From NCBI GenBank assembly GCA_030765645.1, contig JAVCCE010000003.1:1-64000 (forward strand): a stretch of 64,000 nucleotides of DNA, in the 5' to 3' direction. Below are positions 1-64,000 of this stretch, in pieces (position 1 is the stretch's first letter; each line of letters opens with the position of its first letter). The position numbers and the translations under genes are program-made. The notes below the pieces were generated by a model. The model saw nothing but the letters and a program-made list of their open reading frames with translations. It had not been told where the DNA came from and did no database searches. This stretch comes from Candidatus Hinthialibacter antarcticus. GTDB taxonomy: Bacteria > Hinthialibacterota > Hinthialibacteria > Hinthialibacterales > Hinthialibacteraceae.

Positions 1-110
1 ACATTGGCTTCAGTGCGGGCTTTCAGGCCCTTATGCACAGGCGCTCCCAGAGTTGCACCCATGCCTATATTTGGTTTATCAATTTTTGATATGCAGGAAT
101 AGGTTTTTTT
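1..110 (-). repeat. Dispersed intergenic element, copy A (cut by window start)
   Basis: The reverse complement of this stretch matches the element at 59095-59245 over about 100 bases. The shared core reads GCATGGGTGCAACTCTGGGA, then GCGCCTGTGCA, then GCCTGAAAGCCCGCACTGAA. The flank resembling ATTCCGGCAGATCAATAATT is also shared in diverged form (here near 79-103). No protein is encoded. The left end lies outside the window, so the full length cannot be judged. Confidence 0.8.
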
Positions 111-216
111 AACCTAAATCATGTCCATCCATCAATGTAGGTACTCACTTGTCGGATGAACCGTTATTGTTTTTGATCGAGGATGCTTAATAAAGACGAG
201 GGGTATTCTTATCAAT

Positions 217-250
217 AAAAAAAGAGGCGCTGGTTAGTGCGCCTCTTTTT
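217..250. terminator. Bidirectional rho-independent terminator
   Basis: Stem AAAAAGAGGCGC / GCGCCTCTTTTT around an 8-base loop, with A/T runs on both sides. It lies just past the stop of the minus-strand NIPSNAP gene (275) and would end that transcript. It can also stop rightward transcription entering from before the window. Confidence 0.85.
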
Positions 251-274
251 GGAAAGATTAATGATGAGTTTGGT

Positions 275-1060
275 TTAGATTTGCGAACAAGCCATTGGTT
301 TTAAGTTAATATTGGTGATGTTGCTGAGGATTTTATTGTCGGCGTATTTTTCGATGCTTTTCAGTTTTTTCCAGCCTTCGCTGCCGCCGAATGTTTTCCA
401 ATTGGCTTTTTGTTCTTCTTCGTCCTTGAAGGTCAGCATGTAAGTCAGGTTGGGGATTTTGCCGCCGATCAGCGCTTCGCCGAAGAAAACCGGGTGCAAT
501 CCGGTTTCACGGAAAACGTCGATCTCGCCAATGTTAAACATTTCGATTTTAGTTTGTCCTGTTTTGACGCTGGGGCTTTCATAGATGCGTAATTGAAAGA
601 CGCGATCTTCATCGGCGGAGATTGGCGTCTCAAGCGTTGGCATGCCATCGAAAGCGGCGAAGAAGCTGCTTTCTACCCGCGTATAAGCCGGGTCGGTTGC
701 GGGAGCATTCAAAAACGCATCGCCTTTTTTAAGGAACGCGTCATCGGCGAGTAATTTCTGATTGACCGTCGTCGCTGCTTCGAGGGATTTATGGCGCAGG
801 AAGACGTAAACCGGGCCGATACCTTCACGCAGTTCAAATGCGCCAACGGGTTTGACGCCCTGGCGGTTCAATGCAGGGATCATGGCGTCTTTGAGAAACG
901 CGGCAAGCCCGGCTTTTTGTTCTTCTGTTTCCAGTTGATATTCTCGCAGTTCAAAATAGTCGCGACCGCTGGCTGCTGCGGCTGTTTTTCCCGTCGAAAT
1001 CGCTGCGATTGACGCGGCGCCGATGGCGCTGGACTGTTTGAGAAAAGATCGTCGTTCCAT
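275..1060 (-). CDS. NIPSNAP family protein with Tat signal
   Basis: A 261-residue exported protein. It begins MERRSFLKQ with a twin-arginine motif, then an Ala/Gly-rich hydrophobic stretch ending near residue 30. The rest looks like two tandem NIPSNAP (ferredoxin-like alpha/beta dimeric barrel) units, the first starting YFELREYQL and the second FQLRIYESPS. The start is set at 1060 because AGGA lies at a suitable distance upstream; an in-frame ATG 15 codons earlier would bury the Tat signal. Such Tat-exported NIPSNAP proteins are frequent in Planctomycetes-like genomes and their biochemical role is not known. It is a single gene followed by a strong terminator. Family call fairly sure, function open. 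Confidence 0.82.
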   Translation of the reverse strand: MERRSFLKQSSAIGAASIAAISTGKTAAAASGRDYFELREYQLETEEQKAGLAAFLKDAMIPALNRQGVKPVGAFELREGIGPVYVFLRHKSLEAATTVNQKLLADDAFLKKGDAFLNAPATDPAYTRVESSFFAAFDGMPTLETPISADEDRVFQLRIYESPSVKTGQTKIEMFNIGEIDVFRETGLHPVFFGEALIGGKIPNLTYMLTFKDEEEQKANWKTFGGSEGWKKLKSIEKYADNKILSNITNINLKPMACSQI

Positions 1061-1160
1061 GAGGTTCCCATCCTTTATATATGATGATAGGAAATCATAA
1101 AGCATTTATGCGGCTTTGGGAATTGCTGATGACGGATGGAGGAAGCAGGGAATGGAAAAC

Positions 1161-1199
1161 AAAAAAACGGGATTGACGTAACGCCAACCCCGTTTTTTT
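1161..1199. terminator. Rho-independent terminator
   Basis: AAAAAAACGGG at the left and CCCCGTTTTTTT at the right can pair around a short interior loop, with T runs on both strands. It follows the minus-strand zinc-ribbon gene (stop at 1223) and sits upstream of the NIPSNAP gene. Confidence 0.75.
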
Positions 1200-1222
1200 G
1201 CCGACTCTGGAAAATACGGTAG

Positions 1223-1492
1223 TTACTGCATCCGCGGCATCCGCGCGAACCATGACAGCATGGTTTCCGCCGACGCCATAATCTTTGAATCCCGTTGAAA
1301 CGAAAATGCTTCTGCGTTTTCAGAATTCGCTGAATTTTGATGGGCCGGTTCAAAGGCCGCCGCTAACAAGGCGTCGACTTCTTCTTCCGGCATTTCACCA
1401 TACGCGCGATGATCGTAGCGCAAAAAACAGCTGGGGCAGATTACGGATGAGGACGGAGAGCCGCAATGCTTGCACTCGCAGGTCTTGGACAT
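1223..1492 (-). CDS. Small zinc-ribbon protein, function unknown
   Basis: An 89-residue protein starting MSKTCECKHCG. The cysteines CxxxCxxC ... CPSC (residues about 5-27) form a plausible zinc ribbon. The remainder is polar or acidic, with an EEEVDALLAAAF helix and no membrane segment. The start at 1492 is chosen because GAGGTG lies about 9 bases upstream; the longer reading frame to 1579 has no such site and adds a low-complexity basic leader. The terminator right after it supports a real gene. No family was recognised; it could be a regulator or metal-binding accessory protein. Neighbours give no hint. Confidence 0.6.
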   Translation of the reverse strand: MSKTCECKHCGSPSSSVICPSCFLRYDHRAYGEMPEEEVDALLAAAFEPAHQNSANSENAEAFSFQRDSKIMASAETMLSWFARMPRMQ

Positions 1493-1804
1493 GATCGAGC
1501 ACCTCAATTGCCATAAATATCGCCTCAACCGAAACCCTGCAAATAAAGGAGAGAATAACCGCGTCCACACATGATTCATGGCTGGCTACACCTGCTTTTA
1601 TACAAAAATAATTATGACTGCCTAATCGTTATCGGAGTTGCAGTCAAAACCTTAACCAAATTCTATTATTTATTCGGTATGAGTCGTTTGTATTTGAAAT
1701 CCATTGGGGCCGTCTTGCGTCCACATGCACGTCATGCCCGGCCAAAGTTGCGGATTTTTTGGGCGGCGGCGGTGAGCGCTGCGCTTTGTTTGGGTTGATC
1801 GGGT
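1493..1804. other. Intergenic stretch without a supported gene
   Basis: About 310 bases between two minus-strand genes. A 75-codon plus-strand frame (1571-1798) has no ribosome site and an unconvincing composition. No hairpin terminator or clear promoter was found here. Confidence 0.5.
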
Positions 1805-4800
1805 TTATTCCGTTTCTCGTTCTGTATCCGGTCTGTATGGTTCAATGACGATGATGGCGACGTCTTTTGGATGAAGGCTGCCGGAAATGTCTACGCCGTC
1901 TTCGGTTTGGGCGGCGCTGAAATCATCCATCCCCCATTCGCACAAAGCCTTGGCTTTGGGGGCGGCGAAGGAGAACAAGCGTCCTGAGGCGGTGTCAGCG
2001 GTATTGTTGAAAAGCGTAATCACATGTTTTTCATGGGTCGAAAAGCGGTTGGCGTACACGCCGGGGCGCAGTGTGGGCAATAACGGTTCGACATTCTGAG
2101 ATGAAAACGCATCCTGATGTTTGCGGATGATGGGATAAACATCTTGTACAAACTGGCGGAACTCAGGGCTGTACCAGCTGCGCGGGCGGCCTTTGAGCCA
2201 CATCCCTACGCCTTGGAAGACGCAGAGTTTCGCCCGTTCCGGGTTCAATAAATGGGCGTGGATACTGGGATGGATTTTCTCGATGACGCGCATCTGAGGT
2301 TGCGAAAAACGTAAAGTGTTGATTGGGATTTGGGTCGGGTAAGCGCCGCCCGCCAGCGCATACGACAAGGCGCCGTCAAGATGAAGCGTTGAAATGTCCG
2401 ACGGTGCGCGTTCGGCGTATAGGGCGCGGTCAGATGTTTTGTTTAACTCGTTGTAGGTTTCCTGCAGCAAGGCGTTTTCACCGGGCAGGGTTTCTAGCGG
2501 GCCAAGCCCGATGCGGTCAAAGTACAACGCATTGCCATGAAGCGTTTGTATCCGTCTTGCGTAGGCATGGGCGGCAAACTGGCGCCATGGTCCAAAATTC
2601 GGGTTCATTTGTTTTTCGGATGCGTACTTTAACGTAGCATCATCATTCTTGTACCCTAGGAGTAAATAAGCTGAAGACTCAAATCCCGTAAGCGGCGCGA
2701 ACGGATCGGCGACCAGTGAGACATGGACGCTTTGTGATTTCATTTCTTCCATATTGCGGCGTAAGTTGATCTCGCTGCCAAGTGAGAGTTTATTGGGATC
2801 GCCTGTGATCGGGGATTGTAGGTAGGAGGTCGAGTTGAGTTTCTGTTGCATCCACCCCGCCAGTTCGATCATGTCGACGCCGCCAAATTCGCGCTTGAGT
2901 TCCTCTAACAGCGGCGCAAAGTGATACGCGTTCATCGCTGGAGAAAAAGTCAATCCCGAACCGCGATAGGGATAGTCGCGCCAACATAAAAACACATTGC
3001 CAATCGGGTTGCTTCGCGTTGTTATGGGTTTCAAAGAAACAAGCCAGTCGCGATGAGCGGCGAGCGGCGTTCTCCAGTCGCCTCCGTGAATTTGCACGCG
3101 CGTCGGCGATGATTCAAACCATTCGCCGCCTTGTATGAGCAATGGCTTTTCAAACCCATCGTTCGGTTGCTCCAAGCCGTATTCAACGCCCATGCGCGAG
3201 CCGGATTTTTCTTTCAACAGTCGAAATTGTTTTGGAACCAACATCTGATCGCGAGTTTGAATGGACAGCCCGCATTGATAGTCGTCGGAATATAAATCCA
3301 TCCACTGCTGAGGCATCTGGCCTGAATGCGGCGCGCTGATTCGCGTCTCGCCGCGCGCCCATGTAATGCGCTCGGTCGGGAGGAAGTGAATGTCCTTGCT
3401 CGCGTCGTTGTGGATGCTGAGCGATTGCAGGGCGGGAAACAAAACCCGCAACGGAACGGGCGCGCCGCCGATGTTTTCGATGCGCAATCGCATCTCACAA
3501 GCATCGCTCGCCGTCGGCGCAAAAAATAATTTTGCCGCCAAGGGTAAGGCCGGGTCGATATTGTTCAGCGTTAGCGATACGGTGGCGCCGTCAAGTTCAT
3601 AATTCGCGAGCCGCCAACTGTCGTCAGGAACGCGAAGCCCGTTCGAGATGACGGAGAACAAGGGCGAAGAGTTTTGTAAAAACTCGCGATTGTTGGGGAC
3701 GTATTTGAGCGATGAAATCGAAAAGGCGTCCTGGGTTTCAAATGTGATTTGATAATGCTGATTGGCGATGGTCAACTGTTTTTGTGGAGTCATCGAAACT
3801 TGCGGGGCGCTCGCTTCGGTCGTAGACGCGATGGGCAGCGTTTGGATGATGTCCGGCTTTTGGATGTAGGCCATGCTCGACTCGCCGGGGTTCAGCGTCG
3901 CTGCTGCAAGATAAATTTGTCCAAACGGCATGGCGTCGCGAAGGACGATTTTTTGCAGCGTTTTGTCTGGATTAACGGGGACATGATAAATCGACCACAA
4001 ATCATTCGCAATTTCATGTTTGAACGTCGATAACGAATACGGCATTGAGCGTTCAATGGCGCCGTCGGCGTATCGTTTTTCAATGACCAGCCAATCGGGC
4101 GAGCGGATGGCGTCGCGCGGTGAGAATCCCTCATGTAATTCTTTGCCAATCAAATGTGCGCTCATCAACAAAAACAAATCGCTGCCGCTGGCGTTCACTT
4201 CGATGGGAGCGTCTTCGCTGAGCGCCAGGCTGGTTGCTGCGACGCGTCGGTCGGGCGCGAGTTCGAATAACTTGCCTGAGATGGAATAGCCGCGCAGCTG
4301 CAGCGGCGCGTCTGTCGCCGAGGGGGTAATATCACCCAATTTGTAAGGCGATGGCGGCAGCGCGAGATAGTTCCACCCCGGCGGAGGCGTGGTTTCATCG
4401 GGCGCCTGGAAGGTGAATTCTTTTAATAGCGGCTCATCGCCGATGGTTGGGTTTGTAATGTCAAGTTGATGCAAAGTAAACGTGAGCGGTGAACTTCCGC
4501 TCTTAATCGTAATATGAATCTGGTCGACGGGCAGATGTTGGTAGTATTTGAGTATTTGTTGTTGACCGATTGATTCACCGGTTTTGGAGCCTGGCTGAAA
4601 CGATATAACCGATGGGGCGGCAGCCGCTATCATTGGAGCATTTTGGTTCGGAAGAAGCCGCACATCCACTGAACAATTCGCGTCCTGAGAGTCGACGCGA
4701 TACTGCGTGTTTGCGACCGGGAACCAATCGGGCCAGATGGGCGTGGTGGTGAGAAGCCAGCTGCTTTTCTGGTTGGGCGGGACGCGAAAAACGAAAGCCC

Positions 4801-4954
4801 CGTATTGCAGCTGTACGCTGCCTTCACCGGATTGAAGCCGGATATCGCTGGTTTCCACATTACGCAACGACCAGCCAACCATGGCGGGATGGTCGTCCGC
4901 ATGGGCGGAAATAATGAATAAAGCAAAAAAGAATGCGATGCAGGTTCGGTTCAT
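1805..4954 (-). CDS. Large secreted glycoside-hydrolase-like protein (DUF6259-like)
   Basis: A 1049-residue exported protein: Sec signal peptide at residues 1-19 (hydrophobic FFFALFIISAHA). The N-terminal half is beta-rich and mutarotase-like. The second half resembles a TIM barrel: NVFLCWRDYPYRGSGLTF, GGVDMIELAGWMQQ, ALYFDRIGLGPLETLPG, then a beta-sandwich tail (HVITLFNNTAD..) of the kind that closes many clan GH-D or GH13-like enzymes. The arrangement is like that of DUF6259 proteins, which are thought to act on sugars; I infer this and cannot assign a CAZy family. It lies 62 bases after larA on the same strand and may be the last gene of a three-gene unit. Acidic residues in the LYFDRIG strand are candidate catalytic groups. 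Confidence 0.6.
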   Translation of the reverse strand: MNRTCIAFFFALFIISAHADDHPAMVGWSLRNVETSDIRLQSGEGSVQLQYGAFVFRVPPNQKSSWLLTTTPIWPDWFPVANTQYRVDSQDANCSVDVRLLPNQNAPMIAAAAPSVISFQPGSKTGESIGQQQILKYYQHLPVDQIHITIKSGSSPLTFTLHQLDITNPTIGDEPLLKEFTFQAPDETTPPPGWNYLALPPSPYKLGDITPSATDAPLQLRGYSISGKLFELAPDRRVAATSLALSEDAPIEVNASGSDLFLLMSAHLIGKELHEGFSPRDAIRSPDWLVIEKRYADGAIERSMPYSLSTFKHEIANDLWSIYHVPVNPDKTLQKIVLRDAMPFGQIYLAAATLNPGESSMAYIQKPDIIQTLPIASTTEASAPQVSMTPQKQLTIANQHYQITFETQDAFSISSLKYVPNNREFLQNSSPLFSVISNGLRVPDDSWRLANYELDGATVSLTLNNIDPALPLAAKLFFAPTASDACEMRLRIENIGGAPVPLRVLFPALQSLSIHNDASKDIHFLPTERITWARGETRISAPHSGQMPQQWMDLYSDDYQCGLSIQTRDQMLVPKQFRLLKEKSGSRMGVEYGLEQPNDGFEKPLLIQGGEWFESSPTRVQIHGGDWRTPLAAHRDWLVSLKPITTRSNPIGNVFLCWRDYPYRGSGLTFSPAMNAYHFAPLLEELKREFGGVDMIELAGWMQQKLNSTSYLQSPITGDPNKLSLGSEINLRRNMEEMKSQSVHVSLVADPFAPLTGFESSAYLLLGYKNDDATLKYASEKQMNPNFGPWRQFAAHAYARRIQTLHGNALYFDRIGLGPLETLPGENALLQETYNELNKTSDRALYAERAPSDISTLHLDGALSYALAGGAYPTQIPINTLRFSQPQMRVIEKIHPSIHAHLLNPERAKLCVFQGVGMWLKGRPRSWYSPEFRQFVQDVYPIIRKHQDAFSSQNVEPLLPTLRPGVYANRFSTHEKHVITLFNNTADTASGRLFSFAAPKAKALCEWGMDDFSAAQTEDGVDISGSLHPKDVAIIVIEPYRPDTERETE

Positions 4955-5016
4955 GATATACGTCCAACGATTGAGATGCGCCGGGCGTTATCATAGCATA
5001 AGCAGGCCGCTTGCGG

Positions 5017-6330
5017 CTAAGCCGACGCCGTCTGCCATGAATATAATCCCTTGACGTCTTGCGTCTGTTTGGGCATGACGTACGGCCCTTCGGGGATCAC
5101 CATCACGCGGGCGTTGGCGCCGTGGCGTTCGAGCGCCTGGTCGAGGCCGTTTTGCACCGACGCAATGGGTTGTACCAAAAAGTCGCGCAGGTCGCCGTCG
5201 CTGATGCCTTCGGTGTAATACAGCAGTTCGCAACGGTGCAACCCATTGACCAATTCTTGAATCATCCATTGATCTTTGGCGACGTAGTTCGGCTCCATCA
5301 CGACCTTGTAGTATTCCATCGGGTCTTGCAGGCGCCGCAGCAAGTCTTCAAATTCGCGGCTGCCGCAGCCTTCTTCATTTTTGGCGGCAAGAATGATGGC
5401 GCCGCCCGGTTTGACCGCTTCGAGTGCGGCGACGAAGCCTTTGATCGCCTGGTAGAGCGTCTTGTCGAGCGGATAGCCGCCGCTGGATGTAACCACGATG
5501 TCTACTGGCTCGTCAATCGAAACCATCGTCGCTTGCGCGGAATGGGCGCATGCCGCTTCGTGAGCGGCTTCGAGTTCGCCCGCAAACACGCCGGTGACGT
5601 TGCGGTGTTCATCGAGAGTGACATTCAGAATAAAATCGACGCCCGCCTGGCGCGCGACTTTGACGGCGGCTTCGTGAAACGGGTTGCCCTCTAACTTACC
5701 GTTGCAAACCTCGTCCTTTTGTAACATGCGGTAGCCGTGCATGTGCTTCATGGTTTCCAGCGAGGCGATGCCGGGCAATACGGCCTTGCGTCCGCCTGAG
5801 AAACCTGCCATCAGGTGTAGCTCAACCAGCCCTGTGAGAATTTTCAGGTCGGCTTCGAGATAATGTTTGTCGATGTATACGGGGATATCGCCGTTGACGA
5901 CGCCGATGTACTCGTTGGCGTCGGGGTCTTCGGAGTAATGGTTTTCGACGCGGTAATGATTGGCGATGTCTTCGCCGACGAGTTCAACTAATTCGTCGCC
6001 CAAGTTGGGACGATGGATTCCCGTGGCGATGAGGATGCAGATTTTTTCACGGGAAACGCCTGCTGCTTCTAAGGTTTCTAAAAGCGGCGGCAGTATAACT
6101 TTATTGGGAACCGGGCGTGTGATGTCGGAAATAACGATAACCGCCGATTCACGCCCCTGGGCGATTTCGCTGAGCGGTTTGGATTGGATGGGCGATTGAA
6201 GCGAGTCGCATACTGCCGCGTCTGTATCGGTGATCGGCGCCGCTTCGCGCATGTGGATGACGCTCGCCAAATTCTGGTCGGGAACGTCTACTTCTACGCC
6301 TTCTTTTCCATACGCTAAACGAATCTTCAT
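5017..6330 (-). CDS. larA: Nickel-pincer lactate racemase family protein (LarA)
   Basis: A 437-residue cytoplasmic enzyme of the LarA/DUF2088 family, which interconverts D- and L-lactate or related 2-hydroxyacids using a nickel-pincer nucleotide bound to a lysine. Seen here: ATGIHRP with His106, HLMAGFSGG with His172, RKAVLPG with Lys182, and KHMHG with His198. The spacing equals that of H108, H174, K184 and H200 of Lactiplantibacillus plantarum LarA, so all key residues are present. Length is normal. Start supported by GGAGAG upstream. No larB, larC or larE (cofactor synthesis) lies in the window, so they must be elsewhere for activity. Many LarA homologues act on substrates other than lactate, so substrate is open. 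Confidence 0.88.
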   Translation of the reverse strand: MKIRLAYGKEGVEVDVPDQNLASVIHMREAAPITDTDAAVCDSLQSPIQSKPLSEIAQGRESAVIVISDITRPVPNKVILPPLLETLEAAGVSREKICILIATGIHRPNLGDELVELVGEDIANHYRVENHYSEDPDANEYIGVVNGDIPVYIDKHYLEADLKILTGLVELHLMAGFSGGRKAVLPGIASLETMKHMHGYRMLQKDEVCNGKLEGNPFHEAAVKVARQAGVDFILNVTLDEHRNVTGVFAGELEAAHEAACAHSAQATMVSIDEPVDIVVTSSGGYPLDKTLYQAIKGFVAALEAVKPGGAIILAAKNEEGCGSREFEDLLRRLQDPMEYYKVVMEPNYVAKDQWMIQELVNGLHRCELLYYTEGISDGDLRDFLVQPIASVQNGLDQALERHGANARVMVIPEGPYVMPKQTQDVKGLYSWQTASA

Positions 6331-6361
6331 CTGGTTCTCTCCGGTTTTATTGGTGACGAAA

Positions 6362-7708
6362 TTATAACTCTCTTACCACGCGCAATCCAAGAATGAAACT
6401 GCGAATCGTGGGCGCGGGCGACTCGCGCTGGGCGGAACGGCAAAAATCTGCGTTGCTTGCCCAACCGCCGCCGCGCACTACGCGGCCTGACCCGCTGGCG
6501 GGACCGGTTGGGTCAGCTTGCGGCCCGGCGGGATAATCGCCGTACCAGTCGCTGCACCATTCCCATACATTGCCGCTCATGTCATAGAGGCCGAACGCGT
6601 TGGCGGATTTCAGGCCGACTTCGTGGGTCGCGTTGCTCGCGTTTACAATTTGCCAAGCATTGTCGTCAATCGCAGTTTGGGTTGGGTCGTCGCCCCACGA
6701 ATAGCGGGTGGACGTTTCCGCGCGGCTGGCGTATTCCCACTCGGCTTCGGTGGGGAGGCGGAAGCGGCCAATGCCCAAAGCGTTTAGTTCATCAATGAAC
6801 GCCTGAGCGTCATTCCATGAGATCGACTCAACCGGATGGTTGGGGTTGCCGTTGAAATTCGACGGATTATAGCCCATCACCGCTTGCCATTGCGCCTGAG
6901 TAACTTCGTACTTACTCATAAAAAATGGTTTTGAAATCGTAACGGCGCGTTGCGGGCTTTCGTCGTCGTCGCGGCCTGATTCGTCATCGGGGCTTCCCAT
7001 CAAAAACGTACCAGACGAGATGAAGTTCAGTTCCAGCGGCTTTTCACCAGTGGTGATGTTGAGCGGCACAACAATCGGGGGGATGGCTGAAATCGCGATT
7101 GGGCTTGGGTCGTTCTCATCGCTATCGAGGAATTGGGCGTTATAGAATTTTTCTGGATCAAGCAGGATGACTTCAAAATTATCAATATACGCATTGACGG
7201 CAGCGCTTGCACTGCGGTTCACGACCTGAATGATGGCTTGGAAGCCAAGTCCCGGCGGGATAAAGAACGTGGTCAGGCGACGGTATTGTCCGACAAAGTA
7301 ACTGGTGTTGTTGGGTGCGTTGGTCGAAAGAAACCGCGCATCGTCAAGGCCAAGCGAGGCGAGTGTGATTTCCGCGCCGGGCGCATCCGTACGCACGCTG
7401 CACCGCACGATGGCGGCGTTGGTGGTGTTGATAGGCTGGGTCAGCAGCATGACGCCCTCGCCGGGGTCAGCGGTCACGATGGCGCCGCGTCCGTCGGTGG
7501 CTTTATCGAAGGCGTTGTCGGTCGGGACGGGGCCATACGAAACGTCCGCCAGGTTGATGGCGGCGAAACCCGCGCCCTGGATGATGACGCTGTTTTCTTC
7601 GTTTGTATCGCCGTTAAATTCATGGACAATGGCCTGAGACTGGACCGGGGCCGTAAGAACCATCCCAGCTAATAATAAGAACCCAAGACGAAACATCGAA
7701 CGACGCAT
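6362..7708 (-). CDS. Secreted formylglycine-enzyme-like (SUMF1) domain protein, short paralogue
   Basis: 448 residues: signal peptide (MFRLGFLLLAGMVLTAPV), an N-terminal beta-sandwich-like domain (about 28-185) and a C-terminal FGE-sulfatase/SUMF1 domain (about 225-448) with GTFLMGSPDDE, FFMSKYEVTQAQW, RFRLPTEAEWEYASRA and MSGNVWEWCSDWYGDY. The N-terminal domain (GAGFAAINLADVSYG.., TDGRG.., ADPGEGVM) is plainly homologous to that of the large protein at 23599-26979. True formylglycine-generating enzymes use two nearby cysteines near the end; here GGGWASNADFC keeps only the second, so sulfatase activation is unlikely and binding is more probable. Start has GGAGG upstream. larA follows 31 bases later, probably in the same transcript. 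Confidence 0.85.
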   Translation of the reverse strand: MRRSMFRLGFLLLAGMVLTAPVQSQAIVHEFNGDTNEENSVIIQGAGFAAINLADVSYGPVPTDNAFDKATDGRGAIVTADPGEGVMLLTQPINTTNAAIVRCSVRTDAPGAEITLASLGLDDARFLSTNAPNNTSYFVGQYRRLTTFFIPPGLGFQAIIQVVNRSASAAVNAYIDNFEVILLDPEKFYNAQFLDSDENDPSPIAISAIPPIVVPLNITTGEKPLELNFISSGTFLMGSPDDESGRDDDESPQRAVTISKPFFMSKYEVTQAQWQAVMGYNPSNFNGNPNHPVESISWNDAQAFIDELNALGIGRFRLPTEAEWEYASRAETSTRYSWGDDPTQTAIDDNAWQIVNASNATHEVGLKSANAFGLYDMSGNVWEWCSDWYGDYPAGPQADPTGPASGSGRVVRGGGWASNADFCRSAQRESPAPTIRSFILGLRVVREL

Positions 7709-7740
7709 GGATATAATCCTCCAACTATTTTTCTAACATT

Positions 7741-7767
7741 ACGGTTATGCCCCCAAAGGGTAACCGT
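7741..7767. other. Intergenic stem-loop
   Basis: ACGGTTA and CCC pair with GGG and TAACCGT, leaving a 2-base bulge and a short loop. There is no T run, so it is not a typical terminator. It lies between two divergent genes and could be an operator or a 5' leader structure. Confidence 0.4.
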
Positions 7768-7861
7768 ATACATGATATCTTAATGCTTGAATGTTGTCAG
7801 TCCAATCTTTACATTGGCGGGCCATTTTGGGCGACGAATTTTTTTATTCAGAATCCACCTA

Positions 7862-7867
7862 TATAAT
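7862..7867 (+). promoter_or_regulatory. Possible -10 box for the Gfo/Idh/MocA gene
   Basis: A perfect TATAAT lies 54 bases before the start at 7921. The -35 region is only a T-rich run, so this is a weak prediction based on one hexamer. Confidence 0.35.
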
Positions 7868-7920
7868 ATGGAACCGTTTTGGAACAATATGCGTTGGAAA
7901 GAAGCTCTGGGAGGATTTAG

Positions 7921-9231
7921 ATGAATGTAGAACAGAATGAATCAAGGCGTTCCTTTTTGCGAAAGAGCGGAATGGGCGCTGCTGTGGTTGCTGTAGGGCC
8001 GATTGCGAAAAGCGCGTCATCCGCCAACGATGTGATCGGCGTCGGGTGTATCGGCCTGGGCGTACGCGGCGGGACGCTCAACCGACTGGTTGTCCGCAAC
8101 GAAGGCGTGAAGGTGGTTGCGCTGTGCGATGTGTATCAACCTCATGTCGAAAAAGGCGTTCGCCAAAGCAATAATCCTGATGTCAAAACTTACATCGACT
8201 ATCAGGACTTACTCGCAGATAAAAACGTCGATGCGGTTGTGATCGCGGTTCCAGACCATTGGCATTCGCGCATGTTGATCGACGCCGCCAATGCAGGCAA
8301 AGACGTATACATCGAAAAAGGTTGGACGCGCACCATCGACGAAGCGAAGGCCATGCGTGAGGCCGTCAAAAAAAATAACATCATCATGCAACTCGGTCAC
8401 CAGAGCCGAGGTCAAGCGGCGGGCGTCCAGGCGGCGGAACTGATTCGCGACGGCGTCATCGGCCCGGTAACAATGGTTCGCACCGGGCGAATGGAAAACC
8501 GCCCTGTCGGCACCAACTTCTGGCGCTGGTACGGCTGGTATGACAACTATGAGCGCCCCGATCCAAAACAGGTCGTGAAGGAACTCGATTGGGAACGCTG
8601 GCTTGGCCCGGTCGGAAAACGCCCCTTTAACGAAGAACATTTCTGGCACTGGCGCTGTTATTGGGACTTCGGCACCGGCATCGCGGGCGATCTCTTGTCG
8701 CATGAAATTGACTTTGTCCATTCCGTCTTGCAGCACGGCATCCCCGATTCATGCGTGACGATGGGGATCAATGCGTTCAACAATGACGGCAGGGACGTGC
8801 CGGACACCTGGACATCGATATTCAATTTTGAAGAAGCCAAGCGGCAAGTCACATTTGAATGCAGCATGAACACCCGCGAGCGAACGGTCACGCCGACGTT
8901 TCATGGCAAGCACGGCGTCTTGGAATTTGACCAGATCGCGCAATCGGTCAGCGATTTTGCGGTGTACCCTGACCGGGGTACGCAGAAATATCAGAAGGCA
9001 TTTGAAGAAGGAAAACTCAAGGGCGGGGAGCCGATGCTGAGGTTTGATCCTGACAAAACCCAAACGCCGACCCACATGGAGGATTTTTTCAATTGCGTCC
9101 GGTCGCGTAAGAAAACGAAATGCCATGAAGACGAAGCCTTTGTTGAAGCGGCGACGCTGGTGATGTCGGTCAAGGCGTTGCGTGAAAAACGTGAAGTTCA
9201 GTGGGACCGAAACAAAGAAGAGGTCGTTTAA
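7921..9231 (+). CDS. Tat-exported Gfo/Idh/MocA family oxidoreductase
   Basis: 436 residues. The N-terminus carries a twin-arginine signal (SRRSFLRKSG, then a hydrophobic Ala/Val stretch) and a Rossmann fold follows: VIGVGCIGLGVRGG for nucleotide binding, VVIAVPDHWHS, and YIEKGWTRTIDEA in place of the usual EKP motif. Family members oxidise or isomerise sugars, inositols or deoxysugars with NAD(P), and exported planctomycete-type members are common. Start supported by GGGAGG. It stands alone, divergent from the larA group and followed by a terminator. Substrate cannot be read from sequence, although the surrounding glycoside hydrolases suggest a sugar. Confidence 0.88.
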   Translation: MNVEQNESRRSFLRKSGMGAAVVAVGPIAKSASSANDVIGVGCIGLGVRGGTLNRLVVRNEGVKVVALCDVYQPHVEKGVRQSNNPDVKTYIDYQDLLADKNVDAVVIAVPDHWHSRMLIDAANAGKDVYIEKGWTRTIDEAKAMREAVKKNNIIMQLGHQSRGQAAGVQAAELIRDGVIGPVTMVRTGRMENRPVGTNFWRWYGWYDNYERPDPKQVVKELDWERWLGPVGKRPFNEEHFWHWRCYWDFGTGIAGDLLSHEIDFVHSVLQHGIPDSCVTMGINAFNNDGRDVPDTWTSIFNFEEAKRQVTFECSMNTRERTVTPTFHGKHGVLEFDQIAQSVSDFAVYPDRGTQKYQKAFEEGKLKGGEPMLRFDPDKTQTPTHMEDFFNCVRSRKKTKCHEDEAFVEAATLVMSVKALREKREVQWDRNKEEVV

Positions 9232-9254
9232 TTTTTCGCCATGATTGTATGAAC

Positions 9255-9281
9255 AAGGGCGCTGATGTTTAGGCGCCCTTT
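9255..9281 (+). terminator. Rho-independent terminator
   Basis: AAGGGCGC and GCGCCCTT pair around a 10-base loop, followed by a short T-rich tail, 23 bases after the stop of the Gfo/Idh/MocA gene. Confidence 0.75.
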
Positions 9282-9356
9282 CTTGTGATGATTCCTCATT
9301 CTTTGATAAAAAAAATCACATCAAGAGTTAATGTGAATCAATTTCAATCGTCGCTT

Positions 9357-9412
9357 AAATCCCCCCGGCGCTTGCCGCGCCACCCCCCTTATTAAGGGGG
9401 GCAGGGGGGATT
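9357..9412. repeat. C/G-run palindromic intergenic repeat
   Basis: AAATCCCCCC at the left end and GGGGGGATT at the right end, with an inner near-palindrome CCCCCCTTATTAAGGGGGG. It is non-coding and lies between convergent genes. Similar C-run/G-run elements occur in many copies in other bacterial genomes, so this is probably one member of a small mobile or REP-like family. Only one copy is in this window. Confidence 0.65.
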
Positions 9413-9434
9413 CAATTTCCCTCCCCACATTTAT

Positions 9435-10952
9435 TTAATACTTCGCTTGTTTGTATAAACCCAATTCGCTGATTAGCGGCAGGCCGCGCGATTTTTTGAC
9501 CGTAAGGCGGATCGCGTCGCTTGTGGTTTCTTCAATGCGGAACAAGCGCTTATAGCCGATGGTTGTTCCTTCCGCAACGGTTTTCCATTCGTCGTTCACT
9601 TTGGCTTCGACGGTGAATTCGGCGATGCGCTGCCCCATCGAAATGGGTTCCTGCAATAAAATTACGTCGAAGGTTTGTGGTTTGTTCAAGCCAATTTCCA
9701 GAGGCGCGAATGCGTATTCATCTTTCGGCGCCCAGTAGGTGTCGTTGTTTCCGTCAAACAATTGAGGTGGATTCTGATCGCCCTGGTGTTGAGTCCCTGG
9801 ATAGGAAAACGGGGCTTGAATGAGATTGGTTGCAAAGGTCTCTTTGACGTACGCGCCAAATTGCATCAAGCGCCATACGTCGTTTTCATGGAACAGGCCG
9901 CGGCGGTCGGGCGGAATGTTCAGCAGCAAGACGGTGTTACGCCCGATGGATTGATAATAAATATCAATCAAGTGGTCCATGCTTTTGACTTGCTCGTCTT
10001 CTTTTTCATGATAAAACCAACCGGGACGTATTGAGACATCGGTTTCGGCTGGATACCAGATCAACGGCGCTTGCCCCTGGTCGGGTGAATCAGCAAGATG
10101 GTTGAACGCCACGTCGTCGCGGTTTTTGCCTGCGTCTTTCAAGTAAGTCACATCGCCTGCGACGACGGTCTCGTTGAATTGAACTTTAGGGTCGTTGAGC
10201 GCTTTGGGCGTCGAGACGCGGACGCTCCATTCCGTTTCAGCCGCAACGCCGGATTCATTACCGACCCAGCGAACGTCCGGCCCCATGATGGCGATTAAGG
10301 CTTGTGGCTGTAATTTTCGGATCAGCGAATAATACGCCTGAAAGTCATAGACCTGACGTTTGCCGTTGGGGCCTTCGCCGTTGGCGCCGTCGAACCACAC
10401 TTCCGCAATGGCGCCGTAGTTGGTCAGCAACTCAGTCAGTTGGTCTAAAAAATATTGGTTGTAGACCGGCGAGTCGCCGTAGTCCGGGTTGTTGCGGTCC
10501 CAGGGCGAGAGATAAACGCCGAATTTGAGACCGTGTTTTTTACATGCCGCCGCCACTTCTGCGACGATGTCGCCCTGGCCGTTTTTCCACGGGCTGTTTT
10601 TGACGGAATGTTCCGTATACTTGCTGGGCCACAGGCAGAAGCCGTCGTGATGTTTGCAGGTGAGGATGATGAGTTTTCCACCAGCGGCTTTGACGGCGCG
10701 CGCCCATTGTTCTGCGTCGAATTGAGTTGGATTAAAGATTTGCGGGTCTTCGCTGCCGTCGCCCCATTCGCGGTCGGTGAAGGTGTTGACGCCGAAGTGG
10801 GCGAAGAACACCAGTTCCATTTCCTGCCACATTTTTTGTTTTTGCATCGGGACAGGGCCTATCGGGTTGATCTGAGCGCTTGCTGTGAATGAAGCGAAGC
10901 AAGCAATGAGAATGAAAATGGCGAGACATTGGCGAAGGAAGGAAAGACGCAT
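9435..10952 (-). CDS. Secreted alpha-L-fucosidase, GH29
   Basis: 505 residues: signal peptide to about residue 27, then a GH29 TIM barrel with FFAHFGVNTFTDREWG, ILTCKHHDGFCLWPS (residues 97-110) and AEVWFDGANG; Asp188 in that last motif aligns with the family nucleophile. The C-terminal part is a beta-sandwich resembling an F5/8-type carbohydrate-binding domain. GH29 enzymes release L-fucose from glycans by retention. Length is typical. The start has GAGAGG upstream. A second fucosidase of another family (GH95) lies at 14667-17015, so a fucose-containing glycan is a likely substrate. Not obviously in an operon. Confidence 0.93.
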   Translation of the reverse strand: MRLSFLRQCLAIFILIACFASFTASAQINPIGPVPMQKQKMWQEMELVFFAHFGVNTFTDREWGDGSEDPQIFNPTQFDAEQWARAVKAAGGKLIILTCKHHDGFCLWPSKYTEHSVKNSPWKNGQGDIVAEVAAACKKHGLKFGVYLSPWDRNNPDYGDSPVYNQYFLDQLTELLTNYGAIAEVWFDGANGEGPNGKRQVYDFQAYYSLIRKLQPQALIAIMGPDVRWVGNESGVAAETEWSVRVSTPKALNDPKVQFNETVVAGDVTYLKDAGKNRDDVAFNHLADSPDQGQAPLIWYPAETDVSIRPGWFYHEKEDEQVKSMDHLIDIYYQSIGRNTVLLLNIPPDRRGLFHENDVWRLMQFGAYVKETFATNLIQAPFSYPGTQHQGDQNPPQLFDGNNDTYWAPKDEYAFAPLEIGLNKPQTFDVILLQEPISMGQRIAEFTVEAKVNDEWKTVAEGTTIGYKRLFRIEETTSDAIRLTVKKSRGLPLISELGLYKQAKY

Positions 10953-11006
10953 AGCAACCTCTCATTTTTTCGTTTTCAGTTTTTAAAATCATAAAGGAAA
11001 AACAGA

Positions 11007-11513
11007 TTAATCGTCAGGCGAGTCGTGCATTTTACGTTTCATAATGGCGTCGATCTTAGGGCCGATTTTGGGTGGAACGTGGAAATGGAATTTCTTGCCT
11101 GTACGCAAGGTGAGAAATACTTCCTGCTTTTCGCGATGATATTGTTTCATCGTGTCCCAGGGGATCAGGTCGCATTTATAGAGGAACCATTTTCGGCTGA
11201 GGGCGTAAATTCCGTTCTCGCGAATTTCCAACGGAAACGCCGCGACCATAAAAAATGTAAGAAACGCAATGATGAACAACGTAATCGTTATGTCTTCCGT
11301 CAGCGTGATAACAAACCATGTGACCAATACGATAAATAAGACCGTCATCGTTGAGATGGGATTAAAAAACATATAGCGAATTAAGCGCTTGCCGCCAATG
11401 CGGTCGCGATTTAAGCGGTCAGCCAGAATTAAGAAGCCAATTAACAATAAGAGAATTGAAAATTCACCAATAAAACTATAGATTGCGTCAGATGCAGCCC
11501 AGTGTGATTCCAT
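11007..11513 (-). CDS. Membrane protein with cytoplasmic C-terminal domain, unknown
   Basis: About 168 residues. Three to four hydrophobic segments (ILLLLIGFLILA, MTVLFIVLVTWFVITL, ITLFIIAFLTFFMVAAF) are followed by a roughly 70-residue soluble domain containing IRENGIYAL, LIPWDTMKQY and FHFHVPPKIG, similar to membrane-anchored PH-like (YdbS/DUF5673-type) domains. Start at the second ATG (11513) is favoured since GGGGAG lies 7 bases upstream; 11516 is possible. The protein at 17269-17838 has the same layout and may be a distant paralogue. Role unknown. Confidence 0.65.
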   Translation of the reverse strand: MESHWAASDAIYSFIGEFSILLLLIGFLILADRLNRDRIGGKRLIRYMFFNPISTMTVLFIVLVTWFVITLTEDITITLFIIAFLTFFMVAAFPLEIRENGIYALSRKWFLYKCDLIPWDTMKQYHREKQEVFLTLRTGKKFHFHVPPKIGPKIDAIMKRKMHDSPDD

Positions 11514-11611
11514 CATTGCGCTCCCCAGACTTGTGCGAATATTATAGTGAATGTAAGCCACAAAAGAATACGAGCGTGTATAAATTGTGATGAGGACAGG
11601 CTCTGTTGTTA

Positions 11612-12547
11612 TTAGGGTTGATCTGCCAATCGTTGCTGTGGGTTTTGAATGAACGCTTCAATTTCATCGGGGGATATGGGCGAGGTCGCGCCTGCTTGCG
11701 TAGCGACCATGGCGCCCAGCGCGTTGCCCCAGACGCAGCATTCATCCAGAGGGGCCTGATTCAACCACTTCGCCATGAAGGCGGCGGTGAAGGCGTCGCC
11801 TGATCCGCAGGGATCGACTAAGTTGACTTGAAAACCCGGCTCGTAAACGCTCTCGCCCTGGCGGTTGCGCGCATAGGCGCCTTTGTCGCCTTTGGTGATG
11901 ACGCAGGCATCTAATGAGAAACTCGTCAGTAGAGACTCTGCAATGGCGGGCAGTGAATCGCCTTTAAGCGGCAGCATATCGCGCAGCATCCAGGCTTCGT
12001 CTTCATTGATCTTCATCATCTGCGCTTGCTTTAATGAGTTTATAATTATTTCTTGGGTGTAACAGTTTTTGCGAAGATTGATGTCACATAATTTGACGGC
12101 GCCGTCTGCGGCGTTGAGTAAACTGTTTAGCGTGTTGCGTGATGGTTCGGATCGTTGCGCCAGGGTCCCAAAACAGATGCAGTCGGCATTGCGAATTGCG
12201 TCCAGCGTGGTTTCATTGATCTGAATGAAATCATAGGCGACCTCAGGGACGATGAAATAATCGGGTTGATTGTTTTCATCCAGGGTTATATTGACCGTAC
12301 CCGTAGGATGGCTGTCATCCCACTGGACGCACAAATCCGGCACACCTAGTTCAAGAATGCGTTGGTGCGCTTGCTTGCCTAGTTCGTCGCGGCCCAGACG
12401 GCTAATCATGGCGGCGTTCATTCCGAGTGAATGGGCGCGATAACAAAAATTAAACGGAGCGCCGCCCAATTGCGGCCCGCCAGGCAGCAGGTCCCATAAC
12501 ACTTCGCCGAATGCAACGATGTTTCTTGGATTCATTGTTGTTGTCAT
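11612..12547 (-). CDS. PfkB-family sugar kinase (fructokinase-like)
   Basis: 311 residues, cytoplasmic. It has the PfkB family signatures: FGEVLWDLLPGG with LGGAPFNF near the N-terminus, and VDPCGSGDAFTAAF near residue 247, where the Asp of GSGD is the catalytic base and the Gly run forms the anion hole. The sequence most resembles fructokinase or 2-keto-3-deoxygluconate kinase-like members that phosphorylate a free sugar with ATP. No ribosome site stands out at either candidate Met (residue 1 or 5). It is divergent from the methyltransferase gene with 44 bases between them. It could handle sugars released by the neighbouring hydrolases; that link is inference. Confidence 0.85.
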   Translation of the reverse strand: MTTTMNPRNIVAFGEVLWDLLPGGPQLGGAPFNFCYRAHSLGMNAAMISRLGRDELGKQAHQRILELGVPDLCVQWDDSHPTGTVNITLDENNQPDYFIVPEVAYDFIQINETTLDAIRNADCICFGTLAQRSEPSRNTLNSLLNAADGAVKLCDINLRKNCYTQEIIINSLKQAQMMKINEDEAWMLRDMLPLKGDSLPAIAESLLTSFSLDACVITKGDKGAYARNRQGESVYEPGFQVNLVDPCGSGDAFTAAFMAKWLNQAPLDECCVWGNALGAMVATQAGATSPISPDEIEAFIQNPQQRLADQP

Positions 12548-12591
12548 AAAAAAAGATTATAAGATTATAGCAATCAATCAAGCGGATCGAC

Positions 12592-14634
12592 GTGAATACA
12601 ATCTTTGAATGGATGCCCATGACGGAACAATGGTTCGAAGAGGTGCAGCGCTGTTTTCAAGCCCATGATTGGGACGGGACCCAATCGGCGCTGTTACGCG
12701 TGATGAATGAGGAACCCAAAAACCCGCTGCCGCGCTACCACCTCGCGAATTTATTCCGCCTGCTAAAGCGTCCCTCTGAGGCCGTATCGATTTTGGAGCC
12801 GCTTGAGCATGAAGCGGATGTTCCCGCTGAATATCTCTGGGCGTTATTTGAATGTCGGATGGAAGCCGGCGATTACCAGGCAGGGACTGCATCGATCCAC
12901 CTTCTACCGCTCGATCGAGATTCATCGCCGCAACGCCTCGAACTCGCGCTGGGATGCGCCCGCTTGGCTGGTAACTATTCGCTGGGATTAAAAATCGCCC
13001 GGCGGATGCACACAAAAGGCCTCGCGTCAGAATTGCGTTGGGTGTTGCGCGTCCATCGGTTGCTTCGCGTGTTTCCAAAATTTCTACGAATCAAATTGGC
13101 GCGTAATTTTGCGCTTCACGCTTTGCAGCGCTGTCGCTGGCGGCGGGCGCGGGTGTGGCTTGAAGCCGCGCGGGCGATGTACCCACAACAATTTGAATGG
13201 CCGTTTCGTCTCGCTCACTTGCAGCGGATTAGCCGCGACCCGTTTGATCCGCAATTTCATTGGGAATTTGCCTGGTTGTCGATTGCGCTGACGATTCAAC
13301 CTGATCGCAAAGAAGCGTTGCGGATGCGCGCGCTCACGTTGTTTGATATGGAGCCGGGGCAAGTGGTTCTGGATGAAATACAACAATGCCCGGGCGCATT
13401 CAGCGAATCCGAACGATTGAGAATGCAGGCGGCCTGCCATGCAAATTTGCAGCAGTATGAGAAAGCCGCTGCTGCGTATCACGAATTGCATCAATGCGGC
13501 GACAAAGCGTTCGCGCAATTCGGCCTTGGGTTAATCCATCTAGAAAAAAGTGAATATTCTTTTGCGTTGAAATGTTTTGAAACAGCGGAAGAGGAATTAG
13601 AAACAGATGATGGGTTTCAGTTTACGCTGTGGTTTTTTTATCAAGCGTGCTTGCAATTTGAAAACGGAATTCCGCCTGAATCCATTTGTGGGCAGGCGAT
13701 TATTCATGAATTAGATGATAGCCATGAAGTCGCAAACACGTTTGATGAATGGGACGATTTTGAATGCCCGCTCTGCGGCAATGCCGCCGCCGGAGAACTG
13801 CTTTGGAAAGACCACTCAACAAATTGGCAGCGTGCCCGATGCAGCAGCTGCGGAATGATCGCCGTTTCGCCCATGCCGACAGAAGCGCAGATCAACGCTA
13901 TCTATACGCGCGAAAGCCGCAGCGAAGACTCAGTCAATCGCGGGTATCGCCGTCAGTTAATGGAAGCCCTACATGCCTCGGAAGACCAATTGAAGACGCT
14001 GAACGCTTACCGCGAAGCGACCGGGTGGGACGGCCAGTTTGATTGGGACGCCTACGAAGCCTCGCTCGGCGAAACCAAGCGCTGCCTGGATGTGGGCTGT
14101 GCGTCTGGTCGAACAGCGGCGACCTTTCAGCGCTTGGGGTGGGACGCGCATGGCATTGACGTCGACCCGCAGGCAATCGCCGTTGCGCAAGAGCATGGCC
14201 TGGAAGTGAGCGTGGCGCATCTCGAGCAATTAGAACTAGACAAGTTGTTTGATTTTATCACGCTGGTCGATGTGATTGAGCATGTGCGCGATCCAAAAGC
14301 GCTGATGCAACGCGCATCTCAATTATTGAAGCCGGGCGGCGCCGTGTATATCAAGACGCCCTGCGCCGATAGCCTGCCGCATCGGTTGGTCGGCGAGCGC
14401 TGGTTAGAATCAGCGGAGCATGTGCAATTTTTCAGCCAGCGAACACTCACAAAACTGGTGGAAGAAGCCGGATTTAAAATCGCGGCGTCTTCCTATTATG
14501 TTGATGATGCGACCCCGCTATTGCATTACGACCAATGGCAGTCGCGCCGCTTTCCCCAATTATTTCAACAATGGACCGACCGCTTGCAAGCAGGCGATGC
14601 GGTACGCATGTTATTATTAAAACCTCAGCCGTAA
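12592..14634 (+). CDS. TPR, zinc-ribbon and SAM-methyltransferase fusion
   Basis: About 680 residues with three parts. Residues about 1-380 are helical repeats of TPR type (HDWDGTQSALLRVM, YHLANLFRLLKRPSEAV, YEKAAAAYHEL). Residues about 390-420 form a zinc ribbon with CPLCG and CSSCG. Residues about 490-640 are a class I SAM-dependent methyltransferase with CLDVGCASGRTAATF, GIDVDPQAIA and DFITLVDVIEHV, followed by LLKPGGAVYIKTP. Zinc-ribbon plus methyltransferase proteins of this type often methylate sugar nucleotides or polyketide-like substrates; the TPR front end is unusual. The start is uncertain: GTG at 12592, ATG at 12613 or ATG at 12619, none with a strong ribosome site. Single gene, convergent with the GH95 gene. 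Confidence 0.82.
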   Translation: MNTIFEWMPMTEQWFEEVQRCFQAHDWDGTQSALLRVMNEEPKNPLPRYHLANLFRLLKRPSEAVSILEPLEHEADVPAEYLWALFECRMEAGDYQAGTASIHLLPLDRDSSPQRLELALGCARLAGNYSLGLKIARRMHTKGLASELRWVLRVHRLLRVFPKFLRIKLARNFALHALQRCRWRRARVWLEAARAMYPQQFEWPFRLAHLQRISRDPFDPQFHWEFAWLSIALTIQPDRKEALRMRALTLFDMEPGQVVLDEIQQCPGAFSESERLRMQAACHANLQQYEKAAAAYHELHQCGDKAFAQFGLGLIHLEKSEYSFALKCFETAEEELETDDGFQFTLWFFYQACLQFENGIPPESICGQAIIHELDDSHEVANTFDEWDDFECPLCGNAAAGELLWKDHSTNWQRARCSSCGMIAVSPMPTEAQINAIYTRESRSEDSVNRGYRRQLMEALHASEDQLKTLNAYREATGWDGQFDWDAYEASLGETKRCLDVGCASGRTAATFQRLGWDAHGIDVDPQAIAVAQEHGLEVSVAHLEQLELDKLFDFITLVDVIEHVRDPKALMQRASQLLKPGGAVYIKTPCADSLPHRLVGERWLESAEHVQFFSQRTLTKLVEEAGFKIAASSYYVDDATPLLHYDQWQSRRFPQLFQQWTDRLQAGDAVRMLLLKPQP

Positions 14635-14666
14635 TGACGCGGCAATCTCACGTTGCATAACGGCTG

Positions 14667-17015
14667 CTATATCGGGCGAACGATATAGGTCTTGCCTTTT
14701 TCTGTCGGGATACTGACGACAACGCCTTCTGAGGCGGCTTGTTCAATCAATGTTTTGCCGTCGCATGTAATCGCGACGGGCGCGTTGGTTCTTAGCGTCA
14801 GCCAATTGCCTAATTCAGATTGAATGGACGCTTCGCGTAATTTGTTTTCCTGCCAATTGATATCGACTTCAAAGCCGCCGCGCGCTTTGAGACCGCTGAC
14901 GGAACCTTCTTTCCATGCGCTTGGCAACGCTGGTAACAGATGGACGGCGCCGTCGTGGCTCTGCAGCAGCATTTCCGCAATGCCCGCTGTCCCGCCGAAG
15001 TTGCCGTCGATTTGAAACGGGGGGTGATTGTCGAACAGGCTGATGAAAGTCGATTTTCTTAGTAATGCAAGAATGTTTTCATACGCTTTGTCGGCTTCGC
15101 GTAGGCGCGCCCAGAAGTTGATGATCCAGGCGCGGCTCCATCCGGTGTGACCGCCGCCGTTGGCGAGGCGGTGTTCGATGGATTTACGCGCAGCAGCGGC
15201 GAGTTCGGGCGTGCCGTCTAGAGTAATTTGGTTGCTGGGGTGTAAGGCGTACATGTGAGAAATATGACGATGGCCCGGTTCGGGTTCCTCAAATTCTTCC
15301 GTCCATTCCATTAGCCTGCCGTCGGAACCGATTTGCGGTTTTGCCAGTTGCGAAAGCAAGCGAGTGGTTTCTTTGGTGAACTCATCATTGATGCCCAAAA
15401 TATCTGCTGCGGCAAGACAATTGGTGAAGAGTTCCCCAATGATTTCCTGGTCCATGCTGCATCCCATGTTCAGTTGGGAGCGCTGGCCGTCTTTGGTGAT
15501 GAATGCGTTTTCAGGCGAAGTTGACGGGCCGGAAACCAGCAAGCCCGTCTTGGGATGTGCCACTAAAAAGTCATGAAAAAACAGCGCCGCTTCTTTCATG
15601 ATGGGGTAGGCGCGAAGACGCAAAAATTCTTTGTCTTCGGTGAAATTATAGTGTTCCCAAAGGTGTTGGCAGCTCCAAGCGGCGCCCAATGTCCACATCC
15701 CATATCCCACATTGCCAATCGGCGAGGTCCAATACCATGCGTCGGTGGTGTGGTGGGCGACGAAGCCCCGGCAGCCGTATACGTCACGGGCGGTCTTGCG
15801 TCCGCTGGGGCGCAACCGGTCGATGAAATCCAGAAACGGTTCGTGACATTCGGACAAGTTGGTGACTTCCGCTGGCCAGTAATTCATTTGAACATTGATG
15901 TTGATGTGATAGTCGGCGTTCCAGGGCGCGTCGATGTGTTGGTTCCAAATGCCCTGCAAGTTGGCGGGCATGTTTCCAGGACGCGAACTGCTGATTAGCA
16001 AGTAGCGTCCGAATTGGAAATACATCGCGATCAATTGCGGGTCTTCGGCGCCGTCTTGTACGGCTTTGAGGCGCTGGTCGGTCGGCAATTGGGCTAGGTC
16101 TGTACGTCCAAGGTCTAGTTGAACGCGGTTGAACAGTCGCTGATGTTCTTTGATATGGTCGTTGCGAAGCGTTGCATATTTTTTCTTTGCTGCGGCTTCA
16201 AGCGTTTGCAGCGCATGGCTGGGGTCGTTATTTTGATACGTCGTTTCAGCCGCAAGCAAGAACACGGCTTCATCTGCATCTTTGATATGCAGGGTTGCGT
16301 TATCGGTGTTGACGGAGCCGCCTTTGACGATGGCTTTCAGGTAGGCTTCATATTCGACGCCCTGGGTCGGTTCGCCATGATCGGCCTGGCCTCTCATCAG
16401 CAGGACGTTATTTTCTAATGCTGTGATCTCAAAATTTTCCGGGCGGGTCAAGGCTGCATCGAATGTAAGCGCGCCGGGTTTGCTGGCGGTGATGCGAACC
16501 GCGATCACTTGGTCGACCGGGCTGGAGAAATATTCGCGGGTGTATGTGACGCCGTCTTGTGTGTAAGTTGTTTTGGCAATCGCGGTTTCAAGATTCAGTT
16601 CGCGGCGGTAGTCGCTGGCCTCGCCGTTGGATGGAAACTCGAGGGCCAAATCGCCGAGTGTCTGGTAACTGAGCGGCGCGATGCGCGGTCCCATAAATTC
16701 TTCTTGCATCACCTGTTGGCCTTCGACGTACTTGCCGTCGAAAATCAACTGGCGGGCGCGGTCGAGATGTTTATAAGCGCCGACGCGGTCGCGATTTTGC
16801 GCAGGCCCCGCCCACAAGGTTTCCTCATTGAGTTGAACCTGTTCGCGTTCAACGCCGCCGTAGACCATGCCGCCCAGGCGCCCGTTGCCGAAGGGCAGGG
16901 CGTCTTCCCACTGCTGGGCGGGTTGCTCATACCATAAGGTCAGGTTGTTTTCGACAGCGTATGTCGAAATCGTCAGGCAAACCGCAAGACTGATATAGGC
17001 AAAACGATGAAGCAT
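14667..17015 (-). CDS. Secreted alpha-L-fucosidase, GH95
   Basis: 782 residues: signal peptide to about residue 20, then [29 protein letters not shown], typical of the GH95 N-terminal beta domain, and an (alpha/alpha)6 barrel. [14 protein letters not shown] (about residue 373) carries the paired Asn that act with an Asp as base in GH95; LMEWTEEF (about 568) holds the expected general-acid Glu; [13 protein letters not shown] follows. GH95 enzymes cleave alpha-1,2-fucosides (or galactosides) by inversion. Start supported by GGGAGA. An 8-bp inverted repeat covers the stop codon. With the GH29 enzyme it gives the cell two mechanistically different fucosidases. Confidence 0.93.
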
Positions 17016-17268
17016 GAGTGATCTCCCGTGGAAATTGGATGGTTGAAAAAATACGATAAACCAACAGAGCGCCGCTAGGCTAGGGACAACAAATGATTGG
17101 GCGGGTTAGAGAATGCGGGTGAGGCCTGCGTCTTGGGCGATTTGCTTGGCTTGCATTCGTTCAGCCATCTCGCTCACTTTATGTAATCCTTTAGAATATT
17201 GAAGCGTAAAAACTCTCTTGTTTCATGCAAGCGCCTATGGTAGAGTGTCGATAATGAGGCGCTCAACC
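17016..17268. other. Intergenic stretch between divergent genes
   Basis: About 250 bases between the GH95 start and the membrane-protein start. A minus-strand frame of about 38 codons (17106-17222, ending AQDAGLTRIL) is open but has no start with a ribosome site. It could be a remnant or chance. No terminator; promoters for both directions should lie here but none is clear. Confidence 0.4.
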
Positions 17269-17838
17269 ATGCTGAAACCGCTTAACCAAAACCCTTATGT
17301 TATCGTTCCAATCCTACTTAGTATTGCGGTAGCGATTTTTGCAATCGCGTTTATGAATCAGAATGTATTATGCTGGATTCTATTTGTAGGCGTTGATGTA
17401 GGTATGATCGGCGCAATACACCAGTTAATTCAATTAAAGAAAATGCACATTATTCATCAAGGGCGAATGAATTTGCATCCGCTTCATTTGCTTGTAAGTA
17501 TTTTATTGATTGTCTCGATTTTTTATTTCTCAATGAAGGAAATTACAAATCTTGAAGCTTATTTAAATGCAATTTCTTGTTCACTCCTGTTTTTTTTCGT
17601 TATGATGCACCGGGCAATAATTCCGAGTGTCGTAATTGTAAAAGAGGGAATCATGTTGCATGGAAGTGTGCATCTTTGGAATAACCTGGATATGTTGAAC
17701 ATCAATATCATTGGCGATGAATTTGTTAGAATCACGCCAAAACACCTTCCCAAAATCATTTTCCCCGCAATTCGAACGGATAAAACTACAGTCGATATTC
17801 TTGTCGCCGAGCTCAACAAGCGCGGCTATGCAAGTTGA
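17269..17838 (+). CDS. Small membrane protein, unknown
   Basis: About 189 residues with four hydrophobic segments (VIVPILLSIAVAIFAIAF, CWILFVGVDVGMIGAIH, LHLLVSILLIVSIFYFS, CSLLFFFVMM) and a roughly 60-residue soluble C-terminus (VHLWNNLDMLNINIIGDEF..). The layout matches the protein at 11007-11513. Start chosen at 17269, where GAGG is 8 bases upstream; the upstream in-frame Met codons lack one. Its 3' end overlaps the histidine-kinase gene on the other strand by 13 bases. Base composition is more AT-rich than the neighbours. Function unknown. Confidence 0.6.
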   Translation: MLKPLNQNPYVIVPILLSIAVAIFAIAFMNQNVLCWILFVGVDVGMIGAIHQLIQLKKMHIIHQGRMNLHPLHLLVSILLIVSIFYFSMKEITNLEAYLNAISCSLLFFFVMMHRAIIPSVVIVKEGIMLHGSVHLWNNLDMLNINIIGDEFVRITPKHLPKIIFPAIRTDKTTVDILVAELNKRGYAS

Positions 17839-18989
17839 TCTTGCTCCGGCGGCGCTAATTCCTCAGGGTAGAAGTGGACGGTGAATGTCGTGCCCCCTTT
17901 GAGTTTGCTCTTGACGGTGAGGTCATAGCCCATCAGTCGGCAGAGCGAACGCGCAATCGCCAAGCCCAAGCCCGTCCCCGAATATTTTTTGGTCGGCCCC
18001 GCATCTAACTGATGAAATGAATTAAAAATAGCGTCGATTTCCTCTTCGGGAATTCCGATCCCGGTGTCGATGACGTCGATGCGGCCCAGTCGGTTGCTGC
18101 TGCTGTGGGCCGTGAGCTGAAGAGTGATGGTTCCCTTGTCCGTATATTTAATTGCATTGCCCAGTAAATTAATCAAAATAATTTTGACTTTTTGGCGGTC
18201 CGCGTAGATCGGGTACAGATCGTCTGGATAGGTTGTACGTATTTTGACGGGTTTGTCAGCGATCTGTCCCTCAATTTCACGAATGAGATCATCAATCAAT
18301 TCCGTAATAGAAAAAGTTGTGCACACCAATTCGTCGCGGCCCGACTCGATTTTTGAGAGGTCCAAAATGTTGTTGATCAGTTTGAGCAGGTGGTTGCTGT
18401 TGGAGAGAATGCGCTCTAAAAAGGCGGCGTCTTTCTCAGAGAAATTAGATTTCTTGTTTTTGATGAGGATGTTGGTAAAACCGATAATGGAGTTCAGAGG
18501 CGTACGCAGCTCGTGGCTCATATTCGCCAAAAATAAACTTTTGGACTGATTGGCCTGTTCGGCTTCCAGGGTCATTTGCTCGGCGCATTGAATGGCTTCT
18601 TGCAGTTGCTCATTGGCGCGAAGCATCGACTCGGTTGACGCCCGGCGTTGAAACACCATTTCAGCGGCAATGAAGACAAACAGCGCAAAAAACGTAATGG
18701 TATATAGTGAGTCGATCTTCGCGGTATCGTTAACGATGATCGCGGTACATGCAATGGCGTATGCGGTGAATCCGGTGAGTAAATAAGATTCCCGATATCG
18801 AAATACATGGGCGGCATGAATCATTGGAAAGAAAACCAGAGCAAGCGAAAAATCAAAAATGACGTAACCTGTTTTTTGCTTTAAAATGACAAGGCATACA
18901 ACAAATAGCACGGCTAATATGATGTAAGTTAACAGGTACCAAAAGTTCTGTTTTATTGTCGCGAAGAGTGGTGTTGCAGGTTTCGTCAT
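17826..18989 (-). CDS. Membrane sensor histidine kinase, orphan
   Basis: 387 residues. Four or so transmembrane segments fill residues 15-115, then a short coiled coil (about 118-150). A HisKA domain follows with NMSHELRTPLNSIIGF, phospho-acceptor His159. The HATPase domain shows LINLLGNAIKYTDKG (N box), DTGIGIPEEE (G1) and YSGTGLGLAIARSL (G2). No periplasmic sensor domain is seen; the membrane part resembles small unspecific sensors. No response-regulator gene is in the window, so its partner is elsewhere. All catalytic boxes are intact. It is convergent with the preceding membrane-protein gene. Confidence 0.92.
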   Translation of the reverse strand: MTKPATPLFATIKQNFWYLLTYIILAVLFVVCLVILKQKTGYVIFDFSLALVFFPMIHAAHVFRYRESYLLTGFTAYAIACTAIIVNDTAKIDSLYTITFFALFVFIAAEMVFQRRASTESMLRANEQLQEAIQCAEQMTLEAEQANQSKSLFLANMSHELRTPLNSIIGFTNILIKNKKSNFSEKDAAFLERILSNSNHLLKLINNILDLSKIESGRDELVCTTFSITELIDDLIREIEGQIADKPVKIRTTYPDDLYPIYADRQKVKIILINLLGNAIKYTDKGTITLQLTAHSSSNRLGRIDVIDTGIGIPEEEIDAIFNSFHQLDAGPTKKYSGTGLGLAIARSLCRLMGYDLTVKSKLKGGTTFTVHFYPEELAPPEQDQLA

Positions 18990-19145
18990 CGTTTGTGTGT
19001 TCCAAACAGGAGGCCGTTTGTCTGGGGCGCCATCGTAAGGATGCCTCCGTCTTTCTAGACTTTATACTAACCATCTATTGTAGGTCATTAAAGATAAGTC
19101 TCAAAGCGACGTTTGCTTAATTCTATGGATACGAGGTGTTCCCCG

Positions 19146-20516
19146 ATGAAGCGGAGTGTGTGTTTTTATATTCTAATGCTGTGTACGTGTTCTATATCGT
19201 TTGTATCGGCTGAGGTTGAGAGGTGGGTGAGTTCAGAAGGCGCCTCAGTTTGGATGGCGCCGCTCGAAGCGATTCGCACATCCTCCCCATCAAAAAAAGC
19301 AGCGCAGATCATCATTGATCCAGCGAAATCTTTTCAATCCATCGTAGGCGTCGGCGCTTCACTTGAACATTCGACCTGCTGGAACTTGAGCCAACTGGGT
19401 TCCAAGGCGCGTTCGGAAGTGATACGCCAAATTGTTGATCCCATAAACGGCAACGGCATGAATATCATGCGCATCTGTATTGGCGCGTCTGATTTCATCG
19501 GCGAACCGTTTTATTCGTACGATGATATGCCTGAGGGGGAGACGGATCTCGAGCTGAAGCATTTTTCAATCGAAAAAGATCGCGCCTATGTGTTGCCTGT
19601 CTTGAAAGAGGCTTTGGCGATAAACCCTGAATTGCTATTTGTCGCGTCTCCATGGAGCCCTCCCGCCTGGATGAAAGATAACGGTTCGCTCAAACACGGA
19701 CGGCTGCTGCGAAAATATTATGATGTCTATGCGCAATACCTGGTGAAGTTCATAGAAGCCTACCAGGCGGAGGGCATCCCCATTTATGCGATTACGCCGC
19801 AGAATGAGCCTGACTATCCAAACAAATATTATCCGACCTGCTATTGGAGCGCCGAAGATCAGCGTGATTTCATTCGCGACTTTCTGGGGCCGCAATTACG
19901 CAAGGCTGATTTAACCACCCCGATCTGGTGTTGGGACCATAATTGGAATTTATTGGAGTTTCCCGATACGGTTCTTCGTGACGAAAAGGCGGCGCAGTAT
20001 GTGTACGGTACGGCTTTTCATTTGTATGAAGGAAAGGCGGAGGCGCAGACTACTTTCAAGAAAAAGTTCCCTGAAAAAGATATTTTCTTCACCGAAGGTT
20101 CAACGTTCAAAACCGACGGCGCGATTGAAATTATAAAAATTTTCCGAAACTGGTCGCGCACTTATCAAGCATGGGTTTTGTTTTTAGATGAAAACCAAAA
20201 ACCCAACAATGGCCCGCATGACGCCACTCCCACGTCAATTGAGCGCCTCGCCGATAACAGCGTGCGTTATAACTTTGATCACTTTATGTACGGCCATTTT
20301 TCACGCTTCATTCAACGCGGCGCAGTGAGAATTGATTCGTCGGCGGGCGATAATAACTATGCGAACCTGGTTGTGCGTAACCCTGACGGTTCGATGGTAA
20401 TGGTCGTCGCTAACGCCGGGCCGCAAAAATCATTTCGGGTCCGTTGCGGCGAGATGGAATTTGAAGATGTGATTGAAATGAAGACCGTTGCAACCTATCG
20501 TTGGAAATTTGAATAA
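19146..20516 (+). CDS. Secreted glucosylceramidase-like hydrolase, GH30
   Basis: About 456 residues: signal peptide (MKRSVCFYILMLCTCSISFVSA in the precursor), then a GH30 TIM barrel beginning FQSIVGVGASLEHSTCWNL. ITPQNEPDYPN (Glu near residue 221) supplies the acid/base and DIFFTEGSTF (Glu near 317) the nucleophile. SPWSPPAWMKDN is typical of the family. GH30 members cleave beta-glucosyl, beta-xylosyl, beta-fucosyl or beta-1,6-linkages; the subfamily cannot be fixed by eye. Start at 19146 with GAGGTG upstream. The last codons overlap the A/T run of the terminator serving the opposite-strand cytochrome gene. Confidence 0.9.
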   Translation: MKRSVCFYILMLCTCSISFVSAEVERWVSSEGASVWMAPLEAIRTSSPSKKAAQIIIDPAKSFQSIVGVGASLEHSTCWNLSQLGSKARSEVIRQIVDPINGNGMNIMRICIGASDFIGEPFYSYDDMPEGETDLELKHFSIEKDRAYVLPVLKEALAINPELLFVASPWSPPAWMKDNGSLKHGRLLRKYYDVYAQYLVKFIEAYQAEGIPIYAITPQNEPDYPNKYYPTCYWSAEDQRDFIRDFLGPQLRKADLTTPIWCWDHNWNLLEFPDTVLRDEKAAQYVYGTAFHLYEGKAEAQTTFKKKFPEKDIFFTEGSTFKTDGAIEIIKIFRNWSRTYQAWVLFLDENQKPNNGPHDATPTSIERLADNSVRYNFDHFMYGHFSRFIQRGAVRIDSSAGDNNYANLVVRNPDGSMVMVVANAGPQKSFRVRCGEMEFEDVIEMKTVATYRWKFE

Positions 20517-20545
20517 AAAAAAGCGGTCTGGAAAAACCAGACCGC
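20513..20545 (-). terminator. Rho-independent terminator of the octaheme cytochrome gene
   Basis: A perfect 9-bp stem GCGGTCTGG / CCAGACCGC with a 5-base loop. On the minus strand it is followed by eight T, so it ends transcription coming from the cytochrome gene (stop at 20574). On the plus strand the stem lies just after the GH30 stop. Confidence 0.88.
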
Positions 20546-20573
20546 AAACTGGATAGTAAAAGATGGAGTTTCG

Positions 20574-22289
20574 TTAGTAGAGTTGCCAGAATTTCGCGCC
20601 GGATTGGAACATGGAGGTCAGTTCCGCCGCGCGTTCTGGCGAATAACTTAATGCGGTGAAATCCAACACGCTTTGGTTGCTGTGGCAGTTTTCACATTTT
20701 AACGCGCCTTTTTTCTTGATGGCGTGGTTGAGGCTGATAAATGAACCGGTGATGTTGAGCGGGTTATTGTCTCCAACATAGGTCGGATCATTTTGGTTAT
20801 CGGGTAGATTGAGTCCAGCCCACTCGCCGCTCCACATTTGCGAACCCATCTGGATCAATTCGTCGGTGGTCATCATGGCCGGGTTTTGGCCTGACATCAT
20901 CGCGGCGGTTTTGGCCATGCCGATGCTGATTGATTCGCTGATATTGCCGGTCATCAGATAGTGTTCTTTTTCAAAAGCGAACATGTTGGGGAACTGGCCC
21001 AGCATGGCTTTTTCTTGTTCGTTGAGGCCTTCGGGGCGCATGAAGCCAAAGGCTTTCATGGCGTCTTGCATGCCTTCGAGTCCGGCTTTCATGGTAAAGT
21101 TTTCGTTGAAGCCCGGCAGCCCGGGGATGCCGTTCATGTCGGCGATCATGCCGCTTTGGATGGCGCGGAACGGATAAATTTTCGCGTTGGGCGTGTCTTT
21201 AGTCGCAGGCATGAAATCCCAGGCGGCGGCGTCGTTAACAGGTTCCGCCAACATGCTGGCTTGACCGTTAAACCAGCGATAGGCCGGGCGTTGGTTATAG
21301 GCTTCGCTGTATTCAGAATAGGGTTCGTAGGTCCCGGTTTCTTCATCAAATTGTGGGATGTTCGCCAGCGGGCCGTCTTGCATACCGAAGATCGACGCCC
21401 ATGCGCGAATCGAGGCGCCAGACGTATAAGGAATGTGGCAGGTTTCGCAAGCGATGAATTGCGCGTGTTGATTATAAGCCGCGCTTTCATGTGGGTCGGT
21501 ATGGCAATTGCTGCAATCGACTTCGACTTCGGGGCGTTCCCAGGCGTGCATGTCGGATACGCGGGAACCGCGCGCAATCTTATGATCCTTTACCAAGTGG
21601 CAAGCCGTGCAGTTCATCCCTGCGGCGGCGTGGACGTCGTGTTCGGGTTCGTATGGCGTACCGCGTTTGTATTCCGCATCGGCTTGACCGTGTTTGTGGC
21701 AGCGATAGCAGGAATGCGCGGTGACGTCTTCACCGACGCTGCGCGCCGCTTCGAGGCTATGGTCTTGGCTCCACACGCGTCCGCCGAATTCATCGGTGGT
21801 GAGTTGGCGCCAGCCTGCGGGTTCAAATTCTTCATAGACGCCGTCGCCGTTCATGTCGTATTTTTCCGCATGGCATACGAGACAGTCGATGCTGTTTTTT
21901 TGCACGTCAGAAAACTCGCCGGTTTGCGGGTCAGGGAAGGGCAGATATTGGCTAACGTGGCATTTTCCGCAAGACGTAGAAATCTTATGGTCGCCAAAAT
22001 CGCCGGTAAAATTCACCATGCCGTTGCTGCCGACCAGGGCGCAGAAGCGGTCGATCATGCCGTGAGAGCCGCCGCCGGGGTAGCCGATGTTTGCGTTTTC
22101 CGTCCGCCAGGTAAAGTGAGTGCTCGCCATGACTTCTTCAAGTTTGCCATCGTGGCACTGCAAGCAGGTTTGCGGGCCTTCATAACTTTGCAGGAAAGAG
22201 TGATTGGCGGCAAACGATGCATTTGAGAAAAATACAATGGCTAAAATCAATGTAAGATAAGGCAAGTGGTGATAGAGCCGATGATTCAT
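20574..22289 (-). CDS. Octaheme c-type cytochrome, tetrathionate-reductase-like
   Basis: 571 residues, periplasmic: signal peptide to about residue 27 and eight CxxCH haem-binding motifs (residues 42, 107, 136, 194, 227, 259, 281 and one near 535). The N-terminal pattern CLQCHDGKLEEVMASTHFTW, the spacing of the next motifs and CETCHIPYTS resemble the octaheme tetrathionate reductase family, whose members reduce tetrathionate, nitrite or hydroxylamine in vitro. About 250 residues without haem lie between motifs seven and eight, longer than I expect for that family. Start has AAGGAG upstream. No quinol oxidase or cytochrome-maturation gene is nearby, so the electron donor is unknown. Confidence 0.85.
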   Translation of the reverse strand: MNHRLYHHLPYLTLILAIVFFSNASFAANHSFLQSYEGPQTCLQCHDGKLEEVMASTHFTWRTENANIGYPGGGSHGMIDRFCALVGSNGMVNFTGDFGDHKISTSCGKCHVSQYLPFPDPQTGEFSDVQKNSIDCLVCHAEKYDMNGDGVYEEFEPAGWRQLTTDEFGGRVWSQDHSLEAARSVGEDVTAHSCYRCHKHGQADAEYKRGTPYEPEHDVHAAAGMNCTACHLVKDHKIARGSRVSDMHAWERPEVEVDCSNCHTDPHESAAYNQHAQFIACETCHIPYTSGASIRAWASIFGMQDGPLANIPQFDEETGTYEPYSEYSEAYNQRPAYRWFNGQASMLAEPVNDAAAWDFMPATKDTPNAKIYPFRAIQSGMIADMNGIPGLPGFNENFTMKAGLEGMQDAMKAFGFMRPEGLNEQEKAMLGQFPNMFAFEKEHYLMTGNISESISIGMAKTAAMMSGQNPAMMTTDELIQMGSQMWSGEWAGLNLPDNQNDPTYVGDNNPLNITGSFISLNHAIKKKGALKCENCHSNQSVLDFTALSYSPERAAELTSMFQSGAKFWQLY

Positions 22290-22768
22290 GCTGTTTCTCC
22301 TTCTTATGTTGAAATGCAGGTTGGTTTATCTAAAATCCCTCTGTATGAATTAACGGGAAATTAACTTGTTTCCTATATGCAATTATAGCTATGAAGTGAA
22401 TCGTCAGTAATAGTTGTTTGTTTTTTATGCTATCTTTTTTATGAAAGTCTATAAAATTAATAATGTATATTCTGATAAAATTACTAAATTATATTTGGGT
22501 TAATTTGCAATTAAATCTGAATGTAAGCCTATGTATATGAATGTGTTTTTGTGATCGAGCGCTATTCATCGCCGATTAGCTATGAAGGAATATATTCTAC
22601 TTTTATGGTAACCTTTAAAATTTACGTAGGCACCACTTTCTCGCAATGTTAGCCAAAAATCTATTTAAGAGAACGATGGGATATGGTGAGGAAATGTGTC
22701 TTACTCGATTTGATTTCTGTGGGCGGGCGCCTCAAGATAACTCATTAACTTTCACATAAGGTAATTGA
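22290..22768. other. AT-rich intergenic region
   Basis: About 480 bases, strongly AT-rich between 22300 and 22660. It separates the cytochrome gene from the lhr fragment, which point away from each other. No open frame, hairpin terminator or convincing promoter was found. Confidence 0.5.
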
Positions 22769-23620
22769 ATGGCAGGTTCGCTTTCGCTTTTTAGTCCACT
22801 GGTGCAAACCTGGTTCGCCGAGCAATTGGGCGAGCCGACCGAGGTGCAAGAACGCGGCTGGCCGGGTATCGTAAGCGGGCGGCATGTAATCGCGACGGCG
22901 CCGACGGGCAGCGGCAAGACGCTGGCGGCGTTTTTGTGGGCGATCGACCAACTGTTGACGGGCGCTTGGCCTTGCGGCGAATTACAGGTGATCTACATTT
23001 CGCCGCTCAAAGCGCTCAACAATGATATACAGCGAAACTTGCTTTCTCCATTACAAGAACTGCGCGCGCGGATGACGGCTGCGGGCATGGAACCGCCCGA
23101 TGTGCGCGTCGCAGTGCGCAGCGGCGATACCGACCAAAGCGAACGCGCCCGCATGTTGCGGCGCCCGCCGGAAATTTTGATTACCACGCCCGAAAGCCTC
23201 AACCTACTCGTTAATTCAAAACGTGGACGCGCGGTGTTTGGTTCCGTACGGACGCTGATCTTGGATGAAGTGCACTCCGTCGCGGCCACCAAACGCGGCG
23301 CCCATCTCATTACGGCGGTTGACCGATTGGTGATGCTCAGCGGCGAGTTTCAACGCTTGGCGCTGAGCGCAACCATTAATCCTCTCGAAGTGGTGGCGGA
23401 ATGGGTGGCGGGGCGTCGGCTCGAAACGCGAAACGGACAGTCGGTATTTGTTCCAAGAGACATTGATATTGTTGAATGCAGTTCGATCAAAAAACTCGAT
23501 GTCTGCGTTCGTTACCCTGCGGTTGGAGAGAAAGCCGCAAATGATAAAAATGTCTGGTTGCCTTACGCCAAAGCCATCCGCGAGGTTGTTCGGCAACATC
23601 ATGAGATTTCGATTGCGTAA
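22769..23620 (+). pseudogene. lhr: lhr-type helicase, N-terminal fragment
   Basis: 283 codons matching the start of Lhr, a large superfamily 2 DNA helicase of about 1400-1500 residues. Present: FSPLVQTWFAEQLGEPTEVQ, motif I ATAPTGSGKTLAAFLWAIDQL, Ia YISPLKALNNDI, ITTPESLNLL, motif II LDEVHSVAATKRGAHL and motif III LALSATINP. Homology stops at about 23605 (VVRQHH) where Lhr should continue into motif IV; then a few unrelated codons and a stop follow. The end overlaps the stop of the opposite-strand mosaic gene. The C-terminal piece of lhr survives at 27077-27697. With RecA domain 2, the winged helix and the core domain missing, it cannot work as a helicase. Confidence 0.88.
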
Positions 23621-26600
23621 TCGGTAGCGCCATATAAAGGACCGCCGCCGCTCACTTTGATGTAGTATATCGTTCCAGCCATTAATGTTCTTGTAATTCT
23701 AGATAAGCGCCCGTCGCCTCCATCATCATTCATCTCCAATGAAATGGATTCGGGATCTGTATATATGTCCAGGACTGTATCAGTGTATGTTGGATTTTTC
23801 CCGCCTACTGCAAAAGTTTCAATAGTATAGGATTTCGTTGAGGTGGGTACGAATCTGTACCAAACAAATGACGTCCAAGTAGGTAAACTCCCTGTAACTC
23901 TTTGTCCTTCTAAAAGTTGAGTGGATGTCATGCTCGGCGTAGCCGTTGGAGTGACTGTTGGCGTCGGCGTAATGGTCGGTACCGGCGTCGGAGTAATGGT
24001 CGGTACCGGCGTCGGAGTAATGGTCGGCGTAGCCGTTGGCGACCTAAGAAGGCGAAAGCCAAAGCGGTTGCCGCGGTAGTCAGGCGAGCCCTGGCCGCGA
24101 AGCGCCGACCGGCAGCTCCGAGCGCCGCCGTCCCAGCCGCCGCCGCGTATGACACGGCCCGAACCCGATGATGGCCCTAATGGCCCTACAGGATCAATTT
24201 GAGCACTAGATGAATAACTTCCATACCAATCCTGGCACCACTCCCACACATTTCCGCTCATGTCAAACAGCTCCCATGGATTTGGCAACTTGGTTCCTAC
24301 CTCGTGTGTTCTAGAGGAAGAATTTGAATCATACCAAGCATACTGATTGATTTGAGAATTATTTGGATCATCACCCCAATAAAAACGTGTGGTCGTCCCC
24401 GCACGACACGCATACTCCCACTCCGCTTCCGTCGGAAGCCGAAATGTACCCTGATTCATGCCATTCAACTTCTCTATAAACTGTTGGCAATCATTCCATG
24501 AAACTGATTCCACCGGATTATTCATTCCACTGAAACTAGATGGATTGGAACCCATTACCGCCGACCATTGCGCTTGCGTCACTTCATACTTCCCCATATA
24601 AAAACCGTTCGTCAAAGTCACCTGGTGCTGCGGACCTTCATCTGAATATCTACCACTCTCATTACTTGGAGACCCCATGGTAAATGCGCCCGCAGGAATT
24701 AATTCCATTTTTAATGGCATCGCCCCATCTGGTAAATTCAAATCTATCGTTATTTGACCTGGCCGCGGCGTCGGCGTCGGCGTAACGGTCGGTACCGGCG
24801 TCGGAGTAATGGTCGGTACCGGCGTCGGAGTTCTTGTCGGAACGGGTGTGTATGTAGGAGGATAAATATGAGTTGGTGTGGGTAAATCAGTTAAAAGCAA
24901 TTCAATGCTTTCTGATATACCAAGAAACCTAGCTTCAAACGTTGTTTTTTCTATTCTAAAAACACTAAATAGGTAAATCGTACCACTTTGAGGGCCATTT
25001 TCAAATATTACGTTTACACTTTCAGCATTTGGAGACCACTCAAAATAATTACTTGTTGGTGAATTAGAATTACCCAAGAATTCAAATGTCTGTCCATTAT
25101 CTTTAGATACAGTTATGTGGTAATCGTATGCGTTTGTTGAATTAGGGTCGTTCCAATTAATCACTAATTCTCTATCAAAATATGCATCAGTGTCTACATG
25201 GGAGCCAGTGTCCACGCGATCCTGGATGTCTTGAGGATTAGAATCTGAAACATATACGACAGGAATAGGTCTCGGCGTTTCTGAAGGGATTATTGTGATT
25301 GTTGGAATTGATGTTGGTTGAGGCGTTGGCTGGTCTCCTTCACCTGGAACAAAAATTTCGCCATTAAAGTGGTAAATCTCTCCTGCTTTCCAAATCGCTA
25401 TACCAGACATCATGTCACTTGTTGATACAGCCCCCCCGGATTTCCACTGAGCAATGTATATCATCATTTCGCTGGTGGAAATTCTAAAATCTTGATTGCT
25501 ATCCATTGAATGAACTGTATAAATGTCTGTCAATTGATACTTCGTAGAAGTAATAGGATTTGCCATATTAATTGCTAAGTCGCCAATAGTGATAACCTCT
25601 TGCGGCAAAAACTCCTTGGTGAAGAAGGTAGATCCAGAAAAGTATTCTGAAATATTTCCATTGGAGATTGGAGTAATTGTATAAGTAAGGGTTTCTGGCA
25701 ATTGCGTACCAGGAAGAAATAGCCATTTGAGTTGATGATTAATTTCATCCCATTTTCCTGAATCACTTATCGTGTCAACACTCCAACCATTTGGAGGCGT
25801 CTCAATGATTGAAACTCCGCTTTCATTCATTATTGCTGCGTCTACATTGAATTTTAATTGCGTTGTAAATGGTATTCCTGCTTGATATGAATCCGGCAAT
25901 ACCCTTAGAACCTCAACTTCAACCGGCGCAATTGATTTTAGAAATCTATCACCATCTATTTTTTTTTGAATTGGATTGAAATTTAAGGTGTAAACGATCA
26001 TCCCAGTAAATACTTGAGTCCCAGCAACAGAATCTGAAGGAACGGCTACATAATCAATGGAATCTGGTAGTAAAACTCCTGGAAGAAAAAGCCATTTTAA
26101 CTGTTGATTTACTGCATCCCAACTTCCTGCATCACTGATGCTGATAACTTCCCATCCCTCAGGCACATTTTCTGTAATCGATAATCCACTATTCGAAGCA
26201 ATAGAATCAGAAACTAAGATTTCAAAAGAGACTTCCGCTTCTTGCCCATTCTCATAAAAGTTTGGCAAAACACGATTAACAGTTGCTTCGTCTGGTGAAA
26301 GTGGTGTTGGTTTCGGTGTAGGAGTAGAAATCGGTAAGTTTGTTGGTACGGGTGTAATTGTTGAAGTTGGGTTTGGTAGGAGGGGCGATTCAGTGTTGAT
26401 GATTTCATTAAGATCAATTTCAATTTTTTCATCGCCTAAATCAATAATTTGAAAATTATCTAAGTAGACCGTAACAGGTTCTGTCTCACTTGTATTGACG
26501 ACTTGAATGATCCCCTGAAAACCTATCGAAGGCGGTAAAAAGAAATCTGCAATCCGCTGGTATTGATCGACAAAGAGGTTGGAGACGTTAGGTGAAATCG

Positions 26601-26979
26601 TCGAAACTACCAAGTCTTCACCAAGATCAATTGAGACCAGATAAACAGACACATTAGGCGCCGTTGAACGGACTGAGCAGCGAAGCAATGCTATGTTCGA
26701 CGTGAAAATCGGCGCCATGTTGACCATGACGCCCTCACCAGGATCTGCTTCAATAATCATACCTCGACCATCGGTAGCGCCATCAAACGCGTTATCGGTT
26801 GGAATGGTTCCATAAGAAATGTCTGGAAGCGGATATTCACCGAACCCTGCGCCAATGACGCTGATGCCATTGGCTTCAGTCGTATCGGCTGAAAAATCGA
26901 TATTGAGAAGATTCGTTTGAGAAAAGACTGTGGAAAATGATAGAAGAGTAAAAAGGACAACAGTAACCAATCGTCTCAT
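23599..26979 (-). CDS. Large secreted mosaic protein with FGE/C-type-lectin-like domain
   Basis: 1126 residues. Order: signal peptide (1-20); N-terminal domain shared with the 6362-7708 protein (about 22-175); Pro/Thr linker; two similar beta-sandwich repeats, each with a SDxGxWDxxNxQLKWLFLPG signature (about 250-330 and 350-455); a dockerin-like segment with DSNQDFRISTSEMMIYI (about 485-540); a fibronectin-like domain (about 575-700); a PTPVPTITP linker; an FGE-sulfatase/SUMF1 domain (about 745-978); a second PTPVPTITP linker; and a PPC-like beta-sandwich (about 1015-1126). The FGE part has FYMGKYEVTQAQW and MSGNVWEWCQDW but only the second active-site Cys (GGGWDGGARSC), so enzyme activity is doubtful. 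The gene is AT-rich except residues about 930-985. It replaces the middle of lhr. Start has AAGGGA upstream. Confidence 0.87.
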   Translation of the reverse strand: MRRLVTVVLFTLLSFSTVFSQTNLLNIDFSADTTEANGISVIGAGFGEYPLPDISYGTIPTDNAFDGATDGRGMIIEADPGEGVMVNMAPIFTSNIALLRCSVRSTAPNVSVYLVSIDLGEDLVVSTISPNVSNLFVDQYQRIADFFLPPSIGFQGIIQVVNTSETEPVTVYLDNFQIIDLGDEKIEIDLNEIINTESPLLPNPTSTITPVPTNLPISTPTPKPTPLSPDEATVNRVLPNFYENGQEAEVSFEILVSDSIASNSGLSITENVPEGWEVISISDAGSWDAVNQQLKWLFLPGVLLPDSIDYVAVPSDSVAGTQVFTGMIVYTLNFNPIQKKIDGDRFLKSIAPVEVEVLRVLPDSYQAGIPFTTQLKFNVDAAIMNESGVSIIETPPNGWSVDTISDSGKWDEINHQLKWLFLPGTQLPETLTYTITPISNGNISEYFSGSTFFTKEFLPQEVITIGDLAINMANPITSTKYQLTDIYTVHSMDSNQDFRISTSEMMIYIAQWKSGGAVSTSDMMSGIAIWKAGEIYHFNGEIFVPGEGDQPTPQPTSIPTITIIPSETPRPIPVVYVSDSNPQDIQDRVDTGSHVDTDAYFDRELVINWNDPNSTNAYDYHITVSKDNGQTFEFLGNSNSPTSNYFEWSPNAESVNVIFENGPQSGTIYLFSVFRIEKTTFEARFLGISESIELLLTDLPTPTHIYPPTYTPVPTRTPTPVPTITPTPVPTVTPTPTPRPGQITIDLNLPDGAMPLKMELIPAGAFTMGSPSNESGRYSDEGPQHQVTLTNGFYMGKYEVTQAQWSAVMGSNPSSFSGMNNPVESVSWNDCQQFIEKLNGMNQGTFRLPTEAEWEYACRAGTTTRFYWGDDPNNSQINQYAWYDSNSSSRTHEVGTKLPNPWELFDMSGNVWEWCQDWYGSYSSSAQIDPVGPLGPSSGSGRVIRGGGWDGGARSCRSALRGQGSPDYRGNRFGFRLLRSPTATPTITPTPVPTITPTPVPTITPTPTVTPTATPSMTSTQLLEGQRVTGSLPTWTSFVWYRFVPTSTKSYTIETFAVGGKNPTYTDTVLDIYTDPESISLEMNDDGGDGRLSRITRTLMAGTIYYIKVSGGGPLYGATDYAIEIS
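23974..24018. repeat. 45-bp direct repeat, copy 1 (3' linker of mosaic gene)
   Basis: Nearly two units of a 24-bp sequence starting GGTCGGTACCGGCGTCGGAG, encoding the PTPVPTITP linker after the FGE domain. It is identical to 24787-24831; the start-to-start distance is 813 bases, a multiple of three. Confidence 0.93.
24045..24165 (-). other. GC-rich patch, candidate variable region of the FGE domain
   Basis: About 120 bases at the end of the FGE domain, much richer in GC than the rest of the gene. The codons at positions variable in diversity-generating-retroelement targets (after GGGW, around CRSA, after PD) are nearly all NNC: GAC, GGC, GGC, AGC, GGC, GGC, TAC, GGC, AAC, CGC. This is what adenine mutagenesis of AAC codons would leave. 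No template repeat or reverse transcriptase was found in this window, so the call is tentative. Confidence 0.4.
24787..24831. repeat. 45-bp direct repeat, copy 2 (5' linker of mosaic gene)
   Basis: Identical to 23974-24018; encodes the PTPVPTITP linker before the FGE domain. The two copies flank exactly the FGE domain in frame. Confidence 0.93.
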
Positions 26980-27076
26980 GATGATATCCCTTCGGGTGTG
27001 ATATTAACATGTTTACAATAATATTATTCCTTTGTCAATAAGAAATTTTCCCCATAAGACTCCACAAGAATAAGAA

Positions 27077-27697
27077 TTGTCATATACATATATGCAACAC
27101 GCTTTTGTTAACAAAAATTCAAATAGACATTGCTATGGAATCTTGTTCCGTGAACTGCTGTTGCGCGAGTCGCCGCCATTTCGTTGGGGTGAATTATTCA
27201 AAGCGTTGCGGGTGATGGAACTCTCCGGCGAAATCGTGGGCGGATATTTTTTTGAAGGCGTTCACGGTTTGCAATTTATGAGCGCGGCGTCGCTGCATTC
27301 TTTTCAACAGTCCCAGCCGATTGACGTGGTGTACTGGCTGAGCGCGGTCGATCCGGCGTCGTTGTGCGGCGTTAACATTGAGGGGCTGAAAGACGGCCTA
27401 CCGGAGCGCCGATTGTCAAACCACCTCGTCTATCATGGAACCCAACTCGCTTTGCTGTCGCGCCGCCAGGGCAAACAACTGACGATTCATGCCGATGCAA
27501 CCAACGAAAACCTGCCCCGTTTTTTACAAATCTTTCATCGTTGGTTAGAGCGTTCCGCCTCGCCAGTGCGGTCAATCACCATTGAGACGATCAATGAGGC
27601 GCCCGCAGCCGAAAACCCCTATCTTGAAGTATTCAAAACAGAATTTGACGCGACGGTTGATTTCGGGAAAATCGTGATTCGTAAGCGCTATTTCTAA
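27077..27697 (+). pseudogene. lhr: lhr-type helicase, C-terminal fragment
   Basis: About 190 codons matching the very end of Lhr: YGILFRELLLRESPPFRWGE, LFKALRVMELSGEIVGGYF, GLQFMSAASL, WLSAVDPASLCGVNI and LVYHGTQLALLSRRQGK all correspond to its C-terminal domain. Homology begins at about 27127; the preceding 16 codons are unrelated, and the only in-frame starts are a TTG at 27077 and a Met a few codons later, without a ribosome site. Same strand and order as the N-terminal piece 3.5 kb upstream. About 900 or more residues of the original protein are missing between the two. Unlikely to be functional. Confidence 0.85.
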
Positions 27698-27886
27698 TTT
27701 GTTACATTCCCTCGAAGACATTGAATGACGGCGTTTTTTTAGGCCCCGGCATCTTATTTCTTTGTTCAATTGTTTAATAACGGTTGTTTAGAAAAGAGTG
27801 GATTGCGCTATAATTTTTAAAACTCTAACTAGAAAATTAATGGCATTCTTATCGTGTGAATGTTTTTTGAATGAACTGGAGATTTT

Positions 27887-28987
27887 ATGAATTGTAGACT
27901 ATTGCTTCTATTCTTTTCTGCATATTTTTGTATGCCCATTTTCGCTCAGTCGAGCAATTGGCAAATGCGGCAGCGCATGAATGAGATGCCCCGCCTCCAC
28001 TATATTTGCTATCAAGCAGGATCAGAGATTACGATTGATGGAAAACTCGACGACCCCGCCTGGCAGCGCACGGAATGGACTGAATATCACGTTGATATCG
28101 AAGGCGACCGTAAACCGGAACCGCTCCATCCAACCCGCTCCAAAATGCTATGGGACGAGAACTACCTTTACATCGCCGCCGAACTGACCGAGCCGCATGT
28201 GTGGGGAACTCTGACCGAACGCGATTCGGTAATTTTTAACGATAATGATTTCGAAATCTTTATCGACCCTGATGCGGATTCTCACAATTATTTTGAAATT
28301 GAAATCAATGCGCTCAATACCGTTTGGGATTTGATATTGATTAAGCCTTACAAGGACGGCGGCCCCGCTGAAAACGATTGGGACATCGACGGCTTGCTGC
28401 ACGATGTTTCAGTGGAGGGAACATTGAATGACCCCGGCGATGAAGATACGTCGTGGACGGTGGAGATGGCGTTCCCTTGGAGCGGCTTTACGTACACGGG
28501 CGTACAAACGCCTGCTCCCAAAGCGGGCGACCAATGGCGCATTAACTTCTCGCGGGTCGAGTGGAAACACACCATCGAAGATGGCTTCTATCAAAAAGTG
28601 CCCAAACGGCGCGAAGACAATTGGATATGGTCGCCGCAAGGTATTGTTGATATGCACCGTCCCGAAAAATGGGGCGTTTTACAATTTAGCGATGCAGCGC
28701 CCGGCGCCGGTGCGTTTAAGCCGGATAAATCTATGACGGCGCGTCGCGTGTTGAATGATCTTTATTACCAACAGCGCGATTTTAGAGAGTCGAATCGAAT
28801 GTGGTCAGATACGACTGCGTCGTTTGAATTGAAATGGGGCGATGATGCGAACTTGCTTGGCGCCCCGATGATAATGCTGAATCCAGACGGATATGAAGCC
28901 TGGGTGTATATGAAGCGCAGCGACGGCGTGTATGGCAAAGCGATGATTCGCCAGGATGCGAAAATCTCTGTGAAATGGAATGAATAA
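27887..28987 (+). CDS. Secreted CBM9-like carbohydrate-binding protein
   Basis: 366 residues with a signal peptide to about residue 20. Residues about 40-270 match the CBM9-like/DOMON-type fold: ITIDGKLDDPAWQRTEWTEY, MLWDENYLYIAAEL, NDNDFEIFIDPDADSHNYFE and WTVEMAFPW are its hallmarks. The C-terminal 90 residues look like a helical extension with many charged residues. Proteins of this type bind sugars at the cell surface or accompany hydrolases. Start supported by GGAG. It overlaps or abuts the next gene (GHL10-like hydrolase) by one base or less, so the pair is almost surely co-transcribed and may act on the same glycan. Confidence 0.85.
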   Translation: MNCRLLLLFFSAYFCMPIFAQSSNWQMRQRMNEMPRLHYICYQAGSEITIDGKLDDPAWQRTEWTEYHVDIEGDRKPEPLHPTRSKMLWDENYLYIAAELTEPHVWGTLTERDSVIFNDNDFEIFIDPDADSHNYFEIEINALNTVWDLILIKPYKDGGPAENDWDIDGLLHDVSVEGTLNDPGDEDTSWTVEMAFPWSGFTYTGVQTPAPKAGDQWRINFSRVEWKHTIEDGFYQKVPKRREDNWIWSPQGIVDMHRPEKWGVLQFSDAAPGAGAFKPDKSMTARRVLNDLYYQQRDFRESNRMWSDTTASFELKWGDDANLLGAPMIMLNPDGYEAWVYMKRSDGVYGKAMIRQDAKISVKWNE

Positions 28988-28988
28988 T

Positions 28989-30488
28989 ATGAAAACGATT
29001 TTTACTTCAATCGTGCTTGCGGTATCCGTTCTATGCAGCGTATCCGGTGAATGCCAGTCGCTTGAAGGCCGCGCGGTGTGGGGGCATCCCGGCGTCGCTG
29101 GCAACAGCCGCGAGTCTATCGCTGAATTTGCAGAGAAACTCAAAGGCGCTCACATCAACACGCTGGTGATGATGGTGAAAGGCATCGGCGGCGAGATTTA
29201 TTATCCGAGCGAAAAATTTCCTGATAGCGTTCGTAAGGGATATAAAGACTTCGATTTTCCCGCGATCTTGATTGATGAATGTCACAAGCGCGACATCGAG
29301 GTGCACGCTTGGTTCTGTGATTTCCCTGAGGGCGCCAACTCGGCGGCGGACAAAGCGCATCCCGAATGGTCGATGCGTAACGCCAACGACAAAACCACCG
29401 ACAGCGAAATTCTTCGCGGACGAAATTACGGTATGCGCTGGATGTGCCCGGCGCGTCGCCCGGGGTATACCGACCAGTGGTTGGTCCCGTTGATTGATGA
29501 GTTTGCGCAAAAATATGACATCGACGCCATCCATCATGATTATGTTCGCTATCCGGGCGACCTCGCGCCTGACACCTATTGTTTCTGCGATTATTGCTTG
29601 GAAGAAATACCAAAATGGGCGGGCTATTACAAACAAGCCTACCCGGACGAAGCCTTTCACCCCAACTATGACCGCCCCTATCTGGAAGCGCATTGGGAGC
29701 CAGGCCCGAGGGTGTTGCCCGAAAACTGGGCGAACATGCCGCGCAGCGCCAAGAGCGGCTTTTTGTTAGAAGGCGGCTTCTTCAACGGCGGGCGCTACGA
29801 CCTCGATTATTTCTTTTATAATTACCGCATCCATTGGATCGCGCAGTTCACCCGCGATGTATTTGAAAAAGTCCGTGTCGGCAAACCCGAGATGGAATTT
29901 TCCGCTGCGGTGTTTAAGAACCCCGTCCACAGCGGGCGCTTCATCGGGCAAGACTGGCGCGAGTTTAGCGACTGGGTGCAATACATGATGCCGATGGACT
30001 ACCGTTCGCATTATCCCGGCACGTTCGAGCAGCACCTCGACCTGTTGGAAGAGAGCATCATGCAACAGAAGCAGTGGGCGTGCGACGCCAAGCACCTGTG
30101 GCCGGGCATCGCCAGTTATCAATTGTATTCAGAAGAAAGCGCGTTTCATCGCGCCGCCCGACGTATCGTTGAAAATGACGAGATCCGCGACGATTTTGCT
30201 TCTGTGTTTACTGCGGTGGAAGCAAGTTTGAAAAAAACCGATGGGGCCGTTGCGGATGCGCTGAAGGCGTATTTCAATTCGCCCAACGACGCCAACCGCG
30301 CTAAAGCAGTCATCTCACTGAAATCAGTTGTCGAAAAATACCCGAAATATTACCGGCCGCCCTATAAGTTCGTCCAAACCTTGCAGCGGGTGAAAGATAC
30401 TGGAGTTAAAGGCATGGTTGTTTTTGCCATTGGCGACGTTATCAATAATGGCTTGTTAGATGAACTCGGGGAATTTTTTGCCCAATAA
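28989..30488 (+). CDS. Secreted family-10-like glycosyl hydrolase (GHL10/DUF187-like)
   Basis: About 499 residues: signal peptide to about residue 20, then a TIM barrel starting RAVWGHPG and containing INTLVMMVKGIGGEIYYPSE, IEVHAWFCDFPEG, MCPARRPGYTDQWL, IDAIHHDYVRYPGD and a late IMQQKQWACDAKHLWPGIAS strand. These are landmarks of the GHL10/DUF187 group related to clan GH-A. The Asp/Tyr of HHDYVRYP lie where catalytic residues are expected. Start taken at 28989, immediately after the stop of the CBM9-like gene; ATG at 28980 would overlap it. Followed by a terminator. Substrate unknown. Confidence 0.83.
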   Translation: MKTIFTSIVLAVSVLCSVSGECQSLEGRAVWGHPGVAGNSRESIAEFAEKLKGAHINTLVMMVKGIGGEIYYPSEKFPDSVRKGYKDFDFPAILIDECHKRDIEVHAWFCDFPEGANSAADKAHPEWSMRNANDKTTDSEILRGRNYGMRWMCPARRPGYTDQWLVPLIDEFAQKYDIDAIHHDYVRYPGDLAPDTYCFCDYCLEEIPKWAGYYKQAYPDEAFHPNYDRPYLEAHWEPGPRVLPENWANMPRSAKSGFLLEGGFFNGGRYDLDYFFYNYRIHWIAQFTRDVFEKVRVGKPEMEFSAAVFKNPVHSGRFIGQDWREFSDWVQYMMPMDYRSHYPGTFEQHLDLLEESIMQQKQWACDAKHLWPGIASYQLYSEESAFHRAARRIVENDEIRDDFASVFTAVEASLKKTDGAVADALKAYFNSPNDANRAKAVISLKSVVEKYPKYYRPPYKFVQTLQRVKDTGVKGMVVFAIGDVINNGLLDELGEFFAQ

Positions 30489-30520
30489 ATGTCGTCGTGA
30501 AGGTTTAACTAGATGAATGC

Positions 30521-30556
30521 TAAGGGCTTTCGTTCGCGGAAGCCCTTAAATTTTAG
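30521..30556 (+). terminator. Rho-independent terminator
   Basis: TAAGGGCTT and AAGCCCTTA form a 9-bp stem, followed by AATTTT, 33 bases past the GHL10-like gene. Confidence 0.82.
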
Positions 30557-30637
30557 TGAGTTAGAGCGTTTTGTTCGTAGGGATAGCGTAGGCAAACGAC
30601 CGCTTTACTGATGCTGCACCTGTATAAAATACACTTG

Positions 30638-30672
30638 CGCTTGTCGTTAATTTCTAATGAAAACGACAAGCG
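30638..30672. other. Intergenic perfect hairpin
   Basis: CGCTTGTCGTT and AACGACAAGCG form a perfect 11-bp stem with a 13-base loop, between convergent genes. No T run on either strand, so it may be an mRNA-end structure for the lipoate ligase gene rather than a classic terminator. Confidence 0.5.
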
Positions 30673-30718
30673 AACCGCTGCTAATGGCTTCTACTGCTTT
30701 AACTTCGGCGTAAAACAA

Positions 30719-31438
30719 CTAAAATTGATATGTCCATTCATCCTGTGAAAACTGCTTCGACGTCAGCTCATCAATCTGGTCAGAGGGAACCGACTCAAGT
30801 GGTCCGTTTGCCTCCCAGATTTGCATGAGCCGTTTCTTTAATAGAGAGGCTTCGATGTTGAGATTGGTCAAAAATTCGGCGTGTCGGCGTTGGGCGCGGT
30901 AGTCGGGTTGTTTTGACGGCATCGGCAATAAGCGCGTCACGGATTCGATGTCAAATTGCAGCAAGAATGTTCCATGAAAGAGAACATAGCGCTTTTTGCG
31001 GCGTTGCGCGTTGCCGGAGCACTTTCGACCGTCAACGGACAAATCAGAAATGCCCTGAATTTGAACATCGCCAGCGACCAATTCTTGTAAAACGGATTTG
31101 TGTCGCTCTAGTACATATAGATAAGTACGGTCAATTTTGGCCAGCGGCCCGTCCGGCTCAATCGGCAAGATCAGCGTATAGTTCAGGCAGCCCGGTCCAT
31201 TGATGACAGAGCCTCCGCCGCTTGTCCGACGTACAATGGGGACATGGTTTTCCCGGCACGCGTCGATGTTGACTTCCAGTTGGACCTTGTTCGATCGGCC
31301 CAGGACAACAAACGGCGATTCTGTTTGCCAGAACCGTAAAATCGGCCCGCTATCGTCGCCTTCGCGCATGAGCAACAGCGCTTCGTCGCAGGCGATGGTA
31401 TGATAGGGTGATGAGAACGAAAGATCGAGAACCTTCAT
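30719..31438 (-). CDS. lplA: Lipoate-protein ligase A family protein
   Basis: 239 residues, cytoplasmic, of the BPL/LplA/LipB fold. RRTSGGGSVINGPGCLNYTL is the lipoate/AMP-binding loop and DGRKCSGNAQRRKK carries the conserved Lys. The start at 31438 (MKVLDLSF) has AGGTG upstream; a longer frame to 31531 is unlikely. It is divergent from the pyruvate dehydrogenase genes, whose E2 has two lipoyl domains needing this modification, so a role in attaching or transferring lipoate (or octanoate) to E2 is a strong inference. It could also be an octanoyltransferase of the LipM type; sequence alone does not separate these. Confidence 0.85.
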   Translation of the reverse strand: MKVLDLSFSSPYHTIACDEALLLMREGDDSGPILRFWQTESPFVVLGRSNKVQLEVNIDACRENHVPIVRRTSGGGSVINGPGCLNYTLILPIEPDGPLAKIDRTYLYVLERHKSVLQELVAGDVQIQGISDLSVDGRKCSGNAQRRKKRYVLFHGTFLLQFDIESVTRLLPMPSKQPDYRAQRRHAEFLTNLNIEASLLKKRLMQIWEANGPLESVPSDQIDELTSKQFSQDEWTYQF

Positions 31439-31580
31439 TTGTAAGTTTGCACCTGAGTTTGAGAGTCGTTGTTTAGAATCAAGCCCGGATTCAACTCGCT
31501 GTCTAAACCGAACCGGATTTTGAAAACGCAAAATAGCCGTTTACCTGAAACAAAACGTAAAACCAATAGGGAGATACGCC
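31439..31580. promoter_or_regulatory. Divergent control region lplA / aceE
   Basis: About 140 bases between the two divergent starts must hold both promoters. No hexamer pair matching sigma-70 consensus stands out, so no exact site is given. Confidence 0.4.
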
Positions 31581-34301
31581 GTGTCTACGGAACCAAAAAA
31601 CACTCCAGCGTATTCACACGATGACTTGCTGGAGGACAATACTCAAAAAGCGTCTGAGTCAAACCACTGGTTCGACTCGATGGATTATATTTATAGTCAC
31701 GCCTTGAAGTCAGAAGAACCGCCGCGGCCTTCTTTTTTGATGAATAATTTGATTCGCCGCTTGCGCAAGAACGGCGTCGAAGTGCCCATCACCGTCAGTT
31801 CGCCCTATTTCAACACCATCCCCGCGAGCGAACAGCCCGAATACCCTGGCGACCGCGACATCGAACGCCGCATCAAAAGTTTGGTGCGTTGGAACGCGAT
31901 GGCGATGGTGGTGCAGGCCAACCGCGTGAATGCGGGGCTGGGCGGGCACATCTCGACCTTTGCGTCACTCGCGACGTTGTATGAAGTCGGCTTCAACCAC
32001 ATCTTTCACGCGGGCAACGACAAGCGCATGGCGGACCTGGTTTACTTTCAAGGCCATGCTTCGCCGGGCAATTACTCCCGCGCCTACATGGAATACCGCA
32101 TCGACGCCAAAAAGTTGCACAACTTCCGCCAGGAACTCGCGGAAGACGGCGGGCTGTCGTCTTACCCACACCCCTACCTGATGCCGGACTTCTGGCAGTT
32201 CCCGACGGTCTCAATGGGGCTGGGGCCAATTACGTCAATTTATCATGCGCGCTTTGTGCGCTATATGAAAAGCCGCAACCTCTTGCCCGAAGGCAAAGAA
32301 GAACCCCATCTGTTTGCGTTCGTCGGTGACGGCGAGTCGGACGAACCCGAAACCCTGGGCGCGTTAACTCTGGCGGGCCGCGAGTCGCTCGACAATTTGA
32401 CTTGGATCGTCAACTGCAACCTGCAACGTCTTGACGGCCCGGTGCGCGGCAATGGAAAGATCATTCAAGAACTCGAATCGTTGTTTCGCGGCGCCGGTTG
32501 GAACGTCATCAAAGTAATATGGGGTACCGACTGGGACGAGTTGCTCGAAACCGACCATGACGGACTTCTCGCCAAGCGCATGGGTGAAGTGGTTGACGGT
32601 GAGTTCCAAAAATATTCGGTAGAACCCGGCAGTTATGCGCGCAAGCATTTCTTCGGCAAATATCCTGAACTGATGGAGCGCGTCAACCATTGGAGCGACG
32701 ACCGCATTCAAAAATTGCTGCGCGGAGGTCATGATCCCAAAAAAGTCTACACCGCTTATAAATCAGCGTTAGATCACAAAGGCCAGCCCACGGTTATCCT
32801 TGCGAAAACCATCAAGGGATACGGCTTAGGCGAGGCGGGCGAAGGCCGCAATATCACCCACCAACAAAAGAAGATGAACGAACGCGAATTGCGTGAATTC
32901 CGCGACCGTTTTCAAATTCCCATTGATGATGAAGAAGTCGTCAACGCGCCGTTTTACCGTCCGCCGAAAGACAGCCCTGAATCGCAATATCTGTTGAAAC
33001 ATCGTGAAGCGTTAGGTGGATTTTTGCCCAAGCGCGAAGATAACGCCGAACCGCTCAACACGCCGGGCATGGACTTCTTCAGCGATTTTCTCGGCGGCAG
33101 CGGAACCCAGGAAGCCTCAACCACCATGGTGTTTGTCCGCATCCTGACCAAGTTATTGGGCGACAAAGATATTGGCGAAAATGTTGTGCCGATCATCCCT
33201 GACGAAGCGCGTACGTTTGGTATGGACGCGCTGTTCCGTCAGATTGGCATTTATTCGTCGAAAGGCCAGTTGTATGAGCCGGTCGATAAAGAGAGCCTCT
33301 TGTTTTATCGCGAACAAAAAGACGGTCAGATTTTAGAAGAAGGCATCACCGAAGCCGGTTCGATGGCGTCGTTCGTCGCCGCTGGTTCGGCGTATACCAA
33401 CCTGGGCCGTCACATGATTCCGTTTTATACCTACTACTCGATGTTTGGCTTCCAGCGCGTCGGCGACTTGATGTGGCTGGCGGGCGACACCCGTTGCCGG
33501 GGCTTTTTGATGGGCGCGACCTCAGGCCGCACCACGCTCAACGGCGAGGGCTTGCAGCACCAGGACGGTCACAGCCTCTTGATGGCTTCGACCATTCCAA
33601 CAATGAAAGCCTACGACCCTGCGTTTGCCTGTGAACTAGCGGTCATCATTCAAGACGGCCTCAAAAGCATGTATCACGACGGCAAAGAGATGTTCTACTA
33701 CATCACTTTGTATAATGAGAACCACCTGCATTTGCCGATGCCGGAAGGCGCCGAAGAAGGCATTCTCAAAGGATTGTATAAATTCAAAGCGGGCGAGTCG
33801 GGAACCCACCAGGCGCATATCCTGGGCAGCGGCCCGATGGTGCATACCGCCTTGAAAGCGCAAGCGATTCTGGCGGAGAAATACGACGTCAAAGCCGACG
33901 TGTGGAGCGCGACCAGTTACAAACACCTTCGGACTGATGCGTTGAACACGACGCGATGGAACATGTTGAACCCCGACAAGAAAGCCAAAAAATCGTATCT
34001 CGAAACCGTGCTCGAAAACGAGTCGGGCGCGTTTGTTGCGGTTTCAGATAATATGAAGATCGTTGCCGATCAGATTGCGCCGTGGGTGCCGGGTGGTTTA
34101 ATGACTCTGGGAACCGACGGCTTTGGTCGCAGCGAAACGCGTACGAACTTGCGCCGCTTCTTTGAAATCGACGTCGAGTGCACCGTGGTCGCCACGCTGT
34201 ATAAACTGGCGGAAATGGGTACCATCGACCGAAAAGTGGTTGCCAAAGCCATCAAAGACTTGGGCGTTGATCCAGACAAAGTGTATCCCGAAATTTTGTA
34301 A
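31581..34301 (+). CDS. aceE: Pyruvate dehydrogenase E1, homodimeric type
   Basis: 906 residues, full length for AceE. The thiamine-diphosphate motif GDGESDEPETLGALTLAGRE ... NCNLQRLDGPVRGNGKI is as in the E. coli enzyme. Also present: HISTFASLATLYEVGFNHIF and TIKGYGLGEAGEGRNITHQQ. It decarboxylates pyruvate and passes the acetyl group to lipoyl-E2. Start is a GTG at 31581 preceded by GGGAGA. E2 follows after 34 bases and E3 after a further 12, forming a standard pdh operon. No PdhR-like regulator is nearby. Confidence 0.97.
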   Translation: MSTEPKNTPAYSHDDLLEDNTQKASESNHWFDSMDYIYSHALKSEEPPRPSFLMNNLIRRLRKNGVEVPITVSSPYFNTIPASEQPEYPGDRDIERRIKSLVRWNAMAMVVQANRVNAGLGGHISTFASLATLYEVGFNHIFHAGNDKRMADLVYFQGHASPGNYSRAYMEYRIDAKKLHNFRQELAEDGGLSSYPHPYLMPDFWQFPTVSMGLGPITSIYHARFVRYMKSRNLLPEGKEEPHLFAFVGDGESDEPETLGALTLAGRESLDNLTWIVNCNLQRLDGPVRGNGKIIQELESLFRGAGWNVIKVIWGTDWDELLETDHDGLLAKRMGEVVDGEFQKYSVEPGSYARKHFFGKYPELMERVNHWSDDRIQKLLRGGHDPKKVYTAYKSALDHKGQPTVILAKTIKGYGLGEAGEGRNITHQQKKMNERELREFRDRFQIPIDDEEVVNAPFYRPPKDSPESQYLLKHREALGGFLPKREDNAEPLNTPGMDFFSDFLGGSGTQEASTTMVFVRILTKLLGDKDIGENVVPIIPDEARTFGMDALFRQIGIYSSKGQLYEPVDKESLLFYREQKDGQILEEGITEAGSMASFVAAGSAYTNLGRHMIPFYTYYSMFGFQRVGDLMWLAGDTRCRGFLMGATSGRTTLNGEGLQHQDGHSLLMASTIPTMKAYDPAFACELAVIIQDGLKSMYHDGKEMFYYITLYNENHLHLPMPEGAEEGILKGLYKFKAGESGTHQAHILGSGPMVHTALKAQAILAEKYDVKADVWSATSYKHLRTDALNTTRWNMLNPDKKAKKSYLETVLENESGAFVAVSDNMKIVADQIAPWVPGGLMTLGTDGFGRSETRTNLRRFFEIDVECTVVATLYKLAEMGTIDRKVVAKAIKDLGVDPDKVYPEIL

Positions 34302-34335
34302 TGACGGAAATTTGAAATAGAGGCGAATGTAAAAT

Positions 34336-35976
34336 ATGGATATCCTGCTACCCCCTCTCGCGGAAGGCGCAGACTCAGGCACAGTGGTTTCGATCTTAGT
34401 CAAAGTCGGCGACGTGATTAAAGCCGACCAATCTGTGATTGAGATCGAAAACGAAAAAGCAATTGCGCCGATTCCATCCACGTCGGCTGGTACGGTCACA
34501 GAAATTTATGTGGCGGAAGGCGATACGGTTTCAGTCGGCCAAAAATTAGTTGCGGTCGGTGAAGGCGGCGCGGCAGCCAAAGATAAATCCGCTGCCAAAT
34601 CTGAGGCGCCCAAGAAAAAAACATCTCAATCGAAATCGGCCCCCGCCGCGAAGAAAAGCGTACGGACGGATGTCGTCTTGCCTGCGTTGGCCGAAGGCGC
34701 TGATTCGGGCACGGTCGTCTCTATCATGGTCAAAGCGGGCGATGCGATTGAAAAAGATCAACCGCTCATTGAGATCGAAAACGAAAAAGCGATTGCGCCC
34801 ATCCCATCAACGGTTGCGGGCGTTGTGGCTGAGGTTTACGTCAATGAAGGCGACGTGATTAATGAAGGCCAGAAGTTGGTCGCAATTTCGTCAGGCGACG
34901 GCTCTGCGCCCGCAGTGACGCAAGAGCGCGAAGCGGCCCCGTCGCCCATTCATACGCCCTATGACGGACAAAAAGTTGAAGACCCCTATCTCAGTTATCG
35001 CTATCAGTCGCGCAGCGGATATCCACCGCCGGCCTCGCCCAGTATTCGCAAAATGTCCGCGCAGATTGGTCTGGACCTTTCCCGCGTGCCCGGTTCGGGG
35101 CATGGCGGACGCATCCTGATTGAAGATATTCAAACGTACATTCAGTATTTGCAGAACCTGGCAGATTCGCCGCGCCAGGCTGCTCCGGCGGCTTCGAGTG
35201 CGCCAAGCGCCGCGCCGTCAAAACCCAAGGCGGAATCCATCGACTTCTCGCAATGGGGCAAAGTGAAATCTGAGCCGATCTCATCGTTGCGAAAAACCAT
35301 CGGGCGCCGTCTGCAAGACGCGTGGAACACCATCCCGCATGTCTATCAGTTTGATGAAGCCGATATCAGCGACGTCATGGAATTGCGCAAGAAGTATAAA
35401 GCGGCCTACGCAAAGAAAGACGCGAGTTTAACGCTCACCAGCGTCACCATTAAAGCCGTCGTCAAAGCGTTAAAAGATTATCCCATCTTCAACGCCAGCC
35501 TCGATGAAGTAAAACATGAGATCGTCTATAAAGAGTATTTCCACATTGGCGTCGCTGTGGATACTGAAGCGGGCTTGGTGGTGCCAGTGATTCGCGACGC
35601 TGACAAGAAAAGTATTCTGGATATATCCCTCGAATTACAAGAACTCGCCGCCAAAGCGCGCGATCGCAAATTGTCCTCAGAAGAGATGAAGGGCAGTTCG
35701 TTCACCATTTCAAACCTGGGCGGTATCGGCGGTACGCACTTTACGCCGATTGTGAACCCGCCGAATACCGCGATATTAGGCGTCGGACGCGGCGCGGTGA
35801 AGCCGGTTTATGACGGCAAGAAATTTATTCCGCGCTCATTCATGTCGTTGTGCGTCTCGTATGACCATCGCGTGATTGACGGCGCCGACGGCGCCCGCTT
35901 CATCACCTCGCTGGTCGAGGCGATTGAGACGTTTCCTGAAAGCGAAATTAAACTCAGTTCTTCACAGAAGAAATAA
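34336..35976 (+). CDS. aceF: Dihydrolipoamide acetyltransferase, E2 of PDH
   Basis: 546 residues. Two near-identical lipoyl domains (about 1-76 and 110-186), each with IEIENEKAIAPIPS, modified lysines at 41 and 151, exactly 110 residues apart; the duplication is recent-looking. Ala/Pro/Lys-rich linkers follow. The peripheral-subunit-binding domain is at about 235-275 (PSIRKMSAQIGLDLSRVPG..). The catalytic domain runs from about 300 to the end, with SYDHRVIDGADGARF containing the catalytic His and Asp. It transfers acetyl groups to CoA and forms the complex core. Lies between E1 and E3 genes. Confidence 0.96.
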   Translation: MDILLPPLAEGADSGTVVSILVKVGDVIKADQSVIEIENEKAIAPIPSTSAGTVTEIYVAEGDTVSVGQKLVAVGEGGAAAKDKSAAKSEAPKKKTSQSKSAPAAKKSVRTDVVLPALAEGADSGTVVSIMVKAGDAIEKDQPLIEIENEKAIAPIPSTVAGVVAEVYVNEGDVINEGQKLVAISSGDGSAPAVTQEREAAPSPIHTPYDGQKVEDPYLSYRYQSRSGYPPPASPSIRKMSAQIGLDLSRVPGSGHGGRILIEDIQTYIQYLQNLADSPRQAAPAASSAPSAAPSKPKAESIDFSQWGKVKSEPISSLRKTIGRRLQDAWNTIPHVYQFDEADISDVMELRKKYKAAYAKKDASLTLTSVTIKAVVKALKDYPIFNASLDEVKHEIVYKEYFHIGVAVDTEAGLVVPVIRDADKKSILDISLELQELAAKARDRKLSSEEMKGSSFTISNLGGIGGTHFTPIVNPPNTAILGVGRGAVKPVYDGKKFIPRSFMSLCVSYDHRVIDGADGARFITSLVEAIETFPESEIKLSSSQKK

Positions 35977-35988
35977 GGAACCAAACTG

Positions 35989-37410
35989 ATGAAACCGATT
36001 CAAACGGAAATCGTTGTGGTTGGAGGCGGCCCTGGAGGCTACGCGGCTGCGTTTTACGCCGCTGACCGCGGCAAAAAAGTCATCATGATTGAAAAATACA
36101 AACGCCTGGGCGGGGTTTGTATGAACCGGGGCTGCATCCCATCCAAGGCCTATCTGCACGCGGCGAAATTGATTGAGGAAGCCAAAGAGTCGTCGTTTCG
36201 CGGCGTAACATTCGCCGAACCGAAGATTGACCTCGACAAGTTGCGTGCTTGGAAGGAATCGATCCTTGATAAACTTGCGAAGGGCGTCGAATCGCTGGCG
36301 GCCCGCCGTAATGTTCAAGTGATGTATGGGCGCGGATTGTTTGAAGATTCAAATACCTTGCGGGTCGAAACCGACGAAGGCCAGAAGTATGTCAAATTTG
36401 AGCAGGCGATTGTCGCCGTTGGTTCGGTGCCGGCGTTGCCCTCGGCGTTTGATTTGGGCAACCCGCGCGTGATGACCTCCGACGAAGCGCTAGAACTTCA
36501 AGACATCCCCAAAGATATGCTGATTGTCGGCGGCGGCTATATCGGCATGGAGATGGGCACCGTCTATAAAACCCTGGGCAGCAACATTGTTGTTGTCGAA
36601 GCGGTCGATACCATTCTGGCGGGCGCTGACCGTGACTTGATCCGCTATGTGAAAGAACGGGCCGACAAAGAATTCAAAGAAGTGCGCCTTAACGCCAAGG
36701 TCACCAATATGGCGACCAGTGGCAAAAAGATTAAAGTCACTATGTCAATCGACGGCGGCAAACCAGTCGAAGAAAAATATGACCGCGTTTTGGTGTCGGT
36801 CGGGCGCGCGCCCAACTCAGAAGACATTGGTCTGGAAAATACCAGCGCTACCACGGACCGCAAAGGCTTCATTGAAGTCAGCAAAACCATGCAAACCAAA
36901 GACCCGTCGATTTACGCGATTGGCGACGTGGTCGGCGGCGCCATGCTCGCGCACAAAGCCTCCCGTGAAGCGCGCATCGCGGTCGATGTTATCCTCGGCG
37001 ACGAGAACGCGTTCGAGAATGTGATTGTCCCCGCTGTTGTTTTTACCGACCCTGAACTCGCCTGGTGCGGATTGACCGAGTCGGAAGCTAAAGAGCGCGG
37101 CATTGAAGTGCAGATCGCCAAGTTCCCCTGGAGCGCATCGGGTCGCGCATTAACCTTCGACCGCCCCGACGGCATGACCAAACTGATCGTCGAGCCGGAA
37201 ACTGACCGCGTGTTAGGCGTCGGCATTGCGGGCGTTGGCGCGGGCGACCTCATTAGCGAAGGCGCGTTCGCCATTGAAATGGGCGCCACCGTGCGCGACT
37301 TGGCCGAAGTGGTACACCCCCACCCAACATTGTCTGAAACCATCATGGAGTGCGCGGAGAACTTCTACGGCTATTCGACCCATACCTACAGCGCAACCAA
37401 GAAAGACTAA
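35989..37410 (+). CDS. lpdA: Dihydrolipoyl dehydrogenase, E3 of PDH
   Basis: 473 residues. FAD-binding VVVGGGPGGYAAAFYAA at the N-terminus, redox-active disulfide GGVCMNRGCIPSK (Cys44 and Cys49), NAD-binding GGGYIGMEMGTVY, second FAD contact IYAIGDVVGGAMLAHKA, and the C-terminal HPHPTLSETIMEC with the catalytic His-Glu pair. It reoxidises dihydrolipoamide on E2 with NAD. AAGGA precedes the start. Last gene of the pdh operon, ended by a strong hairpin. Confidence 0.97.
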   Translation: MKPIQTEIVVVGGGPGGYAAAFYAADRGKKVIMIEKYKRLGGVCMNRGCIPSKAYLHAAKLIEEAKESSFRGVTFAEPKIDLDKLRAWKESILDKLAKGVESLAARRNVQVMYGRGLFEDSNTLRVETDEGQKYVKFEQAIVAVGSVPALPSAFDLGNPRVMTSDEALELQDIPKDMLIVGGGYIGMEMGTVYKTLGSNIVVVEAVDTILAGADRDLIRYVKERADKEFKEVRLNAKVTNMATSGKKIKVTMSIDGGKPVEEKYDRVLVSVGRAPNSEDIGLENTSATTDRKGFIEVSKTMQTKDPSIYAIGDVVGGAMLAHKASREARIAVDVILGDENAFENVIVPAVVFTDPELAWCGLTESEAKERGIEVQIAKFPWSASGRALTFDRPDGMTKLIVEPETDRVLGVGIAGVGAGDLISEGAFAIEMGATVRDLAEVVHPHPTLSETIMECAENFYGYSTHTYSATKKD

Positions 37411-37432
37411 ACTTGATTGATTCATACTTGCG

Positions 37433-37463
37433 AACGGCGCATCAATTCGATGCGCCGTTTTTG
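37433..37463 (+). terminator. Rho-independent terminator of the pdh operon
   Basis: AACGGCGCATC and GATGCGCCGTT pair perfectly around AATTC, followed by T-rich TTTG. The stop of the opposite-strand glycosyltransferase gene (37442) lies inside it, so it may serve both directions. Confidence 0.88.
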
Positions 37464-38212
37464 TTTCTTGCATGGATAAATACACGCAATAGAAACGCAG
37501 CGTTCCCAATCAAATAGCGTTTCCATAACCGCCCCGGCTCTTGCGTCATGCGATGCAGCCACTCCAACCCGCAGGCCCTCATCCATTTCGGCGCCCGGGG
37601 GATGCGTCCCGAGTAAAAATTAAATAAGCCGCCGACGCCGACTGCGACGCGCGCACCGGTTTTCGCCGCGTGAGTTGTGATCCAGTTTTCTTGTTTGGGA
37701 ACGCCCATCGCGACCAGCAGAATGTCTGTTTTTGCGTTTCGGATTGTTTCGATAACTTGCGGTGTTTCATTTTCGTCAAAGAAACCATCGTGTACGCCAA
37801 CGACATTTATTTTTGGATATTGCCTCTCGAGGTTGTACTTCAATTCGTCTGCAACGCCGTGGGCGCCGCCGAGTAAAAATAGTTTGAGATTTGTTTCTTG
37901 CAGGGCTTCGCAGAATTGAGGGAACAAGTCTGTCCCGTTTACATTATCAACCAAAGGCGTCTTCATCCATCGCGCCGCGATTTGCATTCCAACGCCGTCT
38001 GCATATACCAAAGGCGCCTGTTGCAGAACGCTCCGGTATTCATGGTTGTTTGCTGCGATGTTGACGCAATGCGCGTTCATAAAACAAACCGGCGTCAATC
38101 CACTGACGCCGGTTTGTTGGATGATTTGACGAACCGCTTGGTTAAGCGAAACATTTTGAATCGTAACGTCAAACAGATTGATGGTTTGATTGGACTCGTC
38201 GTTTTGATTCAA
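37442..38212 (-). CDS. WecG/TagA/CpsF family glycosyltransferase
   Basis: 256 residues. Family landmarks: VCFMNAHCVNIAANNHEYR, PLVYADGVGMQIAARW, LKLFLLGGAHGVADELK, and ILLVAMGVPKQENWI. Members transfer an N-acetylmannosamine- or glucose-type sugar to a lipid-linked acceptor during surface polysaccharide or teichoic-acid-like assembly; they are peripheral to the inner membrane. The only early start is a TTG at 38212, 16 bases after the stop of the upstream pseudopilin gene, so the two are likely co-transcribed. A perfect 15-bp inverted repeat sits inside the coding sequence (38083-38118), which is unusual. Confidence 0.88.
   Translation of the reverse strand: MNQNDESNQTINLFDVTIQNVSLNQAVRQIIQQTGVSGLTPVCFMNAHCVNIAANNHEYRSVLQQAPLVYADGVGMQIAARWMKTPLVDNVNGTDLFPQFCEALQETNLKLFLLGGAHGVADELKYNLERQYPKINVVGVHDGFFDENETPQVIETIRNAKTDILLVAMGVPKQENWITTHAAKTGARVAVGVGGLFNFYSGRIPRAPKWMRACGLEWLHRMTQEPGRLWKRYLIGNAAFLLRVFIHARNKNGASN
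38083..38118 (-). other. Perfect 15-bp hairpin inside the glycosyltransferase gene
   Basis: AACAAACCGGCGTCA and TGACGCCGGTTTGTT are exact reverse complements separated by 6 bases. On the minus strand the right arm runs into TTTGTTTTATG, giving a weak U tract. It could be an intragenic terminator limiting read-through from the pseudopilin gene. Confidence 0.75.
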
Positions 38213-38228
38213 TGTGATTGTCCAACGG

Positions 38229-38867
38229 CTATTGGTTGATGCCGCCGCTGCCGCGCAGCGTAATATCGCCGGAACTGACTAAGCCGTTGCTTTGGTCATA
38301 CGGCAACCCGCGCACAATGTCGCCGAACCCTGCATTGATTCCCAATATCCCATCCGGGCCAATACCGATCAACACAAATTCGCCTGTATTCAACACACGC
38401 AGTCCAGTGATTTTTATGTTCGCTTCAAAAAAAGAGCCGAAGCCGTGATCGGGGCCGGCGCCTTCGGGGTCATTGTCGCCATAGCGGTAGGATTGCGCCC
38501 CGGATTCTTGCGGGAAGAACGGATCAATCGGCAGCGAGGCGATATAACTAATCGGGCTGGTGAGCGGGCCTAAGATGTCGAAGGTATTACGCGACTCGAA
38601 GTCATTGGCGCCGACCATGTTGAATATTTCTCTTAATCGTGTGTGGCCCCATTCTTGATCATCGTCCCACCAGTCGACCAGAAGCACGTTTCGGTCTGCT
38701 TGATTCATCTGTACCGCAGTCGCAGTGGCTTTCATGTCAGCCAGGTTGCGCGCTAACTTTGCGCGAATTTGTGCGTTGAGAAAATTAGGGACGGCAATTG
38801 CGGCTAAGATTCCAATGATGGCTACCACAATCAACAATTCAATAAGCGTAAATCCAGACTTGCGCAT
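38229..38867 (-). CDS. Type IV pilin/pseudopilin-like protein
   Basis: 212 residues. MRKSGFTLIELLIVVAIIGILAAIA is the class III prepilin leader, cleaved after Gly5 and methylated on Phe6, followed by a long hydrophobic helix and AVPNFLNAQIRAKLARNLADM. The C-terminus contains YDQSNGLVSSGDI, a motif shared with three other pilins in this window. Start at 38867 is supported by GGAGG. The processed protein is expected to assemble into or near a type II secretion pseudopilus or type IV pilus; no pilus ATPase, peptidase or secretin gene is here. Confidence 0.88.
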   Translation of the reverse strand: MRKSGFTLIELLIVVAIIGILAAIAVPNFLNAQIRAKLARNLADMKATATAVQMNQADRNVLLVDWWDDDQEWGHTRLREIFNMVGANDFESRNTFDILGPLTSPISYIASLPIDPFFPQESGAQSYRYGDNDPEGAGPDHGFGSFFEANIKITGLRVLNTGEFVLIGIGPDGILGINAGFGDIVRGLPYDQSNGLVSSGDITLRGSGGINQ

Positions 38868-39005
38868 TAACGTATCCTCCCACATCAATTGAAATAAAGG
38901 TCAAAGCAAAAGTGAATTAAACATTTTGTATATACAGATTTTATCATGGGAGAATGATGAAAGATAGAGAAAATGTATAGAGGATAAAAATAGACGAACG
39001 CCTGC

Positions 39006-39473
39006 TTAGAGGAGGCGGCAGGCGCGTTGTTTTCCATAATATTTCTGGTGATATTCTTCGGCGCGCCAGAAAGCGCTCGCTGGTTCGATGGTTGTGACGA
39101 TGGGGAGTTTAAAGTTGTCCGTTGCGTCCATTTCGGCTTTTGAGGCTTCGGCGGCAACCTGTTGTTCGGGTGTGTGATAAAAAATCGCCGAGCGATATTG
39201 CTCGCCCACATCCGGCCCTTGTCGGTTTAACTGCGTTGGGTTATGCGTCGTCCAGAAAATGTTGAGTAGTTGCTCATAGGTGATTATTTCAGGATCAAAC
39301 TCAACTTGTACGACTTCGGCGTGTCCGGTGGTTCCCGAACAAACGTCCTGGTAGGTCGGGTTGGCGAGATGGCCGCCCATATAACCGCTGACGGCGTCAA
39401 TCACGCCGTGTACTTTTCGGTATGCGTCTTCGACGCACCAAAAACAACCTTCTCCAAATGTGGCTTTTTCCAT
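39006..39473 (-). CDS. msrA: Peptide-methionine (S)-S-oxide reductase
   Basis: 155 residues, complete. Active-site GEGCFWCVEDAY with catalytic Cys10, followed by GVIDAVSGYMGG, CSGTTGHAEVVQVEFDP, and NPTQLNRQGPDVGEQYRSAIF, all standard for MsrA. The extra C-terminal Cys near the end (RACRLL) probably serves as resolving residue. It reduces methionine-S-sulfoxide in oxidised proteins with thioredoxin. No signal peptide, so cytoplasmic. AGGAG precedes the start. Stand-alone between two pseudopilin genes. Confidence 0.96.
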   Translation of the reverse strand: MEKATFGEGCFWCVEDAYRKVHGVIDAVSGYMGGHLANPTYQDVCSGTTGHAEVVQVEFDPEIITYEQLLNIFWTTHNPTQLNRQGPDVGEQYRSAIFYHTPEQQVAAEASKAEMDATDNFKLPIVTTIEPASAFWRAEEYHQKYYGKQRACRLL

Positions 39474-39615
39474 CGCAGTGGCTCCTTGTTTGTTTCTTCC
39501 ATTGTATCGAGGAAATGTGCATCTGAGAAATCAAATTGAAATGAAAAAACGGGACGAATGAATGCTTCGCCCCGTCTGAATGAAGTGCGTCTCATTTGAG
39601 TTCATTTCTGCTTGG

Positions 39616-40233
39616 TTACTGTCGGTCGGCGCCGCCTTTTTTGGCATAGAAGTTTTCGCCGCGATAAATGTCGCCGGGCGAGATCAGCCCGTTGGTAGAA
39701 TCATAATAACTGCCCGCCAGCCATCCCGCGCCAGCAGGCAAGCCAACATTGGTATATTTTAAGTCGGGGCCGGGGCTGCCGGTTTTCCAGGTCGAACTAC
39801 CCCACGCTCGATACCAAGGGTGGTTTGATGATTTCGCGCTTCCTTCATAGCCATGAAATACATCCGTCCCATAGTCATAACTTAACGGCCCGTTGGGTCC
39901 GCCGATGCGGTGATGCTCTGAGCCTTGTAGAACATCGTCTGCTTGGAACACGTCGGCCAAAATGTTGGGCATGTAGGAGACTGGCGTCGTCAGTAACACA
40001 TACGAATAGACCCAACCGTGGCTTTGCGTCTCCGTGTCTTGGGGCGGGCGACCATTGTCAACGCGATACATGGTGAGCGCGGTGGCAAGAGTGCGCAGGT
40101 CTGACTCAATGCGGGCGAGTTTGGCGCGAATTTGCGCGTTCATAAAATTTGGAACCGCAATCGCCGCCAATATTCCAATAATCGCGACAACAATCAATAA
40201 TTCAATCAGCGTGAATCCACATTGTTTTTTCAT
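39616..40233 (-). CDS. Type IV pilin/pseudopilin-like protein
   Basis: 205 residues starting MKKQCGFTLIELLIVVAI, leader cleaved after Gly6, then the N-terminal pilin helix and FMNAQIRAKLARIESDLRTL. The C-terminal part has YYDSTNGLISPGDI, as in the other three pilins. GGGGAG lies upstream of the start. Closest in the window to the 38229-38867 protein. No partner genes adjacent. Confidence 0.88.
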   Translation of the reverse strand: MKKQCGFTLIELLIVVAIIGILAAIAVPNFMNAQIRAKLARIESDLRTLATALTMYRVDNGRPPQDTETQSHGWVYSYVLLTTPVSYMPNILADVFQADDVLQGSEHHRIGGPNGPLSYDYGTDVFHGYEGSAKSSNHPWYRAWGSSTWKTGSPGPDLKYTNVGLPAGAGWLAGSYYDSTNGLISPGDIYRGENFYAKKGGADRQ

Positions 40234-40449
40234 CTTCTACTCCCCAAATCAATAAAAAATATACACCCCGTTATCTTATATATCTGTGTTGGGATGTCAA
40301 TCGAAATCATTCGCATGAGTGAAGGAAAGGCGATTTGCGGCGCAAAGGCAATCGGGCAAGCATGGTGAAGCGTTGCGTGCGTTACCAAGCAATCGTACAT
40401 TGTCTGTGCGTAGCTAGTACAATATAGCGAATCATTTAAAGGATTTTCA

Positions 40450-41121
40450 ATGCCAATTCGTTTAGACAATGTGACGAAGACCTACCGTCGCGGTGATGAA
40501 GTTGTCATTGCGCTTAACAATGCGTCGTTTGAATTGAGTGATGGAGAAATGGTTGCGATGGTGGGGCCATCCGGCTGCGGAAAATCAACCTGCTTGAATT
40601 TAACGGCTGGCGTTGACCTGCCTGACCAAGGCAAGATTTTTATCAATGGAACGGATTTGACGCAAGCGAGCGAAGCCGAATTAACGCGCCATCGGCGTTT
40701 TGGCGTGGGGGTGGTGTTTCAGGCGTTTCATTTGCTGCCCCATTTAACGGTTGAAGAAAACGTGGCGCTTCCGCAAGCCATCGCAGGCAGACGCGACCGT
40801 GAATGGGTTCGCGAACTGGTCAACCGGGTGGGGTTGACGCACCGCGCCGGACATTACCCCTCCGAACTCTCCGGCGGCGAGCAACAACGCACCGCTGTCG
40901 CCCGCGCATTGGCGTTGCGCCCGATGCTGATTGTCGCCGATGAACCAACGGGCAATTTAGATTCGCAGTCCGGTCAACGTGTGTTGGAACTGCTCAACCA
41001 ATTGAGGCGAGAACAAAACGCGGCGTTATTGCTGGCGACGCATGACGACAACATCGCCGCCGGCGCCGACCGGGTGGTTCGTTTGCAAGACGGCGTCATT
41101 GAGGCCATCGAAGCCCGATGA
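40450..41121 (+). CDS. ABC transporter ATP-binding protein (LolD/MacB/AttE type)
   Basis: 223 residues. Walker [10 protein letters not shown], signature [15 protein letters not shown], Walker [14 protein letters not shown] and H-loop LLATHD are all present; it belongs to the small MacB/LolD group. It overlaps the next gene, a large FtsX-type permease, by 4 bases (ATGA), so the two are translationally coupled. Together with the lipocalin-like third gene, the set corresponds to AttEFGH-type systems. Start preceded by AAAGGA. Likely works in lipoprotein or lipid traffic from the inner membrane; exact cargo unknown. Confidence 0.93.
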
Positions 41122-43670
41122 TTATACAAGCGTTTTTTCTGCGACCTGTTCGCCGACGACCTGTCCGTTTTTTGTTGACGGCGCTCGGCGTCGCCATCGG
41201 CGCGGCGTCCGTTGTCGCGACGGTGCTTGCGTGTCAGGCCGCTGTTCGTTCGATGGAAGAAGACATCAAAGAACTCGCCGGGCGAACCAAATTAGAAATC
41301 TCCCGCCCGGGCGATTTAGATGAACAACTGCTTGGAGAGATACGCCATTTCGCGCGCGACGCCGTGTTTGCGCCCGTGTTAGATGAGCGCGTCTTGGTTC
41401 CTCAACTTGATGATCTCGTTCGATTTTTTGGATTAGACTTGCTCTCGGACGATTTGGTTCGAGGCCTTGATTGGGACGAGGGCGAGGCGTTCGGCGAAGA
41501 ACAGTTTACGCAACTCTTACGCGGCGAAGGCGTTATGCTGCCGACGCCCTTAGCGAAACAACTCGCGATTCGCGTAGGCGATTCCATAGAACTCTCGTTG
41601 CGAAGCGAACGAATAAAAGTCCCTGTGGCTGGGGTGTTTTCGCCGCCAAGCGGGACGTCGGCCTGGGACCGGGTCATCGTGGCGGATATCGCGTATGCGC
41701 AGCAATTGTTCGGGCGCGCCGGACGCATTGACCGCATTGAGTTGATGCCGCGGCGCGGGGTACCCGTCGATGCATTGCGCGCGAGTTTGCGCGAAGCGCT
41801 GCCCAATGAATATCGCATCGAACAGCCCGACGACCGCGCGAACCAAACCAACCGCATGGTCAGCGCATTACGATTTAACCTCACAGCCTTGTCGGGCATC
41901 TCACTGTTGGTCGGCGGCGTGTTGGTGGCGACTACGTTGTACACGTCTATCGTGCAGCGTCGCTATTGGATCGCCATGCTGCGTTCGTTGGGCGCATCCA
42001 AAAGTCAGTTGGCGTTCGCCGTGTTAGCCGAAGCCGCCGCCATTGGCGTGGTCGGCGGTTTGCTTGGGGCGTTGGGCGGGTTCGCTGGCGCACAAGTCGC
42101 GCTGGCCAGCGTACGCGCAACTATGTCTGTTTTGGTGCGCGACGCTCCTCAATCAGAAATCGTCTGGCAGCCCTGGTTGCTCTGGCTTGGGGTTGGTCTC
42201 GGCGCGGTGACCTCGATGGCGTCTGCGTTCGGCCCTTTGCTCGAAGCCTGGAAAACGCCTCCGCTGCAAGCGTTGAATAGCGAACGCCCTGAGTATCGAA
42301 ACGCAAAATCCTATCAAAAACCAATGCTGCTCGCAGCGGGATTTATTGTTGCAACGGTTGCGCTTTCGCTGGCGCCGCCAATCTACGATTTGCCCTACGC
42401 CGCCTTGGGCGCGTCGCTCGCAATCTTGGCGGCGTTGATCGTATTGATGGGGCCGCTACTCGACGCGAGCGCTGCGCTAGCCCATCGCTTTCGTCGCGGC
42501 CCATTTGCGAGCACAATGCAACTCGCTTTTGCCGGGCTGATTGCGGGCCGAAATCGCGCTGCGTGGGCGGCGGGCGCCATCGGCGTTTCGGTCGCGCTCG
42601 CAGTCGGCATGTCGATCATGGTGACGTCGTTTCGGCAGACAATCGTAGACTGGACGGAACAGGGATTGCGTTCCGATATTTGGATCCGTTCCGTTTCATC
42701 GCAAACCGGGCTTCCATCAGGGCGCTTGTCGCCGGAAGCGCTTTCTATCGTACATACGTTGTTTGACGCCGATCAGATTGACGCCTTTCACATGGGAGAG
42801 GCGTTTATTCAGGGTGAAAAAATCATCTTTGCGGCGGGCGAATTTTCTATTGTGCAAAAACGCGGCGGCGTTCCATTTCGCGGCGGGCGTGATTCAAAAG
42901 ACGTCTTCGCCGAAACGCTGCAAACCCACGGCGCCATCGTCAACGAAGCGTTTTCGCGTAAGTTCGGTGTTGGCGAAGGCGATGTGGTTGAACTGCAAAC
43001 GCGCGGCGGTTTAATTCAACGCCGCGTCGTAGGCGTGTATTACGATTATTCGAGCCATGAAGGGACCTTGATAATCGACCGCAATGATTTTCTCGAATTG
43101 CACCCCGACGATGGCCCGCAAGGCATCGCATTGTTTTTGCCGCCGGACGCGAATTTACCTGCGGCGCGTGAGCGTTTGCGCGAGGCGTTTGCGGGGCGCT
43201 GGTTTATCGAAATCTTTTTGAACCGCGAACTCAAACAAGAAATCTTGAAGATTTTTGAACGGACATTCGCTATCACGGCTGCGCTTCAAGCCATCGCGTC
43301 GCTGGTCGCGGCGATTGCCGTTGTGATGGTATTGTTCGCGCTGGTGAATGAACGTAAACAGGACCTGTCGCTGCTTCGCATCCTCGGCGCCGCCCGTTGG
43401 CAAACCGCCAAACTGGTTTTATGGAAAGCGGGCATTCTCGGCGCCATTGGCGGCGCGGGCGGATTGGCGGCGGGCGCGGTCATCGGCGTGATTCTCGTCA
43501 AAGTCGTTAACCTGCAATCGTTTCGCTGGTCGTTGCAATTGATCTGGCCCGTCGGCGATTTGCTGATGTTATACGGCGTGGTGGTGGCCGCTTGCGCGTT
43601 GGCGGGAGCGGTCCCTGCATGGGTCGTTGCTAAACGAAATTTGCAATCGGTGATTTGTGATGATGCGTAA
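41118..43670 (+). CDS. FtsX-like ABC permease, double-unit
   Basis: 850 residues with two FtsX/MacB-PCD halves, about ten membrane segments: an N-terminal anchor (PVRFLLTALGVAIGAASVVATVLA), a periplasmic domain, a three-helix FtsX unit about 265-385, further helices about 395-460 (LLAAGFIVATVALSLAPP), a second anchor (WAAGAIGVSVALAVGMSI), a second periplasmic domain and a C-terminal FtsX unit. It equals a fusion of the two separate permeases (AttF and AttG) of other bacteria. It pairs with the ATPase before it and overlaps the lipocalin gene after it. Confidence 0.9.
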   Translation: MIIQAFFLRPVRRRPVRFLLTALGVAIGAASVVATVLACQAAVRSMEEDIKELAGRTKLEISRPGDLDEQLLGEIRHFARDAVFAPVLDERVLVPQLDDLVRFFGLDLLSDDLVRGLDWDEGEAFGEEQFTQLLRGEGVMLPTPLAKQLAIRVGDSIELSLRSERIKVPVAGVFSPPSGTSAWDRVIVADIAYAQQLFGRAGRIDRIELMPRRGVPVDALRASLREALPNEYRIEQPDDRANQTNRMVSALRFNLTALSGISLLVGGVLVATTLYTSIVQRRYWIAMLRSLGASKSQLAFAVLAEAAAIGVVGGLLGALGGFAGAQVALASVRATMSVLVRDAPQSEIVWQPWLLWLGVGLGAVTSMASAFGPLLEAWKTPPLQALNSERPEYRNAKSYQKPMLLAAGFIVATVALSLAPPIYDLPYAALGASLAILAALIVLMGPLLDASAALAHRFRRGPFASTMQLAFAGLIAGRNRAAWAAGAIGVSVALAVGMSIMVTSFRQTIVDWTEQGLRSDIWIRSVSSQTGLPSGRLSPEALSIVHTLFDADQIDAFHMGEAFIQGEKIIFAAGEFSIVQKRGGVPFRGGRDSKDVFAETLQTHGAIVNEAFSRKFGVGEGDVVELQTRGGLIQRRVVGVYYDYSSHEGTLIIDRNDFLELHPDDGPQGIALFLPPDANLPAARERLREAFAGRWFIEIFLNRELKQEILKIFERTFAITAALQAIASLVAAIAVVMVLFALVNERKQDLSLLRILGAARWQTAKLVLWKAGILGAIGGAGGLAAGAVIGVILVKVVNLQSFRWSLQLIWPVGDLLMLYGVVVAACALAGAVPAWVVAKRNLQSVICDDA

Positions 43671-44748
43671 ATTGTTTTTTCTATTATTACTGAGCGCTGC
43701 CTTTGTGAATGCGCAAGAAATGGAATGGAAGAAAATTGTTCCTCCCTTAGAATTTTCCTTTCCGCGCGATCATGGCTCGCATCCTGACTATCGCACCGAA
43801 TGGTGGTACTTCACCGGGCAAGTCCAAACACGGGAGGGACGCCGCTTTGGCTATCAGTTCACCATTTTCCGCGTTGGCATTCAGGCTGGAGAGAAAAAGG
43901 CTGATGAGCCGGATATGGCGCCGCGACAGATATTGGCGGGGCACTTCGCGATTGCGGATATTCAGAATAACGGCTTTCGGTTCGCAGAGCGCTTTCGCCG
44001 CATCGGCGCGGGTTTCGCTGACGCGGCGCTGGACGATATGCACGCATGGATCGGCGATTGGGAACTCAAGCGTAATGGGAACGGCGAAGTGAGCATCTCG
44101 GCTTTGGATCGAGAGACGGCGATTGGGGTCGAGTTTTCGCTCTCTCCATCAAAGCCGCTGGTGTTTCAAGAAAACGGCGGTTATTCAAAAAAAGGCAGCG
44201 AGAGCGGCAACGCTTCCGCCTACCTGAGCTGGACGCGAATGAAAACGGATGGCGTTTTGTCTTTCGATGGAGATGAGTATCCCGTCAGCGGCGCCTCATG
44301 GTTTGACCATGAATGGGGTTCATCGCAACTGGGCGAAGGCGTTCAGGGGTGGGACTGGTTTGGTCTGCATCTTGATGATGGTCGCGACCTGATGCTCTAC
44401 GGTTTGCGTAACAACGATGGTGAATTCATCCCCGAATCGGGTGGGACATTGGTCGACGCGGACGGGACGGCCCATCCACTCACGCGTGACGATTTCACTA
44501 TGGTTCCATTACAAACCTGGAACAGTCCAATCACTGGCGCGAACTATCCTGTCCGTTGGGAAATTGCGGTTCCAGACAAAAATATTTCGTTTCAAATTCA
44601 GCCGATGGTTGATGAAGCCGAAATGAACGCCGTCAGTTCATTGGGCGTGATTTATTGGGAAGGCCCGGTCGAGATGATTGGCAAAACCACCGGGCGCGGT
44701 TACATGGAACTTTCCGGCTACGCGACCAATCTGGAAGACCGTTTTTAG
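43663..44748 (+). CDS. AttH/CrtC-like secreted lipocalin-fold hydrolase
   Basis: 361 residues: signal peptide (MRKLFFLLLLSAAFVNA), then the conserved FPRDHGSHPDYRTEWWYFTG and later WFDHEWGSSQ motifs of the AttH/carotenoid-1,2-hydratase (CrtC) superfamily of double lipocalins. Starts overlap the permease stop; 43663 is chosen, with ATG at 43660 in another frame. In other bacteria this gene regularly follows the AttE-F-G transporter genes. Proposed functions include lipid or ester binding and hydrolysis in the periplasm; a true carotenoid role is unlikely since no carotenoid genes are adjacent. Confidence 0.9.
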   Translation: MRKLFFLLLLSAAFVNAQEMEWKKIVPPLEFSFPRDHGSHPDYRTEWWYFTGQVQTREGRRFGYQFTIFRVGIQAGEKKADEPDMAPRQILAGHFAIADIQNNGFRFAERFRRIGAGFADAALDDMHAWIGDWELKRNGNGEVSISALDRETAIGVEFSLSPSKPLVFQENGGYSKKGSESGNASAYLSWTRMKTDGVLSFDGDEYPVSGASWFDHEWGSSQLGEGVQGWDWFGLHLDDGRDLMLYGLRNNDGEFIPESGGTLVDADGTAHPLTRDDFTMVPLQTWNSPITGANYPVRWEIAVPDKNISFQIQPMVDEAEMNAVSSLGVIYWEGPVEMIGKTTGRGYMELSGYATNLEDRF

Positions 44749-44787
44749 GTTCCAAATCAAAGATAAATTACTATAGATATAATTTGC

Positions 44788-44816
44788 TTGACAAGAGGCC
44801 CGCTTCCTGGTTAATT
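44788..44816 (+). promoter_or_regulatory. Sigma-70-type promoter of the small transcription unit
   Basis: A perfect TTGACA (44788-44793), a 17-base spacer and TTAATT (44811-44816). Transcription would start near 44822, 27 bases before the small ORF. Confidence 0.7.
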
Positions 44817-44848
44817 ATGGGCAGAGCAGAGAGGAGGTGGTCCACTTT

Positions 44849-44917
44849 ATGTTAGATGACTGTACCTATTGTCGTACGTCGTATAGCTCAGGTGGCTGCG
44901 GAGGTGAGGAGGGTTAG
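44849..44917 (+). CDS. 22-residue Cys/Gly-rich peptide
   Basis: ATG with a strong AGGAGGTGG ribosome site 8-11 bases upstream. The peptide starts MLDDCTYCRTSY, giving Cys5-x2-Cys8, and ends SSGGCGGEEG with Cys17. Promoter and terminator bracket it closely. The composition could suit a zinc-binding micro-protein or a ribosomally made precursor that is modified afterwards, but no modification enzyme lies nearby. Too short for codon statistics, so confidence is limited; the ribosome site is the main support. Confidence 0.5.
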   Translation: MLDDCTYCRTSYSSGGCGGEEG

Positions 44918-45022
44918 TCGGATATCGGGCGGTATATGAGGCCCGGAGCGCCGCACCCTACTCCTGAATCTTGTTTGCGGCGTTGAGGCTCTCCACGCTC
45001 TTCAATCCAACCAGTTCACCGT

Positions 45023-45056
45023 ACGGGGGCGATGAAATTCCATCGCCCCCGTTTTA
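45023..45056 (+). terminator. Rho-independent terminator of the small unit
   Basis: A perfect 12-bp stem: ACGGGGGCGATG / CATCGCCCCCGT, 6-base loop, followed by TTTT. Confidence 0.9.
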
Positions 45057-45128
45057 CGTTATGATTGAATCAACGAACCGTAATCTGCTGTGTTTTTATT
45101 TTGTGCGTAAGATGGTTTGGAGCCTGTT

Positions 45129-46379
45129 ATGACTCAAGTGGATGTGGCTGTCATTGGCGCTGGTCTGGCCGGCTTATGTTGTGCGCGCAAGTTGCATCGT
45201 CATGGAATTGATGTTGGCGTCTATGAAGCCTCGGATGAAGTCGGTGGGCGGATACGCACCGATTTGCTAGACGGGTTTATTTTAGATCGTGGGTTTCAAG
45301 TGTTTCTGACGTCTTATCCCGAAGCGCAGTCGGTGCTCGATTATAACCTCTTGCAATTACATCCATTTGAACCAGGCGCGATTGTCCGCTATGCCAATGA
45401 ATTCCATGTGATCGCCGACCCCATGCGAATGGTGAGCAGCGGGTTGCAGACGCTGTTTACTCCGATTGGTTCGTTGTCGGACAAATTTCGTATTGCGTTG
45501 TTGCGCGGCGATGTTTGTAATCCGCCGTTGCATTCGCTTTTTTTACGGACCGAACAAACAACCGTTAGCCGATTAAAAGACTTTGGTTTTTCTGACTTGA
45601 TTATCGAGCGTTTTTTTCGTCCCTTTTTTGGCGGCGTTTTTTTAGAACGCGAACTGTCAACGTCGAGCCGTATGTTTGATTTTTTGTTCCGCATGTTTTC
45701 GCAAGGCGACGCCACGTTGCCGCAAGATGGAATGGCGGCGATTCCCAGACAATTGTCGAATGAGATTCCGGCGGACCGAATTCATCTCGAAGCAAAAGTT
45801 GAAAAAATTACGGACGCAGGCGTCCGGTTGAAATCCGGGGACGAGATCAAAGCAAAGTCGGTGGTGATTGCAACGGACGGCGCTGATGCGGCGGCGTTGC
45901 ATTTGAGCGCTTCGCCCAAAGCGTTCCAGTCGGTCCGCTGTTTGTATTTTTCGGCGGACCAATCGCCCGTCAACCGACCGATATTAGTTTTGAACGGGAA
46001 CGGCGCCGGGCCAATCAACAACATTTGTACGCCAAGCGATATCGCGCCCGGTTATGCGCCAAAAGGGCAGACGTTGATTTCCGTATCCGTCATCGGCCAG
46101 CAGGCAATGGACGAAAGTGAATTGTTGCGCTTGGTGCAAAAACAACTCAAAGAATGGTATGGCAGCGTAACGGAAACTTGGCGGTATTTATTATCCTATT
46201 CAATTGACCGGGCCTTGCCCAAACAAATGCCGCCTGCCTTGCATATGCCGCAACGCCCCGTGCGAGTGCGACCCGGGTTATATATTTGCGGAGACCATAT
46301 TGATAACGCGTCCATCAACGGCGCGATGGTTTCAGGCCGCCGCGCCGCCGAAGCGCTGATTGAAGATTTGTCGAATTAG
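45129..46379 (+). CDS. FAD-dependent amine-oxidase/phytoene-desaturase-like oxidoreductase
   Basis: 416 residues. N-terminal dinucleotide fold VAVIGAGLAGLCCARKLHRHG, then VYEASDEVGGRIRTD, the second FAD motif of flavin amine oxidases and desaturases; C-terminal GLYICGDHIDNASINGAMVSG completes the FAD site. The middle (FLTSYPEAQSVLDYN, RFFRPFFGGVFLERE) is like plant and cyanobacterial desaturase-like oxidoreductases of unknown substrate. Start at 45129 with GGAG 7 bases upstream. No pathway partner adjacent. Confidence 0.88.
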   Translation: MTQVDVAVIGAGLAGLCCARKLHRHGIDVGVYEASDEVGGRIRTDLLDGFILDRGFQVFLTSYPEAQSVLDYNLLQLHPFEPGAIVRYANEFHVIADPMRMVSSGLQTLFTPIGSLSDKFRIALLRGDVCNPPLHSLFLRTEQTTVSRLKDFGFSDLIIERFFRPFFGGVFLERELSTSSRMFDFLFRMFSQGDATLPQDGMAAIPRQLSNEIPADRIHLEAKVEKITDAGVRLKSGDEIKAKSVVIATDGADAAALHLSASPKAFQSVRCLYFSADQSPVNRPILVLNGNGAGPINNICTPSDIAPGYAPKGQTLISVSVIGQQAMDESELLRLVQKQLKEWYGSVTETWRYLLSYSIDRALPKQMPPALHMPQRPVRVRPGLYICGDHIDNASINGAMVSGRRAAEALIEDLSN

Positions 46380-46380
46380 A

Positions 46381-46455
46381 AGCCATCTCAAAAACAAATG
46401 TTGCGATTGAAATTCTGGCCTATCAATAATTAAAAAACCCATGCCTTTCGCAGCG
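46381..46455 (+). repeat. Dispersed intergenic element, copy C (partial, diverged)
   Basis: AGCCATCTCAAAA, then ATTCTGGCC and ATCAATAATT in the same order and spacing as the first half of copy B (59095-59155). The hairpin half is missing. It lies between convergent genes, just after the FAD oxidoreductase stop. Confidence 0.6.
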
Positions 46456-46480
46456 AACGATTCGGTATTACTGAGAGTTA

Positions 46481-48709
46481 CTATTCTAATTCACTCGACG
46501 GCGCTTCGATGTATCCTGCAAAGCGCCCCATCCAATACGGCAACAGCCAGAACACTCCGCTGCTTTCCAGGCGGCCTTCGGCGTCGCTGAAATCGCCTGA
46601 AACCACCGTCCAGGGATTTTTATCCCAGCGCATGACGCCGCGTTCGCTGGGCGGCAACATGCGGTCGAGTTGGAGCGGGTCGAGCATCGGGCTTCGTACG
46701 AGTTGAACGTCTTCACGCTTGGAACTGTCAATATGCCATTGGCGCAAATCAAGCGGCTGGTCGCGCAGGAAGAAAATATTTTCATCCAGTTGGCAGTCGC
46801 CGCTCGTCAGCATACCAAAGGTGAAGTTGAAGAACGGGTCCATTTCGTTCGCCACAGTACGGTAGGCCCAGGTATAGCCTTCGCGATAGATGGCTTTCAA
46901 TTCGGGATCGGTTTCGTACTTCATTAACGCGGGGACGACCATGGTCATCAGGTCGTCATCAATGTGGGTGCGCTCAGAGCGACCGTAGGTTTTTGGGCGA
47001 CGCGCCAATTCGGCGTATCCGTGTTTTTTAATGAATTTCTCATATTCGCGTTGATATTTTTTGTCGCCGGTGATGTGGTAGGTCGCTTTGAGATACGACA
47101 AAATTTCAAATGCATTGATGGGCGCTTCCGAACGCCAGTCGGGATCATGCAGTAAAATCTCCGGCGCCCAAACGCCCCAGCGGGTATGCTCGCCGTCGGT
47201 ATCGCGCAACACGTAGCCGCCGTCGATAATGTAATCCATGATTTTGCGCACCAGTTTTTCGACGCGCACTTTGCGTTCGGCGTCGGCGCAGAGGTCGTAG
47301 TACATCAGGTAGGTATAAAAATGCCCGGTGATTTCGTCAGAACTGGTGTCGCCTTTCCAGAGCCACTTACCGTCTTTGGAGGGGCGCCATCTCACTTCGA
47401 CGGGCTTGAATCGCGGGTCGGAGACGCGGCGCTCAATGGCTTCTTGTTCGGAGTACGTCCGGTTGGCGTCCGCCATGTGCGTCCAGTCGCCGGGGATGAT
47501 GGTGCGGGCGACGAAGCCGTCAGTTTCGGTGACGGTTTGCAGATATTCAAGCGCGTCATAGGCTCGGTCGGCTTTGTCTTTTGCATCCGGGTCGCCAGTG
47601 ACGGCGTAACGCAGCGCCTCCATGACCAGATAGATTCCGGTGTAACTGCCGTCGTTGTCGTCGTCGCGCGGTTCCCACTTCGACAGATCGTTGGGATCGG
47701 GGAAATAGCATTTTTCCACGAACCAGGGTTCGCGCACATGGCGCTTCATGCAAATCTCGTAGTAATACTGCGCTTTGTCGGCGAGAGTCATCTTCTTGCG
47801 TTTAATGGCGCTGACGCCTGCGCGGGTCGCAACCCAGGCGGCGCCTTCCTTATCAAATGCAACGTCGCGTACGTCGTCGCTGAGCAGCCAGCGCTTGCTA
47901 TGGCGCAGCGACCAGGTCTCGCCGTCGTAGCGGGCGACGCCTAGCCCAGTCCCGATCCATACCCGCCCATCGGGGCCGACATCGAGTGAGCGAACATCAA
48001 AGTAGGGCAGGCCGTCTTCGGCGGTGAGCGTGTCCACGCGCGTCCCGTTTTCATAAATATCCACACCGCCATATTCGCCAATCCAAAGCCGTCCGTCCGG
48101 CGCGAAACAAACGGCGTTAACTTCGGTTGAAAACAAATCGTCTGTTCCAAAAATGCGGCGGACGCCGTAAGACGCTTTGCGGACCAGCTCCATTCCGGTT
48201 GCGATCCAAACATCGCCGTTGGGCGCCAGCGCGGCGTCGCGCAGGTTGCCTGACCATTCGCGGTTGATTTTTTTCCAGCGTTGTCCGGTGCGCTCCCAGG
48301 CTGAATCCGGCCCCAGCGCGAGCAAGCCTTGCTTGGTTGCGCACACGACGGATATCGGATCGTCAAAGGCGTCGATCTTTTTTGCATCGGTCCCAGTGAT
48401 TTCAAACAACCCGTTCCAGGCTGACGCCCAGAGGGTTCCCGATTGATCTAAGGCTAAATCATAAAAAGAGCCGCTTGCTGCTTGCTTCCAGGCTTCGTTC
48501 TCTAGATAGAACAACCCGTCAGTGGTCGCCGCCCACACGCGGTCTTGCCCGTCAACTTCAACCGCGCGGACATCGTTCGCTTCTCCTGAGAGGGGATAGG
48601 GCTGGTGGTATTCCTGCCAGAAAGGAAGGTCAGGAGCAGCGGCGAATGAAGTGAATATACAAAATGCTGCTATCAGTGGAGTAACCCATGCGATTGAATT
48701 GCGAACCAT
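46481..48709 (-). CDS. Secreted beta-propeller plus alpha-toroid protein
   Basis: About 742 residues: signal peptide to about residue 25; then some seven short blades of the two-component-regulator propeller type (VWAATTDGLFYLENEAW, LWIGEYGGVDIYENGTR, VWIGTGLGVARYDGETW, AWVATRAGVSAI) to about residue 325; then a long helical region (YTGIYLVMEALRYAVTGDP, EITGHFYTYLMYYDLC, FEILSYLKATYHITGDKKYQ) like an (alpha/alpha)6 barrel of sugar hydrolases or lyases. This fusion is unlike standard hybrid sensors, since no kinase follows. Start at 48709 has AAGGGA upstream. Function probably in binding and cutting a glycan; inference only. Confidence 0.72.
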   Translation of the reverse strand: MVRNSIAWVTPLIAAFCIFTSFAAAPDLPFWQEYHQPYPLSGEANDVRAVEVDGQDRVWAATTDGLFYLENEAWKQAASGSFYDLALDQSGTLWASAWNGLFEITGTDAKKIDAFDDPISVVCATKQGLLALGPDSAWERTGQRWKKINREWSGNLRDAALAPNGDVWIATGMELVRKASYGVRRIFGTDDLFSTEVNAVCFAPDGRLWIGEYGGVDIYENGTRVDTLTAEDGLPYFDVRSLDVGPDGRVWIGTGLGVARYDGETWSLRHSKRWLLSDDVRDVAFDKEGAAWVATRAGVSAIKRKKMTLADKAQYYYEICMKRHVREPWFVEKCYFPDPNDLSKWEPRDDDNDGSYTGIYLVMEALRYAVTGDPDAKDKADRAYDALEYLQTVTETDGFVARTIIPGDWTHMADANRTYSEQEAIERRVSDPRFKPVEVRWRPSKDGKWLWKGDTSSDEITGHFYTYLMYYDLCADAERKVRVEKLVRKIMDYIIDGGYVLRDTDGEHTRWGVWAPEILLHDPDWRSEAPINAFEILSYLKATYHITGDKKYQREYEKFIKKHGYAELARRPKTYGRSERTHIDDDLMTMVVPALMKYETDPELKAIYREGYTWAYRTVANEMDPFFNFTFGMLTSGDCQLDENIFFLRDQPLDLRQWHIDSSKREDVQLVRSPMLDPLQLDRMLPPSERGVMRWDKNPWTVVSGDFSDAEGRLESSGVFWLLPYWMGRFAGYIEAPSSELE

Positions 48710-48831
48710 TTCAAACATCCCTTCAAAAATAAAGCCGTCGCCTGCGTGTGTTAACAATAGAAATTTCGCGCATGATGGTTTATAAAAAACAAGCAGTTCA
48801 GTCTATTCTATTTTGAGGAATCTGTGAAACG

Positions 48832-50964
48832 ATGAAACCGACCCTTTTTCATGTTGCTTTTCTTTTAATCGCCGCCTCTCTGTTTGCATCAGCGCAAGAC
48901 GCGCCTGAAAAGACCATATTCCAAACCGCGTCGCATTGGCGGGCGGAGATGGATATCCGTTCGGACGTCGCCGTCATCTATGGAATGAACGAGTCGTTTT
49001 CTGAACGGGCAAAAAGTTGGCAAGACCGAGGCTACGGCATTCAATTTATGACCGGCGTCGCCTGGGGCGGATATCAAGATTACATCGAAGGCCGCTTTGA
49101 CGGCAAAACTCACCACGACGAAGGACAGGTCGAGCGCGACGGGACGCGCATCATGCACGGCGCGACGGTTCCGTATATGGTGCCGACCCCGAGTTATATC
49201 GAATATCTCAAAACGCTCATCAAACGCGCCATCGACGGCGGCGCCAAAGCGATCTTTTTAGAGGAACCCGAGTTTTGGAACCGGGGCGGATACAGCGATG
49301 GCTTTAAGCGCGAATGGAAAGCTTATTACGGCGAAGACTGGCAGGCGCAGCATTCCACTCCTGACGCCGCTTACCGTTCGGCGAAATTAAAATATCATCT
49401 CTATTTTCGCGCGTTGAAAGAACTCTTCCTTTATGCGAAAGACTATAGCGAGTCAAAAGGCGAACGGGTGCGCTGTTATGTGCCGACCCATACGCTGATT
49501 AATTATTCCGCCTGGAGCATCGTCAGCCCCGAAGCGAACCTGGCCAACCTGCCCGGCATGGACGGCTACATCGCTCAGGTGTGGACAGGCACCGCGCGTA
49601 CGCCGACTTTTTTTCATGGCATTGAACGCGAACGCACCTTTGAAAACGCGTTTCTTGAATACGGCTCCATGTTGGCGATGACCCAGCCCACCGGGCGCCG
49701 CGTTTACTTTTTGACGGACCCGATCGAAGACAATCCCAATCACTCCTGGGAAGATTACAAACTCAATTACGAAGCGACCTTCACCGCGCAGTTGTTGCAT
49801 CCGGCGGTTGACCACTACGAAGTGATGCCGTGGCCTAACCGTATTTTCTTTGGCAAATATCAGGTCGGCGGCAGCAGCGAACGCCAACCCATCCCGCCTG
49901 ATTATGCAACGGAGATTCAAGTTCTCATCAATGCGCTCAATGATATGCCCAAATCGGACAACCGCGTCACGGGCGCGAAGGGCATCGGCGTCTTATTGTC
50001 AGATTCAATGATGTTCCAGCGTTTCCCGACGTTTAAAGACTATCAAGACCCGCGTCTTTCTAATTTGTACGGCATGGCGTTGCCGCTGGTGAAGCGCGGC
50101 GTCCCCGTGCAACTGGTGCAGATGGAAAACCTCTTGCAGCCGGATGTGTTGAAAGACGTTCGCGTGTTGGTGATGAGTTACGCCAACATGAAGCCGCTCA
50201 GCCCTTCGTATCATCAAGCGTTGGCGCAGTGGGTGCAACAGGGCGGAATGCTGCTCTTCGCGGGGCGCGACGACGACCCCTATCAAACCGTGCGCGAATG
50301 GTGGAACCAGGACGGCGCTGAATTTGCCGCTCCCAGCGTTCACCTGTTCCAGCAAATGGGCGTCATTCAGCCCAACGCCGAAGGCCGTTACCCCGTCGGC
50401 AAAGGCACGCTGTCGATCATACGCCAGAACCCCAAAGAATTTGCGATGGCGAAAGACGGCGGCGAACGCATGGTGAGCGAAGTTCAGCGATTGTATGGAA
50501 CGCCGATTCTTCAAAAGAATTATCTCGCGTTGCGGCGAGGGCCGTATTTTATTGTTTCGGTGATGCAGGAAAGCGTTAGTAATGAGCCGTTTCTCGTTCA
50601 AGGCCCCGTCATTGATTTGTATGATCCGCAGTTGCCTGTATTGTTAGACAAAGAACTCAAGCCAGGCCAGCGGGGACTGTTTTATCAACTGGTTCTCGCG
50701 CCGGATGCGCCCTGCGTGTTGGCTGCCGCCTCGCGCGCGTATCAGGAAACCAAGACGGATGCGGGCTATTCATTCGTGATGAAAGGCCCGTTAAATATCA
50801 ACGGCGTTGCTCGCGTATTGTTGCCTTCGCAGCCGAAATCCATCAACGCAAACGTAAACGGCGAAGCGGTCGATCTCAAATATGAATGGAATGCTCCGAC
50901 GAAAACCTTGCTGTTACGCTATGCGAATTCGCCGGAGGGCGTATCGTTTGAAATCAAATATTAG
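48832..50964 (+). CDS. Secreted GH42-like hydrolase, unassigned family
   Basis: 710 residues with a signal peptide to about residue 21. A TIM-barrel-like N-terminal domain (VAVIYGMNESFSERAKSW, GYGIQFMTGVAWGGYQDY, GGAKAIFLEEPEFWNRGGYS) carries a Glu-Glu-Pro-Glu motif in a likely catalytic strand. Residues about 400-520 (GIGVLLSDSMMFQRF, VRVLVMSYANMKPLSPSYHQ, QGGMLLFAGRDDDPYQ) look like the Rossmann-type trimerisation domain of GH42 beta-galactosidases. A beta-sandwich tail ends it. Start preceded by GAGGAA. The GH127 gene follows after 38 bases, so they probably form an operon and share a substrate. Confidence 0.65.
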   Translation: MKPTLFHVAFLLIAASLFASAQDAPEKTIFQTASHWRAEMDIRSDVAVIYGMNESFSERAKSWQDRGYGIQFMTGVAWGGYQDYIEGRFDGKTHHDEGQVERDGTRIMHGATVPYMVPTPSYIEYLKTLIKRAIDGGAKAIFLEEPEFWNRGGYSDGFKREWKAYYGEDWQAQHSTPDAAYRSAKLKYHLYFRALKELFLYAKDYSESKGERVRCYVPTHTLINYSAWSIVSPEANLANLPGMDGYIAQVWTGTARTPTFFHGIERERTFENAFLEYGSMLAMTQPTGRRVYFLTDPIEDNPNHSWEDYKLNYEATFTAQLLHPAVDHYEVMPWPNRIFFGKYQVGGSSERQPIPPDYATEIQVLINALNDMPKSDNRVTGAKGIGVLLSDSMMFQRFPTFKDYQDPRLSNLYGMALPLVKRGVPVQLVQMENLLQPDVLKDVRVLVMSYANMKPLSPSYHQALAQWVQQGGMLLFAGRDDDPYQTVREWWNQDGAEFAAPSVHLFQQMGVIQPNAEGRYPVGKGTLSIIRQNPKEFAMAKDGGERMVSEVQRLYGTPILQKNYLALRRGPYFIVSVMQESVSNEPFLVQGPVIDLYDPQLPVLLDKELKPGQRGLFYQLVLAPDAPCVLAAASRAYQETKTDAGYSFVMKGPLNINGVARVLLPSQPKSINANVNGEAVDLKYEWNAPTKTLLLRYANSPEGVSFEIKY

Positions 50965-51002
50965 TGCAAGAAACTTCATGCGGAATTTGGGAGAGTAAGA
51001 CA

Positions 51003-53393
51003 ATGCTTCGAAACGTATTTCTTCTGACGGGTATTTATTTAACTTTAGCTGCAGCGTCCGTTAGGTCGGAAGCCGCGTTTCAGGCGGTCCCGTTCGACCA
51101 GGTAGAAATCGACGATGCCTTCTGGACGCCGCGCCTGCAAGCGAATCATGACTCGACCGTTCCCCATGTGTTGGACTGGTGCGAACGCACCGGACGCATC
51201 AGTAATTTCGCTAAAGCGGCGGGGCTGGAAGACGGCGAGTTTGAGGGCATCTATTTCAACGATTCGGATGTGTATAAAGCCATCGAAGGCGCCGCACATG
51301 CGCTGGCCTTAAAGCCTGACCCGCAACTTGAAGCGCGTGTTGACAAAATGATTGATACCATCGCCTCCGCGCAGCAGGACGACGGCTATTTGAATTCGTA
51401 TTACATCCTGGTTGAGCCGGATCTTAAATGGACCAACCTGCGCGACAAGCATGAACTCTATTGCGCCGGACATTTGATCGAAGCCGGAGTTGCGTATTAT
51501 CAAGCAACCCAAAAACGCAAACTGTTAGACGTCGCCATTCGATTCACTGACTTGATTGATTCAATCTTCGGCCCCGACCAGCGACGCGACGTGCCCGGAC
51601 ACGAAGAAATTGAACTTGCGCTGGTGAAGTTATATAAACTGACTGGCGAGCAGCGCTACCTCGACCTCGCTGAATTTTTTGTCGAAGAACGTGGTCATAC
51701 CGAAGGCCGGGAACCGCAGGAGTATTACGCCCAAGACCATCTGCCTGTGCGCGAGCAAAGCGAAGTCAACGGACATGCGGTGCGGGCGATGTACTTGTTC
51801 TGCGGCGTGGCTGACCTTGCTGCGATCAAGGGCGACCAAGGCTATTACGGCGCCATGCAGCGTATATGGGACGATCTCGCCCTACGCAAAATGTACGTCA
51901 CCGGCGGCATCGGCGTGACCGGACACGGCGAGGGCTTTTCCAGCGGTTACGATCTACCTAACGAGCGTTCCTATTCTGAAACCTGCGCTTCTATCGCGCT
52001 GGCGATGTACAACGAGCGCCTCACCCAACTTCACGCCGATTCTCGCTTCGCTGACTTATGGGAGCGCGTCGTCTATAACGGCGTCCTGGCGGGTGTCTCG
52101 CTAGACGGCAGCCTGTTTAACTACCGTAATCCTATGTCAACTTACGGCGCGAATGGTTATCACCCCGGCGGCGTCAATGCAGACCCCAACCATAAGCACC
52201 ATCGACAGGACTGGTACGCCTGCGCCTGCTGTCCGCCCAACGTGGCGCGGTTTATTCCCCAGATTGGCGGTGCGATCTACGGCGTCGGGCGCGACGGCGT
52301 CTATATCAATCAGTACATCGGCAGCCGTACGCAAGTTGACGTGAATGGACAAACCGTCGCACTGAGCATCACATCAGAAATGCCCTGGCAAGGCGCCATG
52401 ACGCTTGCGGTTGATCCAGAACGAACGGCGGAGTTTTCCGTGTCGATCCGTCTGCCCGAATGGTGCGACGCGCCGGAGATCAAAGTAAACCGCAGCCATG
52501 TTTCTTATAATGAACACAACGGCTATGCGAAAATTCATCGCACCTGGAAACGCGGCGATAAAGTCGAAGTCTTAATGCCGATGGCGGTGCGGCGAATTCA
52601 AGCGCACCCATTCGTTGCGTCCAACACGGGGCGCGTCGCATTGCAGCGCGGCCCGATGATTTATTGCCTGGAAGAAATGGACAATGAGGTCGGCGTCCAT
52701 CACCTGTCTTTGCCGCGTCATGCGCAAGTCGCCGCTGAGTTTCGCCCAAATTTATTGGGTGGAGTCACCGTACTCAAAGGCTCCGCGCAGTTTCGCACTT
52801 TAGATGGCTGGAGCGAGCATTTGTATCGTCCTGCGCGTGAATATGATGACGCAACTTTCGTTGCGGTACCGTATTATTCGTGGGACAATCGCGTCTCCGG
52901 CGCGATGACGGTGTGGCTGCCCGAGCATCCCGCACTGGCGCCGTCTATGACCATCGCCAGCGAGAGCAAAACGTCTTCTTCGCATCTACAAGGAGACAAT
53001 ATTCTGTCAGCGCTCAATGACCAGATTGAACCAAAGGCTTCAAATGATACGTCCGTCCCGCGCTTTACCTGGTGGGACCATAAAGGAACGCTCGAATGGG
53101 CGCAGTTTGATTTCGCCGATACGGAAATCGTTTCTTCCATCGAGGTCTATTGGTTTGATGATAGTGGAGAAGGCGGCTGCCGCGTCCCGGCGTTTTGGCG
53201 GTTGTATTACCGCGACGGCGACGAGTGGGTTCCTGCGCCGTTCGTCAGCGACTATGGGACAGAGTTGAACCGCTTCAATCGAGTTGATTTTGGTCCGGTT
53301 GAAACCGATGCATTGCGCATCGAAGCGCAGTTGCAGCCCAAGTCCAGCGCGGGCGTTTTAGAATGGCGGGTGTGGGCGCGAGGCGATGAATAA
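51003..53393 (+). CDS. Secreted beta-L-arabinofuranosidase-like, GH127
   Basis: About 796 residues: signal peptide to about residue 19, then the DUF1680/GH127 (alpha/alpha)6 barrel starting VPFDQVEIDDAFWTPRLQ. SETCASIALAMYNERL holds the acid/base Glu and CACCPPNVARFIPQIGG the zinc-bound Cys pair used as nucleophile in GH127. A C-terminal discoidin-like sandwich (about 700-796) may bind sugar. Known GH127 enzymes release L-arabinofuranose; related families act on other sugars. GGGAGAG supports the start at 51003. Confidence 0.92.
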   Translation: MLRNVFLLTGIYLTLAAASVRSEAAFQAVPFDQVEIDDAFWTPRLQANHDSTVPHVLDWCERTGRISNFAKAAGLEDGEFEGIYFNDSDVYKAIEGAAHALALKPDPQLEARVDKMIDTIASAQQDDGYLNSYYILVEPDLKWTNLRDKHELYCAGHLIEAGVAYYQATQKRKLLDVAIRFTDLIDSIFGPDQRRDVPGHEEIELALVKLYKLTGEQRYLDLAEFFVEERGHTEGREPQEYYAQDHLPVREQSEVNGHAVRAMYLFCGVADLAAIKGDQGYYGAMQRIWDDLALRKMYVTGGIGVTGHGEGFSSGYDLPNERSYSETCASIALAMYNERLTQLHADSRFADLWERVVYNGVLAGVSLDGSLFNYRNPMSTYGANGYHPGGVNADPNHKHHRQDWYACACCPPNVARFIPQIGGAIYGVGRDGVYINQYIGSRTQVDVNGQTVALSITSEMPWQGAMTLAVDPERTAEFSVSIRLPEWCDAPEIKVNRSHVSYNEHNGYAKIHRTWKRGDKVEVLMPMAVRRIQAHPFVASNTGRVALQRGPMIYCLEEMDNEVGVHHLSLPRHAQVAAEFRPNLLGGVTVLKGSAQFRTLDGWSEHLYRPAREYDDATFVAVPYYSWDNRVSGAMTVWLPEHPALAPSMTIASESKTSSSHLQGDNILSALNDQIEPKASNDTSVPRFTWWDHKGTLEWAQFDFADTEIVSSIEVYWFDDSGEGGCRVPAFWRLYYRDGDEWVPAPFVSDYGTELNRFNRVDFGPVETDALRIEAQLQPKSSAGVLEWRVWARGDE

Positions 53394-53414
53394 ATCGCGA
53401 ACAAAGAGGAGCGG

Positions 53415-53687
53415 ATGATGTCAATTCAAGTGAAAGCAAAAAGCGACGTTGAGTTCGACGTGACTGTCGCCGCGTCGTCGACAACCACGCATACGGTGAC
53501 GCTAGACGACGCTTATTATCAAAAGTTAACGGGCGGCTCTATTACCAAAGAAGCGTTAATTGAAGCGTCGTTTGAGTTTTTATTAGAACGGGAACCGAAC
53601 ACCAGCATCTTAAGCAAATTTGACTTGCCGTTGATTCAACATTACTTTTCGGAATATGAAAGTACGATAAAAACCCAATCGAATTAG
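53415..53687 (+). CDS. Small conserved protein, unknown
   Basis: 90 residues. A beta-rich first half (VKAKSDVEFDVTVAASSTTTH) then VTLDDAYYQKLTGGSITKEA and LIEASFEFLLEREPNTSIL. The pattern suggests a conserved bacterial family of unknown role, and the composition is like a real protein. GAGGAG precedes ATG codons at 53415 and 53418. It is followed after 11 bases by a DinB-like gene, so the pair is probably translated from one mRNA. Confidence 0.65.
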   Translation: MMSIQVKAKSDVEFDVTVAASSTTTHTVTLDDAYYQKLTGGSITKEALIEASFEFLLEREPNTSILSKFDLPLIQHYFSEYESTIKTQSN

Positions 53688-53698
53688 GCGGCGAAACG

Positions 53699-54145
53699 GT
53701 GATCTTAAATCAGGATAACTGGCTGGAATTTCAGCAGCGGGTTCGTAAATTGCAGCCGCAGGATCGCGCACAGTGGGGAAGCATGACGCCAGCAAAAATG
53801 CTGGCGCATTTGACTTTCTTTTTCGAGTCCGCGCTGGGCAAGTTTGACGTGAAAGACGAAAGTACATTTTTCAGCCGTAACGTCATTTTATTTCTCTTGC
53901 TCTATGTTATGCCCGGTTTCCCTAAAAATGTGAAAGCGCCGGAAATGATTACGCCAGAGCCGGATTCAGATTTCGAAGCGGAACGCGCCAAGTTTGAGCG
54001 CTTGGCGCAAGCGTTTATTGATCTGACAAACAAAGAGCCCAACCGCGTCATCTCCCACATGTTTTTCGGGCCGATGACGCTACGAACGAATAGCCGGCTT
54101 TTAGGATTACACATCAACCATCATTTTAAGCAATTTAATATTTGA
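53699..54145 (+). CDS. DinB-like/DUF1569 protein
   Basis: 148 residues; NWLEFQQRVRKLQPQDRAQWGSMTPAKMLAHLTFFFE and SHMFFGPMT..LLGLHINHHFKQF fit DUF1569, a DinB-type four-helix bundle in which three His bind a metal; His in LAHL, SHMF and NHHF are candidates. GTG start with AGGCGG upstream. It ends directly against the convergent phosphotriesterase-like gene. Function of the family is unknown; some relatives are thiol transferases. Confidence 0.75.
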   Translation: MILNQDNWLEFQQRVRKLQPQDRAQWGSMTPAKMLAHLTFFFESALGKFDVKDESTFFSRNVILFLLLYVMPGFPKNVKAPEMITPEPDSDFEAERAKFERLAQAFIDLTNKEPNRVISHMFFGPMTLRTNSRLLGLHINHHFKQFNI

Positions 54146-55177
54146 TCAAAGCAAGCGCTTTGTGATTGTGAATGCTTGTTGGGGGTTCGTTTGCGTGATT
54201 TGTTTTATCTCGTCGTCTGTGAAACCAATGTCTTTCAATGCAGGAAGCAGCGCCGTGAAGATGGCGTCAAACGGGCGAAAATCGCCGCCGTTTTCCTGCC
54301 CGGGCGAATACCAGCCCGCGTCGTGAGACAGATGTAAGTTGGACAGTGCGCCTTGTTGTTTGTATTGAAGGATGCGGGCAATGTCTTTTTCCATCGAGTT
54401 ATGATTGACTTTGTCATACGAGACCCAAACGCCGAAGTCGACGGCTTGCATTAGCAAATCCATATCTTGTTCATTTTGGGCGTGTACCCAAACCAGCGCA
54501 TCGCCGCGAACGCCTTCTTCTTTTAGAATGCGCATCTCATCCGCAATCGCGCCGTTGCCGCCCGAATGACACGCGATTGCCAGCCCGGTCTCTTTGTGAG
54601 TAAGGCAGGCGGCGCGTACGAGCTTCTGGTCAATCTCGTTGAGTGGACCGTTTTTCACGCCGATTTTAATAAAGCCCGGTTTGACGCCTGTTCCGTCTAT
54701 GCCTTCTTCAGATTCTTGCGTCCATCGTTTTGCGAGTTGGTCCGCCGTTTCGCTGCGGGCATAGTCGGGCACAAATTGTTCATTGGCGGCGGCGTAAAGG
54801 CCGGTGTTCGTCAAAATGTTTAATCCTGATTCCTTTGAAAGCCTTTTCAATAACGCCGGGTCGCGTCCAATAAAATTCGGTGAGCATTCTACCAACGTCT
54901 TGCAACCGAGTTGTTTCAGTTGTTCCAAATGGGGAAGTACCACCGGACAAACTTCATCGGAGTTCCAACGGTGTTTTCCGGTTTTTTTCCAGCCGATAAA
55001 ATCCACCAGCACATGTTCGTGCGGTAGGGTAACTCCCATTTCGCCGGGTTGAATCGGGCCGAGAACCGTCATAACAACGTCAACCGTTTCAGCGCTTCTT
55101 GCAGATGGAAGTGGATACAATAAACCTGCTGCCAATCCCTTTATTAGTGACCGTCGATTTATCTTAAAGTTTTTCAT
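54146..55177 (-). CDS. Exported phosphotriesterase-family hydrolase
   Basis: 343 residues. N-terminus NRRSLIKGLAAGLLYPLPSA is a Tat-like signal. Metal-site motifs of the phosphotriesterase amidohydrolases are visible: GVTLPHEHVLVD (HxH), FIKIGVKNG (bridging carboxylated Lys), AIACHSGGNGA, VWVHAQNEQD and LHLSHDAGWYSPG with the terminal Asp. Family members hydrolyse lactones or phosphotriesters. The usual sugar-lactonase or quorum-quenching substrates are possible. All ligands are retained, so it is likely active. Confidence 0.88.
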   Translation of the reverse strand: MKNFKINRRSLIKGLAAGLLYPLPSARSAETVDVVMTVLGPIQPGEMGVTLPHEHVLVDFIGWKKTGKHRWNSDEVCPVVLPHLEQLKQLGCKTLVECSPNFIGRDPALLKRLSKESGLNILTNTGLYAAANEQFVPDYARSETADQLAKRWTQESEEGIDGTGVKPGFIKIGVKNGPLNEIDQKLVRAACLTHKETGLAIACHSGGNGAIADEMRILKEEGVRGDALVWVHAQNEQDMDLLMQAVDFGVWVSYDKVNHNSMEKDIARILQYKQQGALSNLHLSHDAGWYSPGQENGGDFRPFDAIFTALLPALKDIGFTDDEIKQITQTNPQQAFTITKRLL

Positions 55178-55301
55178 AGATTCACTCCAGAAATTCTTTT
55201 ATACTTCTATGTAAGATAGCGTACCACGCTGCACATGCTCTTGCTATATCGAAGTCATTTACTTGCAATCTGGTTAATTTTAGATTTGGGGAGAAGATAT
55301 C

Positions 55302-56240
55302 ATGTCAGCGAAGAATTCGATTTCACGCCGTTCTTTTGTCGCTTTGTCCGCCGTTGCCGCAACCGCATTTGCGCCCGAGAAAGCGCGCGCGCAAGAGAGC
55401 GTCCGCTTGGGCGGGCCAGTATTTGAATCTTACAACTCGCCGGAAGAATGGACGAAGGCAGTAAAAGCGTTAGGATATTCCGCAGCCTATTGTCCTGTCG
55501 GCGCCGATGCGGGCGACGCGCTCATTGCAGAATACAAGCAGGCGGCGCATGAAGCCGACATAACAATTGCTGAAGTCGGCGCGTGGTCAAACCCGATTGA
55601 TCCTGACTCGAAAAAACGCGCGGCTGCGATTGATAAATGCAAAACGCAATTAGAACTCGCAGAAAAAATTGGCGCGCGTTGTTGCGTTAACATCAGCGGC
55701 TCGTTGAATCCAGAGAAATGGGACAGCCACCACCCCAAAAATTTGCGCAGCGCGACGTTGAATCTAATTATTAAAACGACGCGGGAAATCATCGACGCGG
55801 TGAATCCGCAAGTGACGTACTTCACGCTTGAAACTATGCCGTGGGCGATCCCTGATTCGACGGAATCTTACATGACACTATTGGAACGCATGAAGCGCGA
55901 CCGATTTGCGGCGCATTATGATCCCGTCAATATTATCAACAGTCCGAGACGCTACTATAACAACGCAAAAATCATCTCAGACGCTTTTAGCGCTTTCGGA
56001 AATCAGATTCGCAGCTGCCATGCGAAAGACATCAAAATGTCGGACGCATTTACGGTTCATTTGGATGAAGTGCGGCCCGGCTTGGGCAATCTGGATTACG
56101 GCGTGTTTCTCAAAGAACTCAGCCGCTATCCTGACGCGCCGCTGATGTTAGAGCACTTGCCCAACGCGGAAGAGTATAAGCAAGCCGCAGATTACGTTCG
56201 CGCAAAAGCGGATGAAGTCGGCGTCGCGTTGCATGGTTAG
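55302..56240 (+). CDS. Tat-exported sugar isomerase/epimerase-like protein
   Basis: 312 residues: SRRSFVALSAVAATAFAPEKARA is a twin-arginine signal, then an AP-endonuclease-2/xylose-isomerase-like TIM barrel with EVGAWSNPID, TYFTLETMPWAIPDS, HYDPVNIINSPRRYY, IRSCHAKDIKMSDAF and PLMLEHLPNAEEY; the Glu, Asp and His residues in these strands are the expected metal ligands. Substrate unknown, probably a sugar. GGGGAGA precedes the start. Upstream, 55178-55301 holds no gene. The GH5-like gene follows after 71 bases. Confidence 0.87.
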   Translation: MSAKNSISRRSFVALSAVAATAFAPEKARAQESVRLGGPVFESYNSPEEWTKAVKALGYSAAYCPVGADAGDALIAEYKQAAHEADITIAEVGAWSNPIDPDSKKRAAAIDKCKTQLELAEKIGARCCVNISGSLNPEKWDSHHPKNLRSATLNLIIKTTREIIDAVNPQVTYFTLETMPWAIPDSTESYMTLLERMKRDRFAAHYDPVNIINSPRRYYNNAKIISDAFSAFGNQIRSCHAKDIKMSDAFTVHLDEVRPGLGNLDYGVFLKELSRYPDAPLMLEHLPNAEEYKQAADYVRAKADEVGVALHG

Positions 56241-56311
56241 GGAATCTTGAACTGTTTGTTTACAATGTTGAGGATCATCATCACTGATTCGCTTTCATCC
56301 AGGGAGTTATT

Positions 56312-58441
56312 ATGGTCCGCACATTGTACTTTGTTGCCGCGCTGTTGTTTTGCCAAACCCTTTATGCCGAAGAGTTGGCTCCATTCAGTTGGGAATGGAG
56401 CCAAAACCCTGCCTCGCCCGTCAACCTGTCAAATCGCCTTGACGCTCCAGCAGGCAAGGATGGGTTCATTCGAATTGAGGACGGGCATTTTGTTCGGCCA
56501 AATGGCAAACGTTTGAAAATATGGGGAATCAATGTTTCAGCAAATGCGTGTTTTCCAGAAAAAGAACACGCGGCGGAATTTGCGGATTACATAGCGCGTT
56601 TTGGAATCAATGGCGTACGTTTTCATTTTATGGATAGCCCTTGGACAAAATTTCTCGAAGGCGATCCAGATACGTCGCAAACCTTCAATGCAGACTTGTT
56701 CGACCGCTTCGACTATTTTATTTATCAACTCAAGCAACAAGGAATCTACATCAATCTCAATCTCAACGTTGCGCGTCGGTTTAAAGAAGGAGACGGCGTA
56801 CGCGAGGCGGAATATTTGGGCTTCGCCAAAGGGGCAACTTACTTTGATGAGAGATTGATTGAGTTGCAAAAAGACTACGCCCAAAAATTGTTGACGCATA
56901 TCAACCCGTATACGAAAACCGAATACCGCAATGAACCCGCTGTGAACATCGTCGAGATCGTCAATGAAAACTCGCTGGTTGAATATTGGGCGGCGGGCCG
57001 CTTGAAAGGCGAAAATACAACAAAGAACCCTGGTACATGGACGGACATCCCGCCGTCGTACGCGAAGCAATTAAATGAACAATTCAACCAGTGGTTTGCG
57101 AAGAATGTATCTACAGCAGAGCAGGAGCAAATTCGCATAGAAGCGGGCGTCGGCGACGGCGAGGCGCTTCCCCGTTTAGTTCCAGAGCAATTCAAGATCG
57201 CGTCCACATTGCGCTTCCGTACGGAAGCGCGGTTTTATGTCGAGACAGAAAAACGGTTTTTTCAAATGATGTACGCATTTCTCAAAAACGAACTTGGGGT
57301 AAAAGCGCACATCGTCGGTTCGTCTGACCATAACCACTACAAATCCGGCTATGCGCATCTCAGCGCGAATGCGTTGTTAGAGGTCGTCGATAGCCATGTC
57401 TATTGGCAACACCCGAATTACAAAGAAGGCCGCGTTGACGGTAGAGGCGCGTTTGAGATTGAGAATACGCCAATGGTGAATAATCCCTACTTTTCAACGC
57501 CGGTGCAATTGTCGCGCGCGGCGATTGAAGGTAAGCCCTTTACTGTTTCTGAAACCAACCACCCGTATCCAAATGAATATGCTTGTGAGGGCATTCCAAT
57601 CTTGGCGGCGTATGCGGCCTTACAAGATTGGGACGGCATTTATTTTTATACATTCGATCATGCGCCGCCTAGCCAATGGAAACCCGAAATGCGCGGGCAT
57701 TTTGACATTCGCCCTGATGCAGTAAAAATGGCGAACCTGGCTGCCAGCGCGTTTTTGTTTATGCGCGGCGACATAGCGCCAGCCGACAAGACCGTACTGC
57801 GGTCGTATTCGGCGCCGTACGTGTTAGACAGCATTCGTATGCCATCGAGCGAACGCCCCTATTTTACGCCGGGTTTTGATTTGTCTGTTCCATTGCGCTA
57901 TCGAACGCGCGTTTTGAGTTTGAGCGGAGAACAATCAACCTATCTGGAATCAGAAAGGCCGTCTCTGATTTTTGATGATGAAAAGCAACTGACTTGGAAT
58001 ATTCAAAACCCCAATCAAGGCGCCGTATCAATCAATACAGAAATGACGCAAGGCGTGGTTGGATATATTCGTTCGAGTGAGCAACCATTACAGAACTTGA
58101 GTTTGAATATCGAGAATGACTTTGCGTCTGTGCTGTGTGTTTCTCTCGATAATCGTCCGATTGAATTGTCGCGTAGCATGATGCTGGCGGCAACCGCAAA
58201 AGCGCATAACGCAGATACCAAATGGAATAAAGAACATACATCACTCCAGTCGTGGGGAAGACAACCGCTTTTAACAGAATCGGTACGGGGTACGGTCGTG
58301 CTGAAAGGGTTGAAAAACGCCCGCCAGGTGAAGGTGTATCCCATTGCTCCAAACGGTGCGCCTGCAAACGGTGCGATTTCTGCGCAACAAACACAAGACG
58401 GCTGGTCGTTCTCAATTGGCGAAACGGCGTGCGTCATGTAA
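56312..58441 (+). CDS. Secreted GH5-like (clan GH-A) hydrolase
   Basis: 709 residues with a signal peptide to about residue 19. TIM barrel: VRPNGKRLKIWGINVSANAC, FGINGVRFHFMD, LKQQGIYINLNLNV, NIVEIVNENSLVEYW (Asn-Glu pair, acid/base) and KPFTVSETNHPYPNE (nucleophile Glu), as in GH5-type glycanases. C-terminal about 200 residues form beta-rich domains. The family cannot be fixed exactly. GGGAG precedes the start. Likely released or surface-bound and part of the glycan-degrading set of this region. Confidence 0.8.
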   Translation: MVRTLYFVAALLFCQTLYAEELAPFSWEWSQNPASPVNLSNRLDAPAGKDGFIRIEDGHFVRPNGKRLKIWGINVSANACFPEKEHAAEFADYIARFGINGVRFHFMDSPWTKFLEGDPDTSQTFNADLFDRFDYFIYQLKQQGIYINLNLNVARRFKEGDGVREAEYLGFAKGATYFDERLIELQKDYAQKLLTHINPYTKTEYRNEPAVNIVEIVNENSLVEYWAAGRLKGENTTKNPGTWTDIPPSYAKQLNEQFNQWFAKNVSTAEQEQIRIEAGVGDGEALPRLVPEQFKIASTLRFRTEARFYVETEKRFFQMMYAFLKNELGVKAHIVGSSDHNHYKSGYAHLSANALLEVVDSHVYWQHPNYKEGRVDGRGAFEIENTPMVNNPYFSTPVQLSRAAIEGKPFTVSETNHPYPNEYACEGIPILAAYAALQDWDGIYFYTFDHAPPSQWKPEMRGHFDIRPDAVKMANLAASAFLFMRGDIAPADKTVLRSYSAPYVLDSIRMPSSERPYFTPGFDLSVPLRYRTRVLSLSGEQSTYLESERPSLIFDDEKQLTWNIQNPNQGAVSINTEMTQGVVGYIRSSEQPLQNLSLNIENDFASVLCVSLDNRPIELSRSMMLAATAKAHNADTKWNKEHTSLQSWGRQPLLTESVRGTVVLKGLKNARQVKVYPIAPNGAPANGAISAQQTQDGWSFSIGETACVM

Positions 58442-58462
58442 TTGGATTGAAGTCCAGTAGGC

Positions 58463-59056
58463 TTACAGCCAATTGGCGCTGGTCGATTGCCTGCCGCCTG
58501 CGCGTTCGCGATACCAACGCGGCTGCCAGGCGCCGCCCGCGCGGACAATGTCGCCAAAACTGACGACGCCGTTGGTCGAGTCGTAAAACTCAAACTCGGC
58601 GTTATGGCTGGGGTATTGGGTTGAATTAAAGTTGTCGTATTGATCGGGGCCAAGCGACTCCATGATATAGATGTTGCGCGGGACGGCTGAGCTTCCGCGC
58701 GGCCAGGAGGCGGTGTTGAATTCATACACCAAGTCCCAATCGTTGCCGCGCGAGTTCTCATATTTCTTCGCGAACGGATCAACCAGCACCTGATTAAGAT
58801 ACGCAATCGGCGACGTCAGTTTGGTGGAACCCAAGTTGGCGTTATCGCTGTGCGATGAGGGCGGATAGCCGTTGTTGTCGAGAAAATACTGCTCAATGGC
58901 GTTTTCCAGCGCTTTTTGGTCGGCGTGAACCCGGGCGATGTTGGCTCGCACCTGCGCGTTCAAAAAATTCGGGACCGCAATCGCCGCCAGGATGCCGATG
59001 ATGGCGACCACGATTAACAACTCAATCAACGTAAATGCTGCAACGCACGGTTTCAT
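58463..59056 (-). CDS. Type IV pilin/pseudopilin-like protein
   Basis: About 197 residues: MKPCVAAFTLIELLIVVAI is the prepilin leader with Ala in place of the Gly normally before the cleavage point, so processing may be weaker or differ. Then NFLNAQVRANIARVHADQKAL, and near the end FYDSTNGVVSFGDIV, the motif shared by all four pilins. Start uncertain between 59056 and 59068; neither has a good ribosome site. No pilus genes adjacent. Confidence 0.83.
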   Translation of the reverse strand: MKPCVAAFTLIELLIVVAIIGILAAIAVPNFLNAQVRANIARVHADQKALENAIEQYFLDNNGYPPSSHSDNANLGSTKLTSPIAYLNQVLVDPFAKKYENSRGNDWDLVYEFNTASWPRGSSAVPRNIYIMESLGPDQYDNFNSTQYPSHNAEFEFYDSTNGVVSFGDIVRAGGAWQPRWYRERAGGRQSTSANWL

Positions 59057-59094
59057 GCTGCGTATCATAAACCAATGCGCCCAGATTCCTAGAA

Positions 59095-59245
59095 GCTATC
59101 TCAAAAGTAATGAGAACGAAACGGGATTCCGGCAGATCAATAATTGACAAGCCTATTCAGGCATGGGTGCAACTCTGGGAGCGCCTGTGCAAAAGAGCCT
59201 GAAAGCCCGCACTGAAGCGAGCAGAGTTGTACCCATGTTACACCC
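59095..59245 (+). repeat. Dispersed intergenic element, copy B (full)
   Basis: Contains a long inverted repeat: ATGGGTGCAACTCTG (59163-59177) with CAGAGTTGTACCCAT (59222-59236), one mismatch, enclosing smaller pairings (TGTGC with GCAC). Its left half reads AGCTATCTCAAAAG..ATTCCGGCAGATCAATAATT. Matches copy A (1-110, inverted) and partly copy C (46381-46455). It lies in the 3' region of the saccharopine-dehydrogenase-like gene on the minus strand. Confidence 0.85.
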
Positions 59246-59280
59246 AGCGAAAGGTCAAGTAGATTTGAGATTGCTTCTAA

Positions 59281-60444
59281 CTATTCAATCGTTTCGATTT
59301 CTTCTTGAATTTCAATGCGGCGCAGTTTGAGCGCTGCAAATACGTCGCTGGGATTAAACACCTTCTCAGGAATCAACGCCCCTTCGCCTTGCGTTTTGCC
59401 CTGGGCGATCAGTTGCGCGCCGATGCCCATCGGGATGCCCACGCAGCGCGTATATGAACGCAGTTTCTCCCAGCCCGGCTCTGAGCCGTCCGATGATGGG
59501 TGAGTGTGGGTCAGGGTGTGGCGTTTCTTCTGCCCGTCTTTGACGCCCTCGACTTCAATGTGCAGCGCATAGCCGTAGAGTTGGGTGTTTTGCCCTTCTT
59601 CTGACTGAATCAAATATTCCGCGATGGCGCCCATGATGCCAAACTCGGCGCCGTTGAGTTTGATTTTGTCATTGCGCATGAATCCGTAGTCGTACAGCGC
59701 TTTGATGAGCGCCATGTTTTGCGGCGGCCATGTGCCGCGCACTTCAATCAGGCGTACGCCTTTTGGTTTCAGGAACTCCGCCAGGGTTTGGGTTTCGGAG
59801 TGGGGGATGATGTATTGCGTATGCGTGCCATAGGGTTCGGGCAGAGTGATCTCGCGCGGATGGGCGAAGGGCGGTACCTGCTTGAATTCGCCGTTTTCAA
59901 ACACCATACGGCCCGGCAACGCAGGGTCGTATTCGTAGGTCGTGGTCTCGGCAATCGAGGCCGAAAAGGCAATCGGACGAAAGGCGCCGTGGCTGACGCG
60001 CACGGTATCGACAGTGTCGAACTGGTTCGCTGCGTGTACCGCCATCATGTTGGTTGTGCCCGGCGTCATGCCAAAACCCGGGACGCACACCTTGCCGTTC
60101 TTGCGAAAAATCTCGTCGTACTTATATTCATCGCCGAAGCCGTTGAGGTTGATTCCGTTCGCGCCCGCTTCGGCAATGCAGGAGGTCGATAGGTCGTTAA
60201 GCGAGATGGTGGTGCCGTCCATGACAATGTCGTAGCCCGTCATGGCTTTGACGGCTTGGGCTTTGTCGCGCAAATTCACTTTCACAAAATCGACGCGCGG
60301 ATCGTTGAGCCATGCGACGGTTTCTTGGCCTGCGGCTTCGTTGATGTCGCCGATGGTGAGGCGTTCAAAGTCCGCAAACTCGACCCAATCCAATGCTGCT
60401 TCCCGACAGATTTTTCCCGCGCCGCCTAAACAAAATACTTTCAT
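59281..60444 (-). CDS. Saccharopine-dehydrogenase-like oxidoreductase
   Basis: 387 residues, cytoplasmic. N-terminal Rossmann fold MKVFCLGGAGKICREAALDW and LTIGDINEAAGQ; VPGFGMTPGTTNMMAVHAAN is typical of the saccharopine dehydrogenase/carboxynorspermidine-synthase-like family. The central domain resembles the Lys9-type C-terminal domain. Members act in lysine or polyamine metabolism, or on unknown amino acids. It starts 6 bases after the stop of the gntR gene, so it is likely controlled by that regulator. Confidence 0.86.
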   Translation of the reverse strand: MKVFCLGGAGKICREAALDWVEFADFERLTIGDINEAAGQETVAWLNDPRVDFVKVNLRDKAQAVKAMTGYDIVMDGTTISLNDLSTSCIAEAGANGINLNGFGDEYKYDEIFRKNGKVCVPGFGMTPGTTNMMAVHAANQFDTVDTVRVSHGAFRPIAFSASIAETTTYEYDPALPGRMVFENGEFKQVPPFAHPREITLPEPYGTHTQYIIPHSETQTLAEFLKPKGVRLIEVRGTWPPQNMALIKALYDYGFMRNDKIKLNGAEFGIMGAIAEYLIQSEEGQNTQLYGYALHIEVEGVKDGQKKRHTLTHTHPSSDGSEPGWEKLRSYTRCVGIPMGIGAQLIAQGKTQGEGALIPEKVFNPSDVFAALKLRRIEIQEEIETIE

Positions 60445-60450
60445 GTTTTT

Positions 60451-61281
60451 TCAGCCTTTATGATGATAGGTTTCTTTTTTTTCGGATTTTGGTTCTAAAG
60501 CGGGGTTCGACATCATAATTTTAAACCGGTACCGATCGGCTCGAAATGTTTCAAGGTTAAAGGAAAACGGCGCGCCGTCTTCGTCAAACTCAACCGACTC
60601 CACTTTCATAATCGGCGTCCGCTCGCGAATGTTCAAAATTTCGCTGGCCTCTTCATCGGCAGACAACACTTCTAATTCGTGCGTCATTTGAAACGGAGTC
60701 AAGCCGTATTCATTTCGCATGACGTACACCAGCGAGCGCCCGGTGAGGTCTTCTTTTAATAAATCCGGGCAGCGTGAGTAGGGAAAATAGGTTGAATATA
60801 CGCTGATGGGAACTTCATGCAGATGCCGGATGCGCGAAATGAGAATGACCTTTTCGACCGTCCAAGGGAGTTGTAATTTTTCGCGCACCAAATTAGTGGG
60901 CGGGACGAGTTCCTGCGTCAGCAATGTATAGGTGATGGTTTTTCCGCCGCGAAAAAAAATTTGGTTGTCGTGCGGCAGGGCGAAAATCGGTTCGACTTCT
61001 TTCGGAGGGCACACGATAGTCCGGCGCCCTTGTTGTTTTTCGAGTAGACCTTCAATTTCGAGCGCATTGATCGCCTGGCGGACGGTCATGCGCGATGTTT
61101 GGAAACGGGCGGCCAGTTCTTGTTCGGGCGGCATCTCCGAATAGGGAGTCCGCTGACCGCTAAAGATTTCCTGCCGCAAAGTGTCACGGATTTGGCGGTG
61201 CAGCGGCAAGCGCTCTTTGTCGGAGTTTTCGACTAATGGCTTATTTTGTTTTGACTTTGGCTTGTTTTTTTGATTGTTCAT
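60451..61281 (-). CDS. GntR/HutC-family transcriptional regulator with UTRA domain
   Basis: 276 residues. N-terminal winged helix: LPLHRQIRDTLRQEIFSG, EQELAARFQTSRMTVRQAINALEIEGLLEKQQGRRTIV; C-terminal UTRA ligand domain (about 100-260). A basic Lys/Asn-rich leader of 20 residues precedes it. HutC-type regulators bind a small effector (sugar phosphate or amino acid) and leave a palindrome of the form GTCTAGAC. Such a palindrome (TGTCTAGACA) lies upstream at 61353-61362 and again at 61508-61517. Probably represses itself and the saccharopine-dehydrogenase-like gene. Confidence 0.92.
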   Translation of the reverse strand: MNNQKNKPKSKQNKPLVENSDKERLPLHRQIRDTLRQEIFSGQRTPYSEMPPEQELAARFQTSRMTVRQAINALEIEGLLEKQQGRRTIVCPPKEVEPIFALPHDNQIFFRGGKTITYTLLTQELVPPTNLVREKLQLPWTVEKVILISRIRHLHEVPISVYSTYFPYSRCPDLLKEDLTGRSLVYVMRNEYGLTPFQMTHELEVLSADEEASEILNIRERTPIMKVESVEFDEDGAPFSFNLETFRADRYRFKIMMSNPALEPKSEKKETYHHKG

Positions 61282-61320
61282 AACCGGTCTTCAGAGTTAT
61301 AAGTTCTTGTAGCGTTTTCA

Positions 61321-61326
61321 ATTATA
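61321..61326 (-). promoter_or_regulatory. -10 box of the gntR operon
   Basis: A perfect TATAAT on the minus strand 40 bases before the start at 61281. The palindrome at 61353 lies at or just upstream of the expected -35 region, so a bound regulator would cover it. Confidence 0.55.
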
Positions 61327-61352
61327 GCCTGCTTTGTTTGATTTGTGTTAGA

Positions 61353-61362
61353 TGTCTAGACA
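61353..61362. promoter_or_regulatory. GntR-type operator, site 1
   Basis: TGTCTAGACA, a perfect palindrome, inside the shared 13-mer ATGTCTAGACAAG. Located upstream of gntR. Fits the GT-N-TA-N-AC pattern of HutC-subfamily operators. Confidence 0.75.
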
Positions 61363-61424
61363 AGATTAATATAATTTTTACGGTTCCCTAATCATATCCT
61401 AATGATGAATACGTATTTTTTCTC

Positions 61425-61453
61425 TTGCAATCCATGCCGATTTTGTTTAGAAT
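61425..61453 (+). promoter_or_regulatory. Promoter of the pilin/adhesin pair
   Basis: TTGCAA (61425-61430), a 17-base spacer, and TAGAAT (61448-61453). Start would fall near 61460, placing operator site 2 about 50 bases inside the transcript. Confidence 0.5.
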
Positions 61454-61507
61454 CGAATTTGTTACCCATCTCTGAGTTTGTTCTTTTCTGAAAAGTAGTG
61501 AAAAATA

Positions 61508-61517
61508 TGTCTAGACA
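61508..61517. promoter_or_regulatory. GntR-type operator, site 2
   Basis: TGTCTAGACA again, in the same ATGTCTAGACAAG context as site 1, 34 bases before the pilin start at 61552. Binding could block transcription of the pilin gene and the gene after it. Confidence 0.75.
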
Positions 61518-61551
61518 AGGTGTGTGAATGTGTCTTGATAAGGGTGTGGAT

Positions 61552-62223
61552 ATGACGAAACGTCAGCATGTAAGCGCATTTACTTTGATTGAACTTCTCA
61601 TTGTTGTCGCCATCATCGGTATTTTGGCGGCGATTGCCGTGCCCAATTTTATGAATGCCCGGGTGCGCGCCACCATCGCCCGCGTTCAGGGAGATATCAA
61701 AGCGCTCTCCACGGCTGTCGAAATGTACGCGCTCGATCATGGAGCCTATCCTGACGATGGACAAGTCACTGGTATTCCCTGGTGGATGAACAATCGTCTT
61801 CTTACCACACCGATTTCATATATTGGTACAATTCCCAAAGACCCCTTCTTAAATAATTCAGAAGCCGGCGACAGCACCAACGGCCATCGCGAATATTGGT
61901 ATGTTTCGTATGATGGATACGGGGTACTGCGCTCGACAGGCCGACCACAAAGCGTAGGCGGGCGAAGCAACGTGCGGTTATTTGATCCACCGCGCCAGAG
62001 TTTTCGTTTTGGGTTCATCAGTCCCGGTACGGACGGCTGCTGGGAATGGGACCGGGGCAACGGCTGGTGCGGGCCGGAATTTTATGCGGGCGACGTCTTG
62101 TATTACGAGTCGACCAATGGCGTCATCTCGCGCGGCGACTTATATCACTTCGGCCCCGGCAGCGTCTATAACCCGCCTTCATCTTTTTCGGGCGGAAGCA
62201 GCGGCGGCGGATCGGGATTGTAA
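61552..62223 (+). CDS. Type IV pilin/pseudopilin-like protein
   Basis: 223 residues starting MTKRQHVSAFTLIELLIVVA; the leader has Ala instead of Gly before Phe. AVPNFMNARVRATIARVQGD follows; near the end YYESTNGVISRGDLYHFGPG, the shared pilin motif, then a Gly/Ser-rich tail. Start at 61552 preferred because AAGGGTG lies 8 bases upstream; an ATG at 61528 would lengthen the leader. A secreted protein gene follows after 51 bases in the same direction. Confidence 0.88.
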   Translation: MTKRQHVSAFTLIELLIVVAIIGILAAIAVPNFMNARVRATIARVQGDIKALSTAVEMYALDHGAYPDDGQVTGIPWWMNNRLLTTPISYIGTIPKDPFLNNSEAGDSTNGHREYWYVSYDGYGVLRSTGRPQSVGGRSNVRLFDPPRQSFRFGFISPGTDGCWEWDRGNGWCGPEFYAGDVLYYESTNGVISRGDLYHFGPGSVYNPPSSFSGGSSGGGSGL

Positions 62224-62274
62224 TTTCAATGTTAAATTTCAACTACTTTATTTAATATATAAGGAGTCTTTATC

Positions 62275-64000
62275 ATGAAGCGATGGTTCAGTCTGTTTGT
62301 CTGTGTATGTATTCTGGCGACGCCGGTATTTGCGCAAACCGTAATTTACCAGGAAAACTTTGACGATTACGCCGAAGCCCAAGTCCCAACCGGATGGACG
62401 AAGTCAGCCAATACCGGGCACCTCGTCGAACCGGATTTGGAATCGGCTCTTTGGAACGCCGCCAATTATGAAGGCTGGACGACCTTCGGCGATGGCTATG
62501 ACGGCGAACGATTGCAGCATTCCGATGATCCGAAAAACTGGCATGCGCTCGCAACCTGGAAGAACGCGCCGGGCGCAGACTTTTCGCAAGAAGGCTCGGG
62601 CAATCGCATTCTGCTGGCGGATACCGTTATCCCCGGCGGCGGCAGCCAGATTGACACTTGGTTGGTTTCCGACCCATTCGACGTATCGGCGTATAGCTAC
62701 GCCGTGTTTTCGTTTGAATCATTCTTTCGCGGCAACCAAGACCAACAAGGCGCGTATTACTATCGTTTAGACAATGGCGACTGGCAGCGCGGCTTCCACC
62801 TCGATGATGAGCGTTATCGCGATGAAGGCAACTATTGGGGGCCGTATTCGTTTGCGTATGACGTGCAAAACGCGCAAACCATTCAATTCTATTTTGTCAT
62901 GTACGGCACATGGAGTTGGCATTGGGCGCTGGATAAATTTTTGTTGACGGGTTACAGCGACGTCCCGCCCGGTCCTGCAAAACCCGAGGCGATTTCTCCG
63001 CAAGGCGATGTAGGATTTACCAATGTGACCTTGCAGTCATCCGCATTCGCAGGCGGTGGCGATCACGCGTTCTCGCAATGGCAAATCCGGCTGTCGGACG
63101 GAACCTTCGGCGAAATGGAAAACGAAGGCTGGGACCCGGAACATATCGCGTGGGTGCAAAGCGATCCCGTTCTCGATACTTCATTGCAACCGAATAGTTA
63201 CGCAGAAGAAACCGCGAGTTTTATTCAATACGACCTCGCTGGCGACCAGACCCAGTTTGTCGCCCGCCGCGAGTTGTTGCGCCCCGGCGCAACCTATTAC
63301 TGGCGCGTTCGTCATGTGAATAACGACAATGTCGCTGGCCCCTGGTCAGATGAAGTGATGTTTAGCGTTGGCGACCTGGACGGTTTTGATCTATTGACCG
63401 AAGACTTTGACGACGCCAGCGAAGGCGAAGCCGCTCAAGGCTGGGAATTTGTCGGTACTGATTTTGAAGGCTTTGGCGACGGCGAGTTTGGCGCCATTCA
63501 TGTCACGCGCCCGCGTTATCGTTGGGCCGATTTCACCGCAGGTGACGATTCCAATAGCGTCAATGTTGCGGGCGATGGGCGCCACGGCGGTTTTAAAGGG
63601 CAAGTTTCATGGGTTGCGGGTTGGTCGCATACGATGGTTGACAATGAATATTTAACGCCTGCGTTGGATTTTTCTGACGCCACTACCGGCTGGTTGATTT
63701 TTGATTCTTGCTTCAAAGGCAGCGGCGACGCGTATGTTGACATTGTCATCGACGGCGGCGAGCCGATTAATGTTCATTCGTTTGGCGCCTTTTCCGGCGG
63801 CAACGGGGTGCGCTCCAGCGTTGAAACCGTAACGTTTCCACCCGACGTGGCAGGCAAAAGCAATGTGCGGGTTCTATTCCGAACGAACAAAAATTCAGAA
63901 AGTTGGACGTTCGATAATGTTCGCATCGTTGCGAGTTCGGATGCGACCTTTATTGATCAACCGGTTGCGCAGCAGCCGTCAGGCGAAGTTAATTACACGC
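62275..64000 (+). CDS. Secreted multi-domain surface protein, 3' end outside window
   Basis: At least 575 codons with no stop before the window end. AAGGAG lies 8 bases before the start. Signal peptide MKRWFSLFVCVCILATPVFA. Residues about 22-225 form a MAM/choice-of-anchor-J-like beta-sandwich (QENFDDYAEAQVPTGWT, WLVSDPFDVSAYSYAVFSFE, WHWALDKFLLTGY). A fibronectin-like domain follows (about 230-365, PGATYYWRVRHVNNDN). A second sandwich of the first type starts LLTEDFDDASEGEAAQGWEF and ends ESWTFDNVRIVAS. Likely an extracellular binding or substrate-recognising protein. It probably shares a transcript with the pilin gene. Confidence 0.85.
   Translation, partial: MKRWFSLFVCVCILATPVFAQTVIYQENFDDYAEAQVPTGWTKSANTGHLVEPDLESALWNAANYEGWTTFGDGYDGERLQHSDDPKNWHALATWKNAPGADFSQEGSGNRILLADTVIPGGGSQIDTWLVSDPFDVSAYSYAVFSFESFFRGNQDQQGAYYYRLDNGDWQRGFHLDDERYRDEGNYWGPYSFAYDVQNAQTIQFYFVMYGTWSWHWALDKFLLTGYSDVPPGPAKPEAISPQGDVGFTNVTLQSSAFAGGGDHAFSQWQIRLSDGTFGEMENEGWDPEHIAWVQSDPVLDTSLQPNSYAEETASFIQYDLAGDQTQFVARRELLRPGATYYWRVRHVNNDNVAGPWSDEVMFSVGDLDGFDLLTEDFDDASEGEAAQGWEFVGTDFEGFGDGEFGAIHVTRPRYRWADFTAGDDSNSVNVAGDGRHGGFKGQVSWVAGWSHTMVDNEYLTPALDFSDATTGWLIFDSCFKGSGDAYVDIVIDGGEPINVHSFGAFSGGNGVRSSVETVTFPPDVAGKSNVRVLFRTNKNSESWTFDNVRIVASSDATFIDQPVAQQPSGEVNYT

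Follow-up and report, generated by a model that had tools for sequence, protein, structure and literature searches.

The central two thirds of the gene for the repair helicase Lhr has been replaced in the uncultured Candidatus Hinthialibacter antarcticus by a segment of odd composition, which carries a single gene on the opposite strand (Table 1). This was observed in a window of 64,000 nucleotides, the whole stretch of DNA analyzed here. We consider it likely that an AT-rich single-gene segment, probably acquired horizontally, became fused to lhr on both sides without homology at the joins, that 3.07 kb of lhr went missing in between and that Lhr was inactivated.

Table 1. Features of the interrupted lhr locus (window coordinates)
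Feature	Coordinates	Strand	Remark	Evidence
Lhr N-terminal remnant, residues 1-278	22769..23602	+	First RecA-like (DEAD) domain only	BLASTP vs Lhr of G001-G004; Pfam DEAD
Replacement segment, ~3.53 kb in place of ~3.07 kb of lhr	23603..27133	.		Homology limits of lhr fragments; middle absent genome-wide
Predicted secreted multidomain protein, 1126 aa	23599..26979	-		ORF; PF03781 E 1e-48; paralog matches; GC3 0.37
Upstream region of the minus-strand gene, 154 bp, 30% GC, AAGGGA ribosome-binding-like site 5' of ATG	26980..27133	.		Sequence; own-genome DNA search
Lhr C-terminal remnant, last 187 residues including stop codon	27134..27697	+	Part of fourth winged-helix domain	BLASTP; PF23234

Both ends of Lhr are recognizable on the plus strand, the coding part of the second ending at 27694, and they flank DNA unrelated to Lhr, as the sequence-only reading had proposed. 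The N-terminal remnant aligns without gaps to Lhr of the same-family genomes G004, G002 and G003 (57%, 53% and 55% identity, respectively) and matches Pfam DEAD with an E-value of 4e-31. In a multiple alignment the fit is kept through the motif VVRQHH, up to H277/H278, and is lost where the relatives have STLIFTNxRR; the left limit of homology lies at about nt 23602, within a few bases. The ORF of this remnant (22769-23620, +) runs on to a stop codon at 23618-23620 in the inserted DNA, inside the 3' end of the minus-strand gene, so that the two ORFs overlap tail to tail. Directly upstream of the remnant, a multihaem cytochrome c gene is located at 20574-22289 (-). At the other side, the suspected homology to Lhr C-termini was borne out: the last 186-187 residues of the family Lhr proteins align ungapped with the C-terminal remnant at 52-56% identity, and WH4_Lhr (PF23234) matches it with an E-value of 1e-15. 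This homology begins at Tyr20 of an ORF at 27077-27697 (+), from YGILFRELL on, 7 bp from the position 27127 given earlier. The two remnants are collinear and sharply limited, with neither stop codons nor frameshifts in ~465 codons.

Functional bacterial Lhr combines two RecA-like domains, winged-helix domains and a C-terminal domain in one chain of 1400-1600 aa, an arrangement that no longer exists at this locus. An SF2 helicase with only one RecA-like domain is no working helicase. Since the N-terminal remnant holds a single such domain, and the second RecA domain, the bridge and most of the winged-helix parts are gone, Lhr function is expected to be lost and the remnants to be a non-functional pseudogene.

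The comparison set consisted of other genera of the same family (G001-G005). Lhr is unbroken in four of these genomes: three encode ~1,500 aa, and in G001 the ORF stays open as far as the contig reaches. Compared with Lhr of G004, 1,022 residues are missing (3.07 kb, L131:7115-10180), slightly more than the 900 or so first estimated, and a broader contig scan for Lhr returned distant proteins only (identity ≤53%). Within the genome itself, a 96%-complete assembly of 78 contigs, PF08494 (DEAD_assoc) had no match, and the same domain was found in six control genomes. The middle of G004 Lhr gave no match in the genome either, an empty result that is weak without a positive control; the N- and C-terminal fragments did match between this genome and the relatives, at 55-57% identity. 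The genome held no second N- or C-terminal fragment at high score, nor the second full-length lhr for which a check had been suggested. Judged by these searches of a 96%-complete genome, the middle of lhr is lost rather than moved to another place. The unbroken Lhr of the relatives, together with the absence of the middle, upholds the earlier view of a replacement as opposed to a simple insertion.

An assembly error could also join unrelated sequences, through a chimeric contig or through mixed strains in the bin, and both the 78-contig assembly and the jumps in composition at the junctions would fit such an artefact. However, the two ends of lhr stand on either side of the insert in the right order and direction, which makes this very unlikely: a chimera with one joint would not explain why the C-terminal part of lhr, equally close to the relatives and pointing the same way, lies at the far end of the insert. 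Moreover, the window contains no N and thus no scaffold gap, and the assembly contains no further lhr copy or middle fragment.

The inserted DNA consists of a single long minus-strand ORF and the region upstream of it. The description of this DNA as holding only an AT-rich minus-strand gene stands for the single ORF and for most of its length, but not for codons ~891-1022, where GC is 0.60. Its protein has a secretion-like, signal peptide-like start (MRRLVTVVLFTLLSFSTVFSQT, by direct reading), followed by an N-terminal domain (1-219), Thr-Pro linkers, repeats, a dockerin-like segment (recognized by eye), an FGE-sulfatase domain (758-979) and a PPC-like C-terminus, a layout for which the proposed name of surface protein is, as a prediction from sequence, reasonable. 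The FGE-sulfatase domain, which is C-type-lectin-like, is predicted from sequence at 166 bits against a gathering cut-off of 23.3. The C-terminus aligns with the PPC-like region of another protein, whose gene lies at a different place in the genome; the natural end of this region falls approximately at the stop codon, and the gene therefore looks complete. If the left limit of homology is indeed nt 23602, its stop codon (23599-23601) would be derived from lhr. A shorter paralog of 456 aa with host-like GC3 (0.65), located at 6365-7732 (-), has the N-terminal and FGE domains without the middle repeats. Another AT-rich FGE-domain gene is present in the same genome at 662-4650 (+) of L174 (G000:C10), in a region of ~40% GC; its GC3 is 0.26-0.28, and one in-frame TGA within the FGE domain breaks the gene.

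With a GC3 of 0.37, the inserted gene is the lowest of the 36 ORFs of at least 250 aa in the window (0.50-0.68 in the others), and it was therefore probably acquired horizontally, low GC3 being an indirect sign of transfer. Its GC is 0.38-0.45 over most of its length, and its GC3 of 0.27-0.41 rises to a host-like 0.57-0.59 in codons ~891-1022 (23914-24309, -). A second exchange within the gene may have left this stretch, and because of it the history of the insert would comprise more than one clean transfer. The term mosaic, already used for this gene, is apt, as its domains match different places and GC3 varies along it. In the same-family relatives, the number of places that match this protein family ranges from ~20 to over 60 per genome. 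For the FGE domain, the closest proteins come from other genera of the bacterial family (≤70% identity), where the genes are not AT-rich, and paralogs in its own genome reach at most 58%. At the DNA level the compared loci contain no close copy, long matches being ~71% identical at best, and a tree of the FGE domain did not resolve the donor. A phage origin was rejected: viral contigs offered only distant FGE-domain homologs (47-56%) and a PHROG without clear function.

The search for mobile machinery recovered neither of the two marks of a transposon or insertion sequence. The insert, with its single long ORF, encodes no transposase domain, and its ends share 11 of 20 positions as terminal inverted repeats, a chance level reached by 34% of shuffles. 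Strings shared by the junctions are 6 bp at most, and the direct repeats there look like chance matches; in one pair matching at 16 of 19 positions (23451/27118), the right copy adjoins the right junction, and the left copy is ~150 bp off the left one. The sequence-only reading was thus correct in seeing no transposase and no target duplication, although the missing duplication means little because 3 kb of the target are gone. No match to Ku (PF02735) was found in the genome, which speaks against Ku-dependent end joining, though not absolutely at 96% completeness. The fold usually targeted by diversity-generating retroelements is that of C-type-lectin-like FGE domains. In the genome no reverse transcriptase (RVT_1) was found, which speaks against such an element.

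FGE-domain genes might instead form a programmed or mobile cassette, that is, a single-gene unit with its own unrecognized movement or a retroelement target. The very large and mosaic family in the relatives and the fold of the domain would be in keeping with this, but the lack of RVT_1, of inverted repeats and of a second copy of the upstream end in a DNA search of the own genome, together with the divergence of the paralogs, makes the idea extremely improbable. There is similarly hardly any chance that the secreted FGE-domain genes found in these bacteria travel as bare cassettes of a single gene and take the place of chromosomal segments by an undescribed mechanism; if true, this would explain their large mosaic family. 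The simplest account is that both ends were joined without homology and the target between them was lost, an outcome of a kind already described for foreign DNA entering a cell (PMC4437187 and references therein).

The favored course of events is as follows. The segment, comprising the secreted FGE-domain gene and its own upstream region, would have entered lhr through two non-homologous joins, and the 3.07 kb between them would have been lost, destroying Lhr and leaving the two remnants. We infer a single step of double illegitimate recombination rather than an insertion followed by a deletion. A larger insertion, for example of a mobile element carrying the gene, might also have been followed by deletion of element genes and of the lhr middle in one or more later steps. 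The heterogeneous composition of the insert suits this course, lhr would have been free to lose its middle after any first hit, and element genes need not persist. Nevertheless, we regard it as unlikely, as no element genes or repeats are left over and the state of the remnants leaves little time for several steps. Their identity to same-family relatives is 52-57% (N-terminal) and 51-56% (C-terminal), compared with 54-65% and 49-62% among the intact relatives. As both reading frames are still open and their divergence does not exceed that of the intact genes, the break looks recent relative to the divergence of genera; no absolute time is implied. One step and two are not separable from the relatives, since the state of this locus before the event is seen in no sister genome and the genes beside lhr are not syntenic.

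In bacteria, Lhr is a helicase of DNA repair that has an extra region at its C-terminus, and E. coli cells lacking the protein show sensitivity to oxidative stress (PMC10953399). As an accessory DNA-repair helicase, Lhr would be dispensable, and the event was presumably selectively neutral. The fifth same-family genome, G005, shows no Lhr (its best match is another DEAD helicase, E 2e-9), so loss appears to be tolerated in the family.

Here, a repair helicase has been lost in a lineage whose relatives retain it. The locus is best read as a clear instance in which non-homologous replacement led to the loss of a gene: a sharply bounded natural case in which a probably acquired gene replaces, and does not merely interrupt, a chromosomal gene, with no visible parts of a mobile element. 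It is a known and ordinary kind of event rather than a new type of element, and by itself leaves the general picture unchanged. Homology-independent double illegitimate recombination is a described route (PMC4437187, which cites Hulter and Wackernagel, 2008); a literature search for its short-patch form returned no relevant paper.

Compared with double and homology-facilitated illegitimate recombination in Acinetobacter and others (cited in PMC4437187 and PMC3240628), the locus would be similar in that probably foreign DNA is joined at seemingly non-homologous junctions, here with loss of the recipient DNA between them. It differs in that no long homology anchor was found and the event is a single natural case reconstructed from other genera. 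With full-length bacterial Lhr of the E. coli PRK09751 type (~1,500 aa, PMC10953399), both fragments are collinear, but the first RecA-like domain and the extreme C-terminus alone remain. Finally, the inserted gene shares its domain (PF03781) with the multidomain secreted FGE-sulfatase proteins, a large paralogous family in its own genome and the relatives, from which this copy differs in being unusually AT-rich and set in a broken gene.
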